From Aquibaculum arenosum (GTDB lineage: Bacteria > Pseudomonadota > Alphaproteobacteria > Kiloniellales > DSM-21159), in contig NZ_JARHUD010000010.1 of NCBI RefSeq assembly GCF_029222965.1, forward strand, positions 1 through 64,000: DNA of 64,000 nucleotides. Direction: 5' to 3'. How positions within the stretch are numbered: position 1 is the first letter of the stretch; each line of letters begins with the position of its first letter. Below, one piece after another: positions 1-64,000 of the stretch. Position numbers and translations under genes: made by a program. Under the pieces are notes generated by a model. It was given only the letters and a program-made list of their open reading frames with translations. It had not been told where the DNA came from and searched no databases.

Positions 1-24
1 GCTCTTACGTTCAATTCTGGTCAT
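1..24 (-). CDS. Start of a gene truncated by the window edge (first 8 codons)
   Basis: On the minus strand an ATG at 22-24 opens a frame reading M-T-R-I-E-R-K-S and running off the left edge. Its start is supported by a strong Shine-Dalgarno (AGGAGGGG, about 8 nt upstream). An alternative ATG 5 nt further upstream meets a stop at once, which favours this start. The product cannot be identified from eight residues. It lies downstream of the Na/Pi cotransporter gene on the same strand, separated by about 220 bp, so it probably has its own promoter. Confidence 0.6.
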
Positions 25-241
25 GGCATGCACCCCTCCTGAGGGTCCGGTGAGTTTCACATCACCAGCGTGCCATGACCGCTGAAACCGTCACCGCTTT
101 TGCTGAAAATTCAGTACACGATCGGCATTTGACCACTTCAGTGCAGCGCGAGATCAGCAGGGGCCACCCGCTTCTATTGTGGCACAGGATGTGCAACAGC
201 CGAGAGATGCGGCGCGCCATTCCGCCCTCTCCCGTGCCCTC
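25..241. other. Intergenic segment upstream of the truncated gene
   Basis: About 217 bp with no supported gene. It must hold the leader of the truncated minus-strand gene, including its AGGAGGGG ribosome binding site. A short dyad, CTGAA-AA-TTCAG at 103-114, sits in the only AT-rich patch and could be part of an operator. I could not recognise a confident -35/-10 pair, nor a terminator for the Na/Pi gene ending at 242. Confidence 0.3.
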
Positions 242-1909
242 TTACGCTCCCGTCGATTCCACCCGCTTGCGCAGCCGGCTGCCGCGCAGTTCTCCCTCGG
301 CTTCCAGAATGGGATAGGCGACGGCAGAGAGGTGGGAGTTGATACGCTTCAGGTCCCGCAGCACATCCAGGTGCAGGGCGGAGGTCTCGATGGTTTCGGG
401 GCGCCCGCTGCGCAGCCGCTCCATGTGTGCCTCCGCTGCGGCACGCTCCTGATCGCGGATCTTCTCCTTCTGCACCACCAGGCTGCGCGCCATATCGACA
501 TCGCGGGTGACGAAGACGGCTACAGCGAGTTGCATCTGTTCGCTTACCCGGCTGTGCAGGGCCACGAGTTCGCGCCAGCCGGCTTCCGAAAAGGCCACCT
601 TGCGCTTCTGCCGCTTGGCTGCCAGTTCCAGCAGCCCCTTGTCGATCACGTCGCCGATGTGTTCGAGGTTGGTGGTGAAGGTGATCAGGTCGAAGGCCTG
701 ACGACTCTCCTCTTCGGTCAGCGGCTCCCGGCTCATGCGCGAGAGGTAGAGCTTGATCGCCTCGTGCAGGCGATCCACCCGGTTGTCGAGGGCTCGAAGC
801 TCCGCGATCCGCTTGGGATCGTCGGCGCGGAATGCCTCGATGGTCTCCGCCAGCATGGTTTCCACCACGTCCGCAACCCGCAGCGCCTCGCGCGTCGCGC
901 AGGCCAGGGCCATGGCCGGGCGGTCGAGCAGACTGTCGTCCAGGTGTCGCGGCTGGTCGTCGGCCTCACCCTCCTCACGCGCCGGCAAGACCTTCTGCAG
1001 CAGCCGCGCCGCAAACCCGGTCAGCGGCAGGAAAACCAGCAGCAGGGCAAAGTTGAAAGCAGTGTGGAAGTTCGCCAGCAGGCGGGCAGGGTCGGCCTCG
1101 AACTGGCCCAGAAGTTCTGCCAGAAGGCCGGCAAAAGGCAGGACCGCCAACGCCCCCAGCGCGCGGAAGCCCAGATTGCCCAAGGTGACGAGCCGCCCAT
1201 CGCGCGACTCTCCCAGAGTCAGCACGAAGGGCACCAGGCCGGCGCCGACGTTGGCGCCGAGGATCAACGCCAAACCGAGGCCGCTGGGCAAAACGCCGCC
1301 GGCAGCGAGCGACACGATCAGCAGCACCATCGCGACACTGGAGTGCGCCAGCCAGGTCAGCAGCGCCGCCAAGATCATCGCCAGCAGCGGCTCGCCGGCC
1401 AAGGCTGTCAGCACCGTTCGCAACACCTCGCTTTCGCGCAGCGGCTCGGAGGCGCCGACGATCAATCCCAATGCGAGGATCATCAGGCCAAGCCCGATGG
1501 ACACCCGCCCCATCTGCCGCGATTTCGGGCTGCGGGTCAGCATGAAGAGCGCCACGCCGATGACCAACAGCGCCGGCGCCACCGCCCGCAAATCGAAGGA
1601 CAAGACCTGCACCACCAGCGTCGAGCCCAGATCCGCGCCCAGCATCACTGCCAGCGCCGGCGTCAGCGCGATCAGACCGCGACTGGCGAAGGAGACCAGG
1701 AGCAGCGCTGTGGCGGTGGAGGATTGCAGCACCGCCGCAGAGGCGACGCCCGCCGCCGCGGCCTTGATCGGACCACCAGTGGCCCGGGCCAGAACCTGGC
1801 GCAAGCTGCCGCCGTAGGCGCGCAGGATCCCCGTGCGCACCATCCGCGTCGCCCAGAGCAGGAGGGCGGCGCCGCCGAGCAGCTCGAGTAACAGGGCCTG
1901 GGCCGACAT
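242..1909 (-). CDS. Na/Pi cotransporter family protein with C-terminal PhoU-like domain
   Basis: Predicted inner-membrane sodium-phosphate cotransporter of the NptA/YjbB type, 555 residues. The two inverted Na/Pi repeats are visible: QSSTAT at 62-67 followed by a GADLGST loop at 91-97, and the matching AHSSVA at 189-194 with GANVGAG at 219-225. About eight hydrophobic segments fill residues 1-300. From about residue 330 the protein is soluble and helical, with spaced acidic residues as in PhoU domains, which are thought to regulate phosphate flux. The ATG at 1907-1909 is the natural start. In YjbB relatives the activity is phosphate export. Direction and substrate cannot be told from sequence. 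Inorganic pyrophosphatase, the next gene upstream on the same strand, also produces phosphate, a plausible but unproven link. Confidence 0.9.
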   Translation of the reverse strand: MSAQALLLELLGGAALLLWATRMVRTGILRAYGGSLRQVLARATGGPIKAAAAGVASAAVLQSSTATALLLVSFASRGLIALTPALAVMLGADLGSTLVVQVLSFDLRAVAPALLVIGVALFMLTRSPKSRQMGRVSIGLGLMILALGLIVGASEPLRESEVLRTVLTALAGEPLLAMILAALLTWLAHSSVAMVLLIVSLAAGGVLPSGLGLALILGANVGAGLVPFVLTLGESRDGRLVTLGNLGFRALGALAVLPFAGLLAELLGQFEADPARLLANFHTAFNFALLLVFLPLTGFAARLLQKVLPAREEGEADDQPRHLDDSLLDRPAMALACATREALRVADVVETMLAETIEAFRADDPKRIAELRALDNRVDRLHEAIKLYLSRMSREPLTEEESRQAFDLITFTTNLEHIGDVIDKGLLELAAKRQKRKVAFSEAGWRELVALHSRVSEQMQLAVAVFVTRDVDMARSLVVQKEKIRDQERAAAEAHMERLRSGRPETIETSALHLDVLRDLKRINSHLSAVAYPILEAEGELRGSRLRKRVESTGA

Positions 1910-2008
1910 CGCTTAACTCACTCCCTCGCGCGCCAGAGGCGCCGACGCAGCTTCGCTTCCGCCCAAGGTCTCGACCAGACGGCGCGCAGCGCGCAGTTCA
2001 ACGAAGAA

Positions 2009-2030
2009 CGCCGCCGGAAAACCGGCGGCG
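2009..2030 (-). terminator. GC hairpin downstream of ppa, probable terminator
   Basis: A perfect 9-bp stem, CGCCGCCGG paired with CCGGCGGCG around a four-base loop, lies 38 bp past the ppa stop. Read on the minus strand it is followed by TTCTTCGTT, a weak U-rich tail. Position and strength fit a terminator for ppa, but the tail is imperfect. Confidence 0.5.
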
Positions 2031-2067
2031 CTCCCATGGTGGCACGAAGGCTGCGAGGCTGCGAGAA

Positions 2068-2619
2068 TTATTCGGCGGCCGCGGCCGCGTTCTTCTCGCT
2101 CTCGCGCTTCACGGCGCGCTCAATCATCTTGAACGCCTCGATCGGGTCGCCCCAGCGCTTGATCTCGACCCACTTCCCGCTCTCCAAGTCCTTGTAGTGC
2201 TTAAAGAAGTGCGCGATCTGGTCGATCAGGATCTTGGGCAGTTCGCGATAGCTGGTGATCTCGCTGTAGTAGGGATGAAGGCTGTCGACCGGCACCGCGA
2301 GCACCTTCTCGTCCTCTCCCTTCTCGTCCTCCATCACCAGAACGCCCACCGGGCGCGCCTTGACCACCGCGCCGGGCACAATGGAATGACGGGCCAGCAC
2401 CAGCACGTCCACTGGATCGCCATCGTCGGACAGGGTGTGCGGCACAAAGCCGTAGTTGCAGGGGTAATGCATCGCTGTGTGCAGGAAACGGTCGACGAAC
2501 AGCGCGCCGGACGCCTTGTCGAGCTCATACTTCACCGGTGCGCTGCCCACCGGAACTTCGATGATTACGTTGAGCTCGAATGGCGGATTGTCGCCGACTG
2601 GAATCCTGTCGATCAGCAT
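2068..2619 (-). CDS. ppa: Inorganic pyrophosphatase
   Basis: Cytosolic family I pyrophosphatase, which hydrolyses the PPi released by nucleic acid, protein and cofactor synthesis to two phosphates with Mg2+. The protein is 183 residues, close to the usual bacterial length of about 175-180. The signature metal-binding motif D-G-D-P-V-D is at 66-71, preceded by the conserved YGFVPHT segment. The chosen ATG at 2617-2619 has an AGGAGAGG ribosome binding site 6 nt upstream; the longer upstream reading lacks one. A short alanine-rich tail ends the protein. The gene stands alone, upstream of the Na/Pi gene on the same strand with a hairpin between them. Confidence 0.97.
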   Translation of the reverse strand: MLIDRIPVGDNPPFELNVIIEVPVGSAPVKYELDKASGALFVDRFLHTAMHYPCNYGFVPHTLSDDGDPVDVLVLARHSIVPGAVVKARPVGVLVMEDEKGEDEKVLAVPVDSLHPYYSEITSYRELPKILIDQIAHFFKHYKDLESGKWVEIKRWGDPIEAFKMIERAVKRESEKNAAAAAE

Positions 2620-2729
2620 TAGAAACCTCTCCTGCGGGTAAACGCCGCCATCCTGCACCGAGGCAGCGTCTGGTCAAGTGGCAATGTTGCAGTGCAATAA
2701 ATCAATAAAGGAGCGATGATCGCCTTGCG

Positions 2730-4613
2730 TCAGATCAAGCCGCGCTCCATGAAACCCGAAAGCCGGCGCGCAAAAGCGGCTGGATCGAGCGGTGGCTCGC
2801 CTTCCAGAATGCGCGCTTGGTCCAGCAGAAGCTGTGCTGCTTCGCCCATGCTGTCCTTGCCGTTGGCTCCGGCCTTCACCTCTTCCGCCAGGCGGCGAAT
2901 CAGCGCATGGCCCGGATTGATCTCCAGCACCCGCGGCGCGTCCGCCGGAGCGCGCTGACTGTGCCGCAGAATGCGGGCCAGGTGCAGGTCCATGTCCCCG
3001 TCATCGGCCACGAGGCACACGGGGCTGCTGGTCAGCCGCTTGGAGGCCCGCACGTCCTTCACCGTTTCGCCCAGCGCCGTCTTCAGCCAGGCGACGAGCG
3101 TGGCCAGTTCGCTGCCCTCCAGCGACTCCTGCTCGTCCTTTTCCTCCTCGTCGCTCGCTTCGGCTTCGATCGTATCGAGATCGGCGCCAGCACGGGTCAC
3201 GGACTGGAAGCCCTTTCCCTCATACTCGCCCGCCGCAGAGAGCCAGAAGTCGTCGATGGGATCGGTCAGCAGCAGCACCTCGATGCCCTTGGCGGCGAAG
3301 CCTTCGAGCTGCGGACTGCGCCGCAGGGCCTCGATATCGTCGCCGGTGATGACGTAGATCTTTTCTTGGCCCGGCCGCATGCGCGCAATGTAGTCCGCCA
3401 GGCTGGTCCAACCCTCAGACTTGGTCGAGCGGAAGCGCGCCAGGGTCAGAAGCTTGTCGCGCTGGCCGGCATCTTCGTAGAGACCTTCCTTGAGAACCGC
3501 TCCGAAGATCTCCCAGAAGCGCTCATAGTCGGCGGGATCCTTCTCGGCGCGACTTTCAAGTTCACCCAGCACCCGCTTGACCAGGGCCGATTTCATCCGC
3601 CCCAGCACCGGGCTGTGCTGCAGCGTTTCGCGGCTGACGTTGAGCGGCAGGTCCTCGGAGTCGATCACGCCGCGCAGGAAGCGCAGGTAGGATGGCACGA
3701 GGCTTTCCACGCCCTCGGCGATGAAGACGCGTTTGACGTAGAGCTTGACTCCGTGACGGCGCTGCGGATCGAAGAGGTCCCATGGCGCCGTGCCGGGCAC
3801 ATAAAGCAGACCGGCATATTCCATCACCCCTTCCGCCTTGAAGTGGAGCCAGCCCCAGGGCTCGTCGAAGGCATGGGCGACGTGGTGGTAGAATTCCTTG
3901 TACTGCTCTTCGGTGATTTCACTCTTCGGCCGGGTCCAGAGCGCCCCTTCGGCGTTGAGGCGTTCCGGCTCGCCCTCACCGCGCAGTCGCACCGGCACCG
4001 CCAGATGGTCGGAGTAGGTCTGGACGATCTGGCGCAGCCGCTGCGCCTCCAGGAACTCGCGCGCATCCTCTTTGAGGTGAAGCTCGATGCGTGTGCCGCG
4101 CGCCGGCGCGCTATCGCTCTCCGTCAGGGTGAAACCGCTGCGTCCGTCGGATTCCCAGCGCCATCCCTGCGCTTCACCGGCCTTTCGGGTTTCCACCACG
4201 ACGCGGTCGGCCACCATGAAGGCGGAATAGAAACCGACACCGAACTGGCCGATGAGATCCACATCGCCCTTCTTCTCGCCCAGTTCCTCCAGGAAACGGG
4301 CGGTGCCGGAGCGCGCAATGGTGCCGAGATTGGACACCAGATCGTCGCGGTTCATGCCGATGCCGTTGTCGATGACCGTGAGCGTCGCGGCAGCGCTATC
4401 CGGCTGCAGATCGACGGCCAACTCGGCATCGCCGGCCAACAGCTCTGCCTGCGTCAGCGCGGCATAGCGCAAGCGATCGCATGCATCGGAGGCGTTGGAG
4501 ACCAGTTCACGCAGGAAAACTTCCCGCTTTGCGTAGAGCGCATTGGCAACGATGTCGATCAGGCGGCTGACTTCGGCCTGGAACGGCAGGGTTTCGGGCG
4601 CGGATTCCGTCAT
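2730..4613 (-). CDS. htpG: Molecular chaperone HtpG (Hsp90)
   Basis: ATP-dependent cytosolic Hsp90 chaperone, 627 residues, the normal bacterial length. The N-terminal GHKL ATPase domain shows its diagnostic motifs: SNASDACDRLR at about 39-49 (containing the catalytic Glu-Asn region), DNGIGM at about 82-87 and GQFGVGFYSAF at about 122-132. The middle domain includes the catalytic-loop Arg region near RETLQHSP, and the C-terminal dimerisation domain follows an acidic linker rich in D and E. The ATG at 4611-4613 gives the expected MTESAPETLPFQAEV-type N-terminus. It diverges from the helicase gene starting at 4773, leaving about 160 bp that must hold both promoters. Confidence 0.97.
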   Translation of the reverse strand: MTESAPETLPFQAEVSRLIDIVANALYAKREVFLRELVSNASDACDRLRYAALTQAELLAGDAELAVDLQPDSAAATLTVIDNGIGMNRDDLVSNLGTIARSGTARFLEELGEKKGDVDLIGQFGVGFYSAFMVADRVVVETRKAGEAQGWRWESDGRSGFTLTESDSAPARGTRIELHLKEDAREFLEAQRLRQIVQTYSDHLAVPVRLRGEGEPERLNAEGALWTRPKSEITEEQYKEFYHHVAHAFDEPWGWLHFKAEGVMEYAGLLYVPGTAPWDLFDPQRRHGVKLYVKRVFIAEGVESLVPSYLRFLRGVIDSEDLPLNVSRETLQHSPVLGRMKSALVKRVLGELESRAEKDPADYERFWEIFGAVLKEGLYEDAGQRDKLLTLARFRSTKSEGWTSLADYIARMRPGQEKIYVITGDDIEALRRSPQLEGFAAKGIEVLLLTDPIDDFWLSAAGEYEGKGFQSVTRAGADLDTIEAEASDEEEKDEQESLEGSELATLVAWLKTALGETVKDVRASKRLTSSPVCLVADDGDMDLHLARILRHSQRAPADAPRVLEINPGHALIRRLAEEVKAGANGKDSMGEAAQLLLDQARILEGEPPLDPAAFARRLSGFMERGLI

Positions 4614-4772
4614 CTTCTTCAACAAAGCCCCGCTGGTGGTGGAACGTCGGCTGCAGAAACCTGCAGGCGCGCCTGATATGAGCAAAGGCGGCGCGCCCTG
4701 CAAGTCTCCAATAACGCATTGCTGCCGGCTCTGCCCTTGCACCGGCACCCTCAGCGGACGATCTTCACGGCT

Positions 4773-7343
<2,571 letters not shown>

Positions 7344-7350
7344 TAGCGTG

Positions 7351-7743
7351 ATGAGCAGCGGCGAGGGCGACTTCCTGCGTCTCGACAAGTGGCTGGTCTT
7401 CGCGCGCTTCTGCAAGACCCGCAGCGTGGCCGGAGCGCTGGTGGAATCTGGCCGGCTGCGCATCGCCGGCAGCGTGGTCAGCAAGCCGCATTACAAGCTG
7501 CGCGTCGGCGAGGTGCTCACCTTCCCTCAGGGCGACTACGTGCGGGTGATCAAAGTCCTCTCGCTGCCGTCCCGGCGCGGACCGGCGAACGAAGCGCAAG
7601 CCTGCTACGAAGATCTCCATCCAACGGCCGACCAGGTGCCCTTGCCGCGCGGGCGAAAGGCAAAAGCGGGTGAGCGCGAGCCCGGCAGTGGACGCCCCAC
7701 CAAACGGGACAGGCGCGAGATCGAGCGCTTCAAGGGTGGTTGA
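7351..7743 (+). CDS. S4-domain RNA-binding protein, Hsp15-like
   Basis: A 130-residue protein with an N-terminal S4 fold (about residues 8-70, starting FLRLDKWLVFARFCKTRS) like that of Hsp15, which binds stalled 50S subunits carrying nascent chain. After the S4 domain the sequence is basic and low in complexity, with many K, R, G and E residues. A GTG directly precedes the chosen ATG at 7351; either could be used. It starts 7 bp after the stop of the SUV3-like helicase and is probably translated from the same mRNA. That pairing recurs in alphaproteobacteria. Exact function is inferred from the fold only. Confidence 0.85.
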   Translation: MSSGEGDFLRLDKWLVFARFCKTRSVAGALVESGRLRIAGSVVSKPHYKLRVGEVLTFPQGDYVRVIKVLSLPSRRGPANEAQACYEDLHPTADQVPLPRGRKAKAGEREPGSGRPTKRDRREIERFKGG

Positions 7744-7766
7744 AGCGGCGCGGGCAAGTCGCTCGT

Positions 7767-8417
7767 CTACGCCGGCTCCACGCGCCAGACCGAGGCGTTG
7801 CGCAGGTCGCTATCCTCGATGGCCTTGGTGGTGGGAACGGCATAGTGCGCCACGCGGGTGAGGCCCGAGCGTGGCGTGTAGGTACGCTGGGGATCGCCCA
7901 GGTAGACCGCTGCGCCGCGCGCGGCCAGGCTCTGCAACCAGCGAAAGGCCTGCTCGGCCAGCGGCTGCTCGTAGCAGATGTCGCCCGCCAGCACGATCTC
8001 CCAATCGCCTGCCTCATCCAGCGGATCGCGGTCCAGCAACCCAAGCTGCACGCCGTTGAGCCCGGCATTGAGATGAATCGCGGCTATGGCAAAGGGATCG
8101 ATGTCGCAGGCCATCACCTCCGCAGCGCCCGCCATCGCCGCTGCGATCGCCACAAGGCCGCTGCCGGAGCCGAAGTCGAACACCCGCTTCCCGCGCACCT
8201 CTTCTGGATGATCCAGGATCCAGCGCGCGAGCGCCTGGCCACCGGCCCAGGCAAAGGCCCAGTAGGGCGGCGGCAGCCCCATGCGTTCCAGTTCATCCTC
8301 GCTGGCCTGCCACAGCGGTAACGCTTCACTGGCCTGATACAGGGCAATCTCGGGAACGAGCGCCGGGCGCTCGGGCAGTGTATTGCGTCGGACAAAATCC
8401 GCCGCGTCCTTGTTCAC
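7767..8417 (-). CDS. Class I SAM-dependent protein methyltransferase (ETF-beta lysine methyltransferase-like)
   Basis: A 216-residue Rossmann-fold methyltransferase. The SAM-binding glycine motif FDFGSGSGLVA is at 80-90 and the acidic ribose-binding DIDP at 105-108. The post-II motif AGDICYE at 144-150 and a later GDPQR at 174-178 resemble METTL20/Nnt1-type lysine methyltransferases. A bacterial METTL20 relative methylates electron transfer flavoprotein beta, so that substrate is a reasonable guess rather than a demonstrated one; annotation pipelines often label this group ribosomal L11 methyltransferase. The start is a GTG overlapping the ubiA stop by 4 bp (GTGA), indicating translational coupling. 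It converges with the S4 gene, leaving 23 bp. Confidence 0.75.
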   Translation of the reverse strand: MNKDAADFVRRNTLPERPALVPEIALYQASEALPLWQASEDELERMGLPPPYWAFAWAGGQALARWILDHPEEVRGKRVFDFGSGSGLVAIAAAMAGAAEVMACDIDPFAIAAIHLNAGLNGVQLGLLDRDPLDEAGDWEIVLAGDICYEQPLAEQAFRWLQSLAARGAAVYLGDPQRTYTPRSGLTRVAHYAVPTTKAIEDSDLRNASVWRVEPA

Positions 8418-9352
8418 GCCCCGAGGACCGGTGAAGCCGCCAGCAGGCCGGCCAGGAACAGCCAGCCGACGAAGCGGTTGCTGCGGAAGCGCAGCAGGCA
8501 GTTGGCTGGGTCATTGATGTCCAGGCTGCCGACCTGCCAGGCAAAGTGTGCCGCCACCGCCGCGAGACCGAGGTATGCCGGCCAGGCTGCCCCTGCCAGC
8601 CAGCAGGCCGCGGTGAAGAATGACAGCGCCACGAGATAGAAGGCCGCCGTCCAGGGCCGGGTCCGCTCTTCCAGCCAGAGCGCACTCGATTTTACGCCGA
8701 TCAGCGCGTCGTCGTCCTTGTCCTGATGGGCGTAGATCGTGTCGTAGCCCAGGGTCCAGAAGAAGCCGCCGGCATAGAGCAGCAGCGCGGGCCAGGCCAG
8801 GGAATCGGTCACCGCTGCCCAGCCCATGAGTGCGCCCCAATTGAAGGTAAGACCCAGCCAGGCCTGGGGCCACCAGGTGATGCGCTTCATCAAGGGATAG
8901 GGGAAGACGAGCGCCAGGGAGGCCACCCCGAGCCAGATCGCCGTTGGCGTGAGCTGCAGGAGAATGAGCAAGCCGAGACCCAGCAACGCCGCCAGGAAGA
9001 TTACTGCCTGGCGCACCGAGATCTCGCCCGAGGGTATGGGACGCGTGGCGGTGCGCGCCACCCGACCGTCGAAATCCCGGTCCAGGATGTCGTTTACCGT
9101 GCAGCCGGCCGCGCGCATGATCACCGCACCCAGGGCAAACAACAAATAGAGCGCCGGGTCCGGGCTGCGCCCCATTGCCAGTTCCGCCAGCGCGATCGAC
9201 CAAAGGCAGGGCGAGAGCAGCAGCCAGGTGCCGATGGGACGGTCCAGGCGCGCCAATCGAATGTAGGGGCCTGCACGGCGCGGCGAGAGCGCGTGCAGCA
9301 GGTCGTCGGCGCGAATATCGCTCAATGCGCGGCGGCGTGTCGTCTTGCTCAT
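8414..9352 (-). CDS. ubiA: 4-hydroxybenzoate polyprenyltransferase (ubiquinone biosynthesis)
   Basis: Integral membrane prenyltransferase that attaches the polyprenyl tail to 4-hydroxybenzoate in ubiquinone synthesis. The protein is 312 residues with about eight to nine hydrophobic helices. The first Asp-rich motif NDILDRDFD is at 87-95, followed by the RPIPSG segment typical of UbiA. The second Asp-rich motif, YDTIYAHQDKDDD, is near 204-216. Both bind Mg-diphosphate. The ATG at 9350-9352 is preferred over longer readings because it leaves a normal-sized N-terminus. The downstream methyltransferase overlaps its stop. ubiA diverges from rsmE, whose start is about 70 bp away. Its product serves complex I, encoded elsewhere in this window. 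Confidence 0.95.
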   Translation of the reverse strand: MSKTTRRRALSDIRADDLLHALSPRRAGPYIRLARLDRPIGTWLLLSPCLWSIALAELAMGRSPDPALYLLFALGAVIMRAAGCTVNDILDRDFDGRVARTATRPIPSGEISVRQAVIFLAALLGLGLLILLQLTPTAIWLGVASLALVFPYPLMKRITWWPQAWLGLTFNWGALMGWAAVTDSLAWPALLLYAGGFFWTLGYDTIYAHQDKDDDALIGVKSSALWLEERTRPWTAAFYLVALSFFTAACWLAGAAWPAYLGLAAVAAHFAWQVGSLDINDPANCLLRFRSNRFVGWLFLAGLLAASPVLGA

Positions 9353-9422
9353 GGGCCGCAGTCTGTCTGCAGCGGCGCTGCGGCTCAAGCGGGACTTGAC
9401 CGCCCAAGGGGCGGAAGGCCCT

Positions 9423-10181
9423 ATGCCGGCCATGACTGCGATGAAACCGGCCACACGCCTCTACAGCGAAGACGATTTGAGCGAAGGGAGCGACATCCTT
9501 CTCTCGAAGCCCCAGGCACACCTTCTCAAGACAGTGCTGCGTCTGGACCCCGGCGCTGCGGTCCTGCTGTTCAATGGCCGCGACGGGGAATGGCTGGCCG
9601 TCATCGAAGAGTTGGACAAGAAGCGCGGCAGGCTGCGGCTGGAGCGGCAAACCCGGGCGCAAACGACGGACCCGGACATCTGGCTGGCCTTCGCACCGAT
9701 CAAGTCCGCGCGGATCGACTGGCTGGCGGAAAAGGCCAGTGAACTCGGCGCAATGCGCCTGCTGCCGGTCAAGACGCGCCGCACGGTGGTCGACCGCGTG
9801 AACTGCGAACGGCTGCAGGCCAATGCACGCGAGGCAGCCGAACAGTGCGAACGCTTGAGCCTGCCTCAGGTGGAAGCGCCCTGCTCCCTCGCCGAGTTGC
9901 TGACGCAATGGCCGGCTGAGCGGCCCTTGTTGCTGGCCGACGAAGGTGGCAGCGGTGCTCCCCTGCCCGCCGCGCTGAAGAGCATCTCCCCACCCCTCGG
10001 TCTGCTGGTCGGGCCGGAAGGCGGCTTCACGCCGGAGGAGCGCGAGATGCTGCTGCAAAGCCCGGCGGTCACACCCGTCTCGCTGGGACCGCGTATCCTG
10101 CGCGCCGAAACGGCGGCGCTGGCTTTCCTGGCGGTGGTTCAGGCCCTGGTCGGTGACGGCGCGCAGCCGCCGCGGCAATGA
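9423..10181 (+). CDS. rsmE: 16S rRNA (uracil-1498-N3)-methyltransferase
   Basis: SPOUT-class methyltransferase that makes m3U1498 in the decoding region of 16S rRNA; 252 residues, the usual size. The N-terminal PUA-like domain begins TRLYSEDDL, and the C-terminal trefoil knot shows GLLVGPEGGFTPEE followed by SLGPRILRAETAALAFL, the SAM-binding signature of the family. Three closely spaced ATGs (9423, 9432, 9441) compete; the first is chosen because GGAAGG lies 4 nt upstream of it. It diverges from ubiA and converges on the atp operon with a shared hairpin terminator. Confidence 0.95.
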   Translation: MPAMTAMKPATRLYSEDDLSEGSDILLSKPQAHLLKTVLRLDPGAAVLLFNGRDGEWLAVIEELDKKRGRLRLERQTRAQTTDPDIWLAFAPIKSARIDWLAEKASELGAMRLLPVKTRRTVVDRVNCERLQANAREAAEQCERLSLPQVEAPCSLAELLTQWPAERPLLLADEGGSGAPLPAALKSISPPLGLLVGPEGGFTPEEREMLLQSPAVTPVSLGPRILRAETAALAFLAVVQALVGDGAQPPRQ

Positions 10182-10208
10182 CAGAGCGCCGTTGCTTCGC
10201 CAGAACCT

Positions 10209-10257
10209 CAAAAGAAAAAGACACCAAACCCGGGCGGGTGGTGCCTTTCTCTAAAAA
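10209..10257. terminator. Bidirectional terminator between rsmE and the atp operon
   Basis: Between two convergent genes a GC-rich hairpin pairs CACC(AA)ACCCG with CGGGTGGTG around 10222-10242. On the minus strand it is followed by TTTTTCTTTT, a good U tract for the end of the atp operon. On the plus strand it is followed by a weaker CCTTTCTCT, serving rsmE. Confidence 0.75.
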
Positions 10258-10271
10258 ACCTGCTGAGAAGG

Positions 10272-10754
10272 TCAGTTCAGCTTGCGGCCAACCTCGTTGA
10301 TCGAGCTATCGGTCAGCGCTGCCTGGCGCGATTCGTCGAGGTTGCTGGCGATCAGCCGACCAGCCGCAGCCACTGCCAACTCGGCGGCCTGCTGGCGCAG
10401 CTGCGCCTCGGCGTTCTTGCGCGCCTGAGCGATCTTGTCCATGGCCAGCTGCTCGCGCCGGCGAATGGTCGCCTCCAGCTCATGCTCGGCCGCATCGCGC
10501 AAGGACTTGGCTTCGGAGCGCGCAGCTTCGACGATCTCCTCGGCATCCTTGAGAGCCTCGCGCTGGCGGCGCTTGTGATCTGCCAGCATCTTCTGAGCCT
10601 CTTCGCGCAGGGCCTGTGCCTCTTCCAGCTCCTTGCGGATCCGCTCGGAACGAGCGTCCAGCTTGGCCAGGGTCGGCGCCAGCCCCATCTTCACGGCAAT
10701 CACCAGGAAGATGATCAGCGACACCGTGATCCAGAAGTATTCGCTACCGAACAT
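10272..10754 (-). CDS. atpF: F0F1 ATP synthase subunit b
   Basis: Peripheral stalk subunit of the proton ATP synthase, 160 residues. One N-terminal transmembrane helix (about residues 5-28, FWITVSLIIFLVIAVKMGL) is followed by a long charged coiled coil running nearly to the C-terminus, as expected for subunit b, which links F0 subunit a to F1 delta/alpha. The start overlaps the stop of the preceding b' gene by one base (TGATG), implying translational coupling. It is the last gene of the F0 operon. Phototrophic and many other alphaproteobacteria carry both b and b' instead of a b homodimer. Confidence 0.95.
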   Translation of the reverse strand: MFGSEYFWITVSLIIFLVIAVKMGLAPTLAKLDARSERIRKELEEAQALREEAQKMLADHKRRQREALKDAEEIVEAARSEAKSLRDAAEHELEATIRRREQLAMDKIAQARKNAEAQLRQQAAELAVAAAGRLIASNLDESRQAALTDSSINEVGRKLN

Positions 10755-11329
10755 CAGCGGCGACCCTCCATCACGTCATCGACTGCAGCACGCGCGGCGC
10801 TTTCAGCCGGCGTCACGTCGATGAGTTTCTGTGTCACGGCCTGTGCTGCGCTCGTGGCCATGCCGGCGAGATCGCCTGTTGCCCGCGCCATGGCCTCCTC
10901 AATCTCCGCCTCTTCGCGACGATTGCGTTCGGCCTGCTCGCGTGCCACGACATCGAGCCGCTGCGCGGTATCGGCCTTGATCTCGTCACTGGTGGCTTTG
11001 AGGATTGCACCGGCCTCGCCGCGCGCTGTACCCAGCGCCTTCTCGTAGGCCTGCATCACCTCTTCCGCCTCAGCGCGCAGCCGTTCGGCACGGCCGAGGT
11101 CGTCGTCGATCTTCTCGCGGCGCCCTTCCACCACCTGTCCCAGGCGCGGCAGCACCTTCTTGGACATGATATAGTAGAGCGCAGCGAAGGTGACGATCAG
11201 CCAGAAGATCTGGCTTACATAGGTGTCGGTCTGGGTGAGCTGCGGCAGCCCACCCTCCGCGGCGCCGGCCGGCCCGGTGGCGAGTGCCACGGCAGCGACC
11301 GCCAGCGTTATGGTCGTTATGCGCGCCAT
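10754..11329 (-). CDS. atpG: F0F1 ATP synthase subunit b' (second b-type subunit)
   Basis: The diverged b-type stalk subunit, 191 residues, called AtpG or AtpF2 in alphaproteobacteria. It has an N-terminal Ala-rich segment (residues 1-23) that looks like a cleavable leader or extra membrane stretch. A membrane helix around QIFWLIVTFAALYYIM (about 39-54) follows, and then a long coiled coil to the C-terminus. The ATG at 11327-11329 was chosen because the upstream reading is Arg/Ser-rich and unlike the family. It should heterodimerise with AtpF. A 97-bp gap separates it from atpE, long enough for mRNA processing or a stoichiometry element. Confidence 0.93.
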   Translation of the reverse strand: MARITTITLAVAAVALATGPAGAAEGGLPQLTQTDTYVSQIFWLIVTFAALYYIMSKKVLPRLGQVVEGRREKIDDDLGRAERLRAEAEEVMQAYEKALGTARGEAGAILKATSDEIKADTAQRLDVVAREQAERNRREEAEIEEAMARATGDLAGMATSAAQAVTQKLIDVTPAESAARAAVDDVMEGRR

Positions 11330-11426
11330 TTCCCTGGTCACCGCCTCGTAAAGTTTCGGCGTTCTGGCGGAAAAGCGGCGGTCGGGCTTACGATCGGCAA
11401 GCCCGCACCGCACCGCTCGACCTGAC

Positions 11427-11651
11427 TCAGCCGAAGAGAACGAGGAGGGCGACAACCAGCGAGAAAATCGCGATGGCTTCCGTCACGGCAAAGCCGATCC
11501 AGATGTTTGCGCCGATCTCGTCCTTGGCCGCCGGGTTGCGGGCAATGGCCGCAAAGTAGTTGGACCAGACGTTACCGACACCCACGCCGGCACCAATCAT
11601 GCCGAGGGTGGCCAGGCCGGCACCGATCATCTTCGCAGCTTCGAGCTCCAT
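11427..11651 (-). CDS. atpE: F0F1 ATP synthase subunit c
   Basis: Proteolipid that forms the proton-driven rotor ring, 74 residues in two transmembrane helices. The polar loop R-N-P (38-40) that contacts F1 gamma/epsilon is present, and the essential proton-binding carboxylate is Glu58 in WIGFAVTEAIAIF. Glycine-rich GAGVGVG in helix 1 allows tight packing of the ring. The gene is flanked by relatively long gaps (76 bp upstream, 97 bp downstream), typical for atpE because c is needed in many copies per complex. Confidence 0.97.
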   Translation of the reverse strand: MELEAAKMIGAGLATLGMIGAGVGVGNVWSNYFAAIARNPAAKDEIGANIWIGFAVTEAIAIFSLVVALLVLFG

Positions 11652-11727
11652 TTTTCCGCTCCTGAGGTTTTGGTCGTCGAGTTGATGAAGAACCGATGGT
11701 TGGGAACGAGGGCGAACCTGCCCCCGC

Positions 11728-12480
11728 TTAGTGAAGGTGGATTGCGTCGTGCAGATAGACGCAGGTCAGAATGGTGAAGATGTAGGCCTGCAGCACCGCA
11801 ACCAGGAACTCCAGGGCGGTGATGCCCACCAGAGCCGCCAGCGGCACCACGCCCGCAATGCCCATGAGAAGGGTAAAGCCGGCGAAGACCTTCAGCAGGA
11901 TATGCCCGGCCATCATGTTGGCGAAGAGACGCATCGACAGGCTGATCGGGCGCGAGAGATAGGAGATGATCTCGATCGGCACCAGAATGACTGCCGTCCA
12001 CAGCGGCGCGCCGTGCGGGAAGAAAAGGCGCAGATAGCCGGCCCCGTGGCAAATGAAGCCAATGACGGTCACGGCGAGGAAGATCACCATCGCCATGAAG
12101 AAGGTCACCACCAGATGGCTGGTGAATGTGAAGGATATGGGGATCATGCCCAGCAGGTTGCCGAAGAGCACGAAGAGGAACAGCGAGAAGATGAAGGGGA
12201 AGTAGACCCGGCCTTCGCTGCCCACGTTCTGGCGCACCATGCCGGCGATCATTTCGTAGAGGATCTCGGCACAGGACTGCAGGCGCCCCGGCACGAGCGA
12301 ACGCCCGCGGGTCGCCATCATCATGAAGCCGGTGATCGCCGCCACCGCGATCACCATCCACAGCGCGGAGTTGGTGAAAGAGAGATCGAGACCGCCGACA
12401 TTCACCGTCACCAGCCGCTGAATCTCGAACTGGTGCAGGGGATCGACCGGAAAACTGCCGTCTTGCGCGCCCTGTGCCAC
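11728..12480 (-). CDS. atpB: F0F1 ATP synthase subunit a
   Basis: Membrane stator subunit that carries the two proton half-channels, 250 residues. The essential arginine is Arg184 in SLSMRLFANMMAGH, and five to six hydrophobic helices are evident. The N-terminus reads PLHQFEI, typical of alphaproteobacterial AtpB. It lies 22 bp downstream of atpI and 76 bp upstream of atpE, in the standard order. Together with atpE, b' and b it completes F0; the F1 genes are not in this window, as is usual for alphaproteobacteria, which split the two operons. Confidence 0.97.
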   Translation of the reverse strand: MAQGAQDGSFPVDPLHQFEIQRLVTVNVGGLDLSFTNSALWMVIAVAAITGFMMMATRGRSLVPGRLQSCAEILYEMIAGMVRQNVGSEGRVYFPFIFSLFLFVLFGNLLGMIPISFTFTSHLVVTFFMAMVIFLAVTVIGFICHGAGYLRLFFPHGAPLWTAVILVPIEIISYLSRPISLSMRLFANMMAGHILLKVFAGFTLLMGIAGVVPLAALVGITALEFLVAVLQAYIFTILTCVYLHDAIHLH

Positions 12481-12502
12481 GTCCGCTCTAACCCCTCGTC
12501 AG

Positions 12503-12853
12503 TCATGACCCGACATCATGCCGGGTCTTCTCCTTACGTTCCTTGGCCTGGCGTTCCAGTTCCCGGCCCGTGCGGATCACGTTCATAAACGCTGCCGCGC
12601 ACCCCAGGATCAGGAAGAGGATCATCAGCCAGGGCTTAGTGCCCAGCCAGGAATCCAGAACCAGACCCACTCCTACCCCAACGCCTACGGCCGCGACAAT
12701 CTCTGTCGCCATCCGCATACCCACGCCGATGCCACTGGGCACACCACCCCGACCGCTGTCACCGCGTTGTCTCTGACGCGGCCGCCGGGCCTGGGCAGCC
12801 TTCAGCTTGGCATCGAGCGCTTCGAAGGGAGACGGCTTTTCGGGCTTGGACAT
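12503..12853 (-). CDS. atpI: ATP synthase operon protein AtpI
   Basis: Small membrane protein at the head of the F0 operon, 116 residues. Residues 1-45 are basic and hydrophilic. The AtpI/F0F1-ATPase subunit domain follows, with two helices around IVAAVGVGVGVGLVLDSWLG and PWLMILFLILGCAAAFMNVIR, and a charged tail. AtpI helps c-ring assembly and may influence Mg2+ supply in some bacteria. The ATG at 12851-12853 gives MSKPEKPSPFEAL. The operon promoter should lie in the 158 bp between it and the smc stop, but I could not identify it securely. Confidence 0.92.
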   Translation of the reverse strand: MSKPEKPSPFEALDAKLKAAQARRPRQRQRGDSGRGGVPSGIGVGMRMATEIVAAVGVGVGVGLVLDSWLGTKPWLMILFLILGCAAAFMNVIRTGRELERQAKERKEKTRHDVGS

Positions 12854-13011
12854 GACTCTGACGCTCCTAACGGAACGGCCGCCGGCAAACGGCAACACCC
12901 GACCCCCGCCTCCAACTCGTCAGCGCCGGAAGGCGGGCGAACCTTACGGAGCGCCCCCTATCGCGTCAAGGCCGAATGGTGCAGCGCGTAATGCGGCACA
13001 AAAGCAGGCTT

Positions 13012-16000
13012 CTAGGCCGATTCGCGCAGGGCTGTGGCGCCCTCCAAGTCGACCGAAACGAGCTGACTGATACCCCGTTCGGCCATGGTGACGCCGAACA
13101 AACGGTCAACCCGTGCCATGGTCAGGCGATGGTGGGTGACGATCAGGAAGCGGGTCGAGAGCGCCGCCGCCAGTTCTTCCACGAGATCACAGAAACGATC
13201 CACGTTGGAATCGTCCAGCGGCGCATCCACCTCGTCCAGCACACAGACCGGCGCCGGATTCACCAGAAAGACGGCGAACAGCAATGCCAGCGCCGTCAGA
13301 GCCTGCTCCCCACCCGACAGGAGCGAGAGCACCTGCAGTTTCTTGCCCGGCGGACTGGCCATGATCTCCAGCCCCGCCGCCAGCGGATCCTCGGCCTCTG
13401 TCAGCTTGAGATGGGCATGGCCGCCCCCGAAAAGGCGCACGAAGAGTTCCGAGAAGCGCGCGTTGACCTTCTCAAAGGCCTCGAGCAAGCGCTGCCGGCC
13501 CTCGCGATTAAGCCCAGCAATCCCCTGGCGCAGCCGGGCGATGGCAGCGATCAGGTCCTCGCGCTCCCGGGTCATGGCGTCGATGCGCTCGGCCAACTCT
13601 TCGGCTTCCTGCTCCGCGCGCAGATTGACCGGTCCGATCCGCTCGCGCTCCTGCTGCAGGCGCTCAAGCTGGCGCTGCACCTCTCCGCGCTCGGGCAGCG
13701 GCTGATCCGGCATGATCTCTGCCAAGCCCCCCAGTTCGCTTATGCCGATCTGGAACTTTTCGCGCACCCGCTCCGCGAGGGTCCCCATGGCTTGGGCAGC
13801 CTGGGCGACACCAGCTTCCGCCCGCACCCGAGTTTCCCGGGCCTCGGCCAGGTGTTGCTCCATCTCCCGGGCCGCGCGCGTCGCCTCGGCCTGGCCCGAC
13901 TCTGCCTCCGCCAGTTCGGCCGCCGCGGCACGCCTGGCCGACTCGCTGGTTTCGATCTGCTGCTCCAGGGCGGCTTCCTGGGTCGCGATCTCTGCCGGCC
14001 GCTGGGCCAGGGCCGTCAGTTCCGATTCGGCTGCAGCCCGGCGCGCCTCCAGATCGCGACCATGCGCCGCGCCCTCCGATAACCGCCTATCCCAGGAGGC
14101 CCTCTCTCGGCCGATGGCTTCCAGGCGTTCCGCGCGCGCTTCGCTCTCGCGCAGGAGACGGCGCAGGTCCGACTCTGCCTCGGCCAGGGCGCTGCGGCGC
14201 TCGCTCAGTCTGGCCTTGCGGTCGGCGACCTCGGCGCGCGTTGCAGCCGTATCCGGTAGGGCAGCGATTTCGGCCTCCACCTCCGCCAGGCTGCGCGCAC
14301 TGTCCTGCCGATCGCTTTCCAGATTGGCCGCCTGCTCCTCCAGCGCCGCCAGGCGCGAGGCCTCTGCGGCCGCGCGCTGTTCCAGGCGGGCGGCCTGGGT
14401 CTGGGCCTCGGAGACGCGGGCGAAGGCCTGGCGCTGCGCCTCGCGGGCCTGCTTCTCCGCCGTATCTGCCGCCTGCACCTCCTGTTGCAGCTCCTCCCAG
14501 GCCGCTGCCGCCGCTTGCCGGCGCGCCTCGGCCTCGCCGCGCAGTGCGTCCAGTTCACTCAGGCGATTGCGCTGCTCCAGGCGCTGCGCCGCTGCAGTCG
14601 GCGCGCCGGCCGCTGCGGTGAATCCGTCCCAGCGCCAGAGCCCCCCATCGCGGCTCACCAGCCTTTGCCCCGGCAGCAGTGTCTCCTGCAGGTCGGCCGC
14701 GGGCGCATCGTCTTCGAGCACGCCGATCTGCTGCAGTCGCCGCTGCAGCGCCGCCGGTGCTTGCACCAGTTCTGCCAGGCAACGGCATCCGGCAGGCAGG
14801 GGCGCTATGTCCTCGTAAGGGGCGAGCGCCCGCCAGTGCAGCGGCGCCTCTTCCGCCAAGGGCGCTTCCAGATCCTCGCCCAGGGCCGCGGCCAGAGCCG
14901 CTTCCCAGCCCGGCTCGACGCTCAGTGAATCCAACAGCGCCGGGTGCGCCGAACCTTCGCCCCGATCGAGAAAGGCGGCTATGGCCTTGCGTTCGGCATC
15001 CAGACGGGTGACTTCCTCTTCGGTCGCGCGCAGGGCGGCGCGGCCCTCGCCCTGGCGCTCGCGCAGAGCGACCAGGGCAGCCTCAGCGGCCTCAACCGCG
15101 TGCTTCTGGGTCTCCTGCTCCTGCTGCGCTGCTTCCAGGGCGGCCCGGGCCTGCGGCAAGGCTGTGCGGTCGCTTCGATCGGCTTGCAGCTTCGCCAGTT
15201 CGGCGGCTGCCTCGCCCTTGCGGCGTTCCAGGCGGGCCAAGCCGTCGCGCAGTTCCTGCCCACGCTTGGCAAGCGCTGTCCGGCGCGCCTCGTTGGCGGC
15301 AAGTTGCTGGGACAGGGCGGCCAGAGCCTCTTCCTCCTCTGCCGCCGCCAGAGCCCGGGCATCGCGCTGCGACTCCGCTGCTTCGCGTTCTCCGACTTCG
15401 GTGATGACCGCCGCCTCCAGCCGCTGACGCTCCGCTTCCAGGCGCTTGAGCGCTTCCTCGGCATCGCGACTGAGCGCCTGGGCGCGGGCCAGGTCGCCAC
15501 TGAGCTGCTGCAGGCGCTGCTCCGCCGCACTGCGCGCGTCCGCCACCTGCTTTGCTTCCCGGCGCAGCGATTCGCGTTCCAGCGTGACGCGCTGCAGGGC
15601 TGCAGCGGCCTCGGCATCGCGCTGCCGCAGGGGCGCAAGCGCTTCCTGTGCCTCCTGGGCAACCTGCGCCGCTTGTGCCGCGCGCGTCGTGAAGCCGGCG
15701 ACCACGCGCTCGGCCTCCTGCAGCGCCGCCGCCGCGCGCGTTTCCGCTTCACGCCCCTCCAGCATGTCGAGGTAGAGCAGCAGCGCCTCCTGCCGACGCA
15801 GGGCCTGGGCGACGTTGCGGTAGCGGGTGGCCTGGCGCGCCTGACGCCGGAGCTGGGCCAGTTGTCCCTCCAGCGTGCCGATCACGTCCTCCAAGCGCTC
15901 GAGATTGGTCTCGGCGGCGCGCAGGCGCAGTTCGGCCTCATGACGACGCGAGTGCAGGCCGGTGATGCCGGCCGCCTCTTCGAGCAGATGCCGCCGGTCA

Positions 16001-16476
16001 CCCGGACGCGCGTTGATCAGCGCGCCGACGCGCCCCTGGCTGACGATGGCGGTGGATTGCGCCCCGCTGGCAGCATCGGCGAAGAGAAGCTGGACGTCGC
16101 GCGCCCGCACCTCCCGGCCGTTGATGCGGTAGAGGGAGCCGCGATCACGCTCGATGCGCCGGGAGACCTCCAGGAGGTCTTGATCGTTGAAGGCCACCGG
16201 GGCCAGGCGGTCCGCATTGTCGAGGGTGATGGTGACTTCCGCCAGGGAACGCGCCGGTCGCGTGGCGGTGCCGCCGAAGATCACGTCCTCCATCTCGCCG
16301 CCGCGCAGACGCTTGGCCGAGGTTTCCCCCATCACCCAGCGCAGCGCTTCGACGAGATTGGACTTGCCGCAACCATTGGGACCGACGATTGCCGTCGTCC
16401 CCGGCTCGATCAGAAGTTCGGTCGGCTCGACAAAGGATTTGAAGCCCGAAAGGCGAAGTTTGACGAACTGAACCAC
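13012..16476 (-). CDS. smc: Chromosome segregation protein SMC
   Basis: Condensin ATPase that organises and segregates the chromosome with ScpA/ScpB, 1154 residues. The N-terminal head carries Walker A GPNGCGKSN at 32-40. Two long Gln/Ala/Glu/Arg-rich coiled coils flank a hinge at about 510-650. The C-terminal head has the ABC signature LSGGEQALTALALLF and the Walker B CVLDEVDAPLDDSN. The start is a GTG giving MVQFVKLRLSGFKSF, the common alphaproteobacterial N-terminus. The hinge sits between the coils and contains Gly-rich stretches, as expected for dimerisation. Upstream lie a DsbA-like gene and dciA on the same strand, a widely conserved alphaproteobacterial order. Confidence 0.97.
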   Translation of the reverse strand: MVQFVKLRLSGFKSFVEPTELLIEPGTTAIVGPNGCGKSNLVEALRWVMGETSAKRLRGGEMEDVIFGGTATRPARSLAEVTITLDNADRLAPVAFNDQDLLEVSRRIERDRGSLYRINGREVRARDVQLLFADAASGAQSTAIVSQGRVGALINARPGDRRHLLEEAAGITGLHSRRHEAELRLRAAETNLERLEDVIGTLEGQLAQLRRQARQATRYRNVAQALRRQEALLLYLDMLEGREAETRAAAALQEAERVVAGFTTRAAQAAQVAQEAQEALAPLRQRDAEAAAALQRVTLERESLRREAKQVADARSAAEQRLQQLSGDLARAQALSRDAEEALKRLEAERQRLEAAVITEVGEREAAESQRDARALAAAEEEEALAALSQQLAANEARRTALAKRGQELRDGLARLERRKGEAAAELAKLQADRSDRTALPQARAALEAAQQEQETQKHAVEAAEAALVALRERQGEGRAALRATEEEVTRLDAERKAIAAFLDRGEGSAHPALLDSLSVEPGWEAALAAALGEDLEAPLAEEAPLHWRALAPYEDIAPLPAGCRCLAELVQAPAALQRRLQQIGVLEDDAPAADLQETLLPGQRLVSRDGGLWRWDGFTAAAGAPTAAAQRLEQRNRLSELDALRGEAEARRQAAAAAWEELQQEVQAADTAEKQAREAQRQAFARVSEAQTQAARLEQRAAAEASRLAALEEQAANLESDRQDSARSLAEVEAEIAALPDTAATRAEVADRKARLSERRSALAEAESDLRRLLRESEARAERLEAIGRERASWDRRLSEGAAHGRDLEARRAAAESELTALAQRPAEIATQEAALEQQIETSESARRAAAAELAEAESGQAEATRAAREMEQHLAEARETRVRAEAGVAQAAQAMGTLAERVREKFQIGISELGGLAEIMPDQPLPERGEVQRQLERLQQERERIGPVNLRAEQEAEELAERIDAMTREREDLIAAIARLRQGIAGLNREGRQRLLEAFEKVNARFSELFVRLFGGGHAHLKLTEAEDPLAAGLEIMASPPGKKLQVLSLLSGGEQALTALALLFAVFLVNPAPVCVLDEVDAPLDDSNVDRFCDLVEELAAALSTRFLIVTHHRLTMARVDRLFGVTMAERGISQLVSVDLEGATALRESA

Positions 16477-16551
16477 CGACGACTCGGTCCCCTGCGGCTA
16501 ATGGAGCGCAGCCACCAGGATGGGCCGGTCGAGGATCGCTCGCCCTCGTCC

Positions 16552-17166
16552 TCAGGCCGCGTCCAGGACCTGCGCGAAACTCTCGTAATCGCCGACGCCC
16601 TGGACCTTCTCACCATTGGCGAAGAAGGTCGGCGTCGAATTGACCCCGAACTCGTCACGGGCTTCCACGAAGCCCTCGAGGACAGCGTTCATGCCAGGCT
16701 CATCCTCTACCGCGGCGTTGAAGCGCTCCTGGCTGAGGCCGGCAAGCTGCGCATGGCGGGCAAGCGCCTCCAGCGGATCTTGAGCCTGCGACCACTGCGC
16801 CTGGGTTTCGAAGAGCACCTCGATGAACGCGAAAAAGGCCCGGTCTGTGGGCATGGCATTGGCCACCATGGCCGCCCGCAGCGCCAGCCCATCGAGCGGG
16901 AAGTGGCGATAGGCCAGCTTGGCCCGCCCCTCCTCTATCCACTCCGACTTCACTTGCGGCAGGATTTCCCGGTGAAAGCGCGCACAGTGCGGGCATGTAA
17001 GCGAGGAGTATTCGATGATGGTCACCGGCGCTTCCGACTCGCCCAGCACCCGATCTCCCTCGCGCAGGGCCACATCCTGCGCCGCCGCCGGTCGGATCAG
17101 CCCGCCCAACATCGGCGGCAGCACCGCCACGGCGGGAAGGCCCTTCAGTATCTGCCTGCGATTCAT
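16552..17166 (-). CDS. DsbA-family thiol:disulfide oxidoreductase
   Basis: Periplasmic thioredoxin-fold protein, 204 residues. The export signal has a twin-arginine-like N-R-R-Q-I-L-K at 2-8, then a hydrophobic stretch and AAAQD cleavage region around 27-31, so either Tat or Sec export is possible. The active site is C58-P-H-C61 in EYSSLTCPHCARFH, and a cis-proline loop NSTPTFF lies near 176-182. It belongs to the DsbA/BdbD/thioredoxin_4 group that forms or isomerises disulfides in the envelope. It sits between dciA and smc on the same strand with AGGTG before the ATG. The partner membrane oxidase is not in this window. Confidence 0.9.
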   Translation of the reverse strand: MNRRQILKGLPAVAVLPPMLGGLIRPAAAQDVALREGDRVLGESEAPVTIIEYSSLTCPHCARFHREILPQVKSEWIEEGRAKLAYRHFPLDGLALRAAMVANAMPTDRAFFAFIEVLFETQAQWSQAQDPLEALARHAQLAGLSQERFNAAVEDEPGMNAVLEGFVEARDEFGVNSTPTFFANGEKVQGVGDYESFAQVLDAA

Positions 17167-17280
17167 CTTTCACCTACCATATCTTGTGAATACTAGGGGG
17201 AGCCGACGCGCTCCTCAAGCCTTTCGGACGGGTCCGGGCAAAGCCATGACAGCCCGGCGGGGCGGAAATATGGCGGGGTC

Positions 17281-17802
17281 TCATCCCCTGCCCTTGCCGC
17301 CGACCGCCGTGCCAAGCCGCTCCAGTGCCTCACGCAAGCCCGGATCGTCAATCGCCGAGAGCCGCTGGTTCAGGCCGGCGGCCCTTTCCGGCGGCAGCGG
17401 CGCGGGCGCTTGCAGCGGCGGGCGTGGTGCTTTGCGGCGCACCGGCCCCTGTTTGAGACGCAGCCGCGCCACCAGCGCGTAGCCGAAGTACATGTTGACC
17501 CGCTCGGCCAACAGATCGCCACTGTGCTGCAGGTCGAGCGCCATGGCGGGGTCGACCCGCAAGTGCAGGGTGGCCTTGCGCTTTTCGTCGCGGGTTGGAA
17601 AGGCCAGCTTGAGCGGCTGCGTGTAGGCGGCGACCTCGGGTCCGACGATGACCTCCCAGTCCAGCAGCAATGCAGCTTCCGCCTTGGCAAAGCCCCTAAG
17701 CGCCGGCCGGGTCAGGCGAGGCACGAAGCGGGCCAGCGCGCTGGGCCAGCGCGCACGCCGATCCCTGCCCTGCCCGTCGTCCGCTTGCTGGCCGCCGCTC
17801 AT
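17281..17802 (-). CDS. DciA-like protein (DUF721)
   Basis: A 173-residue DUF721 protein. The core, roughly residues 25-115, contains the family pattern LLLDWEVIVGPEVAAYTQPLKL and the following basic strands; the C-terminus is Pro/Arg-rich and probably disordered. DUF721 proteins include DciA, the ancestral loader of the DnaB replicative helicase in bacteria lacking DnaC. The ATG at 17800-17802 overlaps the stop of the PepSY gene by 4 bp (ATGA), indicating coupled translation. The location between mutY and dsbA/smc matches the usual alphaproteobacterial neighbourhood, except for the intervening PepSY gene. The helicase-loading role is inferred from family membership. Confidence 0.82.
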   Translation of the reverse strand: MSGGQQADDGQGRDRRARWPSALARFVPRLTRPALRGFAKAEAALLLDWEVIVGPEVAAYTQPLKLAFPTRDEKRKATLHLRVDPAMALDLQHSGDLLAERVNMYFGYALVARLRLKQGPVRRKAPRPPLQAPAPLPPERAAGLNQRLSAIDDPGLREALERLGTAVGGKGRG

Positions 17803-18266
17803 AGCGCCTCGCGCTCCAGGATCTCGCCGCTGTAGGTATCCAGGCGCAGGCGCCAGCGCTGCCCCTCCGCGTCCTCGGCCTCGGCCTCGAAGGCACCACG
17901 GCGCCACTGCAATCCGCTGATCTCCGAATAGCCGCCATCGCGCAGCAGGCGCCGCACTTGGCTGTTCTGCAGCGCAGAGCCGCGGCTTTCCGGTACCGCA
18001 ATCTCCTGACCGCTGACGCCGTCCACCCAGATGCGGCTGCCGTCCTCCAGGTGCACCTGGTACACGCCCCCTTCGCGCCGCAGTTCGGCCACCGCATGGC
18101 CGGCCTCGCTCAAGCGCGACTCCAGTTCGGCCTCGCTGAGCAACAGCGCCTCGCCCTGCTCCCCCCTCTGCTGGAAGGGGAGCAGGAGCCCGGCAACCAG
18201 GACCGCCAGGGCAATGGCTGCACCACCCAGCACCAGGAGACGGATAATAAGAGTGTTGCGGTTCAT
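17799..18266 (-). CDS. PepSY-domain membrane-anchored protein
   Basis: A 155-residue protein with an N-terminal hydrophobic helix (about residues 7-30, IIRLLVLGGAAIALAVLVAGLLL) that could be a signal anchor. An envelope-facing region with two weak PepSY-like repeats follows. The second, with WRLRLDTYSGEIL near the C-terminus, is the clearest. PepSY domains are small extracytoplasmic modules often linked to protease inhibition or metal/redox systems; no specific role can be assigned here. The ATG at 18264-18266 gives a sensible anchor, and the stop overlaps the dciA start. It diverges from mutY over 26 bp, so the two 5' ends probably overlap or share control. Confidence 0.7.
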   Translation of the reverse strand: MNRNTLIIRLLVLGGAAIALAVLVAGLLLPFQQRGEQGEALLLSEAELESRLSEAGHAVAELRREGGVYQVHLEDGSRIWVDGVSGQEIAVPESRGSALQNSQVRRLLRDGGYSEISGLQWRRGAFEAEAEDAEGQRWRLRLDTYSGEILEREAL

Positions 18267-18292
18267 GACGCCTTCCAAGATGGTCCCCGGCC

Positions 18293-19399
18293 ATGGAAGA
18301 GTCCATATCGACCGCCCACGCAAGCAGCGAAGCGCCGCAGCCCGATCCTGCAGCCCTGCGCCAACGATTGCTGCAGTGGTACGACCGCCATGCCCGGCGC
18401 CTCCCCTGGCGCGCGCTGCCGGAGGAGGTGGCCGATCCCTACCATGTCTGGCTCTCGGAGATCATGCTGCAGCAGACCACGGTGGTCGCGGCCGCTCCCT
18501 ACTTCGAAGCCTTCCTGGCGCGCTGGCCGCGAGTCGAGGAGCTGGCGGCGGCGCCGCTGGATGAGGTGCTGACCGCCTGGGCGGGGCTGGGCTACTACGC
18601 CCGGGCGCGCAACCTGCACAAGTGCGCTCAAAGCCTGGTCGCCGAGCATGGGGGCCGCTTTCCACAGGAAGAAGCTGCCTTGCAAGCGCTGCCGGGTATT
18701 GGCGCCTACACCGCAGCCGCCATCGCCGCCATTGCCTTCGACAGGCCCGCCGCCCCCGTCGACGGCAACTGGGAGCGGGTCATTGCCCGGCTCTTCGCCA
18801 TCGAAACGCCCCTGCCGCCTGCGAAGGCCGAGATCCGCGAGGCCGCCGCCACGCTGGTTTCCCCGCAGCGACCGGGTGACTTCGCCCAGGCGATGATGGA
18901 CCTGGGGGCCATCCTGTGCCTGCCGGGACGCCCCAAGTGCCTGCTCTGCCCCTTGGCCGAGGACTGCGCCGCCTACGCGCTGAACCGCGAAAAGGAACTG
19001 CCGGCCCGCACACCCAAGGCAGCGAAGCCGACCCGCCGCGGCATCGCCTTCTGGACCATCGACGCGCAGGGACGGCTGCTGCTGCGCCGGCGGCCGGAAA
19101 AGGGCCTGCTGGGCGGCATGATGGAGGTGCCCTCCACCGAGTGGCGCGGCGATCACTGGAGTGAAGCCGAGGCGCTGCCCCAGGCGCCCTTCCCTGCCGA
19201 CTGGCGCGCGCTGCCCGGTCAGGTGCGCCACACCTTCACGCACTTCCATCTGGAACTGGAGGTCTGGGCCGGGCGAATCGAATCCGGCGCTTCCCCCCCG
19301 CCTGGTAGTTTGTGGGCCGAACCCGACGAACTGGATAAGCAGGCCCTGCCCAGCGTCATGCGCAAAGTCATCAGCCACGCGCTCAAGCGGGGCGGCTGA
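18293..19399 (+). CDS. mutY: A/G-specific adenine glycosylase MutY
   Basis: Base excision repair enzyme that removes adenine mispaired with 8-oxoguanine, 368 residues. The catalytic Glu56 is in SEIMLQQT, the HhH motif LPGIGAYTAAAI at 133-144, and the catalytic Asp157 in VDGN. Four cysteines at 209, 216, 219 and 225 (C-x6-C-x2-C-x5-C) bind the 4Fe-4S cluster. A C-terminal NUDIX-like domain, beginning near residue 245, recognises the oxidised guanine. Residue 160, right after the VDGN motif, is Trp where Val or Ile is usual. The gene diverges from the PepSY gene and converges with the CDF transporter, 11 bp apart. Confidence 0.95.
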   Translation: MEESISTAHASSEAPQPDPAALRQRLLQWYDRHARRLPWRALPEEVADPYHVWLSEIMLQQTTVVAAAPYFEAFLARWPRVEELAAAPLDEVLTAWAGLGYYARARNLHKCAQSLVAEHGGRFPQEEAALQALPGIGAYTAAAIAAIAFDRPAAPVDGNWERVIARLFAIETPLPPAKAEIREAAATLVSPQRPGDFAQAMMDLGAILCLPGRPKCLLCPLAEDCAAYALNREKELPARTPKAAKPTRRGIAFWTIDAQGRLLLRRRPEKGLLGGMMEVPSTEWRGDHWSEAEALPQAPFPADWRALPGQVRHTFTHFHLELEVWAGRIESGASPPPGSLWAEPDELDKQALPSVMRKVISHALKRGG

Positions 19400-19410
19400 G
19401 GTGGTGGTTT

Positions 19411-20361
19411 TCAGAATTCTGTCGTAGCGCCGGCCAGGCGCGGCAGCAGCGTGACGCGGGCGTTGGGCACGGCCTGGCGGATCTGCGCGGTCAGCGCGCT
19501 TCGCAATCGTTCCACCTCGGCCATGGTACGCTCGGGCCGAAACTCCAGCTCGATTTCGATGAAGACATCGGCGCCGGCCCGCCGGGTGCGCAGGGGGCCG
19601 ATGCCGTCGTAGTCGTCAAAATGCTGCGCCAAGGCCTGGGTGACCGGCATCTGCACCTCCTCGCCGCAGGCCGCATCCAGCAACTCACTCAAGGCACGAC
19701 GCAGTATCTGCAGCGCCCAGAACCCCATGGAGAGCGCGATGATCAGACTGGCGACTGGATCGATATAAGGGCCGACGGCGGTGCCGGAGAACAGCAGGGC
19801 GCCCGCCAGAGCGACGAGCATCACCACATTCGAAGTCAGCTTGTCGATGAAGAGCACGATCTGGGAACGCACAACCGGGCTCTCGTCGCTGCGCGCCTGG
19901 CGCCAATAACGCAGCAGCAGCCAAAGGTTCACAGCACCCGACACGGCATTGGCCAAGATGCCAAGGATAACACCGCTGCCCTGCAGTTCCGTCTCGCCGC
20001 CCTGCATGCGCCCAAGCGCGAGTGCGACCACCACGAAAAGGGAGACCACCATAAAGCCTCCCACGGCAGCACTGGTCAGGCTTTCGACCTTCCCGAAACC
20101 AAACTCGAGTCGCGCTCCCCGGCTTTGCAGGGCCAAATACGCGACCCACCAAACGACCAGCACCGTGGCGAAGTCCAGCAGGCTAAGCAACAGGTCGGCG
20201 ACCAGCGATATGGAATTGGAAAGAAGGACCGCAACCACAACCGCCAGGAGATTCGGTATGGCAGCCAGCAGGGCGAAGCGGGCCGTGCGTTCCCGACTGA
20301 TCTTCCTAGCGGCGATACCCCCCGCGCCCGCCTGCGTCGCCCTTGCGTCCCGACCGCTCAT
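19411..20361 (-). CDS. Cation diffusion facilitator (CDF) family transporter with atypical metal site
   Basis: A 316-residue CDF-type membrane protein: six hydrophobic segments between about 30 and 220, the FGFGKVESL segment after TM2, the YIDPVASLIIAL stretch of TM6, and a C-terminal cytoplasmic ferredoxin-like domain ending near 310. In CDF exporters the transport site is two His/Asp plus Asp pairs, one in TM2 and one in TM5. Here TM2 keeps Asp63 but has Leu59 at the partner position, and TM5 keeps Asp173 but has Val169. Substrate may therefore differ from zinc or iron, or activity may be lost. An Arg-rich start to the protein is also unusual; the true start could be somewhat further in. 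Confidence 0.85.
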   Translation of the reverse strand: MSGRDARATQAGAGGIAARKISRERTARFALLAAIPNLLAVVVAVLLSNSISLVADLLLSLLDFATVLVVWWVAYLALQSRGARLEFGFGKVESLTSAAVGGFMVVSLFVVVALALGRMQGGETELQGSGVILGILANAVSGAVNLWLLLRYWRQARSDESPVVRSQIVLFIDKLTSNVVMLVALAGALLFSGTAVGPYIDPVASLIIALSMGFWALQILRRALSELLDAACGEEVQMPVTQALAQHFDDYDGIGPLRTRRAGADVFIEIELEFRPERTMAEVERLRSALTAQIRQAVPNARVTLLPRLAGATTEF

Positions 20362-20460
20362 CCGCCGCCTGTACCACCCTTCCTCTCTTCCTGCTTAAGG
20401 CGGCATCGCAGGAAGCGCAACGATCGCGGGTTGGAGCACAGTCAGGTGCGGCGATCGGAC

Positions 20461-21120
20461 CTATTTCGCCATGGGAGAATCTACGAGGAAGCTTTGCAGT
20501 CGGCGGCCGGCTTCGGCGTCGGCCACGCGTCCGGGTGTCCGCCGCTGTGTGGTCGCTTCGGAGGCCTGCCACACGGCGATGTCGCTGGGCTGCAGCGGCT
20601 CTGACGGCAGTCCATGACCCAAGTCGAGGAACTCGCGCTCGGTCACAGCTTCATGAACCTCGATCAAATTGCTCGCGTTGTCGGTCAAGGTGCGGTCGAG
20701 ATCGGTGCTCTGGAAGATCAACTGATCGACGCGACCATCGCAACCGCGAAAGGGAAAGCCCACAGCCTGGTTGTGCAAGGCGATGCCGCCGCGAGTCTGG
20801 GAACGGATGACAACACGCATGCCGCAGGGCCAGGTCAGCATATGTCGGAAACACTGCACCACCGCAGGCCGGCGCCATTCGGGCACAAAATCGAGATAGT
20901 TTCCGCCGGTCACCTCATAGCCATAGCGACGCACCTCTTCGGTGCCTGCCAGGCGGAAGCGCACGACCTCGGGGCTTTCCAATTGGAGAATCACCAGCGA
21001 CTGGATGATGCCGCGAAGCTGCGACACATCGAAGTCCTTGCGATCCGCAATGCCACTTCGTTTCGGCAACCTCTGCCAATAGTCGGCAAAGAGGCGCGCC
21101 TGCCCCGTCAGGTCTGCCAT
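20461..21120 (-). CDS. PAS_5 (PF07310-like) domain protein
   Basis: A 219-residue soluble protein resembling the alphaproteobacterial PAS_5 family. The core (about residues 20-150) shows the pattern DFDVSQLRGIIQSLVIL then VRFRLAGTEEVRRYGYEVTGGNYLDFV, typical of this PAS-like fold. Such proteins are one-domain sensors without an output module, and ligand and partner are unknown. The ATG at 21118-21120 is preceded by a GGGA-type ribosome binding site. An inverted repeat (GTTAG-N6-CTAAC) lies 22 bp upstream. The long, low-complexity upstream reading is excluded because it overlaps the cytochrome gene. The neighbours are a cytochrome c gene and a peptide ABC importer on the same strand. Confidence 0.75.
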   Translation of the reverse strand: MADLTGQARLFADYWQRLPKRSGIADRKDFDVSQLRGIIQSLVILQLESPEVVRFRLAGTEEVRRYGYEVTGGNYLDFVPEWRRPAVVQCFRHMLTWPCGMRVVIRSQTRGGIALHNQAVGFPFRGCDGRVDQLIFQSTDLDRTLTDNASNLIEVHEAVTEREFLDLGHGLPSEPLQPSDIAVWQASEATTQRRTPGRVADAEAGRRLQSFLVDSPMAK

Positions 21121-21141
21121 GCCCCTGTCCCTGAAATTATG

Positions 21142-21157
21142 GTTAGGTGCTTCTAAC
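21142..21157. repeat. Inverted repeat upstream of the PAS_5 gene
   Basis: GTTAG and CTAAC form a 5-bp dyad separated by six bases, immediately upstream of the PAS_5 gene and downstream of the cytochrome c stop. A CATAAT sequence, a possible -10 element on the minus strand, lies just beside it. It may be an operator, but the arms are short and chance occurrence is possible. Confidence 0.3.
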
Positions 21158-21196
21158 GCCAGATGGGAGTCGCTCGCAAGCGACAATAGCGCGCGC

Positions 21197-21550
21197 TCAC
21201 TCCTCCAGGCTTTCCAGATAGCGGATGAAGGCCTCCACCTCGCCGGGCTCGAGGACGAACTCGGGCATGGCGGGGTGGCCGACGGCGATCCCCTCGGCCA
21301 GCGACTCCGCCAGATGGGCCACGGGATAGCGGTGATGCAGATCACGAAAGGCCGGGGCTTCCGGCAAAGGGCTGCTGTCCTGCTCTCCCACGGCGTGACA
21401 GCCGGCGCAGTAGGACTGGGCAAGTTCGCGCCCGGTCTCCACCTGGCCCATTTCCGCACTACTCAAGCCCGCGAGTGTGGCCCCGCCCGTTGGTATGCAA
21501 GCCGCGAGGGCAAGGACGCAGCCTGCCCAGAGTGTCTTGCGTTGCGGCAT
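21197..21550 (-). CDS. Small c-type cytochrome, probable lipoprotein
   Basis: A 117-residue single-heme cytochrome c. The heme motif C48-A-G-C51-H52 is clear, and Met95 in HPAMPEF is the likely distal ligand, giving a class I fold. The N-terminus reads as a signal peptide ending in L-A-A-C18, a good lipobox, so the mature protein may be lipid-anchored on the periplasmic side. It could pass electrons to a periplasmic oxidase or dehydrogenase, but no such partner is adjacent. It lies 56 bp after the last gene of the peptide ABC importer and upstream of the PAS_5 gene on the same strand. Confidence 0.88.
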   Translation of the reverse strand: MPQRKTLWAGCVLALAACIPTGGATLAGLSSAEMGQVETGRELAQSYCAGCHAVGEQDSSPLPEAPAFRDLHHRYPVAHLAESLAEGIAVGHPAMPEFVLEPGEVEAFIRYLESLEE

Positions 21551-21606
21551 CCGATCCTCCCTGAGCGACTCGACTCATGCAGCTTACCGGCTGCTGCTGC
21601 ACTCTG

Positions 21607-22389
21607 TCAGGTGCTTTGCGCCGGCTGCGCGATGATCTCGCCACTGCTGGCGGCGATGAGGTCGCGGGTGTAGTCGGTGGCGGCGCTGCCGCGGCGCAGA
21701 TCCTCGACCGAGAGCTGCTCCACAAGCTGCCCGCCCTGCATCACCGCAATGCGGCTGCAGAGATGGGCCACCACGGCCAGGTCGTGGCTGACCAGAAGGT
21801 AGGTCAGCCCGTGCTCGCGCCGCAGCCGTGCCAGTAGATTGAGGATCTCCGCCTGCACGGAGACATCCAGCGCAGAGGTCGGCTCGTCGAGCAGCAGCAC
21901 CCGCGGCTCCAGGATCAGGGCCCGGGCAATGGCCACCCGCTGCCGCTGGCCGCCGGAAAGTTGATGGGGAAAGCGAAAGCGAAAGGCCGGGTCGAGGCCA
22001 ACGGCCTCAAGCGCGCGATGCACCCGCTCCCGCCGCTCGCCGATGCCGTGAATCGCCAGCGGTTCGCTCAGGGTCGCGTCGATGGTGAAGCGCGGGTGCA
22101 GGGAGCCGTAGGGATCCTGGAAGACCATCTGCACCCGAAGGAAAAAGTCACGCCGCGGGCGCTTTGGCAGGGGGGCACCGGCAAGAGTCACCCGCCCCTG
22201 CCACTGCTGCTGCAGGCCGCAGAGCACGCGCAGGACGGTGGACTTGCCGCTGCCTGACTCGCCCACCAGTCCGTAGCTCTCGCCTTCATGCACCTGGAAG
22301 CTCACGCCGTCGACGGCGCGCACGCTGTCGCGCCCCTCACCGAAGTGGACTGCCAGGTCGTCCACCACGATCATGGGGGACGCGGTCAC
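21607..22389 (-). CDS. Oligopeptide/nickel-type ABC transporter ATP-binding protein (DppF-like)
   Basis: Second ATPase of a peptide-type importer, 260 residues. Walker A GESGSGKST, the signature LSGGQRQRVAIARAL and Walker B LLLDEPTSALD are intact, with an H-loop in LVSHDLAVV. The start is a GTG overlapping the upstream ATPase gene by 4 bp (GTGA); an in-frame ATG follows at residue 6. It is the last gene of the five-gene cassette and should form a heterodimer with the other ATPase on the cytoplasmic face. It lacks the C-terminal oligopeptide extension typical of full-length DppF. Confidence 0.92.
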   Translation of the reverse strand: MTASPMIVVDDLAVHFGEGRDSVRAVDGVSFQVHEGESYGLVGESGSGKSTVLRVLCGLQQQWQGRVTLAGAPLPKRPRRDFFLRVQMVFQDPYGSLHPRFTIDATLSEPLAIHGIGERRERVHRALEAVGLDPAFRFRFPHQLSGGQRQRVAIARALILEPRVLLLDEPTSALDVSVQAEILNLLARLRREHGLTYLLVSHDLAVVAHLCSRIAVMQGGQLVEQLSVEDLRRGSAATDYTRDLIAASSGEIIAQPAQST

Positions 22390-23258
22390 CGGGACACCTC
22401 CTCGCCGAAGCGATAGACGGGGCCGTCGAGCCAGGCAGGATCGCGCTGCAGGGTTGCGAGTTCGCCCACCGGCTGCTCCAGACGCGGCAGCGAGGCAAGC
22501 AAGCCGCGGCTGTAGGGATGGCGGCAGGCGTGAAGATTGCGGGCCTCGATCTCCTCCACCACCCGACCGGCGTAGAGGATCAGCACCCGGTCGCAGAAGC
22601 CGGCGACGAGATTGAGATCGTGGCTGATCAGGATCAGGCCCATGCCCCGGCGGCTGACAAGGTCATCCAGGATCGAGAGAATCTGCCGCCGCACCGTGAC
22701 ATCGAGCGCCGAGGTCGGCTCGTCGGCGATCAGGAGCCGAGGATCGGCGATCAGCATCATGGCGATCATCGCCCGCTGGCCCATGCCGCCGGACAGCTCG
22801 TGCGGATAGGCGCGGTAAACCCGCTCGGGATCGCGGATCTGCACCGCCTCCAGGATATCCAGCACCTTGCGATAGAGCTCCCGGCCGCGGCCTCCGGCGC
22901 CATGCACCCGCAGAGTCTCGGCGATCTGGTCGCCCACCGGCAGCACCGGATTGAGCGAGTAGCGCGGGTCCTGCATCACCATGGTGATGTGGCGCCCGCG
23001 CAGGTTTCGCAGCGCCCGCGGCGAGAGGCCGAGCAGGTCCTGCCCCTCGAAGGTCAACCTGTCGGCGGTCACCCGGGCGCTGTCGGGCAAGAGACGCAGG
23101 ATGGCGCGTCCAATAGTGGACTTGCCCGAGCCCGATTCGCCGACGATCCCCAGCTTCTCCCGCCCCAGAGAGAAGGAGACACCGCGCACCGCCGGCACCT
23201 CGCCGCGCGGCCCGCGAAAGGCGACCTGCAGATTGTCGACATTCAGCAGAGCCGCCAT
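22386..23258 (-). CDS. Oligopeptide/nickel-type ABC transporter ATP-binding protein (DppD-like)
   Basis: First ATPase of the importer, 290 residues. Walker A GESGSGKST, a signature of the DppD form (LSGGMGQRAMIAMML) and Walker B LLIADEPTSALD are present. The C-terminal tail, rich in Pro and Leu around SLPRLEQPVGE, corresponds to the oligopeptide/dipeptide transporter extension. The ATG at 23256-23258 overlaps the permease stop by one base (TGATG); a GTG directly before it is possible. It lies between the inner permease gene and the second ATPase gene, and all four junctions are tight, so one transcript is likely. Confidence 0.92.
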   Translation of the reverse strand: MAALLNVDNLQVAFRGPRGEVPAVRGVSFSLGREKLGIVGESGSGKSTIGRAILRLLPDSARVTADRLTFEGQDLLGLSPRALRNLRGRHITMVMQDPRYSLNPVLPVGDQIAETLRVHGAGGRGRELYRKVLDILEAVQIRDPERVYRAYPHELSGGMGQRAMIAMMLIADPRLLIADEPTSALDVTVRRQILSILDDLVSRRGMGLILISHDLNLVAGFCDRVLILYAGRVVEEIEARNLHACRHPYSRGLLASLPRLEQPVGELATLQRDPAWLDGPVYRFGEEVSR

Positions 23259-24178
23259 CACCCACCCCGCCGCTTGGGATCGAGCAGGTCGCGCAGACCG
23301 TCGCCCAGGAGATTGAAGCCGAGGCTAACGAGGCAGATGGCAAGTCCAGGGATCGTCGCCACCCACCACTGGTCCAGCAGATAGGCCCGCCCAGTGGAGA
23401 TCATGGCGCCCCACTCCGGCGCCGGCGGCTGGGCACCGAGGCCAAGGAAGCCCAGCCCGGCCGCGGTCAGGATGATCCCCGCCATGTCCAGGGTCACCCG
23501 CACGATCACCGAGGGCAGGCAAAGCGGCATGATGTGGCGCCCGATGATGCGAAAGGCACCGGCTCCCTGGATGCGCACGGCGGCGATGAAGTCGGAGCGC
23601 CGCAGCGTGAGCGTCTCGGCGCGCGCAACGCGAGCGTATGCAGGCCAGGCGGTGATGGCGATGGCGATCACCGCATTGTCGATCCCCGGCCCCAGCGCCG
23701 CCACGAAGGCCAGAGCCAGGATCAGGCGGGGAAAGGCCAGGAAGATGTCGGTGAGGCGCATCAGCACGGCATCGACCCAACCACCGAAGTATCCGGCCAC
23801 CGTGCCCACCAGCAGGCCGATGGGCGCGGCGATCACCACCACCAGCGTCACGATGTAAAGAGTGATGCGCGCGCCGTGGATGATGCGACTGAGGATGTCG
23901 CGGCCCAGCTCGTCCGTGCCCAGCCAGTGCGCCGCGCCGGGCGGCTGCAATCGCAGGCGCAGGTTCTGCACGTTGGGCTCATAGGGGCTGATCCAGGGCG
24001 CGAAGGCAGCCACCAGCACCAGCAGCAGGATCAGGGCAAGCCCCAGCATCGCCAGGCGATTGCGCTGGAAGGCGTTCCAGGACAGCCAGGCCTGCCCAAG
24101 CCGCGCCTGCAAGGCCGATTGCGGCCTTTCGGAGAGCAGCCAGGCGCGCCAGCCTGCGGTGGAGAGGGTTTCACTCAT
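23258..24178 (-). CDS. Oligopeptide-type ABC transporter permease (DppC-like)
   Basis: Inner-membrane permease of the DppC/OppC type, 306 residues. It has an N-terminal cytoplasmic stretch, a first helix near 45-65 with the OppC-type RNRLAMLGLALILLL, and five further helices. The EAA loop that docks on the ATPases is present in the second half, followed by GLGFLGLGAQPPAPEWG, typical for the family. The start overlaps the upstream permease stop by 4 bp. It pairs with the DppB-like permease to form the channel; the substrate is set by the binding protein. Confidence 0.92.
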   Translation of the reverse strand: MSETLSTAGWRAWLLSERPQSALQARLGQAWLSWNAFQRNRLAMLGLALILLLVLVAAFAPWISPYEPNVQNLRLRLQPPGAAHWLGTDELGRDILSRIIHGARITLYIVTLVVVIAAPIGLLVGTVAGYFGGWVDAVLMRLTDIFLAFPRLILALAFVAALGPGIDNAVIAIAITAWPAYARVARAETLTLRRSDFIAAVRIQGAGAFRIIGRHIMPLCLPSVIVRVTLDMAGIILTAAGLGFLGLGAQPPAPEWGAMISTGRAYLLDQWWVATIPGLAICLVSLGFNLLGDGLRDLLDPKRRGG

Positions 24179-25236
24179 CGTGCGCGCGGGTCCACCAGCC
24201 GGTAGAGCAGATCACTCAGGAGATTGACGCCGACGAAGACCAACCCGACGACGATGGTCGCGCCCAGCACCGCGGCCATGTCGGCCGCCAGCAGGGCGTT
24301 GGTGAGATAGCGGCCCAGCCCGGGCCAGGCAAAGACCGTCTCGGTCAGCACCGAGCCCTCCAGCAGGCTGGCGTAAGACAACGCGACCACGGTGATCAGG
24401 GGGACCAGAATGTTGCGCAGGGCATGGACCCAGATCACCCGCGCCTCGCTGACCCCCTTCACCCGGGCGGTGGTGATGTACTCCTGATTGAGCTGTTCCA
24501 ACATCAGGCTGCGGGTCATGCGGCTGATGTAAGCGAGCGAGAAGTAGCCCAGCAGCGCCGCCGGCAACACGATGTGATGCAGCGCGTTGCGGAAAACGTC
24601 CCATTCCCCTGCGATCGCCGCATCGATAAGGATCATCCCGGTCACGCTGGGCGCGATCCCCTCGTGGAAGAAGTCGAGGCGCCCGCTGCCCCCTACCCAT
24701 CCGAGCTTGGCGTAGAACACCAAAAGCCCGACCAGACCGAGCCAGAAGATCGGCACCGAATAGCCGACCAGCCCGATGACGCGTACGAGCTGGTCCGGCC
24801 AGCGGTCGCGGTGCACCGCCGCCACGACGCCCATGGGCACACCGAAGATCACGCCGATCAGAATCCCCAGCGTGGCCAGTTCCAGGGTGGCGGGGAAGAC
24901 CCGAGCGATGTCCTCCAGCACCGGCCGCCCGGTGAGGACCGAGGTGCCGAAGTCGCCGCGTAGCACTTGGCCAACGTAGATGAAGAACTGCTGCCAGAGC
25001 GGCAGGTTGAGTCCCAGTTCCTCGCGCACCCGCTCATAGACATGGGCGGGTGCGCGGTCGCCAACGATGGCCAACGCCGGATCGATGGGAATGATCCGGC
25101 CGATCAGGAAGGTGATGCACAGCAGGCCGAGAAAGGTCAGCGCCAGGGAGGCCAGCAGGCCGCCCAGGGAGCGGATGCGCCGCGTCAGCCGCGTGCCCAG
25201 CAACCTTGGAGGGGCGGCAAGGCTCCGCTCCGTCAT
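24175..25236 (-). CDS. Oligopeptide-type ABC transporter permease (DppB-like)
   Basis: Inner-membrane permease of the DppB/OppB type, 353 residues. Residues 1-28 are basic and cytoplasmic, then six helices, with the FGTSVLTGRPVLEDI segment and the EAA-like loop around EYITTARVKGVSEARVIWVHALRN. The ATG at 25234-25236 is followed by an Arg-rich segment that fits the positive-inside rule. It sits 49 bp downstream of the substrate-binding protein gene, a gap that often allows higher expression of the binding protein. Confidence 0.92.
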   Translation of the reverse strand: MTERSLAAPPRLLGTRLTRRIRSLGGLLASLALTFLGLLCITFLIGRIIPIDPALAIVGDRAPAHVYERVREELGLNLPLWQQFFIYVGQVLRGDFGTSVLTGRPVLEDIARVFPATLELATLGILIGVIFGVPMGVVAAVHRDRWPDQLVRVIGLVGYSVPIFWLGLVGLLVFYAKLGWVGGSGRLDFFHEGIAPSVTGMILIDAAIAGEWDVFRNALHHIVLPAALLGYFSLAYISRMTRSLMLEQLNQEYITTARVKGVSEARVIWVHALRNILVPLITVVALSYASLLEGSVLTETVFAWPGLGRYLTNALLAADMAAVLGATIVVGLVFVGVNLLSDLLYRLVDPRAR

Positions 25237-25285
25237 GGCGCAACTCCCAACCGGTCAGCGGCCTCCCGACTGCAGACCGCCGCCA

Positions 25286-26872
25286 TCAATCCTTGGAGAC
25301 GCGGTGATGGCGGTTGCCGTCATTGGTGGGCGCCAGGCGGAAACCCTCGACCTCGGGCCGCACCGCCGCAATGGCAACCTGCTGGAAAAGCATGATGAAG
25401 GGGGAGACCTCCTGCCACTCCTCGATCAGCGCCTGATAGCCCTCGTCACGCGCTGCTTCGTCACGTTCCAGTGCCAGGTCCTTGACCCGCTCGGTCAGCT
25501 CTTCTTCCTGCCAGGCATTGCGCCAGGTCAGTGGGTTGGCCGCCGCCTCGGGGCTGTTGTCCTCATTGGCAACGAAGACAGCGTTGGTATTGGGGTCGAA
25601 ATAATCGATGCCCCAGGTACCGAGATAAATGTCGTGTTCGCGGGCGCGGTAGGTGGTGAGCGCCGTGCGGGAGTCGCTGGGCAGGATCTCCAACTCGATT
25701 CCGGCGCTGGCGAAGGAGGCCTGGACCGCCTGAGCGGTGTCCATGCGTTCCTGGTTTGTGGCGACATTTATTGAGAGCGAGAAACCATCCTCGTAGCCGG
25801 CTTCGGCCAGCAGCTCCTTCGCCCGCTCGGGGTCATAGGAGAAGGGCTCGCTGTCGACATGACCCAGCATGCCCTGGGGCAGGAAGGTCTGGTTCACGAT
25901 CCAGGCATCGCGCATGAAGGTCTCGACCATGCCCTCATAATCCACCAGGTACTTCAGCGCCTGGCGCACCCGTACGTCGTCCAGCGGTTCGTGAGAGACA
26001 TTAAGGCCCATGTAGAGCTGCGTACCCAGCGTTGCTTCGACAAACTGCAAGGTGCCCTCAGCGCGCAGCGGCTCAAGCTGGTCGGCCAGCAGGTTGCGGG
26101 CCACGTCCACATCGCCCTGCTCCAGCAGCAGACGCTGGGTGGCGGGCTCTTCTACGTGGCGCCACATGAGGCGGCCCAGTTCGGCAGCTCCATCCCAATA
26201 GTCGTCGAAGCGGCTCATGATGATGCGGTCGTTGGGCACCATCTGGTCAAGCTGGAAGGGGCCGCTGCCCGCCGTGTTGTTCTTGAGCCAGCCGTTGCCC
26301 CAATCGCCCTCGATCGCTTGCTCTTCGAGCAGGGCGCTGTCGACGATGGAGAAGTTGCCGCCGCTTAAGACATTCAGCACGAAGGAGGGGGCGAAGGCTT
26401 CGCTGAGTGTCATCTCGAAGGTGCGCTCATTCACAGCCTTGAGCACGTCTTCGTGATTGTCCGGTGTGATGCCGAGATCGTGGATCAGGAAGGACGGGCC
26501 GACATCCAGTGCCGCAAGCCGCGCGAAGGTGTAGACAACGTCCTCAGCCGTGAAGGCATTGCCGGAGTGGAAAGTCACGTCGTCGCGAAGGGTGAAGGTA
26601 AAGGTCTTGCCGTCCTCACTGACCTCCCAGGACTCCGCCAGCTGCGGCACGATCTTCGAAGTGTCGTCGAGATCATAGGCCACCAGCTTGTCGTAAGCGT
26701 TGGTGGCCACCTCGAATGTGGAGATCTCGTACATCTCCGCCGGATCCAGCGAAATGATGTCGTCGAAGCGCGACGCCTGCACCAAGGCATCGGAAGGAGT
26801 GGCCGCTTGAAGTGCGGGTGAAAGCAGCAGAGCGGTGGCCAGCGCTGTGGACGTGAAAACGGTCTTGAGCAT
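25286..26872 (-). CDS. ABC transporter substrate-binding protein, SBP family 5
   Basis: Periplasmic binding protein, 528 residues, of the peptide/nickel/glutathione family (SBP_bac_5). A Sec signal peptide (about residues 1-23, ending LQAATP) precedes the family pattern YDKLVAYDLDD with LAESWEVSEDGKTFTFTLRDDVTFHSG. The ligand could be a di/oligopeptide, nickel complex or other small molecule; sequence alone does not decide. The ribosome binding site AAGGAGG is excellent, 8-11 nt from the ATG. It is the first gene of the cassette and must be preceded by the operon promoter in the 122 bp upstream, where a weak CATACT -10 and TGGACG -35 can be seen. Confidence 0.93.
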   Translation of the reverse strand: MLKTVFTSTALATALLLSPALQAATPSDALVQASRFDDIISLDPAEMYEISTFEVATNAYDKLVAYDLDDTSKIVPQLAESWEVSEDGKTFTFTLRDDVTFHSGNAFTAEDVVYTFARLAALDVGPSFLIHDLGITPDNHEDVLKAVNERTFEMTLSEAFAPSFVLNVLSGGNFSIVDSALLEEQAIEGDWGNGWLKNNTAGSGPFQLDQMVPNDRIIMSRFDDYWDGAAELGRLMWRHVEEPATQRLLLEQGDVDVARNLLADQLEPLRAEGTLQFVEATLGTQLYMGLNVSHEPLDDVRVRQALKYLVDYEGMVETFMRDAWIVNQTFLPQGMLGHVDSEPFSYDPERAKELLAEAGYEDGFSLSINVATNQERMDTAQAVQASFASAGIELEILPSDSRTALTTYRAREHDIYLGTWGIDYFDPNTNAVFVANEDNSPEAAANPLTWRNAWQEEELTERVKDLALERDEAARDEGYQALIEEWQEVSPFIMLFQQVAIAAVRPEVEGFRLAPTNDGNRHHRVSKD

Positions 26873-26995
26873 GGGGGTGTGCCTCCTTGCACGGCGCAGC
26901 GAACGCCTTGGTTGTCTGGCCGCCGAGTATGAATTCAGGCGGCAAGCTGCGTCCAGAACGGATTTTTTCGCGGCCCCACCGGCTGACCGGAAGGC

Positions 26996-27640
26996 TCAGA
27001 GCGTGCCGAAAATCCGATCGCCGGCATCCCCCAGACCAGGCACGATGTAAGCCTTGTCGTCGAGCTTCTCATCGAGGGCTGCGGTGTAGACCGGCACGCT
27101 GGGATGCGCAGCGGCAAAGGTCTTCATGCCCTCCGGCGCCGAAACCAGGGTGACGAGGCGGATCTCCTCGCGTGCCACACCCCGCTTGAGCAACACATCC
27201 ACCGCATGGGCCGCAGACCCGCCCGTCGCCAGCATCGGATCGACCAGGATCACCCGGCCCACTTCGCTGGGCAGCTTGATAAAGTATTCGTGCGGCTGCT
27301 TGGTTTCCGGATCGCGCCAGAGGCCGATGTGCCCTTCGCGAGCCGAGGGGATCAGTTCGCGCAGGCCATCGGCCATTCCCAGCCCGGCGCGCAGGATCGA
27401 AACAATGGTGATCGGCTCGGCCAGCACCGGCGCGTTCATCGGTGCCACGGGCGTTTCGATCGGCTCGCTGCTCAGCGGCAGATCGCGGGTGACCTCGTAG
27501 CCGATCAGCATCGCAATCTCCTTGAGGAGCTGGCGAAAGTGGATCGGCTGGGTGTTCTTGTCGCGCATCAGGGTCAGCTTGTGCTGCACCAACGGATGCG
27601 AAACGACGGTGAGAGTGGGGAAGTCGTGTGTGGAGCTCAT
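26996..27640 (-). CDS. upp: Uracil phosphoribosyltransferase
   Basis: Pyrimidine salvage enzyme making UMP from uracil and PRPP, 214 residues (family about 208-210). The PRPP-binding loop reads VDPMLATGGSA near 129-139, and the C-terminal uracil-binding part has the expected YIVPGLGDAGDRIFGT. The ATG at 27638-27640 is the natural start. It lies between the ABC cassette and an MFS transporter gene on the same strand; it is not clearly in an operon with either. Confidence 0.96.
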   Translation of the reverse strand: MSSTHDFPTLTVVSHPLVQHKLTLMRDKNTQPIHFRQLLKEIAMLIGYEVTRDLPLSSEPIETPVAPMNAPVLAEPITIVSILRAGLGMADGLRELIPSAREGHIGLWRDPETKQPHEYFIKLPSEVGRVILVDPMLATGGSAAHAVDVLLKRGVAREEIRLVTLVSAPEGMKTFAAAHPSVPVYTAALDEKLDDKAYIVPGLGDAGDRIFGTL

Positions 27641-27686
27641 AGGCGTTTTATGAACTGCCGCCGGGATCGTGGCAACCTTTCCGCGT

Positions 27687-28817
27687 TCAGCGTGGCGCCT
27701 CGCGAAACGCGATCCAGGAGACCGTCCCGCCGGCGAGACTGAGCAAGGTCATTGCGAGGAAACTGCCGCCCCCGAAGCCCTCATAGAGCCAGCCCGCGGC
27801 ATAGAGCATGCCGCCCATAGCCAGGCCTCCGGTCAGCGCCGCATTCAGGGTCTGGGCCGTGGCCGCCAGGCTTGGCGGCGTGTGCCGGCCGATGAGGTGC
27901 ATGACACCCAGATGCGCCGCGCCGAAAGTCAAACCGTGCAATGCCTGGGCCGGCAGGAGCAGCAGGGGATCGCTGGTGACCGCCAGCAGCGGCCAGCGCA
28001 GCAGCCCACCCGCAGCCGCCAAGAGCAGCAGCCCACGCGCGCCCAGGCGTCCCAAGCACCAGGGCGCAGCGGCAAAGAGCGCAATCTCAGCTAGGACGCC
28101 CAGGGTCCAGAGCCAGCCGATAAAGGTCTCTCCCAGGCCGGCGGCGCGCCAATGCAGGCTGGCGAAACCGTAAAGCAACGCGTGGCTGGACTGCAGCAGG
28201 GCGCTGGCCAGGATGATGGCCAGGAAACGCCGGTCGCGCAGCAGGTGGCCGAAGCCGCCGGGGGCGGAGGCTTCGCGCTGCGGCGGGCTGGGCAGGCTGC
28301 AGCCGGCAATCGCCACCAACAGCATCACAGCGATCAAGAGCCAAGGCAGCATGGCCAGGCCGACGATCCCCAACAACCAGCCGCCGCCCGTCGAACCCAG
28401 GATGAAGGCGAGCGAGCCCCAGAGCCGCACCCGGCCATAGTCGAAGCCGTAGCGGCGGCCGGCGGCCAGGGTTCGGCTGTCGGCCAGCGGAATGAGCGGC
28501 GTGAAGGCGGTGAAGGTCAGCGCCTGCAGCACCAGCAAAACCAGAAAGCCCTCGGCGAAGAGAAAACCGCCATAGCCGACGGCCGCAGCAGCGGCGAGCA
28601 GGGGCAGCAGCAACGCGCCGTAGCGCCAGCGATCCGCCGCCTGCCCCACGGCCGGCGTAGCCGCGATGCGAATCCAGGCCGCCAGTGCGAGCAGCAGTCC
28701 AATGCGCTCGGCCGAAAGACCCTTTTCCGCCAGCCAGAGCGGCCAGAAGGGCAGATAGAGCCCGAGCGCCAGAAAGACTGCGGCTTGCAGCGCGGCGAAG
28801 GGAAAAGCGGAACGCAC
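27687..28817 (-). CDS. MFS transporter, 3-phenylpropionate-permease-like
   Basis: A 376-residue major facilitator protein with 12 hydrophobic helices. The sequence WPLWLAEKGLSAERIG after the first helix, and TPLIPLADSRTL further on, are like the HcaT/MFS_1_like group, whose members transport aromatic acids or nucleosides, but substrate is unknown. The likely start is a GTG at 28815-28817; longer readings start at a rare TTG and give an N-terminus unlike the family. It diverges from the iron-type alcohol dehydrogenase over about 95 bp, so the two may share regulation. Confidence 0.82.
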   Translation of the reverse strand: MRSAFPFAALQAAVFLALGLYLPFWPLWLAEKGLSAERIGLLLALAAWIRIAATPAVGQAADRWRYGALLLPLLAAAAAVGYGGFLFAEGFLVLLVLQALTFTAFTPLIPLADSRTLAAGRRYGFDYGRVRLWGSLAFILGSTGGGWLLGIVGLAMLPWLLIAVMLLVAIAGCSLPSPPQREASAPGGFGHLLRDRRFLAIILASALLQSSHALLYGFASLHWRAAGLGETFIGWLWTLGVLAEIALFAAAPWCLGRLGARGLLLLAAAGGLLRWPLLAVTSDPLLLLPAQALHGLTFGAAHLGVMHLIGRHTPPSLAATAQTLNAALTGGLAMGGMLYAAGWLYEGFGGGSFLAMTLLSLAGGTVSWIAFREAPR

Positions 28818-28912
28818 GGTGATTGGCCCAGCCCTATTTTCTCGTGCCTCGAAAAGGCTGGCAGGATAAGACGAGGGGAAGCAAAGAAAAGGCAAGCTCA
28901 AGGGAGAAGCCG

Positions 28913-30076
28913 ATGGTTTCCACCATTCTGACCCCGCGCCAGATCGTGATCGGCGGCGGCGCCATCAAACAGACCGCCGGAGTGCTACAGGCCCTCGGCC
29001 TGTCCAAGCCCTTGGTGGTCAGCGACCCCCTGATGGTGAAGCTGGGCAAGGTGGAAGAGCTGACCTCCATCCTCGATGCAGCCGGGCTCAGCCACGGCCT
29101 CTTTTCCGATACCGTGCCCGACCCGACCGATACGGTGATCGAGATCGGCGTCGACGCAATCAAGGCCGGCGACTACGACTGCATGGTGGCGCTGGGCGGC
29201 GGCAGCCCCATGGACACGGCCAAGGCCATGTCGGTGCTCCACCGCGGCGGCGGCAAGATGCGCGACTACAAGGTGCCGCACCAGGTCAACGAGGTCGGCC
29301 TGCCGGTGGTCTGCATCCCCACCACCGCCGGCACCGGCTCTGAGGTCACGCGTTTCACCGTGATCACTGACACGGAAACCGACGAAAAGATGCTGATCAC
29401 CGGGCTGGGCTGTCTGCCGGCCGCGGCCATCGTCGACCACGAACTGACCTTCACCGTGCCCTTCCGCACCACGGCCGACACCGGCATCGACAGCCTGACA
29501 CACGCCATGGAGGCCTATGTCAGCCGCAAGGCCAACCTATACAGCGACAGCTTCGCCCGCTCGGCCATGGAGCGCATCTACGCCAACATCCGCAAGGCCT
29601 GCCGGGAACCGGACAACGCCGAAGCGCGCGAGCAGATGATGCTGGGTGCGCTGGAGGGCGGCATGGCCTTCTCCAATTCCTCAGTGGCGCTGGTCCACGG
29701 CATGAGCCGGCCCATCGGCGCCTTCTTCCATGTGCCGCACGGGCTTTCCAACGCCATGCTGCTGCCGGCCGTCACGGCCTTCTCGGCGCCGGCGGCACTG
29801 AAGCGCTATGCGGACTGCGCGCGCTTCATGGGCCTGGTGGATGAGAGCGTTGGCGACCAACTGGCGGTGAACCACCTGCTGGACGCTCTGGGCAGCCTCA
29901 ACGAGGAACTGGAGGTTCCCACCCCGGCGGATTACGGCATCGACGCCGAACGCTACGCCGAGGTGATCCCGACCATGGCGAAGCAGGCACTGGCCAGCGG
30001 GTCGCCGGGCAACAACCCGAAGGTCCCCGACGAAGAAGAGATCGCCGCCATCTACCGCGAGGTCTACGCCGGCTGA
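28913..30076 (+). CDS. Iron-containing alcohol dehydrogenase
   Basis: NAD(P)-dependent group III alcohol dehydrogenase, 387 residues. The glycine-rich nucleotide loop GGGSPMDTAKAM is near 98-109. Metal-ligand segments follow: an Asp near 190 in VDHELTF and histidines in DSLTHAMEAY and HGLSNAMLLP. Such enzymes oxidise or reduce small alcohols and aldehydes (for example 1,3-propanediol, lactaldehyde or short-chain alcohols); the substrate is not determined. An AGGGAGAAG ribosome binding site lies just before the ATG. It diverges from the MFS transporter and converges with gpsA. Confidence 0.93.
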   Translation: MVSTILTPRQIVIGGGAIKQTAGVLQALGLSKPLVVSDPLMVKLGKVEELTSILDAAGLSHGLFSDTVPDPTDTVIEIGVDAIKAGDYDCMVALGGGSPMDTAKAMSVLHRGGGKMRDYKVPHQVNEVGLPVVCIPTTAGTGSEVTRFTVITDTETDEKMLITGLGCLPAAAIVDHELTFTVPFRTTADTGIDSLTHAMEAYVSRKANLYSDSFARSAMERIYANIRKACREPDNAEAREQMMLGALEGGMAFSNSSVALVHGMSRPIGAFFHVPHGLSNAMLLPAVTAFSAPAALKRYADCARFMGLVDESVGDQLAVNHLLDALGSLNEELEVPTPADYGIDAERYAEVIPTMAKQALASGSPGNNPKVPDEEEIAAIYREVYAG

Positions 30077-30095
30077 GCGGCGACGCGCCAGCAGC

Positions 30096-30127
30096 CGGGA
30101 TCCGGCGTCACGATTCTTCGGATCCCG
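30096..30127. repeat. Inverted repeat between the alcohol dehydrogenase and gpsA genes
   Basis: CGGGATCC at 30096-30103 and GGATCCCG at 30120-30127 form a perfect 8-bp inverted repeat with a 16-base spacer, overlapping the last codons of gpsA. The genes converge here, so it could act as a terminator or pause site, but no U tract follows on either strand. Confidence 0.4.
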
Positions 30128-31247
30128 ATGTCCCGGAGTAAGGATCGCCGGCGGGATGGCGCAGTGCCACATGCGGCTCCAGCGCCCGGGACTCGCCCCG
30201 CAGCGGGCGGGTCAACAGGGCCTGGATGGCGCTCTCCACCGAGCGGCCCTGATGCAATATGGCGTCGACAGCCTCGCAGATTGGCATCTCGACGCCGAGC
30301 CGGCGCGCCAGTGCGGTGACGGAGCGCGCATTTTCGGCGCCTTCGACCACCGCCGTCTTGCCGGCCAGGGCCTCCTCCACGCTGCTACCTTGGCCCAGCG
30401 CCTTGCCGAAGGAGAAATTGCGCGACTGCTCGCTGGAGCAGGTCAGTGTCAGGTCGCCCATGCCGGCAAGGCCGCTCACCGTCTCCCGCCGCCCGCCCAG
30501 CGCCTCGGTTAAGCGTTTGATCTCGGCCAGGCCACGGGTGATCAGTGCCGCGCGCGGGTTAGAGCCCAGGCCTTGCCCTGCCGCGATCCCACAGGCGATG
30601 GCGATCACATTCTTAACCGCGCCACCCACTTCCACGCCGACGGGATCATCGGAGAGATAGGGACGGAAGTTCGGCGTTCCGAGCGTCAGCGCCACCTGCG
30701 CGGCCAGCCCCATGGGCATCCTTGCCGGATCGGCCATGGAGGCCTCATCTGCGGCAATGGTTACCGCCGTGGGCTGCCCCTCAGCCACCTCGGCAGCGAA
30801 GCTGGGCCCGGACAGCACCGCCCAGGGACGCCCTGGCATCTCCTCGCTGACGATCTGGCTCATCAGCGCTCCGGACTCTGCCTCGATGCCCTTGCTGCAG
30901 ATCACCACGGGAATGCGCGGTGCCAGCAGGGCCTCCACCTCGCGGGCCAGCGCGCGCAGGAACTGCGAGGGCACCACCAGGAGCACCAGGTCGGCGGCAG
31001 CCAGGGCCTCGCCCAGATCGCTGCTGACCGTAAGAGACTCGGGCAGTCGATGTTCCGAAAGGAAGGGATTGCAGCCGGTCGCGCGAATCGCCTCCACGGC
31101 CTCGGCCTCGCGCACCCACAAACTGGTGGCGCTGCCAGCCCGCTCCGCAGTGAGCGCCAGGGCCGTGCCCCAGGCGCCGCCGCCCACGACGGCCACCCGC
31201 CGAAACCTCGGCTGCTCAGCGTGCCCATCTTGTTCTGCTCGTCTCAC
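30108..31247 (-). CDS. gpsA: NAD(P)H-dependent glycerol-3-phosphate dehydrogenase
   Basis: Cytosolic enzyme that reduces dihydroxyacetone phosphate to sn-glycerol-3-phosphate for phospholipid synthesis. The protein is 379 residues, somewhat longer than the usual 330-340 because of an N-terminal extension and a C-terminal tail. The Rossmann motif GGGAWGTALAL is at 22-32, and the conserved catalytic block VGGAVKNVIAIACGIAAG, with its lysine, is present. The GTG at 31245-31247 follows an AGG-type ribosome binding site. The CDP-alcohol phosphatidyltransferase elsewhere in the window draws on its product. Confidence 0.95.
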   Translation of the reverse strand: MRRAEQDGHAEQPRFRRVAVVGGGAWGTALALTAERAGSATSLWVREAEAVEAIRATGCNPFLSEHRLPESLTVSSDLGEALAAADLVLLVVPSQFLRALAREVEALLAPRIPVVICSKGIEAESGALMSQIVSEEMPGRPWAVLSGPSFAAEVAEGQPTAVTIAADEASMADPARMPMGLAAQVALTLGTPNFRPYLSDDPVGVEVGGAVKNVIAIACGIAAGQGLGSNPRAALITRGLAEIKRLTEALGGRRETVSGLAGMGDLTLTCSSEQSRNFSFGKALGQGSSVEEALAGKTAVVEGAENARSVTALARRLGVEMPICEAVDAILHQGRSVESAIQALLTRPLRGESRALEPHVALRHPAGDPYSGTSGSEES

Positions 31248-31344
31248 CTGAACCTCCCGCCCTGCCTGCCTAGATGTTCTTCAAGACGATGGCGGCGGCT
31301 TGCCCCTTTTGTTGTCTCAGCAGGACTCGGGCGTTGCGCGCTTC

Positions 31345-31626
31345 TCAGCGGCGCGGGCGCCCCGGTGCCCCGCCTTCGCGCCGTTCCCGGCGCGGCCGCC
31401 CCTCACCGTCCCGCTGACGCTGCTCGCGCCGCGACGGCTCCGGAGGACGGGAAAGCTCTTCCTTGAGGTCGGCGATGCGCTTGTCCATCGCCTGGCGCAG
31501 GGCCGGCGCGGCATGCTGCTTCAGGGCAGCACGCTGCTGCTCCAGCTCCGCAAGCTGGCGCTGCTTCTCCTCCCGGGTCCGCTTGATCGGACGGTTGTCG
31601 GAAAGCTGGCCTTCGTAGCTGCGCAT
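31345..31626 (-). CDS. Small Arg/Glu-rich coiled-coil protein of unknown function
   Basis: A 93-residue protein that I do not recognise. Residues 20-65 form a charged helix with Glu, Gln and Lys at coiled-coil spacing (TREEKQRQLAELEQQRAAL). From about 68 onward the sequence is Pro/Arg/Gly-rich, ending in RPRR, likely a disordered nucleic-acid- or membrane-binding tail. It carries no signal peptide and no known domain. The ATG at 31624-31626 has GGGAACC as a weak ribosome binding site. It lies between gpsA and the toxin-antitoxin pair on the same strand, with about 100 bp and 130 bp gaps. Confidence 0.65.
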   Translation of the reverse strand: MRSYEGQLSDNRPIKRTREEKQRQLAELEQQRAALKQHAAPALRQAMDKRIADLKEELSRPPEPSRREQRQRDGEGRPRRERREGGAPGRPRR

Positions 31627-31757
31627 GACGATTGGTTCCCTGTGATAAAGCGGCTCCAGACACATTGAGCCGAAGCGAAGCGCCGGACCCTAGTCAGAGC
31701 ACCGAGTCCCGTCAATTGAATGAAAGGGATGCTTCGCCGAGAAGTTCCACGGGCTGC

Positions 31758-32327
31758 TCAGATCAGGGAGGAGAATGGCTGGATTGCGTCAACTGTGGCG
31801 GCCAGCCCCTGCGCGCGCAGCGTGTCAAGATACTCCTGCGCAGATTTCGACGGGTTCCTGAGGCGAAGACGGACCGTTTGCAGTGCACCGAGAAAGGCAG
31901 ACTGTGACCGGCGAAACTGTTGGGTCAGAAACAGGTCGGGATGATGTGCAACAATGCCCCACGCTTGCAGTGGATCAGCCGGGAAGTCTTTGAGGTTTGC
32001 AGTGACTATGATGTCAGCCTTGCCTTTGATAGCCGCCGCGAGGATATGTCGGTCATTGGGGTCCGGCAGGACCAGCGTTTCGATCAAGTGCTCGTACCCG
32101 GACACCAGCGCATCGCGGGTGTGGGCGTCCATCAAATCCCGCGTGCGCTCCAAGCGGTCTCGCGTGAGGTCGGAGCGGCTCCGCAACAGCGCGCGAATCC
32201 ACTCTTCGTGTACTGCCGCAGACCATTTGGCCCGATAAAGATCGGAGACCGCGAGTTCCAAGAGAAGGTCGCGCAGCGGCGCCGGATAAAGGACTGAGGC
32301 ATCGAGAAAGGCAACGGTGTGCCTCAA
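31758..32327 (-). CDS. PIN-domain toxin (VapC-like ribonuclease)
   Basis: A 189-residue PIN-fold protein, probable endoribonuclease toxin. The acidic site is visible: Asp9 in FLDASVLYP, Glu41/Glu42 in VHEEWIRAL, Asp89/Asp92 in PDPNDRHILAAAI, and Asn111/Asp114 in TANLKDFP. This DASVLYP-type subgroup has a C-terminal extension beyond the usual 130 residues. The start appears to be TTG at 32325-32327, 3 bp after the antitoxin stop, which suggests translational coupling. The companion gene encodes an excisionase-type HTH antitoxin. RNA target unknown. Confidence 0.85.
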   Translation of the reverse strand: MRHTVAFLDASVLYPAPLRDLLLELAVSDLYRAKWSAAVHEEWIRALLRSRSDLTRDRLERTRDLMDAHTRDALVSGYEHLIETLVLPDPNDRHILAAAIKGKADIIVTANLKDFPADPLQAWGIVAHHPDLFLTQQFRRSQSAFLGALQTVRLRLRNPSKSAQEYLDTLRAQGLAATVDAIQPFSSLI

Positions 32328-32330
32328 AAC

Positions 32331-32786
32331 TCAGTAGCCCATGTCCAGTTCCTGGGCCTCTGCCGCGAGCGCATTGAGTACCTTGCGGCGATCAGCATCG
32401 ATCGCCTCCTTGTAGCGCATGACGTCATCGAAGCGGACGCGTCGATGCGTGCCCACTTTGCGAAAGGGAATCTTCCTCTCTTCGAGGAGTTGGACTAGGA
32501 ACGGCCGCGACACGTGCAATAGCTCTGCCGCCTGCTGCGTCGTGAGTTCAGCGTCGTGGTGCATGACGGACACGGGTCGGCCCGAAGCCATGCTTTCAAG
32601 GATTTCGGCCAGGAGCTTTACGGCCTCGGCCGGCAGTTCAATCGTGCTCTCCTGGGCTGCGTACCCCGCTCGCAAAGTCAAGGTTTCCCCTGGTTGGATG
32701 ACCCGAGCCAAGCGCTGCAGCGAATCACGGGCGAGATCCGCCTCCCCCCGGGAGGAAGCCGCATTGGGCATCGCTTCGGCAACCAT
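32331..32786 (-). CDS. Excisionase-family HTH antitoxin
   Basis: A 151-residue protein. The C-terminal half (about 81-128) is an excisionase/MerR-like winged helix-turn-helix with LTTQQAAELLHVSRPFLVQLLE, then KIPFRKVGTHRRVRFDDVMRY. The N-terminal half is acidic and helical and may wrap the toxin. The ATG at 32784-32786 has a strong AAAGGAGAG ribosome binding site, much better than the upstream start. It precedes the PIN toxin with only 3 bp between them, the expected antitoxin-first order. It probably represses the pair. Confidence 0.85.
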   Translation of the reverse strand: MVAEAMPNAASSRGEADLARDSLQRLARVIQPGETLTLRAGYAAQESTIELPAEAVKLLAEILESMASGRPVSVMHHDAELTTQQAAELLHVSRPFLVQLLEERKIPFRKVGTHRRVRFDDVMRYKEAIDADRRKVLNALAAEAQELDMGY

Positions 32787-32942
32787 GAACGCTCTCCTTT
32801 CGATCCGCATTCAAGCTACCGCTCCTTCCGCTCAAACGCAATATTCGAAACGAAAGAACCCACCAAAATGCCCGTGCAGATCGCCGCTACATCGGGCAGA
32901 GGCTGCTAGCTGACCAAACCTCGATTTTAGGCTAACGCGCCA

Positions 32943-34289
32943 TCACTCTTGCGAAAGCAAGCCCTCCACCGCGGCCGCCTGGCGCAGCAGATCGGCATCA
33001 TTGCCGTTGCGTCCCATCAGCATCAGGCCGACCGGCAGGCTCCCTGGGGGATGACAGGGCAGGCTGATCCCGCAGAGGTCGAGCATGTTGCCCACGGTCG
33101 GGTTGCGCAGGATCAGCAGATTGAGGCGGGTGTATGCCTCATCGCTCTCCAGACTGTCGATGCGCGGTGCCACAATCGGGACGGTGGGCGTCAACAGGGC
33201 GTCCCAGTCGCGCAGGCGCCGCTCGGCCGCCTGGATTAAGGCCCGGCGCCCCTCAAGCAGGTCGATATAGTCCGCCGCGGTCATGGCCGCGCCCCGCTCG
33301 ATCCGGCTGCGCACACGCGGATCATAGCGCTCCCCGGCTCGCCCCAGGAGTTCGCGGTGCCAGTGCCAGGATTCCGCGGCCGGAAAACCGCCCTTGGCGC
33401 CCAGTGCCGGCAGCTCGTCCAGTTCCGGGAAGTCGATTTCCTCAATGGTCACGCCGGCGGACGAGAGTCGTGTGAGTGCAGACGAGAAGGCCGCGGCCAC
33501 AGTCTCGTCCATCTCCTCCAGCATGTAGTGGCGCGGCAGGGCGAAACGCAGACTGCGGAGCGGACGCGCCGTCAGCTCCGGCGGGCGCTCCCCGGCCATG
33601 ATTGCATCCAGCAGCGCGCAGCAGGCGACGCTGGGCGCCAGCGGCCCGATGGAATCGAGACTGGCGGCAAGCGGCAGCGCGCCCTCCAGGGGCACCCGGC
33701 GCGCCGTTGGCTTGAAGCCGACGAGACCGCAGAGCGCCGAGGGAATGCGAACCGAGCCGCCGGTATCGCTGCCGATGGCCGCGACCGCCATGCCATCGGT
33801 CACCGAAACCGCCGCGCCCGAAGAAGAGCCACCGGGAATGCGGCTGCGGTCGACGGGATTGCCGGGCGTACCATAGTGCGGGTTGAGCCCGAGGCCGGAA
33901 TAGGCGAACTCGGTCATGTTCGTGCGGCCCACCAGCACCGCGCCCGCAGCACGCAGGCGGGCGATTGCCGGCGCGTCCTGCTGCGCCGGCGGCGCATTGT
34001 CGAGGGCCTGCGAACCGGCACGGGTCACCTCGCCCGCCACGTCGAAGAGGTCCTTGATCGATATGGGAATTCCGGCCAACGGTCCGGCGGCGGCACCAGC
34101 GGCGCGCAAGGTGTCGGCCGTCTCGGCCTGGGCCAGGACCTTGTCACGATCCAGACTGACGAAAGCCCGTGCGCCCTCCCCTTGCGGATCGGCAAAGCGC
34201 TCCAGCGCCTCTTCGGCCAGCGCCCGGGCGCTGATTTCGCCCCGTTTCAGGCGCTCCGATACCGCCGCGATTCGTCCCAGGCCCTGCAT
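32943..34289 (-). CDS. Amidase signature family amidase
   Basis: A 448-residue amidase of the GatA/signature family. The Ser-Ser-Lys triad is indicated by Lys in PISIKDLFDV, the GGSSSG block, and the catalytic Ser in SDTGGSVRIPSALCGLVGFKPT. The protein has no GatB/GatC partners nearby, so it is a stand-alone amidase, hydrolysing an unknown amide, rather than a tRNA amidotransferase subunit. The ATG at 34287-34289 with GGGGG upstream is a reasonable start. It diverges from meaB by 78 bp. Confidence 0.9.
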   Translation of the reverse strand: MQGLGRIAAVSERLKRGEISARALAEEALERFADPQGEGARAFVSLDRDKVLAQAETADTLRAAGAAAGPLAGIPISIKDLFDVAGEVTRAGSQALDNAPPAQQDAPAIARLRAAGAVLVGRTNMTEFAYSGLGLNPHYGTPGNPVDRSRIPGGSSSGAAVSVTDGMAVAAIGSDTGGSVRIPSALCGLVGFKPTARRVPLEGALPLAASLDSIGPLAPSVACCALLDAIMAGERPPELTARPLRSLRFALPRHYMLEEMDETVAAAFSSALTRLSSAGVTIEEIDFPELDELPALGAKGGFPAAESWHWHRELLGRAGERYDPRVRSRIERGAAMTAADYIDLLEGRRALIQAAERRLRDWDALLTPTVPIVAPRIDSLESDEAYTRLNLLILRNPTVGNMLDLCGISLPCHPPGSLPVGLMLMGRNGNDADLLRQAAAVEGLLSQE

Positions 34290-34367
34290 GACACGCCCCC
34301 TTTTCTCGCTCGATTCTGCAGGCAAGAGGTTTGCCTCTTTTCCAGGGCTCTGTCACCTTCCGGACCC

Positions 34368-35324
34368 ATGGACACGACGGAATTGGACAGGCTGCGAAGC
34401 GAGGGCAAGGCGGGGCTCGCCCGGGCGCTCGCGCGCATCGAGCGCCGGCCGCAGGCACCAGACGTTCTGGCCCTGCTCGATGCGGCCTGGCACCGGCCGC
34501 AAGGCCATATCCTGGGCATGACCGGCCCGCCCGGTGTCGGCAAATCCACGCTGACCGGCGCCCTGCTGCGGCGCGCGCGTGCCCAAGACAAAAGCGTCGC
34601 TGTGATCGCCGTCGATCCCTCCTCCAGGCGCTCCGGCGGCGCGCTGCTGGGCGACCGTGTGCGGCTCCTCGCAAATCCGGAGGACCCGCAGCTCTTTGTG
34701 CGCTCCATGGCGGCACGGGATCGACTGGGCGGCCTGGCCAGCCTCACCTGGAGCGCCGCGATCCTGATGCGCGCGCTCTTCGATGAGGTCATCGTGGAGA
34801 CGGTGGGGGTCGGGCAGTCGGAAACCGACGTAGCCGGTCTGGCCGACAGCGTGCTTTTTTGCGTGCAGCCCGGCAGCGGTGACTCGCTGCAGTTCATGAA
34901 GGCGGGGATCATGGAAATCCCTGACGTGGCGGCCGTGACCAAGGCCGATAGCGGCCCCGCGGCGCGCCGGGCGCTGGAAGACCTGCGCGGCGCCTTGTCT
35001 CTGGTCGAGAGCGAAGACCACTGGCCGGTGCCCTGTCTGGCTTGCTCGGCGGAAACGGGCGAAGGCCTGGAGGAACTGGAAGCGGCCCTGCGGAGCCACC
35101 GGGACTGGCTGGAGGGCGATCAACGCCTCGCCTGCAAGCGCGAGGCACAGGCGGAGGCCTGGTTGCGCAGTGGGCTTTTGGAAGACTTCGGCCGGCGTGG
35201 CTATGCCCGCGTTGCCGACTTTTTGGGACAAACCGAGGGATCGCCCTTTCGTCGCCGCACCGCCTGCGAAGCCGCCTTGACGCAGGAAGCGGCAGCGCCG
35301 AACCAGGCTACAGCGGCGGGTTGA
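34368..35324 (+). CDS. meaB: MeaB/ArgK-type G3E GTPase (methylmalonyl-CoA mutase chaperone)
   Basis: P-loop GTPase, 318 residues, that protects and reactivates the adenosylcobalamin-dependent methylmalonyl-CoA mutase by gating cofactor loading. Walker A GPPGVGKST is at 53-61, the AVDPSS switch I region at 81-86, an ETVGVGQSE switch II near 144-152 and the base-specifying TKAD near 192-195. Older databases call it ArgK, but kinase activity is not supported. No mutase gene is present in this window; methylmalonyl-CoA epimerase (46285-46689) is 11 kb away. Its 3' end overlaps purN tail-to-tail by 17 bp. Confidence 0.93.
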   Translation: MDTTELDRLRSEGKAGLARALARIERRPQAPDVLALLDAAWHRPQGHILGMTGPPGVGKSTLTGALLRRARAQDKSVAVIAVDPSSRRSGGALLGDRVRLLANPEDPQLFVRSMAARDRLGGLASLTWSAAILMRALFDEVIVETVGVGQSETDVAGLADSVLFCVQPGSGDSLQFMKAGIMEIPDVAAVTKADSGPAARRALEDLRGALSLVESEDHWPVPCLACSAETGEGLEELEAALRSHRDWLEGDQRLACKREAQAEAWLRSGLLEDFGRRGYARVADFLGQTEGSPFRRRTACEAALTQEAAAPNQATAAG

Positions 35325-35955
35325 TCAGCAGGGCATCGTCCCTGCCGCCATCCACGCGCACCCGCTCCCCCTCAAGCGTCAGGCGGCCCTCGGCCAGCAG
35401 GCGCAGGCAGTGCGGATAGAGCCGATGTTCAGCCTCCAGCACCCGCGCGGCCAGACGATCCGGATCGTCGCCGGCCAGCACCGGCACCGCCGCCTGGCCA
35501 ATGATCGGCCCGCTGTCCACCTCGGTGCGCACGTAGTGCACGCTGCAGCCATGCAGCTTCACGCCGGCGGCAAGCGCCCGAGCATGGGTGTCCAGGCCGG
35601 GAAAGGCCGGCAGCAGCGAGGGGTGGATGTTGATCAAGCGATCTCGCCAATGATCCACGAACCAGGGCGTGACGATGCGCATGAAACCGGCCTGACACAC
35701 CAGGTCCACGCCCGCAGCTTCCAGCGTTTCGGTCAGCGCTCGTTCAAAGGCTTCGCGCGAGGGGTAGGCCCGGTGCGATATGGTTTCTCCCGGCACGCCG
35801 GCTGCTGCGGCGCGCTGCAGCGCCTGGACGCCGGCGATGTTGGAGAGCACCAGGACGATCTCGGCCGGAAAGGCAGGGTCGGCGGCCGCATCAAGCAGGG
35901 CCTGCAGGTTGCTGCCGCGGCCGGATACCAGGACACCGACGCGCAGCCGCGTCAC
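35308..35955 (-). CDS. purN: Phosphoribosylglycinamide formyltransferase
   Basis: Third step of purine synthesis: transfers a formyl group from 10-formyl-THF to GAR; 215 residues. The signature [10 protein letters not shown] is at 11-20 and the catalytic region [12 protein letters not shown] is near 109-120, with a conserved Asp in the later [10 protein letters not shown] block. The GTG start at 35953-35955 overlaps the purM stop (GTGA), as in many purM-purN pairs. The 3' end overlaps meaB by 17 bp on the opposite strand. Confidence 0.96.
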
Positions 35956-37001
35956 CGCGCCAGGCCTTCCAGCCGCACGCTTGCCGGTCCCGCGCGCTCT
36001 TCCAGGCGGCCGAGCAGATAGACCTCCTCGCCTGCCCCACGCAGCGCTTCGCTGACTGCGGCTTCGGCCTCGGGCGCGACCACCAGGACCATGCCGATCC
36101 CGGCATTGAAGGTGCGATAGAGATCGTCCGCCGGCACCTCACCCGCCTCGGCAAGCCAATCGAAGACCGCCGCACGCGGCCAGGTCGTCACGTCGATGCG
36201 GGCCGACAGGCCCTCGGGCAGCACCCGTGGCAGATTCTCCGGCAGGCCACCGCCTGTGATGTGCGCCAGGCTGCGCACGCCGCCTGCACGAATCGCTGCG
36301 AGGCAGGACTTCACATAGATGCGGGTCGGCTCCAACAGTGCCTCGGCCAGGCTCTGGCTCGGATCGAAGGGTGCCGGCGCCGCATAGTCCAAGCCCAGAT
36401 CGGCCACGACTTTGCGCACCAGGGAGAAGCCGTTGGAGTGCAGGCCGCTGGACCCAAGGCCCAGCAGGATGTCGCCAGGGCGCGCCCCGCTGCCGTCGAT
36501 CAGGTCTCCGCGCTCCACTGCACCCACCGAGAAGCCCGCGAGATCATAATCGCCCTCGGCATAAAGCCCCGGCATCTCCGCTGTCTCTCCACCCACCAGT
36601 GCGCAGCCGGCCTGGCGACAGCCCTCGGCGATGCCGGCTACGATGTCGCGGCCCTTCGCGGGGTCCAGCTTCCCGACGGCATAGTAATCCAGGAAGAAGA
36701 GAGGCTCGGCGCCCTGGACCACCAGATCGTTAACGCACATGGCCACCAGGTCGATGCCCACCGTGTCGTAGCGATCGGCGGCGATCGCGACCTTCAGCTT
36801 GGTGCCCACGCCGTCGGTGCAGGAGATCAGCAGCGGGTCCTGAAAGCCGGCTGCCTTGAGGTCGAAAACCGCACCGAAGCCGCCCAGCCCGCCGCTGACG
36901 CCCTTTCGGGTAGTGGACTTGGCCAGCGGCTTGATCGCCTCGACGAGACTGTTGCCCGCATCGATGTCGACGCCGGCGGCCCGATAGGTGCGCTCTGTCA
37001 T
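35952..37001 (-). CDS. purM: Phosphoribosylformylglycinamidine cyclo-ligase
   Basis: AIR synthetase, which closes the imidazole ring in purine synthesis using ATP; 349 residues. The family pattern [10 protein letters not shown] and the ligand/ATP segment [12 protein letters not shown] near 60-72 are present, and the glycine-rich [13 protein letters not shown] lies near 250-262. The ATG at 36999-37001 gives [17 protein letters not shown], typical for PurM. Upstream it diverges from the DUF2066 gene over about 107 bp, so the promoter for purMN lies there. Translation of purN is coupled to its stop. Confidence 0.96.
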
Positions 37002-37108
37002 GCTGCCTCGCGTTTGTCTCGCCCTTCGACTTGCGATAATCAGATAGGCGACCCTGCCCGCCTGCTTGTCGGGCAGGGCGGAGAATAAGCATTCCGAAAG
37101 GGCGTGCA

Positions 37109-38335
37109 ATGTCGTTCCCGCGCTTCGTCGGCCGTCTGGCACTCCTGTTTTCCGCGCTGTTTCTGGCCCTGCCCGCCGCGGCCCAGGACCTCTACACCGT
37201 CCGCGGCGTCGCCGTCGAGGCCACGGCCTCCGACGCCACTCAGGCCCGCGAAGCGGCCCTGGCCATGGGGCAGAGTCGTGCCTTGCGGCGCCTCTGGGAG
37301 CGCCTGATCCCTGCGGACAGGATGGGCCAGGCCCCCTCGCTCAGCAGCGAGCGCATCCTCAACTTGATCGAGGATTTCGGCGTATCCAACGAGCGCAGCG
37401 GCGATGACCGCTATTCGGCCGAGATGAGCGTGCGCTTCAAGCCCGGTGAAGTGCGCCGCATCCTGCGCGAGGCCAACGTGCCCTACGCCGAGCAGCGCGG
37501 TCCGCGCCTTCTCGTCGTGCCGCTGTTCGCCGACTCCAATGGCACGCGCCTGTGGGAGGAACCGAACCCCTGGCGCGACGCCTGGGCACGCCGAACCGAG
37601 GCCGGTCTGGTGCCAATAGAGGTGCCGCTGGGCGATCTGAACGACATTGCCGCCATCGATGCCGCGCGGGCCGAAGCGCTGGACCGCGATGCCCTGGACG
37701 CCATTGCCGCCACCTACGACGCGGAGGAGGTCCTGGTCAGCATCGCGCGGCTGAGCGGCAATCCGCAAAGCGGAGATGCGGGATTGTCGATCGAACTACG
37801 GCGCATCGGGCCACAGCGCGACGGCGGTCTGGAAATGGCATCACTGCGCCAGCAGGACGGCGAACCGACCCGTCGTTTCTATGATCGCGCGGTGCAAGAG
37901 GTCGACGGCCGGGTGCAGGGCGAGTGGAAGCGCGCCAACGTCCTGAGCTTCGACCGGCAGGATGATTTGCTCGTGCGCGTGCCAATCAACAGCTTGCGAG
38001 ACTGGGTGGAGGTGCGCCGCCGCCTGCAGGGCAGCAGCCGTGTCACTGGCCACGAAATCCGCCACCTCAGCCGCAGCGAGGGCATCGTCTCCCTGGCATT
38101 CGTGGGTGGCGAGGAGGAATTGTCCCGCGCCTTGGCAGCCCGGAGCCTGCGCCTTGAGCGCCTGCCCGAGGCACAGCCCGGCTGGCCGAGCTGGGAGCTT
38201 CATCTGCAGGCCGCCTATTCCGACTTCGGAGATAATGGAGCTGAAGCGCCATTGGTCGGCGTCGACGCCCCCGACGACCTCCGGCCGGAAGACGACGAAG
38301 GCGACCAGCGCCGGGCTGACGACGTCCTGCAGTGA
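37109..38335 (+). CDS. DUF2066 domain-containing exported protein
   Basis: A 408-residue envelope protein. A Sec signal peptide (about 1-25, ending PAAAQDL) precedes the DUF2066 region (about 30-250), with the pattern [27 protein letters not shown] and a Glu/Arg-rich middle. Function is unknown. In alphaproteobacteria it is commonly found next to a CDP-alcohol transferase, an AI-2E-type permease and HdaA, which is the arrangement here. The stop overlaps the start of the next gene by 4 bp (GTGA). It diverges from purM. Confidence 0.85.
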
Positions 38336-38901
38336 AGCCGGCGGGTCTGCTGCCCTGGGTGCCGAACCTGATCACTCTGGCCCGCTTTCTGGCGGTGCCG
38401 GGGCTGGTCTATTTTGTGCTCCTGGGCCAGACGGCCGCCGCCTTCTGGATCTTTGTGGCAGCCGGTGTGTCGGATGCGCTTGACGGCTTGATCGCCAAGC
38501 GCTGGCACTGCGTCACCCGTTTGGGAACCTTCCTTGACCCCCTGGCCGACAAGGTTCTGCTTGTCGCGTCCTACGTCACCCTTGGCATGCAGGACTATAT
38601 ACCGCTCTGGCTGGTGATCCTTGTGGTCTCACGCGATCTCATGATTATCGGCGGGGCGGTCCTCTATCACCAACTGACGGACGACCTGAAGCCGCGCCCC
38701 TTGATGATCAGCAAGGTCAATACAGCGATGCAGATCCTCCTGGTTGCCGTTATCCTCGCCCAGCCCGGACTTGGCATCGCCCTACCGACAGTGATCGACA
38801 GCCTGCTGATCTGGGCCACCGGTCTGACCACACTGCTCAGCGGTGCGGCCTATGTCATCACCTGGGGCGGCGCCGCTATGCGTTCGGAGAATCGGGAATG
38901 A
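38332..38901 (+). CDS. CDP-alcohol phosphatidyltransferase family protein
   Basis: Membrane enzyme of the CDP-alcohol phosphotransferase family, 189 residues, about five to six helices. The catalytic motif reads D48-x2-D51-G52-x2-A55-K56-x8-G65-x3-D69-x3-D73; the usual Arg is Lys56. The size fits PgsA-like phosphatidylglycerophosphate synthases or cardiolipin synthases, but the exact alcohol acceptor is not determined. The GTG start overlaps the DUF2066 stop, and its own stop overlaps the AI-2E permease (ATGA), so this is a tightly coupled operon. Confidence 0.85.
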   Translation: MKPAGLLPWVPNLITLARFLAVPGLVYFVLLGQTAAAFWIFVAAGVSDALDGLIAKRWHCVTRLGTFLDPLADKVLLVASYVTLGMQDYIPLWLVILVVSRDLMIIGGAVLYHQLTDDLKPRPLMISKVNTAMQILLVAVILAQPGLGIALPTVIDSLLIWATGLTTLLSGAAYVITWGGAAMRSENRE

Positions 38902-39974
38902 ACGCGCGTTGGACGGCAGCATTCTGGGTTGTCCTTCTTGTCGTGTCGCTGCTGCTCCTGGACGCGCTTAGCGGAATTCTGCTGCCCTTTGTCGCCGGCA
39001 TGGCCGTGGCCTACTTTCTCGACCCGCTGTGCGACCGCTTGGAGCGACTGGGTCTGTCGCGCACCCTGTCCACCTGGGTGGTGACGATCGTTTTCGGTCT
39101 GACCTTCCTGCTGGTGCTGGCCTTGATTCTGCCGGCCGCCGTGTCCCAGGTGGCCGATCTGGCTCAACGCCTGCCCAGCTTGGTCGAGCAGGCGCGCGGC
39201 GCGGCAGAACAGCTGCTCCAGCGCCTCGACTCGCGTATAGCCGGCGATCTTGTCGCCCAGGCCCAGGATGCCATGTCTGGCTCCGTCGGCAATGTCGCCT
39301 CCCTTATGGCTGAAACCGCAACGCGGCTGCTGTCCGGGGGCGCAGCGGTGATCAACATGCTGGGGCTGATCTTCCTAACCCCTGTCGTTTCCTATTTTTT
39401 GCTGCGCGACTGGGACCGGATGGTGGCGAAGGTGGATTCCTGGCTACCCCGCCCTCAGGCGCCGACCATACGCCGCCTGGCCCGCGAAGTTGACGAGATA
39501 CTCTCCGGCTACGTCCGCGGGGTTCTCACCGTTTGCCTCGCCCTTTCGGTCTTCTATTCGGTGGGACTGACCCTCGTGGGGCTGCCATCGGGGCTGATCA
39601 TCGGCCTGACCGCGGGAATGCTCTCCTTCGTTCCCTTTCTCGGCGCCGTGGTCGGCTTCCTGCTGTCCGTGGGACTGGCGCTGCTTCAGTTTGACGATTG
39701 GCTGAGGATCGGTGCCGTGATGCTGATCTTCTTTGCCGGGCAGGCGCTGGAAGGCAACGTGCTCACACCCAAGCTGGTGGGCGACCGCATCGGTCTGCAT
39801 CCGGTCATCGTGATCTTTGTTGTGCTGGCCGGCGGCGTCCTCTTCGGCTTCCTGGGCGTGCTGCTGGCCCTGCCGATCGCGGCCGTGCTCGGAGTCGGTG
39901 CGCGCTTCGCCCTGCAGCGCTATCTGGCCTCGCGCCTCTACCGCGGCGATCGTACCGGAACCCCGCCGCCATGA
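38898..39974 (+). CDS. AI-2E family transporter (PerM/TqsA-like permease)
   Basis: A 358-residue membrane protein of the AI-2E transporter superfamily, with eight hydrophobic segments: an N-terminal pair, a soluble linker rich in Gln/Ala around residues 85-135, then further helices including the conserved SFVPFLGAVVGF and LTPKLVGDRIGLHPV patterns. Family members export autoinducer-2, or act in Na+/H+ exchange or lipid transport; a specific role cannot be assigned. Start and stop both overlap neighbours by 4 bp (ATGA), placing it in one transcript with the CDP-alcohol transferase and hdaA. Confidence 0.88.
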   Translation: MNARWTAAFWVVLLVVSLLLLDALSGILLPFVAGMAVAYFLDPLCDRLERLGLSRTLSTWVVTIVFGLTFLLVLALILPAAVSQVADLAQRLPSLVEQARGAAEQLLQRLDSRIAGDLVAQAQDAMSGSVGNVASLMAETATRLLSGGAAVINMLGLIFLTPVVSYFLLRDWDRMVAKVDSWLPRPQAPTIRRLAREVDEILSGYVRGVLTVCLALSVFYSVGLTLVGLPSGLIIGLTAGMLSFVPFLGAVVGFLLSVGLALLQFDDWLRIGAVMLIFFAGQALEGNVLTPKLVGDRIGLHPVIVIFVVLAGGVLFGFLGVLLALPIAAVLGVGARFALQRYLASRLYRGDRTGTPPP

Positions 39975-40681
39975 ACGCGACGCAACAGATTCCCCTCGCG
40001 CTGGAACCTCGGCCGGCGCTGGGCCGGGAAGATTTCCTCGTGGCGCCCTGCAATGCGGTGGCCGCCGGCTGGATCGACGCCTGGCCCGACTGGCCGGTGC
40101 CACTGGTTACCCTGGTTGGTCCCGCGGGGAGCGGCAAGACGCATCTGGCCCAGGTCTGGCGCGCGCGCAGCGGAGCGGCGGAACTCGATCCGGCCACAGG
40201 CGATGCCGCAGACCTGACCGAGGCCTTGGGCGAGGCCCATGCCGCGGTGGTAGACGATGCCGAACGCCTGGCCGGGCAGCCAGCCGGCGAACGCGGGCTC
40301 TTCCATCTCTACAACCTGATGCGCGAGCGGAGCGGGCATCTGCTCCTGACCGCGCGCCATCCGCCCTCGCGCTGGTCCATCACCTTGCCGGACCTTCGTT
40401 CGCGGCTGGAAAGCGGCGCCGTTGCTGCACTGGGCGAACCCGACGACGCCCTGATGGGTGCCTTGCTGGTCAAGCTTTTCGCCGACCGGCAACTGCGCCC
40501 CGGTGCCGGCGCGATCGACTATCTGCTGCTGCGCATGGAGCGCTCCCACGCCGCCGCCTGCCGGCTGGTGGCGCGGCTGGACCAGCGTGCATTGGCAGAA
40601 CGGCGGGAACTGCGCCTGCCGCTGGTCCGGGCTGTCCTGGAGGAAACAGAACGGGAAGACGCCAGCGCCGAACGGAGCTGA
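39971..40681 (+). CDS. hdaA: HdaA, regulatory inactivator of DnaA
   Basis: AAA+ protein related to DnaA domain III, 236 residues, that stimulates hydrolysis of DnaA-bound ATP together with the sliding clamp. A clamp-binding motif QIPLAL is at 6-11, Walker A GPAGSGKTH at 50-58, a VVDDAE Walker B-like segment near 94, and sensor I/box VII regions (LTARHPPSRW, LPDLRSRL) follow. It lacks the DNA-binding domain IV of DnaA, as expected. The ATG overlaps the permease stop (ATGA). The gene ends the operon and converges with the FAH-family hydratase. Confidence 0.9.
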   Translation: MNATQQIPLALEPRPALGREDFLVAPCNAVAAGWIDAWPDWPVPLVTLVGPAGSGKTHLAQVWRARSGAAELDPATGDAADLTEALGEAHAAVVDDAERLAGQPAGERGLFHLYNLMRERSGHLLLTARHPPSRWSITLPDLRSRLESGAVAALGEPDDALMGALLVKLFADRQLRPGAGAIDYLLLRMERSHAAACRLVARLDQRALAERRELRLPLVRAVLEETEREDASAERS

Positions 40682-40718
40682 CGCACGTCCCGTCACACGG
40701 CAACAGCCGCAAGCCATA

Positions 40719-41528
40719 TTACGTGAAGCGCAGCCTCGCACCCGGCAGATCGATGCCTTCGAGGCTGGTCTCCCAGGTCTCGCCCGGCGCAGCGTCGAAG
40801 GCACGGGTGAGCGTGCCGGTGGTGACCACTTCGCCGGCGGCCAGGGGCGGATTATAGGGGTCTCGGGGCAGCAGTTCCACGAGATGGCGCAGGGCGGTCA
40901 GCGGCCCGCCCAGCACATTGGTCGCCTTGCCCCGGTCCATCGGCTCGCCGTTGCGCTGTATAGCGATATCGAAGGCATGCAGTGCCTCGAGTCCCACCTC
41001 GCTTCCGGGCTTGCGCTTCGGCCCGACCAGCAGCGCTCCGTGCAGGCCGCCGCCGGCAATGGTGTCCGGCGCCGCGAAACGCCAACCAGGAAAGATCGAC
41101 TGCACGATCTCGAAGCCATGCGACACCCAGTCCAGACAGGCAAAAAGGTCGCTTTCATCCATGCCCGGCTCCGGCGCCCGGCCCAGGCCCAGGATGATCT
41201 CCGGCTCGATCTTCGGCTCCGGCAGCCCCGACAGCGAGAAACCCTCCTGGACCTCAGCAAGATCCTGCAGCGTGCTGGCGTAGACATAGCCCCAGATCGG
41301 CTGATTGATCCCGAACTCCGGCCAGATGCTCCTGTTGGTGAAGCCGATCTTGCGGCCGACCACCGAGTCGCCGGCTCCCTCGCGCAGCACCCTGAGGCGC
41401 GCGCCCACACCATAGGCTTCGGTGATGTCCAGCCCCGGCTGGCTTTCGGTGAAGGGCGTGACCTGATCGCCGGTTCCGCGCAGCGCCAGAACCTGCTGCG
41501 CGAGGGTGTCGTGTTCGCTTGCTTGCAT
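40719..41528 (-). CDS. 2-keto-4-pentenoate hydratase / FAH-family protein
   Basis: A 269-residue protein of the fumarylacetoacetate hydrolase superfamily, closest in plan to MhpD-type hydratases or 4-oxalocrotonate decarboxylases. These act on ring-cleavage products in aromatic catabolism, requiring a divalent metal bound by conserved acidic residues. The family patterns GRKIGFTN near 60-67, EPEIILGLG near 110, and FEIVQSIFPGWRF are visible. No other aromatic-pathway genes are adjacent, but an MFS carrier follows immediately upstream on the same strand. The ATG at 41526-41528 gives MQASEHDTLAQQVL. Confidence 0.85.
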   Translation of the reverse strand: MQASEHDTLAQQVLALRGTGDQVTPFTESQPGLDITEAYGVGARLRVLREGAGDSVVGRKIGFTNRSIWPEFGINQPIWGYVYASTLQDLAEVQEGFSLSGLPEPKIEPEIILGLGRAPEPGMDESDLFACLDWVSHGFEIVQSIFPGWRFAAPDTIAGGGLHGALLVGPKRKPGSEVGLEALHAFDIAIQRNGEPMDRGKATNVLGGPLTALRHLVELLPRDPYNPPLAAGEVVTTGTLTRAFDAAPGETWETSLEGIDLPGARLRFT

Positions 41529-41550
41529 GGACGTGTGTCTCCGAAAGGGA

Positions 41551-42813
41551 TCAGGCGGGCGCCAGCTGGCGGGGGCGTTCCTGGACCGGCAAGTGCACGA
41601 TGGCGGAGAAGGCTCCGACACCGACGCCCACCCACCAGACCAGCTCATAGGAGTGGTAGAGGTCGTAGAAATGGCCGCCCAGCCAGACGCCGATGAAGCT
41701 GCCGAGCTGGTGGGAGAAAAAGACGATGCCGTAGAGCGTGCCCATGTAGCGCAGGCCATAGATGTGCGCCACCAAGCCCGACGTCAGCGGCACCGTCGCC
41801 AGCCAGAGCGAGCCCATCACCAGGGAGAAGAGGATCACCGTCGTCGGCGTCATCGGCACGAGAATGAACCAGGCCGCCACCACTGTCCGACCGGTATAGA
41901 TCGCAACGAGGAGATACTTCTTGGGGAAGTAGTTGCCCAGCTTTCCGGCCAGCAGCGTGCCGCCGATGTTCGCTAGGCCGATCAGCCCGATAGCCCAGGC
42001 GCCCAGCTGCGAGGTATTGGTGATCCCCATCTGCGCCAGCGTTCCACCGGGATCAATCGCGCTGCACATCTCCGTCACGAAGGCGGGGAAGTGCGCCGTG
42101 ACGAAGGCGAGCTGATAGCCGCAGGAGAAAAAACCAAGAAAGATCAGGAGGTAGCTGCGATCGCGCAGGGCGCGGCCCACCACCGTGCCCATGCTTTCCT
42201 CCAGTTCGCGACGCGTCGTCTTCTCCGGCGCACGCAGCATGGGCAGCAACAGCAGGCTGCCGACGACCACGGCAGCGAAAACCAAAAAGACGCCGGGCCA
42301 CGCCATGAACTCCAGCAGGTAGCCGGCGGCCGGCGGACCGATCACCTGCCCGGCCGACCCCGCGGCGGTGGCGATGCCCAGTGTCATGGAGCGATGCTCG
42401 TCCGAGGCCGCCCGTCCGACGATCCCCAAGATCACGCCAAAACCGGTGCCAGCGACACCAAAGCCGATCAGCACGTTCCAGACCTGGTGCCCCTCGGGCG
42501 TCACCGACATCGCCGATAGCAGGAGCCCCACCGCATAGGTCAGTGCCCCCAGGATGATGGCCCGGCGGTCACCGAAGCGCTCACCGATGGCAGCGAAGAG
42601 CGGCTGCCCGATGCCCCAGGCCAGGTTCTGGATCGCAATCGCCAGCGAGAACTCCGCACGCGGCCAGTCGAACTCCGAGGCGATGGGGATCTGGAACACG
42701 CCAAAGGAAGCCCGCACTGCGAAGCTGAGCATCAGGATAAGCGAACCACCAATCAGCACCGGCGTGATCAGGGCCGCGGGAGAGGGTGCCGGCTTTGCTG
42801 GGGTCGTGGACAT
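41551..42813 (-). CDS. MFS transporter, oxalate/formate- or monocarboxylate-carrier-like
   Basis: A 420-residue MFS transporter with 12 predicted helices. The region after helix 1, FGVFQIPIASEFDWPRAEFSLA, is typical of the OxlT/MCT-like group that carries organic anions. The C-terminal half contains the FFSHQLGSFIGVWLGG signature. The ATG at 42811-42813 is preferred because the longer reading is unlike the family. It is separated by 22 bp from the hydratase gene, so the pair may take up and process an organic acid, but that is inference only. Confidence 0.88.
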   Translation of the reverse strand: MSTTPAKPAPSPAALITPVLIGGSLILMLSFAVRASFGVFQIPIASEFDWPRAEFSLAIAIQNLAWGIGQPLFAAIGERFGDRRAIILGALTYAVGLLLSAMSVTPEGHQVWNVLIGFGVAGTGFGVILGIVGRAASDEHRSMTLGIATAAGSAGQVIGPPAAGYLLEFMAWPGVFLVFAAVVVGSLLLLPMLRAPEKTTRRELEESMGTVVGRALRDRSYLLIFLGFFSCGYQLAFVTAHFPAFVTEMCSAIDPGGTLAQMGITNTSQLGAWAIGLIGLANIGGTLLAGKLGNYFPKKYLLVAIYTGRTVVAAWFILVPMTPTTVILFSLVMGSLWLATVPLTSGLVAHIYGLRYMGTLYGIVFFSHQLGSFIGVWLGGHFYDLYHSYELVWWVGVGVGAFSAIVHLPVQERPRQLAPA

Positions 42814-42939
42814 CGGGCTGGGGCCTTGGCTGGCGATGGGGATATGGGAGCCAATTAAGATCGGCGGCGCCCCGCTTGGCAAACAAGAATAGCGCGTGTC
42901 TCCCATGAGCACGGCTTATGCCAGAGCGAGCAACGCGCA

Positions 42940-43917
42940 TCAGGTCGGGAGCTGTGCCAGCTCCTCCTCGATGCAGCGCAGCAGCTCGCCGCGGGACGAT
43001 TCCTGCGGATTGTGCCTGAGATGGAACAGCAGGGTGCAGCCGAGATAGTAGGCCCGGCCCCGCTCCGCGGCTTCCTGCAGCTCCGGCGCAACGGCTGCCA
43101 TCCGCTTATTGTAAGCCTCGAGCAGCTTGCTGCGACGCTTCTGGTAGGCGCTTGCGACATGCCTGCGCGCAAACTGCGCCAGGATGCAGCCGACATCGAA
43201 ACCGGGCCGGCCGATGCTGGCCTCTCCCCAGTCGATCAGTGTCAGGCGCTTCCCAGACTGGAGGAGGTTCTTTCCGCTGAGGTCCAGATGGCAGATGCAA
43301 GGTGCATCCTCCTGCACCTGACGCTCCAGCGCCGAAAGCGTCCGCCTGATGGCGAACAGTCGCTTCATCTCACTCCAGCCAACACCGCGCAGCGTGCCCA
43401 GGTGGAAGGCATTGTGGCGGAAGCCCTGGCGAAATCCTCCGAGACGGCCCGGCGCGGCGAAGTATTCCATGGGGCCGAGCACCTCTCGTTCGCCCGACGA
43501 CAGGCCGCCCAGCCAGCGGCTGCTGGAGGCTTCAAGTGCGACGATACCCTTGGACAGCGGCCCCAGCACACGGCCCAGCCCGGGGATCTTCCCCGCAACG
43601 CCCTCCATGATCAGGCGATCTTCGCGCCCGAAGCGACCGGAATAGAGCAGTCGCGGCATGTCGAGGGGTGCCAGGTCGATATGAGGCGCGACGCGATTGT
43701 AAAACATCACCTCGCGGGCCGGGCTGCCGCAGATCCCGACGCGTAGCCGCTTCTCCACCACGAACGCGGGCGCCGAATCTGGTGCCCCCTCCCCGACCGC
43801 TGCAGCCAACTCGTGACGCAGCACCGCCTTCACCCGCCGGCCGCCGTGGCGCAGCGGCTCGCTGGCCCTTACGGCGCCAATGGCGGCTCGGATATCCGCT
43901 GGGAAGTCACTGTCCAC
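42940..43917 (-). CDS. Aminoglycoside phosphotransferase/choline kinase-like protein
   Basis: A 325-residue kinase-fold protein. The catalytic loop is HLDLSGKN at 210-217 (Asp212 and Asn217) and the metal-binding segment IDWGEA at 228-233, in the APH/ChoK style. An N-terminal lobe with a glycine-poor ATP region precedes it. The substrate may be a sugar alcohol, amino alcohol or a lipopolysaccharide sugar; not determined. The start is a GTG at 43915-43917 with no good ribosome binding site, so the true start might lie further in. Upstream is a long gene-free region. Confidence 0.8.
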   Translation of the reverse strand: MDSDFPADIRAAIGAVRASEPLRHGGRRVKAVLRHELAAAVGEGAPDSAPAFVVEKRLRVGICGSPAREVMFYNRVAPHIDLAPLDMPRLLYSGRFGREDRLIMEGVAGKIPGLGRVLGPLSKGIVALEASSSRWLGGLSSGEREVLGPMEYFAAPGRLGGFRQGFRHNAFHLGTLRGVGWSEMKRLFAIRRTLSALERQVQEDAPCICHLDLSGKNLLQSGKRLTLIDWGEASIGRPGFDVGCILAQFARRHVASAYQKRRSKLLEAYNKRMAAVAPELQEAAERGRAYYLGCTLLFHLRHNPQESSRGELLRCIEEELAQLPT

Positions 43918-44150
43918 TGTGCCGGCCTATGCTGCTTTCGGGCCGGAGGAAGGAGCAGTCAGGACGCGTTTCAGGATCACCTCGACCGATTGTTCATTTG
44001 GACCGGCTGGTCTTCAAAGCCGTGACTGCGACTCGGTCCGCTCTTAGGCTGCGATTTTCCACGCTCTGCCGCCTCGGGCAACGACAAAGACCTCGTCGAA
44101 GCGCCTGCATAGCGGGTTGTGCCGGGTATTCGCGTCCTTTCGACAACAAA
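43918..44150. other. Gene-free segment, 5' part of the 532-bp gap before the purine permease
   Basis: No supported gene. This part should carry the leader of the APH-like gene on the minus strand. At 44077-44112 a short frame G-N-D-K-D-L-V-E-A-P-A-stop resembles a tmRNA tag superficially, but no tRNA-like D-loop or T-arm was found around it. A 5-bp GUUGU/ACAAC stem is at 44116-44147. Confidence 0.4.
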
Positions 44151-44164
44151 ATTCTGGTCAGAAT
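44151..44164. promoter_or_regulatory. Dyad ATTCTG-GT-CAGAAT, candidate operator upstream of the purine permease
   Basis: A perfect 6-bp inverted repeat in an AT-rich patch about 290 bp upstream of the permease start. It overlaps an alternative hairpin, TCTGG at 44153-44157 with CCAGA at 44173-44177. Either a regulator-binding site or a piece of RNA structure; there is no direct evidence for either. Confidence 0.35.
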
Positions 44165-44179
44165 GTGGGTATCCAGACT

Positions 44180-44373
44180 AGCTTCTGAGCCGTTTCACGG
44201 GCAAAGGCAGGACTGGCTTCCACAAGGCGAAAGCTGGTGCTGGTCACGGCGCCGAAGGAACCCGCGTCGCAAGGCGGAAGACGAGGGGAAACGACCGGGC
44301 ACATCGGGGGTGTCGGTCGCCGCGGCTCGCAAGAGCTGGTGGCCAGTGCATTCCTCATGACGATCTCAGAGCT
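44180..44373 (+). ncRNA. Candidate structured leader RNA upstream of the purine permease
   Basis: By eye this 194-nt stretch folds as a closed multi-stem element. AGCU-U-CUGAG at 44180-44189 pairs with CUCAG-AGCU at 44365-44373. Inside are a hairpin GACUGGC/GCUGGUC (44211-44245) topped by GGC-GAAA-GCU, a stem CGACCG/CGGUCG (44292-44319) with an inner ACAUC/GGUGU, and GCCGC-GGCUC-GCAA-GAGCU-GUGGC (44319-44343). Two GNRA tetraloops are in clean stems. It lies 76 bp upstream of, and on the same strand as, a purine permease gene, as a riboswitch would. It does not match any aptamer consensus I know, including glycine, cobalamin or purine types. Confidence 0.4.
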
Positions 44374-44449
44374 GTTTCCTTGACCCATGAGTGGCAGGGC
44401 CGGCCAGGCACTGCTGCGGTCAAGGGCGCCGCGCAATCAGGGGGCAGGC

Positions 44450-45739
44450 ATGCTGCAGAACTACTTCAAGCTGGCTGAGCACGGCACCAACGTGCGCACC
44501 GAGGTGCTGGCCGGACTCACAACCTTCCTGACGATGGCCTACATCACCATCGTTAACCCGGCGATCCTGTCCGATACCGGCATGGATTTCGGTGCGGTCT
44601 TCGTGGCCACCTGTGTGGCGGCGGCCATCGGCACGCTGATCATGGGGCTCTATGCCAACTATCCCATCGCCCTGGCGCCGGGTATGGGACTGAACGCCTA
44701 TTTCACCTACGGCGTCGTCCTCGGCATGGGCTATGAGTGGCAGGTGGCGCTGGGCGCGATCTTCCTCTCGGCCATCCTCTTCATCATCATCTCGGTACTG
44801 CCGATCAGGGAATGGATCATCAACGCCATTCCCAAAGAGCTGAAAATGGCGATCTCGGCCGGCATCGGGCTCTTCCTGGCGATCATCGCGTTGAAGAATG
44901 CCGGCATCGTCGTTGATCACCCGGCCACATTGGTTTCGCTGGGTGACCTGACCGCCTGGCCGGCCATCTTGGCCATCGCCGGCTTCATCCTGATGGTCGC
45001 ACTGGATTCCCGCCGGATCCCCGGAGCGGTGGTGTTGGGCATTCTCGCCACCACGGCCGTGGGCGTGGGCCTGGGGGTCTCGCCCTTCCAGGGCATCATG
45101 GACACCCCGCCGGACCCCAGCCCGACCTTCCTCCAGCTCGACCTGGCAGGGGCGTTCCAGATCGGTCTGGTGACCATCGTGTTCACCTTCCTCTTCGTCG
45201 ATCTCTTCGATACCGCCGGCACCCTCGTGGGCGTGGCGCATCGCGCCGGACTGCTGGATGCCCAGGGTCGGCTGCCGCGGCTGCGCAAGGCGCTGCTGGC
45301 CGATTCCTCGGCGTCGGCCTTCGGCGCCCTGCTCGGCACCTCGACCACCACCTCCTACATCGAAAGCGCCGCGGGAATTAAGGCGGGCGGTCGCACCGGC
45401 TTGACCGCCGTTGTCGTGGCCATTCTCTTCCTGCTGTGCCTTTTCTTCGCTCCGCTGGCCCAGACCGTGCCGGGCTATGCCACTGCACCGGCGCTGCTCT
45501 TCGTCGCCTGCCTCATGGCTCGCGGCCTGTCGGAGCTGAACTGGGAGGACCCGACGGTCTACGCGCCGGCCGTGGTGACGGCCTTTGCCATGCCAGTGAC
45601 CTACTCCATCGCCGACGGCATCGGCATCGGTTTCATCACCTACGCCGGCATCAAGATCGTCAGCGGCCGCTGGTCCGAATGCCCCTTGGCCGTCCTGGTC
45701 ATCGCCGTGCTCTTCGGCGTGAAGTTCGCCTTCCTGTAA
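44450..45739 (+). CDS. NCS2/AzgA-family purine permease
   Basis: A 429-residue AzgA-like nucleobase transporter with 12-14 membrane segments. The family signatures are present: GLTTFLTMAYITIVNPAIL near 22-40, ALAPGMGLNAYFTY near 76-89, and the conserved VDLFDTAGTLVGVA and GTSTTTSYIESAAGI blocks. Family members import adenine, guanine or hypoxanthine by proton symport. The ATG at 44450-44452 has GGGGGCAGG just upstream. A long folded leader precedes it, and a 13-bp hairpin follows its stop. Confidence 0.95.
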   Translation: MLQNYFKLAEHGTNVRTEVLAGLTTFLTMAYITIVNPAILSDTGMDFGAVFVATCVAAAIGTLIMGLYANYPIALAPGMGLNAYFTYGVVLGMGYEWQVALGAIFLSAILFIIISVLPIREWIINAIPKELKMAISAGIGLFLAIIALKNAGIVVDHPATLVSLGDLTAWPAILAIAGFILMVALDSRRIPGAVVLGILATTAVGVGLGVSPFQGIMDTPPDPSPTFLQLDLAGAFQIGLVTIVFTFLFVDLFDTAGTLVGVAHRAGLLDAQGRLPRLRKALLADSSASAFGALLGTSTTTSYIESAAGIKAGGRTGLTAVVVAILFLLCLFFAPLAQTVPGYATAPALLFVACLMARGLSELNWEDPTVYAPAVVTAFAMPVTYSIADGIGIGFITYAGIKIVSGRWSECPLAVLVIAVLFGVKFAFL

Positions 45740-45749
45740 AGGCAACAGC

Positions 45750-45782
45750 GGATCGCGCCCGGGCTCTTTCCGGGCGCGATCC
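45750..45782 (+). terminator. Strong hairpin after the purine permease, no U tract
   Basis: GGATCGCGCCCGG and CCGGGCGCGATCC form a perfect 13-bp stem with a seven-base loop, 10 bp after the permease stop. The sequence afterwards is not U-rich (AGCGCCGTT), so it is either a factor-assisted terminator or an mRNA 3'-end stabiliser. Confidence 0.5.
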
Positions 45783-45822
45783 AGCGCCGTTCCCGGCCAA
45801 TCGAGAATCGCGCAGAATCCGG

Positions 45823-45852
45823 GTGACGTCGCTCGGGGACTTCGGCTATAAA
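45823..45852 (+). promoter_or_regulatory. Sigma70-type promoter for the candidate small RNA
   Basis: GTGACG at 45823-45828 and TATAAA at 45847-45852 are separated by 18 bp; each matches five of six consensus bases. It points to a start near 45858-45860, at the head of a stem-loop series ending in an intrinsic terminator. Confidence 0.5.
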
Positions 45853-45857
45853 CCTAT

Positions 45858-46016
45858 GGCTGCGCGCGCCAACGTGTGCGTGCAGGGAGATGGCCCAAGC
45901 TCGTGGAGGAGCGCCCCACCTCCGGCCCGGTGAACGAAGGCTGGAGGGGCTACCAAAGCGATGGCGGAAGCTTCGCAGGCTGGCAGGTTCGCTTCTGGCG
46001 CACCTGCCATTTTTTT
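45858..46016 (+). ncRNA. Candidate free-standing small RNA (about 158 nt)
   Basis: Between convergent genes lies a complete transcription unit without an open reading frame of note. A promoter is at 45823-45852. A 9-bp hairpin UGCGCGCGC/GUGCGUGCA is at 45861-45884. A 9-bp hairpin CCUCCGGCC/GGCUGGAGG (45919-45947) has an 11-nt loop containing GUGAACGAA. A terminal hairpin UGGCAGGU/ACCUGCCA is followed by seven U. Length, isolation and terminator are those of a trans-acting sRNA. It is not recognisably 6S, SRP or tmRNA. Alternatively the terminator serves read-through from the purine permease. Confidence 0.45.
45981..46016 (+). terminator. Intrinsic terminator with seven-T run
   Basis: TGGCAGGT (45981-45988) pairs with ACCTGCCA (46002-46009), with an inner CGC/GCG extension, followed by seven T at 46010-46016. 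It works on the plus strand only, since no T run follows on the minus strand. It ends the candidate sRNA or permease read-through. Confidence 0.8.
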
Positions 46017-46028
46017 GCGTGCGAGCGC

Positions 46029-46274
46029 TCAGCCGGCGACCATGTCACGGAACGAGAAGAGTTCCAGTTCGACCAGCAGATAGATCACGCCCCAGACCAC
46101 GAAAGACAGCAGGGTTGTGGCGATCACCTTGCGCCAGAGCATGGGCTTTTCCGGCGCGCCAGGCTCGTGCCCCGGCTCCGGGTTTTCCACTGGCCGCACG
46201 CCCCAGGGCAGCACCATGAACAGCACCACCCACCAGACGCAGATAAAGACGACAAGGGCGTTGAGCCACGTCAT
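46029..46274 (-). CDS. DUF1467 family membrane protein
   Basis: An 81-residue protein with two helices (about residues 5-25 and 50-70) and a Pro/Glu-rich loop between them (VENPEPGHEPGAPEKP). It matches the DUF1467 family, small membrane proteins seen almost only in alphaproteobacteria, generally next to mce; no function is known. It lies 10 bp after the mce stop, at the end of the long minus-strand series. Confidence 0.85.
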   Translation of the reverse strand: MTWLNALVVFICVWWVVLFMVLPWGVRPVENPEPGHEPGAPEKPMLWRKVIATTLLSFVVWGVIYLLVELELFSFRDMVAG

Positions 46275-46284
46275 GGGCGCCTCC

Positions 46285-46689
46285 TCACACCTGCTCCAGC
46301 TCGATCAGGGAGCCGCAGAAGTCTTTGGGGTGGAGGAAGAGAACGGGCTTGCCGTGCGCGCCGATCTTCGGCTCTCCGTCACCCAGCACCCGCGCGCCCT
46401 GGGCCTGCAGTCGGTCGCGCGCGGCCAGTATGTCCTCCACCTCATAGCAGATGTGGTGGATGCCGCCGGCCGGGCTCTTGGCAAGGAAACCGGCAATGGG
46501 TGAGTTGTCGCCGAGGGGGTGCAGCAGCTCGATCTTGGTGTTGGGCAGCTCCACGAACACCACAGTGACGCCGTGATCCGGCTCGGCCTGGGGCGCCGAG
46601 ACACGCGCGCCCAAGGTGTCGCGATAGGTTGCCGCCGCCGCCTCGAGATCCGGTACTGCAATGGCAACGTGATTCAGCCGTCCAATCAT
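46285..46689 (-). CDS. mce: Methylmalonyl-CoA epimerase
   Basis: A VOC-fold enzyme, 134 residues, that interconverts (2S)- and (2R)-methylmalonyl-CoA on the route from propionyl-CoA to succinyl-CoA. The first metal ligand is His7 in LNHVAIAVPDL. Later ones are in the GGIHHICYEVED segment near 75-86 and the C-terminal Glu of GSLIELEQV. The ATG at 46687-46689 has AAGGA about 10 nt upstream. It lies 46 bp after rnj. MeaB, chaperone for the mutase that uses its product, is encoded at 34368-35324. Confidence 0.94.
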   Translation of the reverse strand: MIGRLNHVAIAVPDLEAAAATYRDTLGARVSAPQAEPDHGVTVVFVELPNTKIELLHPLGDNSPIAGFLAKSPAGGIHHICYEVEDILAARDRLQAQGARVLGDGEPKIGAHGKPVLFLHPKDFCGSLIELEQV

Positions 46690-46735
46690 CCAATCACCGT
46701 CCTTCGATCGCTTGGTTAGACCGGATTCACTCGCT

Positions 46736-48430
46736 CTAATCCAGCCGGATAAGCTGTACCTCGACCACCGGCTTCTTGCCCAGGGCGCGCTGGAAGGCGC
46801 GACGTACCGCCACACGCACCGCCTCGCTCAGCAAGCCGTCCTGGCGGCGATCATGACGGGAGAGGCGATGCAAGGCCTGCTCGATGGCCTGCACGGCATC
46901 GGCCTCCACCTCCGGCTCTTCCTCTGCATCGTAAAGTCCTTGCGCGGCAAAGCGCGGCTCCACCAGCAGGCCGCCGTCGCCATCCACCACGACCGTCACC
47001 GCCGCGGAACCGTTGTAGACCATGCGCCGGCGATGGCGCAGCACCGGCGAATCAACGGGCCGCAGCACATTGCCGTCGAGTGCCAGACGCCCGGAATGGA
47101 CATGGTCGACCACCGTCGCTTCGCCCGGCGCCAACTGCACCATGGCCCCGTTCTGAGCCAACACCACTTCCGGCACCTGGCAGGTTTTGGCCAGTTCGCC
47201 ATGGGCATGCAGGTGCCGCGCCTCGCCGTGTACCGGAACCGCAATGCGCGGGCGCACCCACTGATACATGTCGGAGAGCTCGTCGCGGCAGGGATGGCCG
47301 GAAACATGGATCGGCGTTTCGTCATCGGCGCTCACCACCTCGATACCCCGTCGGGCAAGCAGGTTGTAGAGCGACTGGATGGACTTCTCGTTGCCGGGAA
47401 TCACCCGGGAGGAGAAGAGCACGGTGTCGCCCTCCTCCAGCGTCACCTCCGGATGATCGTCGTTGGCAATGCGCCAGAGCGCCGCCCGCGGCTCGCCCTG
47501 ACTGCCGGTACAGAGCAGCAACACCTCCTCGCGCGGCAAATAGCCGATGTCCCGCTCATCGAGGATCGGCGGCAGATCCTGGAGGTATCCGGACTCGCGC
47601 GCCGCGGCGACGATCCGGTGCATGGAACGGCCCACGAGCGCGACCTGCCGCCCATGTGCCTCAGCGACACGCATGACCGTCTCGAGCCGCGCAACATTGC
47701 TGGCAAAGCAAGCCACGGCCACCCGGTTCTTGCACTCACCCACCACCTTCTCGAGAGCCTCGCGCACATCGAGTTCAGATCCGGCCCGGCCCGGCGTCAG
47801 CACGTTGGTGCTGTCACAGACCATGGCCAGCACCCCTTCTTTGGCGACATCACGCAGGCGCTGGGCATCGAAGTCCTCGCCCACCAGTGGGTCCGGGTCC
47901 AGCTTCCAGTCCCCGGTGTGCACCACTGTGCCGCAGGAGGTGCGGATCACCAGCGCATTGGGCTCGGGGATCGAATGGGTCAAGGTCACCAGCTCGATGT
48001 CGAAGGGGCCCAGCTCGAAGCGGCTGGACAGCGGAATCTCGATGATCTCCGGCGCGTCCTCGACCCGGTCGTCCTTCAGCTTGCGCCGCAACAGGGCCGC
48101 AGTGAAGGGCGTGGCGTAGACCGGACAGCGCAGATACTGCCAAAGGTAGGGCACGGCTCCCAAGTGATCCTCGTGGCCGTGGGTCAGCACCAGCCCGACG
48201 AGCTTGTCTGCCCGCTCCACGATGAAATCAGGGTCGGGCATCACCACCTCGATCCCCGGCAGGTCATGCTCACCGAAGGCGACACCAAGATCGACCATCA
48301 GCCATTTGCCGGCATGGCCATAGAGATTGAGGTTCATGCCGATTTCGCCTGTGCCACCCAGCGGCAGGAAGAAAAGGTCCTTCTTGCCCGGCGTGGCCGG
48401 ATCGGCGATGCGTGCGAGTTTTGGGTTCAT
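46736..48430 (-). CDS. rnj: Ribonuclease J
   Basis: A metallo-beta-lactamase/beta-CASP RNase, 564 residues, with 5'-to-3' exonuclease and endonuclease activity in RNA processing. The zinc motif HGHEDH is at 84-89, preceded by MPDPDF and GGTGEIGMN near 24-33. The beta-CASP part carries the SGHPCRDEL and VPVHGEARHLHAHG motifs. The C-terminal KH-like region is present. The ATG at 48428-48430 was chosen. It is transcribed downstream of coaX and upstream of mce. Confidence 0.96.
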   Translation of the reverse strand: MNPKLARIADPATPGKKDLFFLPLGGTGEIGMNLNLYGHAGKWLMVDLGVAFGEHDLPGIEVVMPDPDFIVERADKLVGLVLTHGHEDHLGAVPYLWQYLRCPVYATPFTAALLRRKLKDDRVEDAPEIIEIPLSSRFELGPFDIELVTLTHSIPEPNALVIRTSCGTVVHTGDWKLDPDPLVGEDFDAQRLRDVAKEGVLAMVCDSTNVLTPGRAGSELDVREALEKVVGECKNRVAVACFASNVARLETVMRVAEAHGRQVALVGRSMHRIVAAARESGYLQDLPPILDERDIGYLPREEVLLLCTGSQGEPRAALWRIANDDHPEVTLEEGDTVLFSSRVIPGNEKSIQSLYNLLARRGIEVVSADDETPIHVSGHPCRDELSDMYQWVRPRIAVPVHGEARHLHAHGELAKTCQVPEVVLAQNGAMVQLAPGEATVVDHVHSGRLALDGNVLRPVDSPVLRHRRRMVYNGSAAVTVVVDGDGGLLVEPRFAAQGLYDAEEEPEVEADAVQAIEQALHRLSRHDRRQDGLLSEAVRVAVRRAFQRALGKKPVVEVQLIRLD

Positions 48431-48509
48431 GCCACCTCGTTCTGCTGGGGCGCGCAAGCCTAGGCCGCAGACAATCGCGCCCGGTGGAAGCTCTAGTTAC
48501 GAGCGAAGG

Positions 48510-49289
48510 TCAGGCGCTGCGGCCGCAATGGGCTTCGTAGAGCAGCCGGACGCCGCGCAGCGTCAGGTCAAGATCTACATGATCAATGGCCTCGGTTACC
48601 GTCTCGAACAAGGGGGCGAGGCCACCGGTGCCCACCACGGTGTGTTTGCGCTGCCTTTCGCGATCAATGCGAACGATGACGCCCTCGATGAGGCCGACAT
48701 AGCCCCAGAAGACACCGGATTGCATGGCGGACAGGGTATCGTCCCCCACCACCTGCTCCGGCTTCTCCACCGTGATGCGCGGCAAGCGGGCCGCCGCAAG
48801 ATAGAGGGCCTCCAACGAGAGATTGATGCCCGGCGCGATCACACCGCCGCTGTAGCCACCATCGGGATCGGTAACGTCGAAGGTGGTGGCGGTGCCGAAA
48901 TCGACGATGATCATCGCCCCTTCATAGGCGTCGTGCGCCGCCTTCGCGTTGGCGATGCGATCGGCGCCCACTTGGTCCGGTCGTGACAGGCGGATGGCGA
49001 TCCCGGCGCTGGGCAGGGTGTCGCGAACGGTGACCGGATCGCAATTGAGATACTGCCGGCAAAGCTGGCGCAGCGCCCGGTCGGCCGCTGGAACGACATT
49101 GGAGATCGCCACAGCGGTGATGTCGCGGGGCGTCAGATCAATCAGCTGCATCAGCTGAGTAAGCCAGACGGCATGCTCGTCGACCGTACGCCGTGCATCG
49201 CTGGCGCAGCGCCACTGCGCGACAAGCCGCTCACCGTCGTAGATTGCGAACACGCCGTTGGTGTTGCCGTAATCAATGACCAGCAGCAT
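48510..49289 (-). CDS. coaX: Type III pantothenate kinase
   Basis: First enzyme of coenzyme A synthesis, phosphorylating pantothenate; 259 residues, of the ASKHA fold. The N-terminal phosphate loop [10 protein letters not shown] is at 6-15 and a second DFGTATTFDV near 126-135, with GGVIAPGINLSLEAL following. The ATG at 49287-49289 lies inside the end of birA, an overlap of 17 bp, implying coupled translation. Its position between birA and rnj is common in alphaproteobacteria. Confidence 0.95.
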   Translation of the reverse strand: MLLVIDYGNTNGVFAIYDGERLVAQWRCASDARRTVDEHAVWLTQLMQLIDLTPRDITAVAISNVVPAADRALRQLCRQYLNCDPVTVRDTLPSAGIAIRLSRPDQVGADRIANAKAAHDAYEGAMIIVDFGTATTFDVTDPDGGYSGGVIAPGINLSLEALYLAAARLPRITVEKPEQVVGDDTLSAMQSGVFWGYVGLIEGVIVRIDRERQRKHTVVGTGGLAPLFETVTEAIDHVDLDLTLRGVRLLYEAHCGRSA

Positions 49290-50070
49290 CGGTCCGCTCC
49301 GACAGGAATACCTCGCCGCTGGCGATGCGGCGCCGCTCGCCACCCTCCAGTTCCAGGATCAGATGGCCTGATTCATCCAGATCCCGGCAGACACCGGTCA
49401 GCATCTCGCGCGGCAGGCGCACCTCGATCCGCTCGCCGATGCCAGCAGCGTGGCGCAGCCAGGCCTTGCGCACCGGCGCAAAGCCGTCGTCCAGCCAGCG
49501 GCTCACCCAGGAGAGGAAGTGGCGCCCGAAGGCCTCGAGAAGCTCCACCTCCGTCACATCTTTCGGCACGCCCTCGTAGTGCATCGAGGTGGCCGTGTAC
49601 ATGAGTTCGCGTGGGAAGTGGGCGACGTTCACCCCGCAGCCCAGGAGCAGATAATCGAGCCCGCCGTCAGGCGTCGAGCGCAATTCCATCAGAATGCCAG
49701 CCACCTTGTTGCCGTGCAGCAGCACGTCGTTGGGCCACTTGAAGGTCGTTTCCACCGGCGGCGAAACCGCCCCAATGGCATCGGACACTGCTACGGCTGC
49801 CAGGAAGCCGAGCTGTGCCGCCTCGGCCGGCGGGCAGTCAGGACGCAGCACCAGGGTCAGGTAGAGGTTGCCGCGCGGGCTTTCCCACTGTCGGCCCAGA
49901 CGCCCGCGCCCACCGCTCTGCTCACGCGCCCAGACCAAGGTGCCGTCCTCGGCGCCCTCCTCCTCGGCAAGGCGTCGGGCCTCATCCATGGTCGATCCAA
50001 CGCTGTCCAGGGCGACCAGCCGGTAGACCGGCGGCAGCCGCGGATCCGCGCGATCGACCGGCGTGTTCAT
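49273..50070 (-). CDS. birA: Biotin--[acetyl-CoA-carboxylase] ligase, class I (no HTH)
   Basis: Biotin protein ligase, 265 residues. Motifs: GRGRLGRQW near 54-62, [17 protein letters not shown] near 113-129, and a C-terminal SH3-like domain. It lacks the N-terminal winged helix of E. coli BirA, so it should biotinylate acetyl-CoA carboxylase without acting as a repressor. The start overlaps the nuoN stop by 4 bp (ATGA). Biotin genes are absent from the window. Confidence 0.94.
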
Positions 50071-51521
50071 CGGCCAGCGGAGGTGAGCGCCTCGGCCGCC
50101 GTGGCAGCACCGTCCACGATGGGGCCGGGGATCAGGACAAAGAGGACGATCACGAGCGTGCTGATGGCAAGCACACTGGCAAGTTCGCTGCCCACCGGCT
50201 TGTCGAAGGCTTCCACCGGCTCATCGAAATACATCACCTTAACGATGCGCAGGTAGTAGTAGGCTGCCACCACGCTGGCCAGCACACCGATCACTGCCAG
50301 TTCGAACAGACCTGCCTCGACCGCCGCCATGAAGACATAGAACTTGCCGAAGAAACCAGCCAATGGCGGGATACCGGCCATGGAGAACATCAGCGCGGCC
50401 ATGGCCAGCGCCATCAGCGGGTTGGTCTTGCTCAGCCCCTTAAGGTCGTCCATCGCTTCCACCGCTCGCCCGTTCACCCGCATGGCAAGGATAACGGCGA
50501 AGACACCCACGGTCATGAAGAGGTAGATGGCCATATAGACGGCCACGCCGCGCACACCCGCCTCGCTGCCCGCCGCCAGGCCGACCAGAGCAAAACCCAC
50601 GTGACCGATGGAACTGTAGGCCATCAGGCGCTTGATGTTGCTCTGAACGATGGCCGCAAAGGAGCCCAGCAGCATCGAGGCCAGGGCGATGAAGACCACG
50701 ATTTGCTGCCACTGCGCCACCAGGTCGCCGAAGGGGCCCATCAACACGCGAACCAACAATGCCATGGCCGCCACCTTGGGCGCGGCCGCCAGGAAGGCGG
50801 TGACCGGCGTGGGCGCACCCTCGTAGACGTCGGGGGTCCACATGTGGAAGGGCACGGCAGAGATCTTGAAGGCCAAACCCGCAGCGATGAATACGATGCC
50901 AACGATCAGTCCAATCGAAGGCGCGTCCTCCTGCGACGCAAAGACCTGCGCCAGGACATCGAAGCTGGTTGAGCCGGTGAAGCCGTAGACCATGGACATG
51001 CCGTAGAGCAGCATGCCGGACGCCAGAGAGCCGAGGACGAAGTACTTCAGGCCAGCCTCTGAGGAGCGCAGACTGTCACGGCGGAAGGCGGCCACGACAT
51101 AGAGCGCCAGGGACTGCAGCTCCAGGCCCATGTAGAGGCTGATGAGATCATTGGCCGAGATCATCATCAGCATGCCGACGGTGGCCAGCACCAGCAGGAC
51201 CGGGAACTCGAACTGGTTCATCTGTTCCTGTTCGAGGCCGCGCAGCGCCATGACGATGGTCAGTGCCGCACCAATCAGCACCAGCACCTTCATGAAGTCG
51301 CCAAAGCCGTCGTTCAGGAAGAGACCGTTGAAGGCCACCGTCCCGCGCCCGTCGCCCAGATAGATCAGCGCGCCGGCAAAGGCCAAGGCAGCCACGGCGA
51401 GCAGCCCGATGGAACGGGTGGAGATGTCGCGCATGAAGACGCCCAGCATCAGCAGGATGATGGCGGTGCCGGCCAGGAAGAGTTCCGGCAGGGCGGCGAC
51501 GATATCGGCTCCGATGCTCAC
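50067..51521 (-). CDS. nuoN: NADH-quinone oxidoreductase subunit N
   Basis: Antiporter-like membrane subunit of complex I, 484 residues, with 14 helices. The conserved proton-path lysines and glutamate lie in the segments [46 protein letters not shown] and [16 protein letters not shown]. The start is a GTG with AGGAG upstream; the ORF lies 11 bp after nuoM. It is the last nuo gene, with birA overlapping its stop. Confidence 0.96.
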
Positions 51522-51532
51522 GGGGCTCCTCC

Positions 51533-53065
51533 TCAGCGCAAGGGCAGCAGGTGCGCCAGCATATCGGGCGCGCCCGGCTCACCCAGGGCGAGCTGATAGT
51601 TGGTTATGAGATTCTCGACGGACGCCGACATCACATCGAGGACCGGCATGGGGTAGATCCCGAAGAGAACAGCGAGGATGATCAGCGGCGCGAAGACCAC
51701 CTTCTCCCGCCAGTTCATGTCCAGCATCCGGCGGACATCCTCCTTGGAGATGGTCCCGAACACCGTCCGACGATACAGCAGCAGCATGTAGGCGGCGCCC
51801 AGCACCATGCCGCTGGCCACCAGCAAACCCAGCCAGGTGGAGACCTGGAAGGAACCCATGATCACCAGAAACTCGCCGACGAAGCCCGTCGTCCCGGGCA
51901 GGCCGACCGAGGCCAGCATGAACACCATGAAGACGAAGGCATAACGCGGCATGTTCTGGGCCAAGCCGCCGTAGCGGGCAATCTCGCGGGTATGCAGGCG
52001 GTCGTAGACCACGCCGACACAGAGGAAGAGCGCGGCCGAAACCAAGCCGTGGCTCAGCATCTGGAAGATCGCGCCCTCCACGCCCTGTTGGGTCGCGGTG
52101 AAGATGCCCGCGGTGACATAGCCCATGTGCGCCACGGAAGAGTAGGCGATCAGCTTCTTCATGTCGCTCTGGGCCAGGGCGACCAGGGAGGTGTAGATGA
52201 TCGCGATCACCGACAGCGCAAAGACCAGCGGCGTGAAGTAGGCCGTGGCATCCGGCAGCATCGGCATCGAAAAGCGCAGGAAACCATAGGCCCCCATCTT
52301 CAGCAGCACGCCGGCCAGGATGACCGAGCCCGCCGTCGGCGCTTCCACGTGGGCGTCCGGCAGCCAGGTGTGCACCGGCCACATGGGTACCTTGACGGCG
52401 AAGGAGGCGAAGAAGGCCAGCCAGAGCCAAGTCTGCATTGACGCCGGCACCTGTACCTCGTTGATCAGCGTCGGGATGTCGGTGGTGCCCGCCGTGAAAT
52501 AGAGGCTCAGCATGGCGATCAGCATCAGGACCGAGCCGGCCAGGGTGTAGAGGAAGAACTTGAAGGCCGCATAGACCCGGCGCGGCCCGCCCCACACGCC
52601 GATGATCAGGAACATCGGGATCAGGACGCCTTCGAAGAAGATGTAAAAGGCGACGAAATCCAGGGCGCAGAACATGCCCACCATCAGCGTCTCGAGGACG
52701 AGGAAGGCGATCATGTATTCCTTCACGCGCTTCTGCACCGCATCCCAGCTCGCCAGCACGCAGAGCGGCGTCAGCAGTGTGGACAGCAGCACGAAGGGCA
52801 TGGAGATCCCGTCCACACCCATGTGATAGGCGATGCCCAGCGAGGGGAACCATTCCGCACGCTCGACGAACTGGAACTCCGCCGTGCCACGCTCGAAGCC
52901 GAACCAGATGAAGAGCGACAGCAGGAAGGTGATCAACGAGGTCCAGAGCGCAACATAGCGGGCATTGCGCGCGACTACGGCCTCATCGCCGCGCGCCGCC
53001 AGGATGAAGGCGGCGCCGACCAGCGGCAGAAAGGTCACGAGGGAAAGTAGCGGCCAGGTACTCAT
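51533..53065 (-). CDS. nuoM: NADH-quinone oxidoreductase subunit M
   Basis: Antiporter-like membrane subunit, 510 residues. The key motifs are [49 protein letters not shown] and the early [13 protein letters not shown]. The ATG at 53063-53065 has GGGGGA upstream. The order nuoL-M-N is standard. It is 16 bp from nuoL. NuoM carries one of the discontinuous helices and a conserved proton-channel Glu/Lys set. Confidence 0.97.
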
Positions 53066-53081
53066 TCTATCGGGTCCCCCG

Positions 53082-55022
53082 TCACCCCATCGTCCGGAAC
53101 ATGTACCAGGTGATCAGCAGGACGACGCCGATCATCATGGCAAAGGCATAGTGGTAGAGATAGCCGCTCTGCAGCTTGCCCGCGCGTGCCGCGAGATTGC
53201 GCGTCACCGAGGCCACGCCATCCGGCCCAAGCCCGTCAATCAGCGCACCGTCGCCGCTCTTCCACAGGCTGCGGCCAAGGTGGAAGGCGGGCCGCACGAA
53301 GATGCGATCGTAGAGTTCGTCGAAGTACCACTTGTTGAAAGAAAAGAGGTACAGCGGCCGCAGACGCTCAGCGAGCAGCCCCGGCAGCGAGGGCGCCATG
53401 ATGTAGAACAGCCAGGCCAGGGCGATGCCGATGACAGTCACGACCATGGGCGCAGCCTTCACCCAGAAGGGAACGTGGTGTGCCTCCTCGATGATGTCGT
53501 GCAGCACCAGCAGCGAGTTGCCCCAGAAGGCCTCGCGGGCGTCACCCACGAAGTAGGGGTAGAAGACCGCGCCGGCGAGCACGGCGCCGATGGCCAGGAC
53601 ATAGAGCGGCCAGACCATCACCCGCGGCGACTCATGGGCATGCTCGTAAGCGTGCTGATCCGCGGGGCGGCCGTGGAAGGTCATGAACAGCAGGCGGAAG
53701 GAGTAGAAGGCAGTCAGCAGCGCCGCAACGATGCCGATCCAGAAGGCAAAGCCTCCGGCTGCGGACTCTGCAGCATAGGCCGCCTCGATCACGATGTCCT
53801 TGGAATAGAAGCCGGCGAACCCGGTCACACCCGGAATGCCGAAGCCCACCAGCGCCAGGCTGCCGATCCACATCAAGGCATAGGTCACGGGGATCTTGTT
53901 ATAGAGCCCGCCCATCTTGCGCATGTCCTGCTCGTGGTGCATCGCGTGGATCACCGAGCCGGCCCCCAGGAAGAGCAGCGCCTTGAAGAAAGCGTGCGTC
54001 ATGAGGTGGAACATGGCCGCCGAGTAGGCCGAGACCCCGATGGCGAAGAACATGTAGCCGAGCTGCGAGCAGGTGGAGTAGGCGATCACCCGCTTGATGT
54101 CGGTCTGGGTCAGGCCGACCGTGGCGGCAAAGAGCGCCGTGGCCGCGCCCACGTAGGTCACCACCTCGAGCGCCACCGGCGCATACTCGAACATCGGCGA
54201 CAGACGGCAGAGCATGAAGACGCCGGCCGTCACCATGGTGGCAGCGTGAATCAGGGCCGACACCGGGGTCGGGCCCTCCATGGCGTCCGGCAGCCAGGTG
54301 TGCAGGCCGAGCTGGGCCGACTTGCCCATGGCGCCGACGAAGAGCAGCAGGCAGATGGCGGTCAGCGCGTGTGCCTCGATGCCGAAGATGGAAACGCTCG
54401 CATCGGCTTGGCCTTCCACCAGGCCGAAGACCACGTCGAACTGCACCGCACCGAACAGCAGGAAGGCACCGGCGATGCCGAGCGCGAAACCGACGTCACC
54501 CACGCGGTTCACCAGAAAGGCCTTGATGGCCGCCGCATTGGCGCTTGGCTTTTCGTACCAGAAGCCGATCAGCAGGTAGGAGGCGAGGCCCACACCCTCC
54601 CAGCCGAAGAACATCTGCACAAAGTTGTCCGCCGACACCAGCATCAGCATGAAGAAGGTGAAGAGCGACAGGTAGGCCATGAAGCGCGGGATCGACTTGT
54701 CTTCCGACATGTAGCCGATCGAATAGATATGCACGATGGCCGAGACGATCGTGACAACGCAGAACATGATCGCCGTCAGCGTGTCCACCCGAAGCGCCCA
54801 GGACAGCTCGAAGGCGCCGCTGTCGATCCAGGTGAAGAGCTCCGTGGTGCGTGCGTTGCCACCCAGCGCCACATCGAAGAAGACGATGATGGAGAAGAGC
54901 GCAGCCAGCACCAGGCCGCCCGAGGTTACAAGCTGTGCCCCGCGGTCGCCCAGGCTGCGTCCGAAGAAACCGGCAAGGATCGCGCCGACCAGCGGCAGAA
55001 ATACGATGGCTACGTCCAACAC
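53082..55022 (-). CDS. nuoL: NADH-quinone oxidoreductase subunit L
   Basis: Largest antiporter-like subunit, 646 residues, with the long lateral helix at its C-terminus. Signatures include [24 protein letters not shown] near 164-187, [35 protein letters not shown], and [12 protein letters not shown]. The start is a GTG at 55020-55022, 4 bp after the nuoK stop; the next codon is TTG. Its C-terminal TM helix follows [17 protein letters not shown]. Confidence 0.97.
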
Positions 55023-55026
55023 CGCC

Positions 55027-55338
55027 TCAGCCCTTCATCATGTTGATGTCTTCGACGGCGATGGAGCCGCGGTTGCGGAAATAGACCACCAGGATCGCCA
55101 GGCCGATGGCCGCTTCCGCGGCCGCCACGGTCAGGACGAAGAGGGTAAAGACCTGGCCAACGAGATCATTCAGGTGGGTCGAGAAGGCCACCAGATTGAT
55201 GTTGACCGAAAGCAGCATGAGCTCGATCGACATCAAGATTACGATGACATTCTTGCGGTTCAGGAAGATGCCCAGGATCCCCAGGGTAAAGAGGATCGCG
55301 GCCACCGTCAGGTAGTGCCCCAGTCCGATCTCGAACAT
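55027..55338 (-). CDS. nuoK: NADH-quinone oxidoreductase subunit K
   Basis: Small membrane subunit, 103 residues, with three helices. Conserved Glu residues in [17 protein letters not shown] near 36-52 lie on the proton path. The ATG at 55336-55338 overlaps the nuoJ stop by one base (TGATG); a GTG directly before it is also possible. It lies 4 bp upstream of nuoL. Confidence 0.96.
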
Positions 55339-55952
55339 CACACGCCGCCCCCGCTCGGCACGTCCTTGAGTTCCACACCCTCGGCCCGCTGGCGCGCCAC
55401 CTGCTTGGAGATCGACTGGCGGCGCACGCCCTCGCGCTGACGCAGCGTGAGCACGATGGCACCGATCATGGCGATGAGCAGGATGAGGCCGGCAGCCTGG
55501 AAGAGGTAAATGTAGTGATCATAGATCACGCGGCCGAGCGCCTCGGTGTTCGTGACCTGGGAGGGGTCGGGTATGGGCATGCCACTGCCCTCCACCGTCC
55601 CAGGTGCGAGCACCCAGGCACCCAGCACCATCACCAGTTCGACGAGGAGAATGAGGCCGACCAGTGCCCCAATGGGCAGGTACTGCAGGAAGCCCTGTCG
55701 GAGCTGCGCCACATTCACGTCGAGCATCATCACGACAAAGAGGAACAGCACCGCCACCGCACCGACGTAGACCACCACCAGGATCATCGCCAGGAACTCG
55801 GCCCCCATCAGCAGGAAGAGCCCGGCGGCATTGAAAAAGGCGAGGATGAGGAACAGCACGGAGTGGACCGGGTTGCGGGCCGAGATCACCATCACGGCCG
55901 AGGCAACCACCACTGCGGCGAAGAGATAGAAGACGAGAGCCTGGATTACCAT
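55338..55952 (-). CDS. nuoJ: NADH-quinone oxidoreductase subunit J
   Basis: Membrane subunit with five helices, 204 residues. The signatures [31 protein letters not shown] and [19 protein letters not shown] are typical; the third helix contains the pi-bulge thought to move during coupling. The C-terminal tail is hydrophilic and Gln/Arg-rich. A 94-bp gap rich in purines on the coding strand separates it from nuoI. Confidence 0.96.
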
Positions 55953-56046
55953 CGCAGTGCTCCCCTTCCGATGACCGACGGCGTAAACCCGTTCATCCCC
56001 TCACTCTCTTCTCTTCCCTGGCCCCCGGCAGGTACGGCAGCCGCCG

Positions 56047-56535
56047 TCACCGATAGGGCGCGTCTTTGGCAATGTTCAGGGCGATCTCGTACTCCCAGCG
56101 GTCCCCGTTATCGAGGAGCTTCTCCTTGTTGTAGAAGAGCTCCGCCCGGGTCTCCGCCGCGAACTCGAAGTTCGGTCCCTGGACGATGGCATCAACCGGG
56201 CAGGACTCCTGGCAGTAGCCGCAGTAGATGCACTTGGTCATGTCGATGTCGTAGCGCGTGGTGCGGCGGCTGCCGTCAGCACGCGGCTCGGCCTCGATGG
56301 TGATCGCCTGCGCCGGGCAGATCGCTTCGCAGAGCTTGCAAGCGATGCAGCGCTCTTCCCCGCTGGGGTAGCGGCGCAGCACGTGCTCGCCGCGAAAGCG
56401 CGGGCTGAGCGCCCCCTTCTCATGGGGATAGTTCAAAGTCACCTTCGGCCGGAAGAAGTAGCGCAACGTCAGCCACATGCCCGACAGGAGCTCCGTCAGG
56501 AAAAGGCTGCGTACAGTGCGATCGACGAACGCCAT
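56047..56535 (-). CDS. nuoI: NADH-quinone oxidoreductase subunit I
   Basis: Peripheral arm ferredoxin-like subunit with two 4Fe-4S clusters (N6a, N6b), 162 residues. Ligands are C63/C66/C69 and C112 for one, C102/C105/C108 and C73 for the other (motifs [12 protein letters not shown] and [12 protein letters not shown]). The N-terminal amphipathic helix lies against the membrane arm. It is separated from nuoH by 180 bp, the longest gap in the operon, and a possible internal promoter lies there. Confidence 0.96.
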
Positions 56536-56632
56536 GGTGTCGTCCTAACTCCTAAGCAATCCGTGGGCCAGCGGTCCGCAGACCCTGTCCCGGGGACCAA
56601 GGGGCAGCCTGCCCCGCCGCGGCGCGGGCGCT

Positions 56633-56660
56633 ACCATAGTCTTGCAACAGGCCCTGGCAA
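56633..56660 (-). promoter_or_regulatory. Possible internal promoter upstream of nuoI
   Basis: On the minus strand TTGCCA (56655-56660) and TATGGT (56633-56638) are separated by 16 bp, about 100 bp before the nuoI ATG. A short GC hairpin GGGGC-N5-GCCCC (56601-56615) is between it and the gene. The spacing is slightly short and the -10 has two mismatches. Confidence 0.3.
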
Positions 56661-56715
56661 GTCCCTGCCTCGTCCTGTGTCGCGCGCTGGCGCACACTTC
56701 GGCTCAGACTCTGGT

Positions 56716-57726
56716 TCACTGGGGCAACCAATCGAAGGTCACCAGAACGCCGGCGGTCAGCACGACCCACACGAGGGTAAAGGGCAGGAAGACCTTCCAG
56801 CCCAGCCGCATGAGCTGGTCGTAGCGATAGCGCGGAAAGGTCGCCCGCACCCAAAGGAAGCAGAAGAGCACCAGGGCAACCTTCAGGGCGAACCAGACGA
56901 TTCCCGGCAGCCAGTTGAAAGGCACGATGTCGAGCGGCGGCAGCCAACCACCCAGGAAGAGGATGGTGGTGATCGCGCTCATCAGGATCATATTGGCGTA
57001 TTCGCCAAGGAAGAAGAGCGCAAAACTCATCGCCGAGTACTCGACGAAGTAGCCCGCCACCAGTTCCGATTCGCCTTCCGGCAGGTCAAAGGGTGCGCGA
57101 TTGGTTTCCGCCAGCACCGAAACGAAGAAGATCACGAACATCGGCAGCAGCGGGATCGCGAACCAGACGGTCTGCTGCGCCAGCACGATGTCAGTCAAGC
57201 GCAGCGAGCCGACGCAGAGCAGCACGGTGATGATGACGAAGCCCATGGAGACCTCGTAGCTCACCATCTGCGCCGCCGAGCGCAGCGCCCCCAGGAAGGG
57301 ATACTTCGAGTTCGAGGCCCAGCCGGCCATGATCACGCCGTAGACACCCAGCGAGGAGATAGCGAAGAGGAAGAGGATGCCAACGTTGATGTCAGCGATC
57401 ACCCAGCCTTCAGCCACCGGGATCACGGCCCAGGCCACCATGGCCAGGGCGAAGGTCAGGATCGGGGCCGCCAGGAACACGATGCGGTTGGCACCGGCCG
57501 GCAGAATCGTTTCCTTGAACAGCAGCTTCAGTCCGTCGGCAAAGGGCTGCAACAGGCCGAAGGGGCCCACGACGTTGGGGCCCTTGCGCAGCTGAATGGC
57601 CGCGATGACCTTGCGTTCGGCATAGGTCAGGTAGGCGACGGCCACCAGCAGCGGCACGACAATCGCCATGATCTGCGCAACGATGATCGCAAAAGGCCAG
57701 GCATAGCCGCTCCAGAAGTCAGTCAC
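56716..57726 (-). CDS. nuoH: NADH-quinone oxidoreductase subunit H
   Basis: Membrane subunit at the junction with the peripheral arm, contacting the quinone site; 336 residues, eight helices. Signatures [32 protein letters not shown] and [26 protein letters not shown] are intact. The start is GTG at 57724-57726. It is 47 bp from nuoG. Its stop is followed by the long gap before nuoI. Confidence 0.97.
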
Positions 57727-57773
57727 GACGCCCCTCCCCCGCGGCTGTGGCCCACGTGCTTCGCTTCATCCCT

Positions 57774-59852
57774 TCACCCCTCCGTCCCGGTCGCCGCGCG
57801 CTTGGGCAGCACGAAGATCTCCGTGCACTTTGCCATGGTCGGCGAAGCCCGGCTGATCGGGTCGGTCATGTAGAAGTTGTCGATCGGCAGTGCAAAAGGC
57901 GCCCCTGACACCTCGCCCTTTGCCCCGAAAGCCTCCCAGGCCGCCGGCTGCACCTCGTCGAGGCGGCCGAACAAGGGATTGGCTTCGATCAGCTTCTGCC
58001 GCAATTCACCGAGGTTGTCGTAGGGCAGAGGCTGGCCCACCACCTCAGAGAGCGCGCGCAGAATCGTCCAATCCTCGCGCGCCTCACCCGGCGGGAAGGT
58101 GGCCAGGCGGCCGAGCTGCACGCGGCCTTCCAGATTGACGTAGGTGCCGTTCTTCTCGGTGTAGGCCGCACCGGGCAGGATGACATCGGCGCGATGTGCG
58201 CCGGCGTCGCCGTGATGGCCCTGATAGACCACGAAGGCGCGCCCTAGGCGGCTCATGTCGATTTCATCGGCGCCGAGCAGCCAGACCAGGTCGATCTCGC
58301 CCTGCTCCGCCCCAGACAGGATGCCCTCGAGATCGCGGCCTTCCGGCCCCGGCAGGAAACCGAGGTCCAGACCGCCGACACGGCTGGCAGCGCGGCTCAG
58401 CACGTTGAAGCCGTTCCACTCTTCCGGCGCCTGCGGGCCGGCCATGCCGAAGCTCTCGGCCACCTCCCGCGCCAAGGACAGGATTGCCGCGCCGTCCGGC
58501 CGCGCCACCGCACCGCTGCCGAGAATCAGCATCGGCCGCTCGGCCTTGCGCAGCACCTCGGCGAAATCGCCCTCGCCGCGACCCAGAGCCTGCAGCGCGT
58601 CCAGACCGTCGCCCAGCGAGACCGTCTCATAAGTCAGATCCACCTGCGGGCCGATCACGCCGACCGGCAGGCCGTTCTGCAGGAAGCGCTTGCGGATGCG
58701 TGCGTTCACCAAAGCGGCTTCCCAACGCGGATTGGTGCCGATCAGCAGAACCGCATCCGCCTGCTCGATGCCGGCGATGGTCGTGTTGAAGAGATAGCCG
58801 CTGCGTGCCCGACTGTCGCTGCCAACCTTGGACCCGTCCTGGCGACACTCCAGGTTCTCGGAGCCGAGGCCGGTCATGAAGTCCTTGAGGGCTAGCATGG
58901 ACTCGGCGTCGCAGAGGTCGCCGGCAATCGCCGCCATGCGCTCGCCCGAGAGCCCGCGCAGGCGCTCGGCCACCGCCGTCAGCGCTTCCTCCCAGGACAC
59001 GGGGCGCAGCTTACCGTCGATGCGCAGATAAGGGCGGTCGAGGCGCTGACGCGACAGGCCGTCACGCGCATGGCGCGTCTTGTCGCTGATCCACTCCTCG
59101 TTCACGTCCTCGTGGATGCGCGGCAGCACACGCATGACCTCACGCCCGCGACTGTCGACGCGGATGTTCGATCCCACCGCGTCCATCACATCGACCGACA
59201 GCGTCTTGCGCAGTTCCCAGGGGCGGGCCGTGAAGGCGTAGGGCGCACTGGTCAGCGCCCCCACTGGGCAGATGTCCACCAGATTGCCGGACAGCTCAGA
59301 GTCGATGGCGCGTTCCAGCGTGGTGATCTCCGCGTCCTCGCCGCGGTTGACCATGCCGATGTCCTCGACCCCAGCGATCTCGGTCGCGAAACGTACACAA
59401 CGCGTACACTGGATGCAGCGGGTCATGATCGTCTTGATCAGGGGACCCATGTACTTCTCACTGACCGCGCGCTTGTTCTCCTCATAGCGGCTGCGGTCGT
59501 AGCCATAGGCCATGGCCTGGTCCTGCAGATCGCACTCGCCGCCCTGGTCGCAGATCGGACAGTCCAGCGGGTGGTTGATCAGCAGGAACTCCATCACGCC
59601 GTTGCGGGCTTTTTCCACCGTCGGCGTGTCGGTGCGGATCACCATGCCGTCACCCACTGGCATGGCGCAGGAGGCGATCGGCTTGGGGGCGCGCTCCATC
59701 TCCACCAGGCACATACGGCAGTTGCCGGCGATGGAGAGGCGTTCGTGATAGCAGAAGCGGGGAATCTCCGCGCCGGCCATCTCGCAGGCCTGCAGCACGG
59801 TGATGCCGGCGGGCACCTCGATCTCGCGACCGTCGATCGTGACCTTGGGCAT
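57774..59852 (-). CDS. nuoG: NADH-quinone oxidoreductase subunit G
   Basis: Iron-sulfur subunit of the NADH arm, 692 residues. The 2Fe-2S ligands are C34, C45, C48 and C62; the His/Cys cluster follows in HPLDCPICDQGGEC; further cysteines in CIQCTRCVRF and CPVGAL bind 4Fe-4S clusters. The remainder is a degenerate molybdopterin-oxidoreductase-like domain, as in mitochondrial NDUFS1. The ATG at 59850-59852 is chosen over a TTG two codons earlier. It is 33 bp from nuoF. Confidence 0.97.
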   Translation of the reverse strand: MPKVTIDGREIEVPAGITVLQACEMAGAEIPRFCYHERLSIAGNCRMCLVEMERAPKPIASCAMPVGDGMVIRTDTPTVEKARNGVMEFLLINHPLDCPICDQGGECDLQDQAMAYGYDRSRYEENKRAVSEKYMGPLIKTIMTRCIQCTRCVRFATEIAGVEDIGMVNRGEDAEITTLERAIDSELSGNLVDICPVGALTSAPYAFTARPWELRKTLSVDVMDAVGSNIRVDSRGREVMRVLPRIHEDVNEEWISDKTRHARDGLSRQRLDRPYLRIDGKLRPVSWEEALTAVAERLRGLSGERMAAIAGDLCDAESMLALKDFMTGLGSENLECRQDGSKVGSDSRARSGYLFNTTIAGIEQADAVLLIGTNPRWEAALVNARIRKRFLQNGLPVGVIGPQVDLTYETVSLGDGLDALQALGRGEGDFAEVLRKAERPMLILGSGAVARPDGAAILSLAREVAESFGMAGPQAPEEWNGFNVLSRAASRVGGLDLGFLPGPEGRDLEGILSGAEQGEIDLVWLLGADEIDMSRLGRAFVVYQGHHGDAGAHRADVILPGAAYTEKNGTYVNLEGRVQLGRLATFPPGEAREDWTILRALSEVVGQPLPYDNLGELRQKLIEANPLFGRLDEVQPAAWEAFGAKGEVSGAPFALPIDNFYMTDPISRASPTMAKCTEIFVLPKRAATGTEG

Positions 59853-59885
59853 GTTCAACCTTCTCCTGGCGCCGCTTGCAGCGGC

Positions 59886-61178
59886 TTACTCCGCGGCGAC
59901 CGGGGTGCGGCCGGCCTTGTATTCGGCGATGCGGCGTTCCAGCTCGGGGCGGAAGTGCCGGATGAGCCCCTGGATCGGCCAGGCGGCGGCATCGCCCAGG
60001 GCGCAGATGGTGTGGCCTTCGACCTGCTTGGTGACGTCGAGCAGCGTATCGATCTCTTCGACCTCGGCCTGGCCTTTCATCATCCGGCTCATCACCCGGT
60101 ACATCCAGCCGGTGCCTTCGCGGCAGGGCGTACACTGGCCGCAGGATTCGTGCATATAGAAATGGCTGAAGCGCTGGATCGCCTCGACGATGTCCGCCGA
60201 CTGGTCGATCACGATCACCGCTGCCGTACCAAGGCCCGACTGCGCCTCCCGCAGGGAATCGAAATCCATCAGCACGTCATCGCAGATCGTCTTGGGCAGA
60301 CAGGGCACCGAAGAGCCTCCGGGGATGACGGCCTGCAGGTTGTCCCAGCCGCCGCGCACGCCGCCGGCATGCTTGTCGATCAGCTCGCGCAGCGGGATGC
60401 CCATTTCCTCTTCCACGTTGCAGGGCCGATTGACGTGCCCTGAGATGGAGAAGATCTTGGTGCCGGTGTTTTTGGGTCGCCCCAGCCCCTTCCACCAGGC
60501 GGCACCGCGCCGCAGGATGGTGGGAGAAACGGCAACCGTCTCCACGTTGGTGACCGTGGTCGGGCAGCCCCACACGCCAACCGCAGCCGGGAAAGGCGGC
60601 TTGAGGCGCGGCTGGCCCTTCTTGCCCTCCAGCGATTCCAGGAGCGCAGTTTCCTCGCCGCAAATGTAGGCGCCGGCGCCGCGGCTGACCTCGATGTCGA
60701 AGGCCCAGCCCGACCCACAGGCGTCGGGGCCGAGCAGACCCGCCTCGCGCGCCTCGGCAATCGCCGCCTCCAGGCGCTGGGTCGGCAGCCAGTATTCACC
60801 GCGGATGTAGATGTAGGCCTTGTGCGCGCCCATGGCGAAGCCGGCGATCACACAGCCTTCCAGCAGCATGTGCGGATCGTTGCGCATGATCTCCCGGTCT
60901 TTGCAGGAGCCGGGCTCGGATTCGTCGGCGTTGACCACGAGGTAGTGCGGGCGGCCGTCGTTTTCCTTGGGCATGAAAGACCACTTCAGACCCGCCGGGA
61001 AACCGGCGCCGCCACGACCGCGCAGTTCCGATTCCTTGATCTCCTCAATGATCTTGTCGCGTCCCAGGGCAACCAGGTCCTTCGTATTGGACCAGATGCC
61101 GCGCTTGCGCGCACCATCGAGACGCCAATCCTCAAGGCCGTAAAGGTTGAGGAAAACGCGATCCTTGTCCTGCAGCAT
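59886..61178 (-). CDS. nuoF: NADH-quinone oxidoreductase subunit F
   Basis: NADH- and FMN-binding subunit, 430 residues. The [13 protein letters not shown] nucleotide loop lies near 54-66, and the 4Fe-4S (N3) ligands are in [12 protein letters not shown] and the later Cys of HTICALGD. The ATG at 61176-61178 overlaps the nuoE stop (TGATG). NuoF passes hydride electrons to FMN and on to the Fe-S chain. Confidence 0.97.
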
Positions 61179-61795
61179 CAAGCGCCCCCCTGCACTTCGG
61201 TCAGCGTGGTCAGGCCGCCTTCGGGCTCTGAGCTAACGCGGCCCTGCTGCGAGCCGGCCGCCGGCGTCTCCCCCTTGCGAAGGGCCCGCATGATCTCCTT
61301 AGCCTTCTCCGGCGTCAGGTCCTCGTAGTAGTCGCGGTCATTAACCTGGAACATCGGCGCGTTACAGCAGGCGCCCAGGCATTCAACCTCGACCACCGAG
61401 AAGGCACCATCTTCGCTGAGTTCACCGAAGCGGCTGGTCCCTGCCTCTTCCAGGCAGGCCTTGGAAATCTCGTCGGAACCGCGCAGCCAGCAACTTGTGG
61501 TGCGGCAGATCTGGATCTGGTGACGGCCCACGGGCTGGGTGTTGAACATGGTGTAGAAGCTGACGACCTCGTGCACCCGGATCGGCGCCATGCCCAGGAA
61601 GGAGGCCACGTACTCGATGGCCGGAACCGAGAGCCAACCACCGTTTTGCTCCTGCGCCAGGTAGAGCAGCCAGATGACCGCGCTGGCCTGCCGGCCTTCG
61701 GGATAGCGCGCGACGTAGCCCTTGGCCTTATCCAGGTTCTCCGGCGTGAAGGCGAAGTCCTCGGCCTTCGGCGGGATGTAGGTGGTGACCTTCAT
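61178..61795 (-). CDS. nuoE: NADH-quinone oxidoreductase subunit E
   Basis: A 205-residue subunit with the N1a 2Fe-2S cluster: ligands C97 and C102 in ICRTTSC, then C139 and C143 in ECLGACC. The C-terminal tail (about 30 residues, Gly/Glu-rich) is longer than in E. coli. The ATG overlaps the nuoD stop by 4 bp (ATGA). Confidence 0.96.
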
Positions 61796-62970
61796 CGATC
61801 GACCTCTCCGAAGACGATGTCCATGGAGCCGAGAATGGCCACCGAGTCGGCCAGCATGTGGCCGCGGCAAAGGTGGTCCATCGCTGCCAGATGGGCGAAG
61901 CCCGGCGCACGGATCTTGCATTTGTAGGGACGGTTGGAGCCGTCGGAGACGAGATAGACCGCGAACTCGCCCTTGGGCGCCTCGACGGCCGTGTAGGTCT
62001 CGCCCGGCGGCACGTGATAGCCCTCGGTGTAGAGCTTGAAGTGATGGATCAGCGCTTCCATGGAGCGCTTCATCTCGCCACGGCGCGGCGGCGTGATCTT
62101 CTGGTTCTCCACCATGACCGGCCCGTCGGGCATCTTCTCGATGCACTGCTCGATAATGCGCAGCGACTGGCGCATCTCCTCCATGCGCACGAGATAGCGA
62201 TCGAAGCAGTCGCCGGACTTGCCGACCGGAATCTGGAAATCCAGCTGGTCGTAGCACTCATAGGGCTGTGCCCGGCGCAGGTCCCAGGGCACGCCGGAGC
62301 CGCGCAACATCGGGCCGGTGAAGCCCCAGTCCAGAGCGGTTTCCACCGGCACGACGCCGATGTCCACAGTGCGCTGCAGGAAGATGCGGTTGCCGGTCAA
62401 GAGATCTTCCAGGTCGTCGATCACCTTGGGGAAGGACTCGCAGAAGCGTCCGATATCATCCAGCAGGCCGGCCGGCAGATCCTGGTGTACACCGCCCGGG
62501 CGGAAATAGGCCGAATGCAGCCGCGCGCCGCTGACGCGCTCATAGAACTCCATGATCTTCTCGCGCTCTTCGAAACCCCAGAGCAGCGGCGTCATGGCGC
62601 CCACGTCGAGCGCGAAAGTGGTGATGTTCAGCAGGTGATTGGCGATGCGCGTCAGCTCGGAGAAAAGCACGCGGATGTACTGAGCGCGCGGCGGCACCTG
62701 GATGCCCAGCAGCTTCTCTGTCGCCAGCGCGAAGGCGTGCTCCTGGTTCATCGGGCTGACGTAGTCGAGCCGGTCGAAGTAGGGCACGGCCTGCAGGTAG
62801 GTCTTGTATTCGATCAGCTTTTCGGTGCCGCGGTGCAGCAGCCCAATGTGCGGGTCTGCGCGCTCGATCACCTCGCCGTCCATTTCCAGAACCAGGCGCA
62901 AGACGCCGTGCGCCGCCGGGTGCTGCGGACCGAAATTCAGGGTCAGCGGCTTGATTGCTGCTTCCGCCAT
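61792..62970 (-). CDS. nuoD: NADH-quinone oxidoreductase subunit D
   Basis: The 49-kDa-type subunit lining the quinone pocket, 392 residues. [12 protein letters not shown] near 14-25, [18 protein letters not shown] and the C-terminal [11 protein letters not shown] are diagnostic; the His near 21 and Tyr in the pocket bind quinone. nuoC and nuoD are separate genes here, as in alphaproteobacteria and not fused as in E. coli. Overlap with nuoC is one base (TGATG). Confidence 0.97.
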
Positions 62971-63602
62971 CAGGCCTTGCCTCCGTCTTCGCTGTCAGCC
63001 GCCTCGGCCTTTTCATCACCGGGCAGGTGCAGCATGCCTTCCCAGGGGCTCTCGAAATCGAAGCCGCGGAACTCCTGCCGCAGGGAAACCGGCTCATAGA
63101 CCACGCGCTTCAGCTCTTCGTCGTAGCGAAGCTCCACGTAACCGGTGAGCGGGAAGTCCTTGCGCAGCGGATGCCCCTCGAAGCCGTAATCGGTCAGGAT
63201 GCGTCGCAGATCGGGGTGATCGGAGAAGAAGACGCCGTAGAGGTCCCAGGTTTCCCGCTCGAACCAGTTGGCCGAGCTGAAGACGCCGCACAGCGAGGGA
63301 ACCGCAGTTTCCTCATCGGTCGGCAGCTTGATGCGGACCCGCAGGTTATGTTTCAGCGACAGCAGGTTATAGACCACCTCGAAGCGCCGCTCGCGCTGCG
63401 GATGATCCACGGCCGTGATGTCCATCAACTGCTTGAACAGCGCGTTGGGATTGTCGCGCAGGAAGGTGGCGAGAGGAATCAGGTGCTCCCGTTCCGTCCA
63501 AAGGATCAGCTCGCCGCGAATCTCTTCGGCCTGCATGAGCGCATCCGGTTGGGATGCCTCAAGCTGGTCGATCAGGTCCTTGTGGGCAGGGATCATCACC
63601 AT
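62970..63602 (-). CDS. nuoC: NADH-quinone oxidoreductase subunit C
   Basis: The 30-kDa-type subunit, 210 residues from the chosen ATG. The signature [38 protein letters not shown] lies near 120-157. The start is uncertain: ATGs at 63602 and 63596 and a GTG at 63623 are possible, none with a strong ribosome binding site. It forms the stalk together with NuoD, NuoI and NuoB. Its stop overlaps nuoD. Confidence 0.94.
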
Positions 63603-63640
63603 CTCGTCGCTGTTGCTCGACACCGGAACGGCCGTCCGCC

Positions 63641-64000
63641 CTAGCGGGCGATCGCCGCCTGGCGCTTGATCTTCTTCTGGAGCTGAAGGACGCCATAGAG
63701 CAGCGCCTCTGCCGTGGGCGGGCAGCCGGGGACATAGACGTCGACCGGCACCACCCGGTCGCAGCCACGTACCACGGAATAGGAGTAATGATAGTAGCCG
63801 CCGCCGTTGGCGCAGGACCCCATGGAGATGACCCATCGCGGCTCGGCCATCTGGTCGTAGACCTTGCGCAGCGCCGGCGCCATCTTGTTGCACAGCGTGC
63901 CGGCAACGATCATCACGTCCGACTGGCGCGGGCTGGGCCGGAAGACGGCACCGAAGCGGTCCAGATCATAGCGGCTGGCGGCGGTGTGCATCATTTCCAC
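63641..64000 (-). CDS. nuoB: NADH-quinone oxidoreductase subunit B, 5' end cut by the window
   Basis: The C-terminal 119 residues of NuoB, which ligates the terminal N2 4Fe-4S cluster. Two of the cysteines are visible in [10 protein letters not shown] and [10 protein letters not shown]; the paired cysteines should lie just beyond the right edge. The sequence begins [17 protein letters not shown]. It is the most upstream nuo gene seen, 38 bp before nuoC; nuoA probably follows outside. Confidence 0.95.

Follow-up and report, generated by a model that had tools for sequence, protein, structure and literature searches.

The window, the whole stretch of 64,000 nucleotides of Aquibaculum arenosum DNA analysed here, carries between an NCS2 permease gene and a DUF1467 gene what is, judged by its sequence and its relatives, a conserved sRNA gene. 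We consider it probable (roughly 80%) that its product is a stand-alone sRNA sponge that pairs with the sRNA MmgR and antagonises it. This reading was adopted because the core of the RNA is complementary to MmgR and the two RNAs change letters together across species; the antagonism is argued by analogy with the CrfA-SisA pair.

In the proposed mechanism, the linker between hairpins 1 and 2 of the window RNA would be presented for pairing, and would pair, probably on Hfq, with the anti-Shine-Dalgarno core of MmgR and the letters that follow (UUUCCUCCCU-ARACUYGGGCC). The duplex would occupy the stretch of MmgR that is used on mRNA targets and would lead to inactivation or decay of MmgR, so that its targets, for example carbon-storage and uptake genes, would be released. 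An hfq gene is present in the window's genome. MmgR and its relatives make up the alpha-r8 sRNAs, which are widespread in Alphaproteobacteria and tune PHB storage and uptake genes. If the proposal is correct, a dedicated RNA would hold MmgR in check in many lineages, and its genes would form a conserved, often syntenic sponge family.

Architecture and conservation of the locus

The transcription unit and its neighbours comprise the following features.

44387..45739, + strand: NCS2 permease gene (PF00860), conserved upstream neighbour, stop at 45739
45750..45782, + strand: separate 13-bp hairpin without a T run, directly past the permease stop
45823..45828, + strand: -35 element GTGACG, read directly from the letters
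45847..45852, + strand: -10 element TATAAA, read directly, after an 18-nt spacer from GTGACG
45860..45885, + strand: hairpin 1, 10 pairs, predicted fold
45892..45910, + strand: antisense core GGCCCAAG-CTCGT-GGAGGA, proposed active site of the sponge, from its complementarity to the MmgR core
45913..45950, + strand: hairpin 2 (middle hairpin), inner stem 45921-45945 with 9 pairs, predicted fold
45981..46016, + strand: intrinsic terminator TGGCAGGT...ACCTGCCA followed by seven T at 46010-46016, from letters and fold
46029..46274, - strand: DUF1467 gene (PF07330), conserved converging neighbour, end at 46029

The preliminary description had a non-coding sRNA, independently transcribed from the plus strand, in the 289-bp gap separating the two genes, and most of its structural claims were borne out. 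The gap runs from the permease stop to the DUF1467 end, the promoter GTGACG-N18-TATAAA is there to the letter, and the predicted fold gives the three hairpins that had been reported together with the seven-T run (hairpin 1, the middle hairpin and the terminator hairpin). The additional hairpin that had been noted between the permease and the RNA is the one at 45750-45782, at which the permease transcript would end; the other genome of the genus also has a hairpin there, with another sequence. Transcription of the window RNA would start near 45859-45860. The sequence and its conservation thus point to a stand-alone sRNA of about 157 nt with its own promoter and its own terminator, in agreement with the size and independence first proposed.

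We then asked what these features are worth by themselves. The fold of the expected RNA (from about 45860 to the last T at 46016) had an energy of -79.4 kcal/mol (z -2.27), and three of 200 shuffles were equally stable. Between 44000 and 47500 there were two terminator-like sites, including the one of the window RNA, and shuffles had 2.1 on average; the terminator alone is therefore not beyond chance. A strict sigma-70 promoter scan, with an E. coli-type consensus, found no site in this stretch. Rfam 15 gave no match at gathering score in the whole window, for SRP as for the other families, and the 6S RNA (RF00013) of this genome lies elsewhere (C1:395763-395922). Up to E 10, the region 45600-46150 showed three matches of chance level around the permease hairpin, all on the minus strand, and neither alpha-r8/MmgR (RF00519) nor alpha-r9 (RF02343) was among them; membership of both families was rejected on this ground. 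Nor is the alpha-r8 10-mer UUUCCUCCCU present in the RNA, which has part of its complement, GGAGGA. The window RNA itself matches no Rfam family. A coding role was also rejected: the other genome of the genus lacks the start codon of the 25-codon frame at 45856-45933 and has no equivalent of that frame, and the homologues inspected have no start codon at a normal distance past GGAGG. As the promoter scan and the terminator count were not beyond chance and Rfam was silent, conservation had to decide.

A DNA search of 58 genomes, including the window's own (G000), found the region at the same place in G001, the sole other genome of the genus among those searched, with 72% overall identity. The promoter there reads GTGACG-N17-TATAGA, and the 7-nt step from promoter to first stem is identical to that in the window, as are 19 core letters and the terminator stem. 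Six outer pairs of hairpin 1 are kept, one via a G-U to G-C change, and six inner pairs of hairpin 2 are kept with changes at two. The hairpins are hence found at the same places in this close relative, which had been set as a test beforehand. The middle loop, GUGAACGAA, which had been proposed as the seed, did not hold up: it is not kept even within the genus, where it is instead the linker GGCCCAAGCUCGUGGAGGA, between hairpins 1 and 2, that stays unchanged. Short matches of the DNA search in G004, G009 and G046 lay at a gene start or by a tRNA gene and are not homologues.

A covariance model built on the two sequences (R1) detected nothing beyond the genus in 61 genomes. An exact 18-mer scan of genome contigs gave 50 loci, with an R1 match only at a same-genus MAG (L021). 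It was the synteny with the permease that opened the search to a wider family. The NCS2 permease was found in 21 of the 59 genomes of the order, and an RNA bearing a variant of GGCCCRAGTYTRNGGAGGAA lay downstream of 16 of the 21 permeases fetched; in G010 the permease-linked RNA lies about 1.1 kb further on. The sequence-only model R2, built from these 16 permease-linked loci only, added ten more loci among the matches listed, so that the order has at least 26 homologous loci in at least 24 of the 59 genomes. A variant of the linker is the common feature of these 26 loci. On the stretch inspected, DUF1467 converges on 17 of them and permease sequence lies upstream of 17; nine are without a permease match there. 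Calling the unit an orphan, as was done at first, is thus misleading: permease and/or DUF1467 neighbours are kept in many genera, and the partner MmgR lies elsewhere in the genome. It is conservation that lifts the window RNA above chance.

Genus g6 has second sponge copies elsewhere in the genome (L115 in G006, L116 in G010), without a permease or DUF1467 match on the stretch inspected. The R2 matches L140 and L143-L147 were judged to be chance or MmgR antisense and were dropped. A further match, L132 (G025:C1:973176-973204), was dropped because it resembles the Shine-Dalgarno region of a small ORF. The ORF looks like one for a membrane protein, and the letters ahead of its start codon agree with antisense MmgR across the core, which makes it a likely mRNA target of MmgR.

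Proposed pairing with MmgR and covariation of the two RNAs

The conserved core, GGCCCAAG-N5-GGAGGA, is approximately the reverse complement of the MmgR core. In the window's genome, MmgR is found on a contig other than the window's (C1:130649-130729, minus strand, 56.4 bits to RF00519). An N-formylglutamate amidohydrolase gene, which PMC12559287 reports as the neighbour of alpha-r8 RNAs in most species, lies about 1.6 kb from it, beyond other reading frames. When R2 was run, its second strong matches in the order carried RF00519 above cut-off on the opposite strand in all 13 scanned among the matches listed, and class-wide the same was seen in 28 of 28 scanned among the matches listed. This match between sponge and MmgR was not built in, since R2 came from sponge loci only and the MmgR loci from RF00519. 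The pattern CCCAAG-N5-GGAGGA occurs exactly at three sites in the 3.49-Mb genome, namely the window RNA, the MmgR antisense and one other. With one mismatch allowed there are 44 sites, against 35 for the reversed control; the short pattern alone therefore proves nothing. The net binding energy of window RNA and MmgR was -23.4 kcal/mol, a value reached by none of 300 shuffles and the third among 1635 equal-sized segments of the window.

The two RNAs also go together across genomes. MmgR was over the cut-off in all 24 sponge genomes, and none of the 19 genomes without MmgR gave a sponge among the matches listed; of the 40 genomes with MmgR over the cut-off, 16 had no sponge among the matches listed. 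Of the 23 columns that run from the second U of the MmgR 10-mer into the 5' arm of the terminator, all but one form pairs in 18 or more of the 22 genomes. The weak columns are one inside the 10-mer, pairing in 13 of 22 genomes, and the first U of the 10-mer, pairing in eight of 22. Out of 23 core letters, 15 match antisense MmgR in the window's genome, 16 in G001, G003 and G008, and 18-22 in each of the remaining 18. Within the genus of the window it is the central part of the core that has diverged, and the duplex is therefore interrupted there, with 8 bp and 6 bp around a partly mismatched centre. Extended complementarity to the alpha-r8 core of its own genome was thus found for the window RNA, in this interrupted form. 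In predicted folds the core was only modestly more accessible than the remainder (mean unpaired 0.47 versus 0.39 elsewhere), and it is not part of any fixed structure. Over the 26 order loci, the mean z of its 3' flank was -2.25.

For covariation we tabulated 22 of the 24 sponge genomes with one sponge copy each, leaving out G023 and G032 and the second copies of G006 and G010, and took as the MmgR stretch of each genome the best match to the consensus inside its RF00519 locus. At offset -4 from GGAGG the combinations were U-A in 12 genomes, C-G in seven, U-G in three and C-A in none. At offset -8 they were A-U in 15, G-C in six, G-U in one and A-C in none. Non-pairing combinations at these two offsets were consequently present in no genome. 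A third varying column showed A-U in 12, G-U in eight and G-C in two. Four families (f1, f5, f7, f8) have genomes of the C-G type at offset -4, and f7 has both types at offset -8. Such compensatory changes, a sign of pairing kept by selection, were accordingly observed in the table.

Own sponge-MmgR pairs had a mean energy of -51.7 kcal/mol versus -48.5 kcal/mol for foreign pairs. None of 20000 free permutations was as good as the own pairing, a value inflated by relatedness, and 406 of 20000 within-family permutations were. Relatedness is not taken into account in the Fisher values either, and the support lies in switches that recur in several families and within one. The own MmgR was the best of the 22 only for G000, G002 and G003, and the worst for G046; the core of G000 binds its own MmgR slightly better than the other 21 despite its diverged middle.

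We extended the comparison to the class with 16 of 21 loci from other orders, giving 38 pairs. Listed as sponge letter and antisense-MmgR letter, offset -8 had A/A 21, G/G 16, G/A 1 and A/G 0, and offset -4 had T/T 27, C/C 8, T/C 3 and C/T 0. Five loci (L250, L255, L275, L276, L278) were left out, either because no own MmgR had been chosen or, for L255, because of a match to RF00519 on the opposite strand. Possible two-way transcription at loci of other orders leaves the 22 pairs of the order unaffected. The pairing of the window RNA family with MmgR is hence supported, at the level of sequence, by matching changes in two unlinked genes.

The evidence from base pairs is symmetric, and the same pairing could serve the opposite direction, with the window RNA acting on targets of its own and MmgR being its antagonist or decay trigger. 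For Caulobacter, PMC12559287 reports that full-length CrfA is in turn lowered by SisA. We regard this direction as unlikely: besides a terminator, the most conserved stretch of the RNA is the one that matches MmgR, and the rest varies. Moreover, CrfA itself was first taken as an mRNA-pairing sRNA and was then shown to act through SisA, by the same source.

Probable strand of transcription and loci in other orders

A locus antisense to MmgR could also be a diverged minus-strand paralogue of MmgR, for which a likeness to antisense MmgR would be trivial. Within the order, the strand signals spoke against this. A sense terminator was found at 24 of the 26 sponge loci versus none of 13 MmgR control loci, and a loose TGAC-N16..21-TA pattern lay upstream of the core at 21 of the 26 versus none of the 13. 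By strand, terminators at the 26 loci were sense only at 17, on both strands at seven, on neither at two and antisense only at none, against antisense only at all 13 true MmgR loci. The two loci missed by the terminator test, L062 and L125, have a hairpin visible by eye without a qualifying T run. In the window, promoter and terminator are both on the plus strand only, as the preliminary description had stated for the terminator, and the minus strand has no terminator beside the core.

Similar sponge-like loci are present in other orders of the class. We picked 21 of them by eye from 60, which were themselves chosen from at least 119 genomes with R2 matches. On the 800-bp stretch, the end of the same permease was seen in eight and DUF1467 in one. 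A sense terminator was present at 18 of the 21, and a terminator-like hairpin was found also on the opposite strand at 19, so that these loci could in part be transcribed both ways. Nineteen such loci were scanned with RF00519; 14 of them gave an opposite-strand match of 31-49 bits, two at or over its cut-off (L255 with 49.1 and L229 with 41.0), and within the order the loci of G004 and G009 are weak opposite-strand matches of 28 bits. These observations speak for a paralogue of MmgR. Set against them are the sense terminators just described and, for the window itself, the strand of its signals and the absence of RF00519 in 45600-46150 up to E 10, and we consider a paralogue very improbable. 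The least probable reading of all, ordinary intergenic DNA in which chance hairpins accompany a terminator serving the permease transcript, would suit the common terminator-like sites and the missing strict sigma-70 site but is opposed by conservation across genera and families, by the trans-covariation, by the nine loci without a permease match and by the separate hairpin directly past the permease.

In L229, L230, L231, L235, L241, L252, L260 and others, hairpin 1 with its A-rich 5' end mirrors the MmgR terminator. These mirror-like loci look as if the sponge gene were an inverted copy of the 3' half of MmgR, and some might be transcribed both ways.

Relation to CrfA, alpha-r9 and other known systems

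Among open-licence papers, CrfA of Caulobacter crescentus was the only sponge of alpha-r8 sRNAs that we found. CrfA was identified by experiment as a sponge of the alpha-r8 sRNAs SisA-D; pairing of its residues G49-C63 with the 10-mer of SisA depends on Hfq and is accompanied by decay of both RNAs, and its loss causes a growth defect under fluctuating nutrients (PMC12559287). Like CrfA in that account, the window RNA appears to be a stand-alone sRNA that pairs with the alpha-r8 10-mer core, from a similarly placed site (about +33 to +51, compared with residues 49-63 of CrfA). It differs in three respects. In the window RNA family about 23 columns pair in most genomes, reaching the 5' arm of the MmgR terminator; the site is a linker between hairpins, whereas that of CrfA is a stem-loop; and the gene family keeps its NCS2 permease and/or DUF1467 neighbours. 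By this analogy the window RNA should work like CrfA, whether or not it descends from CrfA or alpha-r9. In two Caulobacteraceae genomes R2 detected no RNA of this kind, which is a weak test as no MmgR antisense was among the loci inspected there either.

Relative to MmgR itself (alpha-r8, RF00519, suhB), the core of the window RNA is the same stretch read from the other strand; the RNA, antisense to MmgR and without a match to its model, is a partner and not a member of that family. QrrX is a sponge of the Vibrio Qrr sRNAs (named in PMC12559287). By description, it resembles the proposed sponge in being directed against a family of sibling sRNAs, and differs in bacterial class and target family.

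One locus from another order, L271 (G397:C16:125050-125850, minus 273-445), matches the whole alpha-r9 model RF02343 on the strand of the sponge, with the core inside the match. Its score of 35.3 bits (E 0.01) is below the cut-off of 45 bits, and the window RNA itself lacks an alpha-r9 match up to E 10. Going by this match, alpha-r9 may be a named branch of the sponge family. The alpha-r9 RNAs are known from Rhizobiales and, to our knowledge, have no assigned function; our literature search for their function found none. If the sponge proposal is correct, it would suggest one.

A wider picture, which we offer tentatively and think rather doubtful as a whole, is that of a class-wide sponge family with alpha-r9 as a named branch and without descent from CrfA. 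It would have arisen by inverted duplication of the 3' half of MmgR (core and terminator), would have co-evolved with MmgR letter by letter since, and would often lie beside the NCS2 permease across several orders of Alphaproteobacteria. A dedicated sponge might also explain why MmgR is conserved past the 10-mer into its terminator stem. The sponge-MmgR pair offers a case of trans-covariation testable by point mutations in the two RNAs.

According to PMC12542648 and PMC8844928, the MmgR of Sinorhizobium limits PHB storage and is itself under repression by PhaR/AniA. A gene for PhaR (PF07879) is present in the window's genome. Upstream of its MmgR (L180, G000:C1:127500-133500; letters in L097) we observed two boxes of TGC-GCA type, TTGCATTGCAGC and CTGCATTGCGGCA, which resemble the PhaR/AniA site of S. 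meliloti mmgR as given in PMC12542648. Similar boxes were seen upstream of several other MmgR loci inspected.
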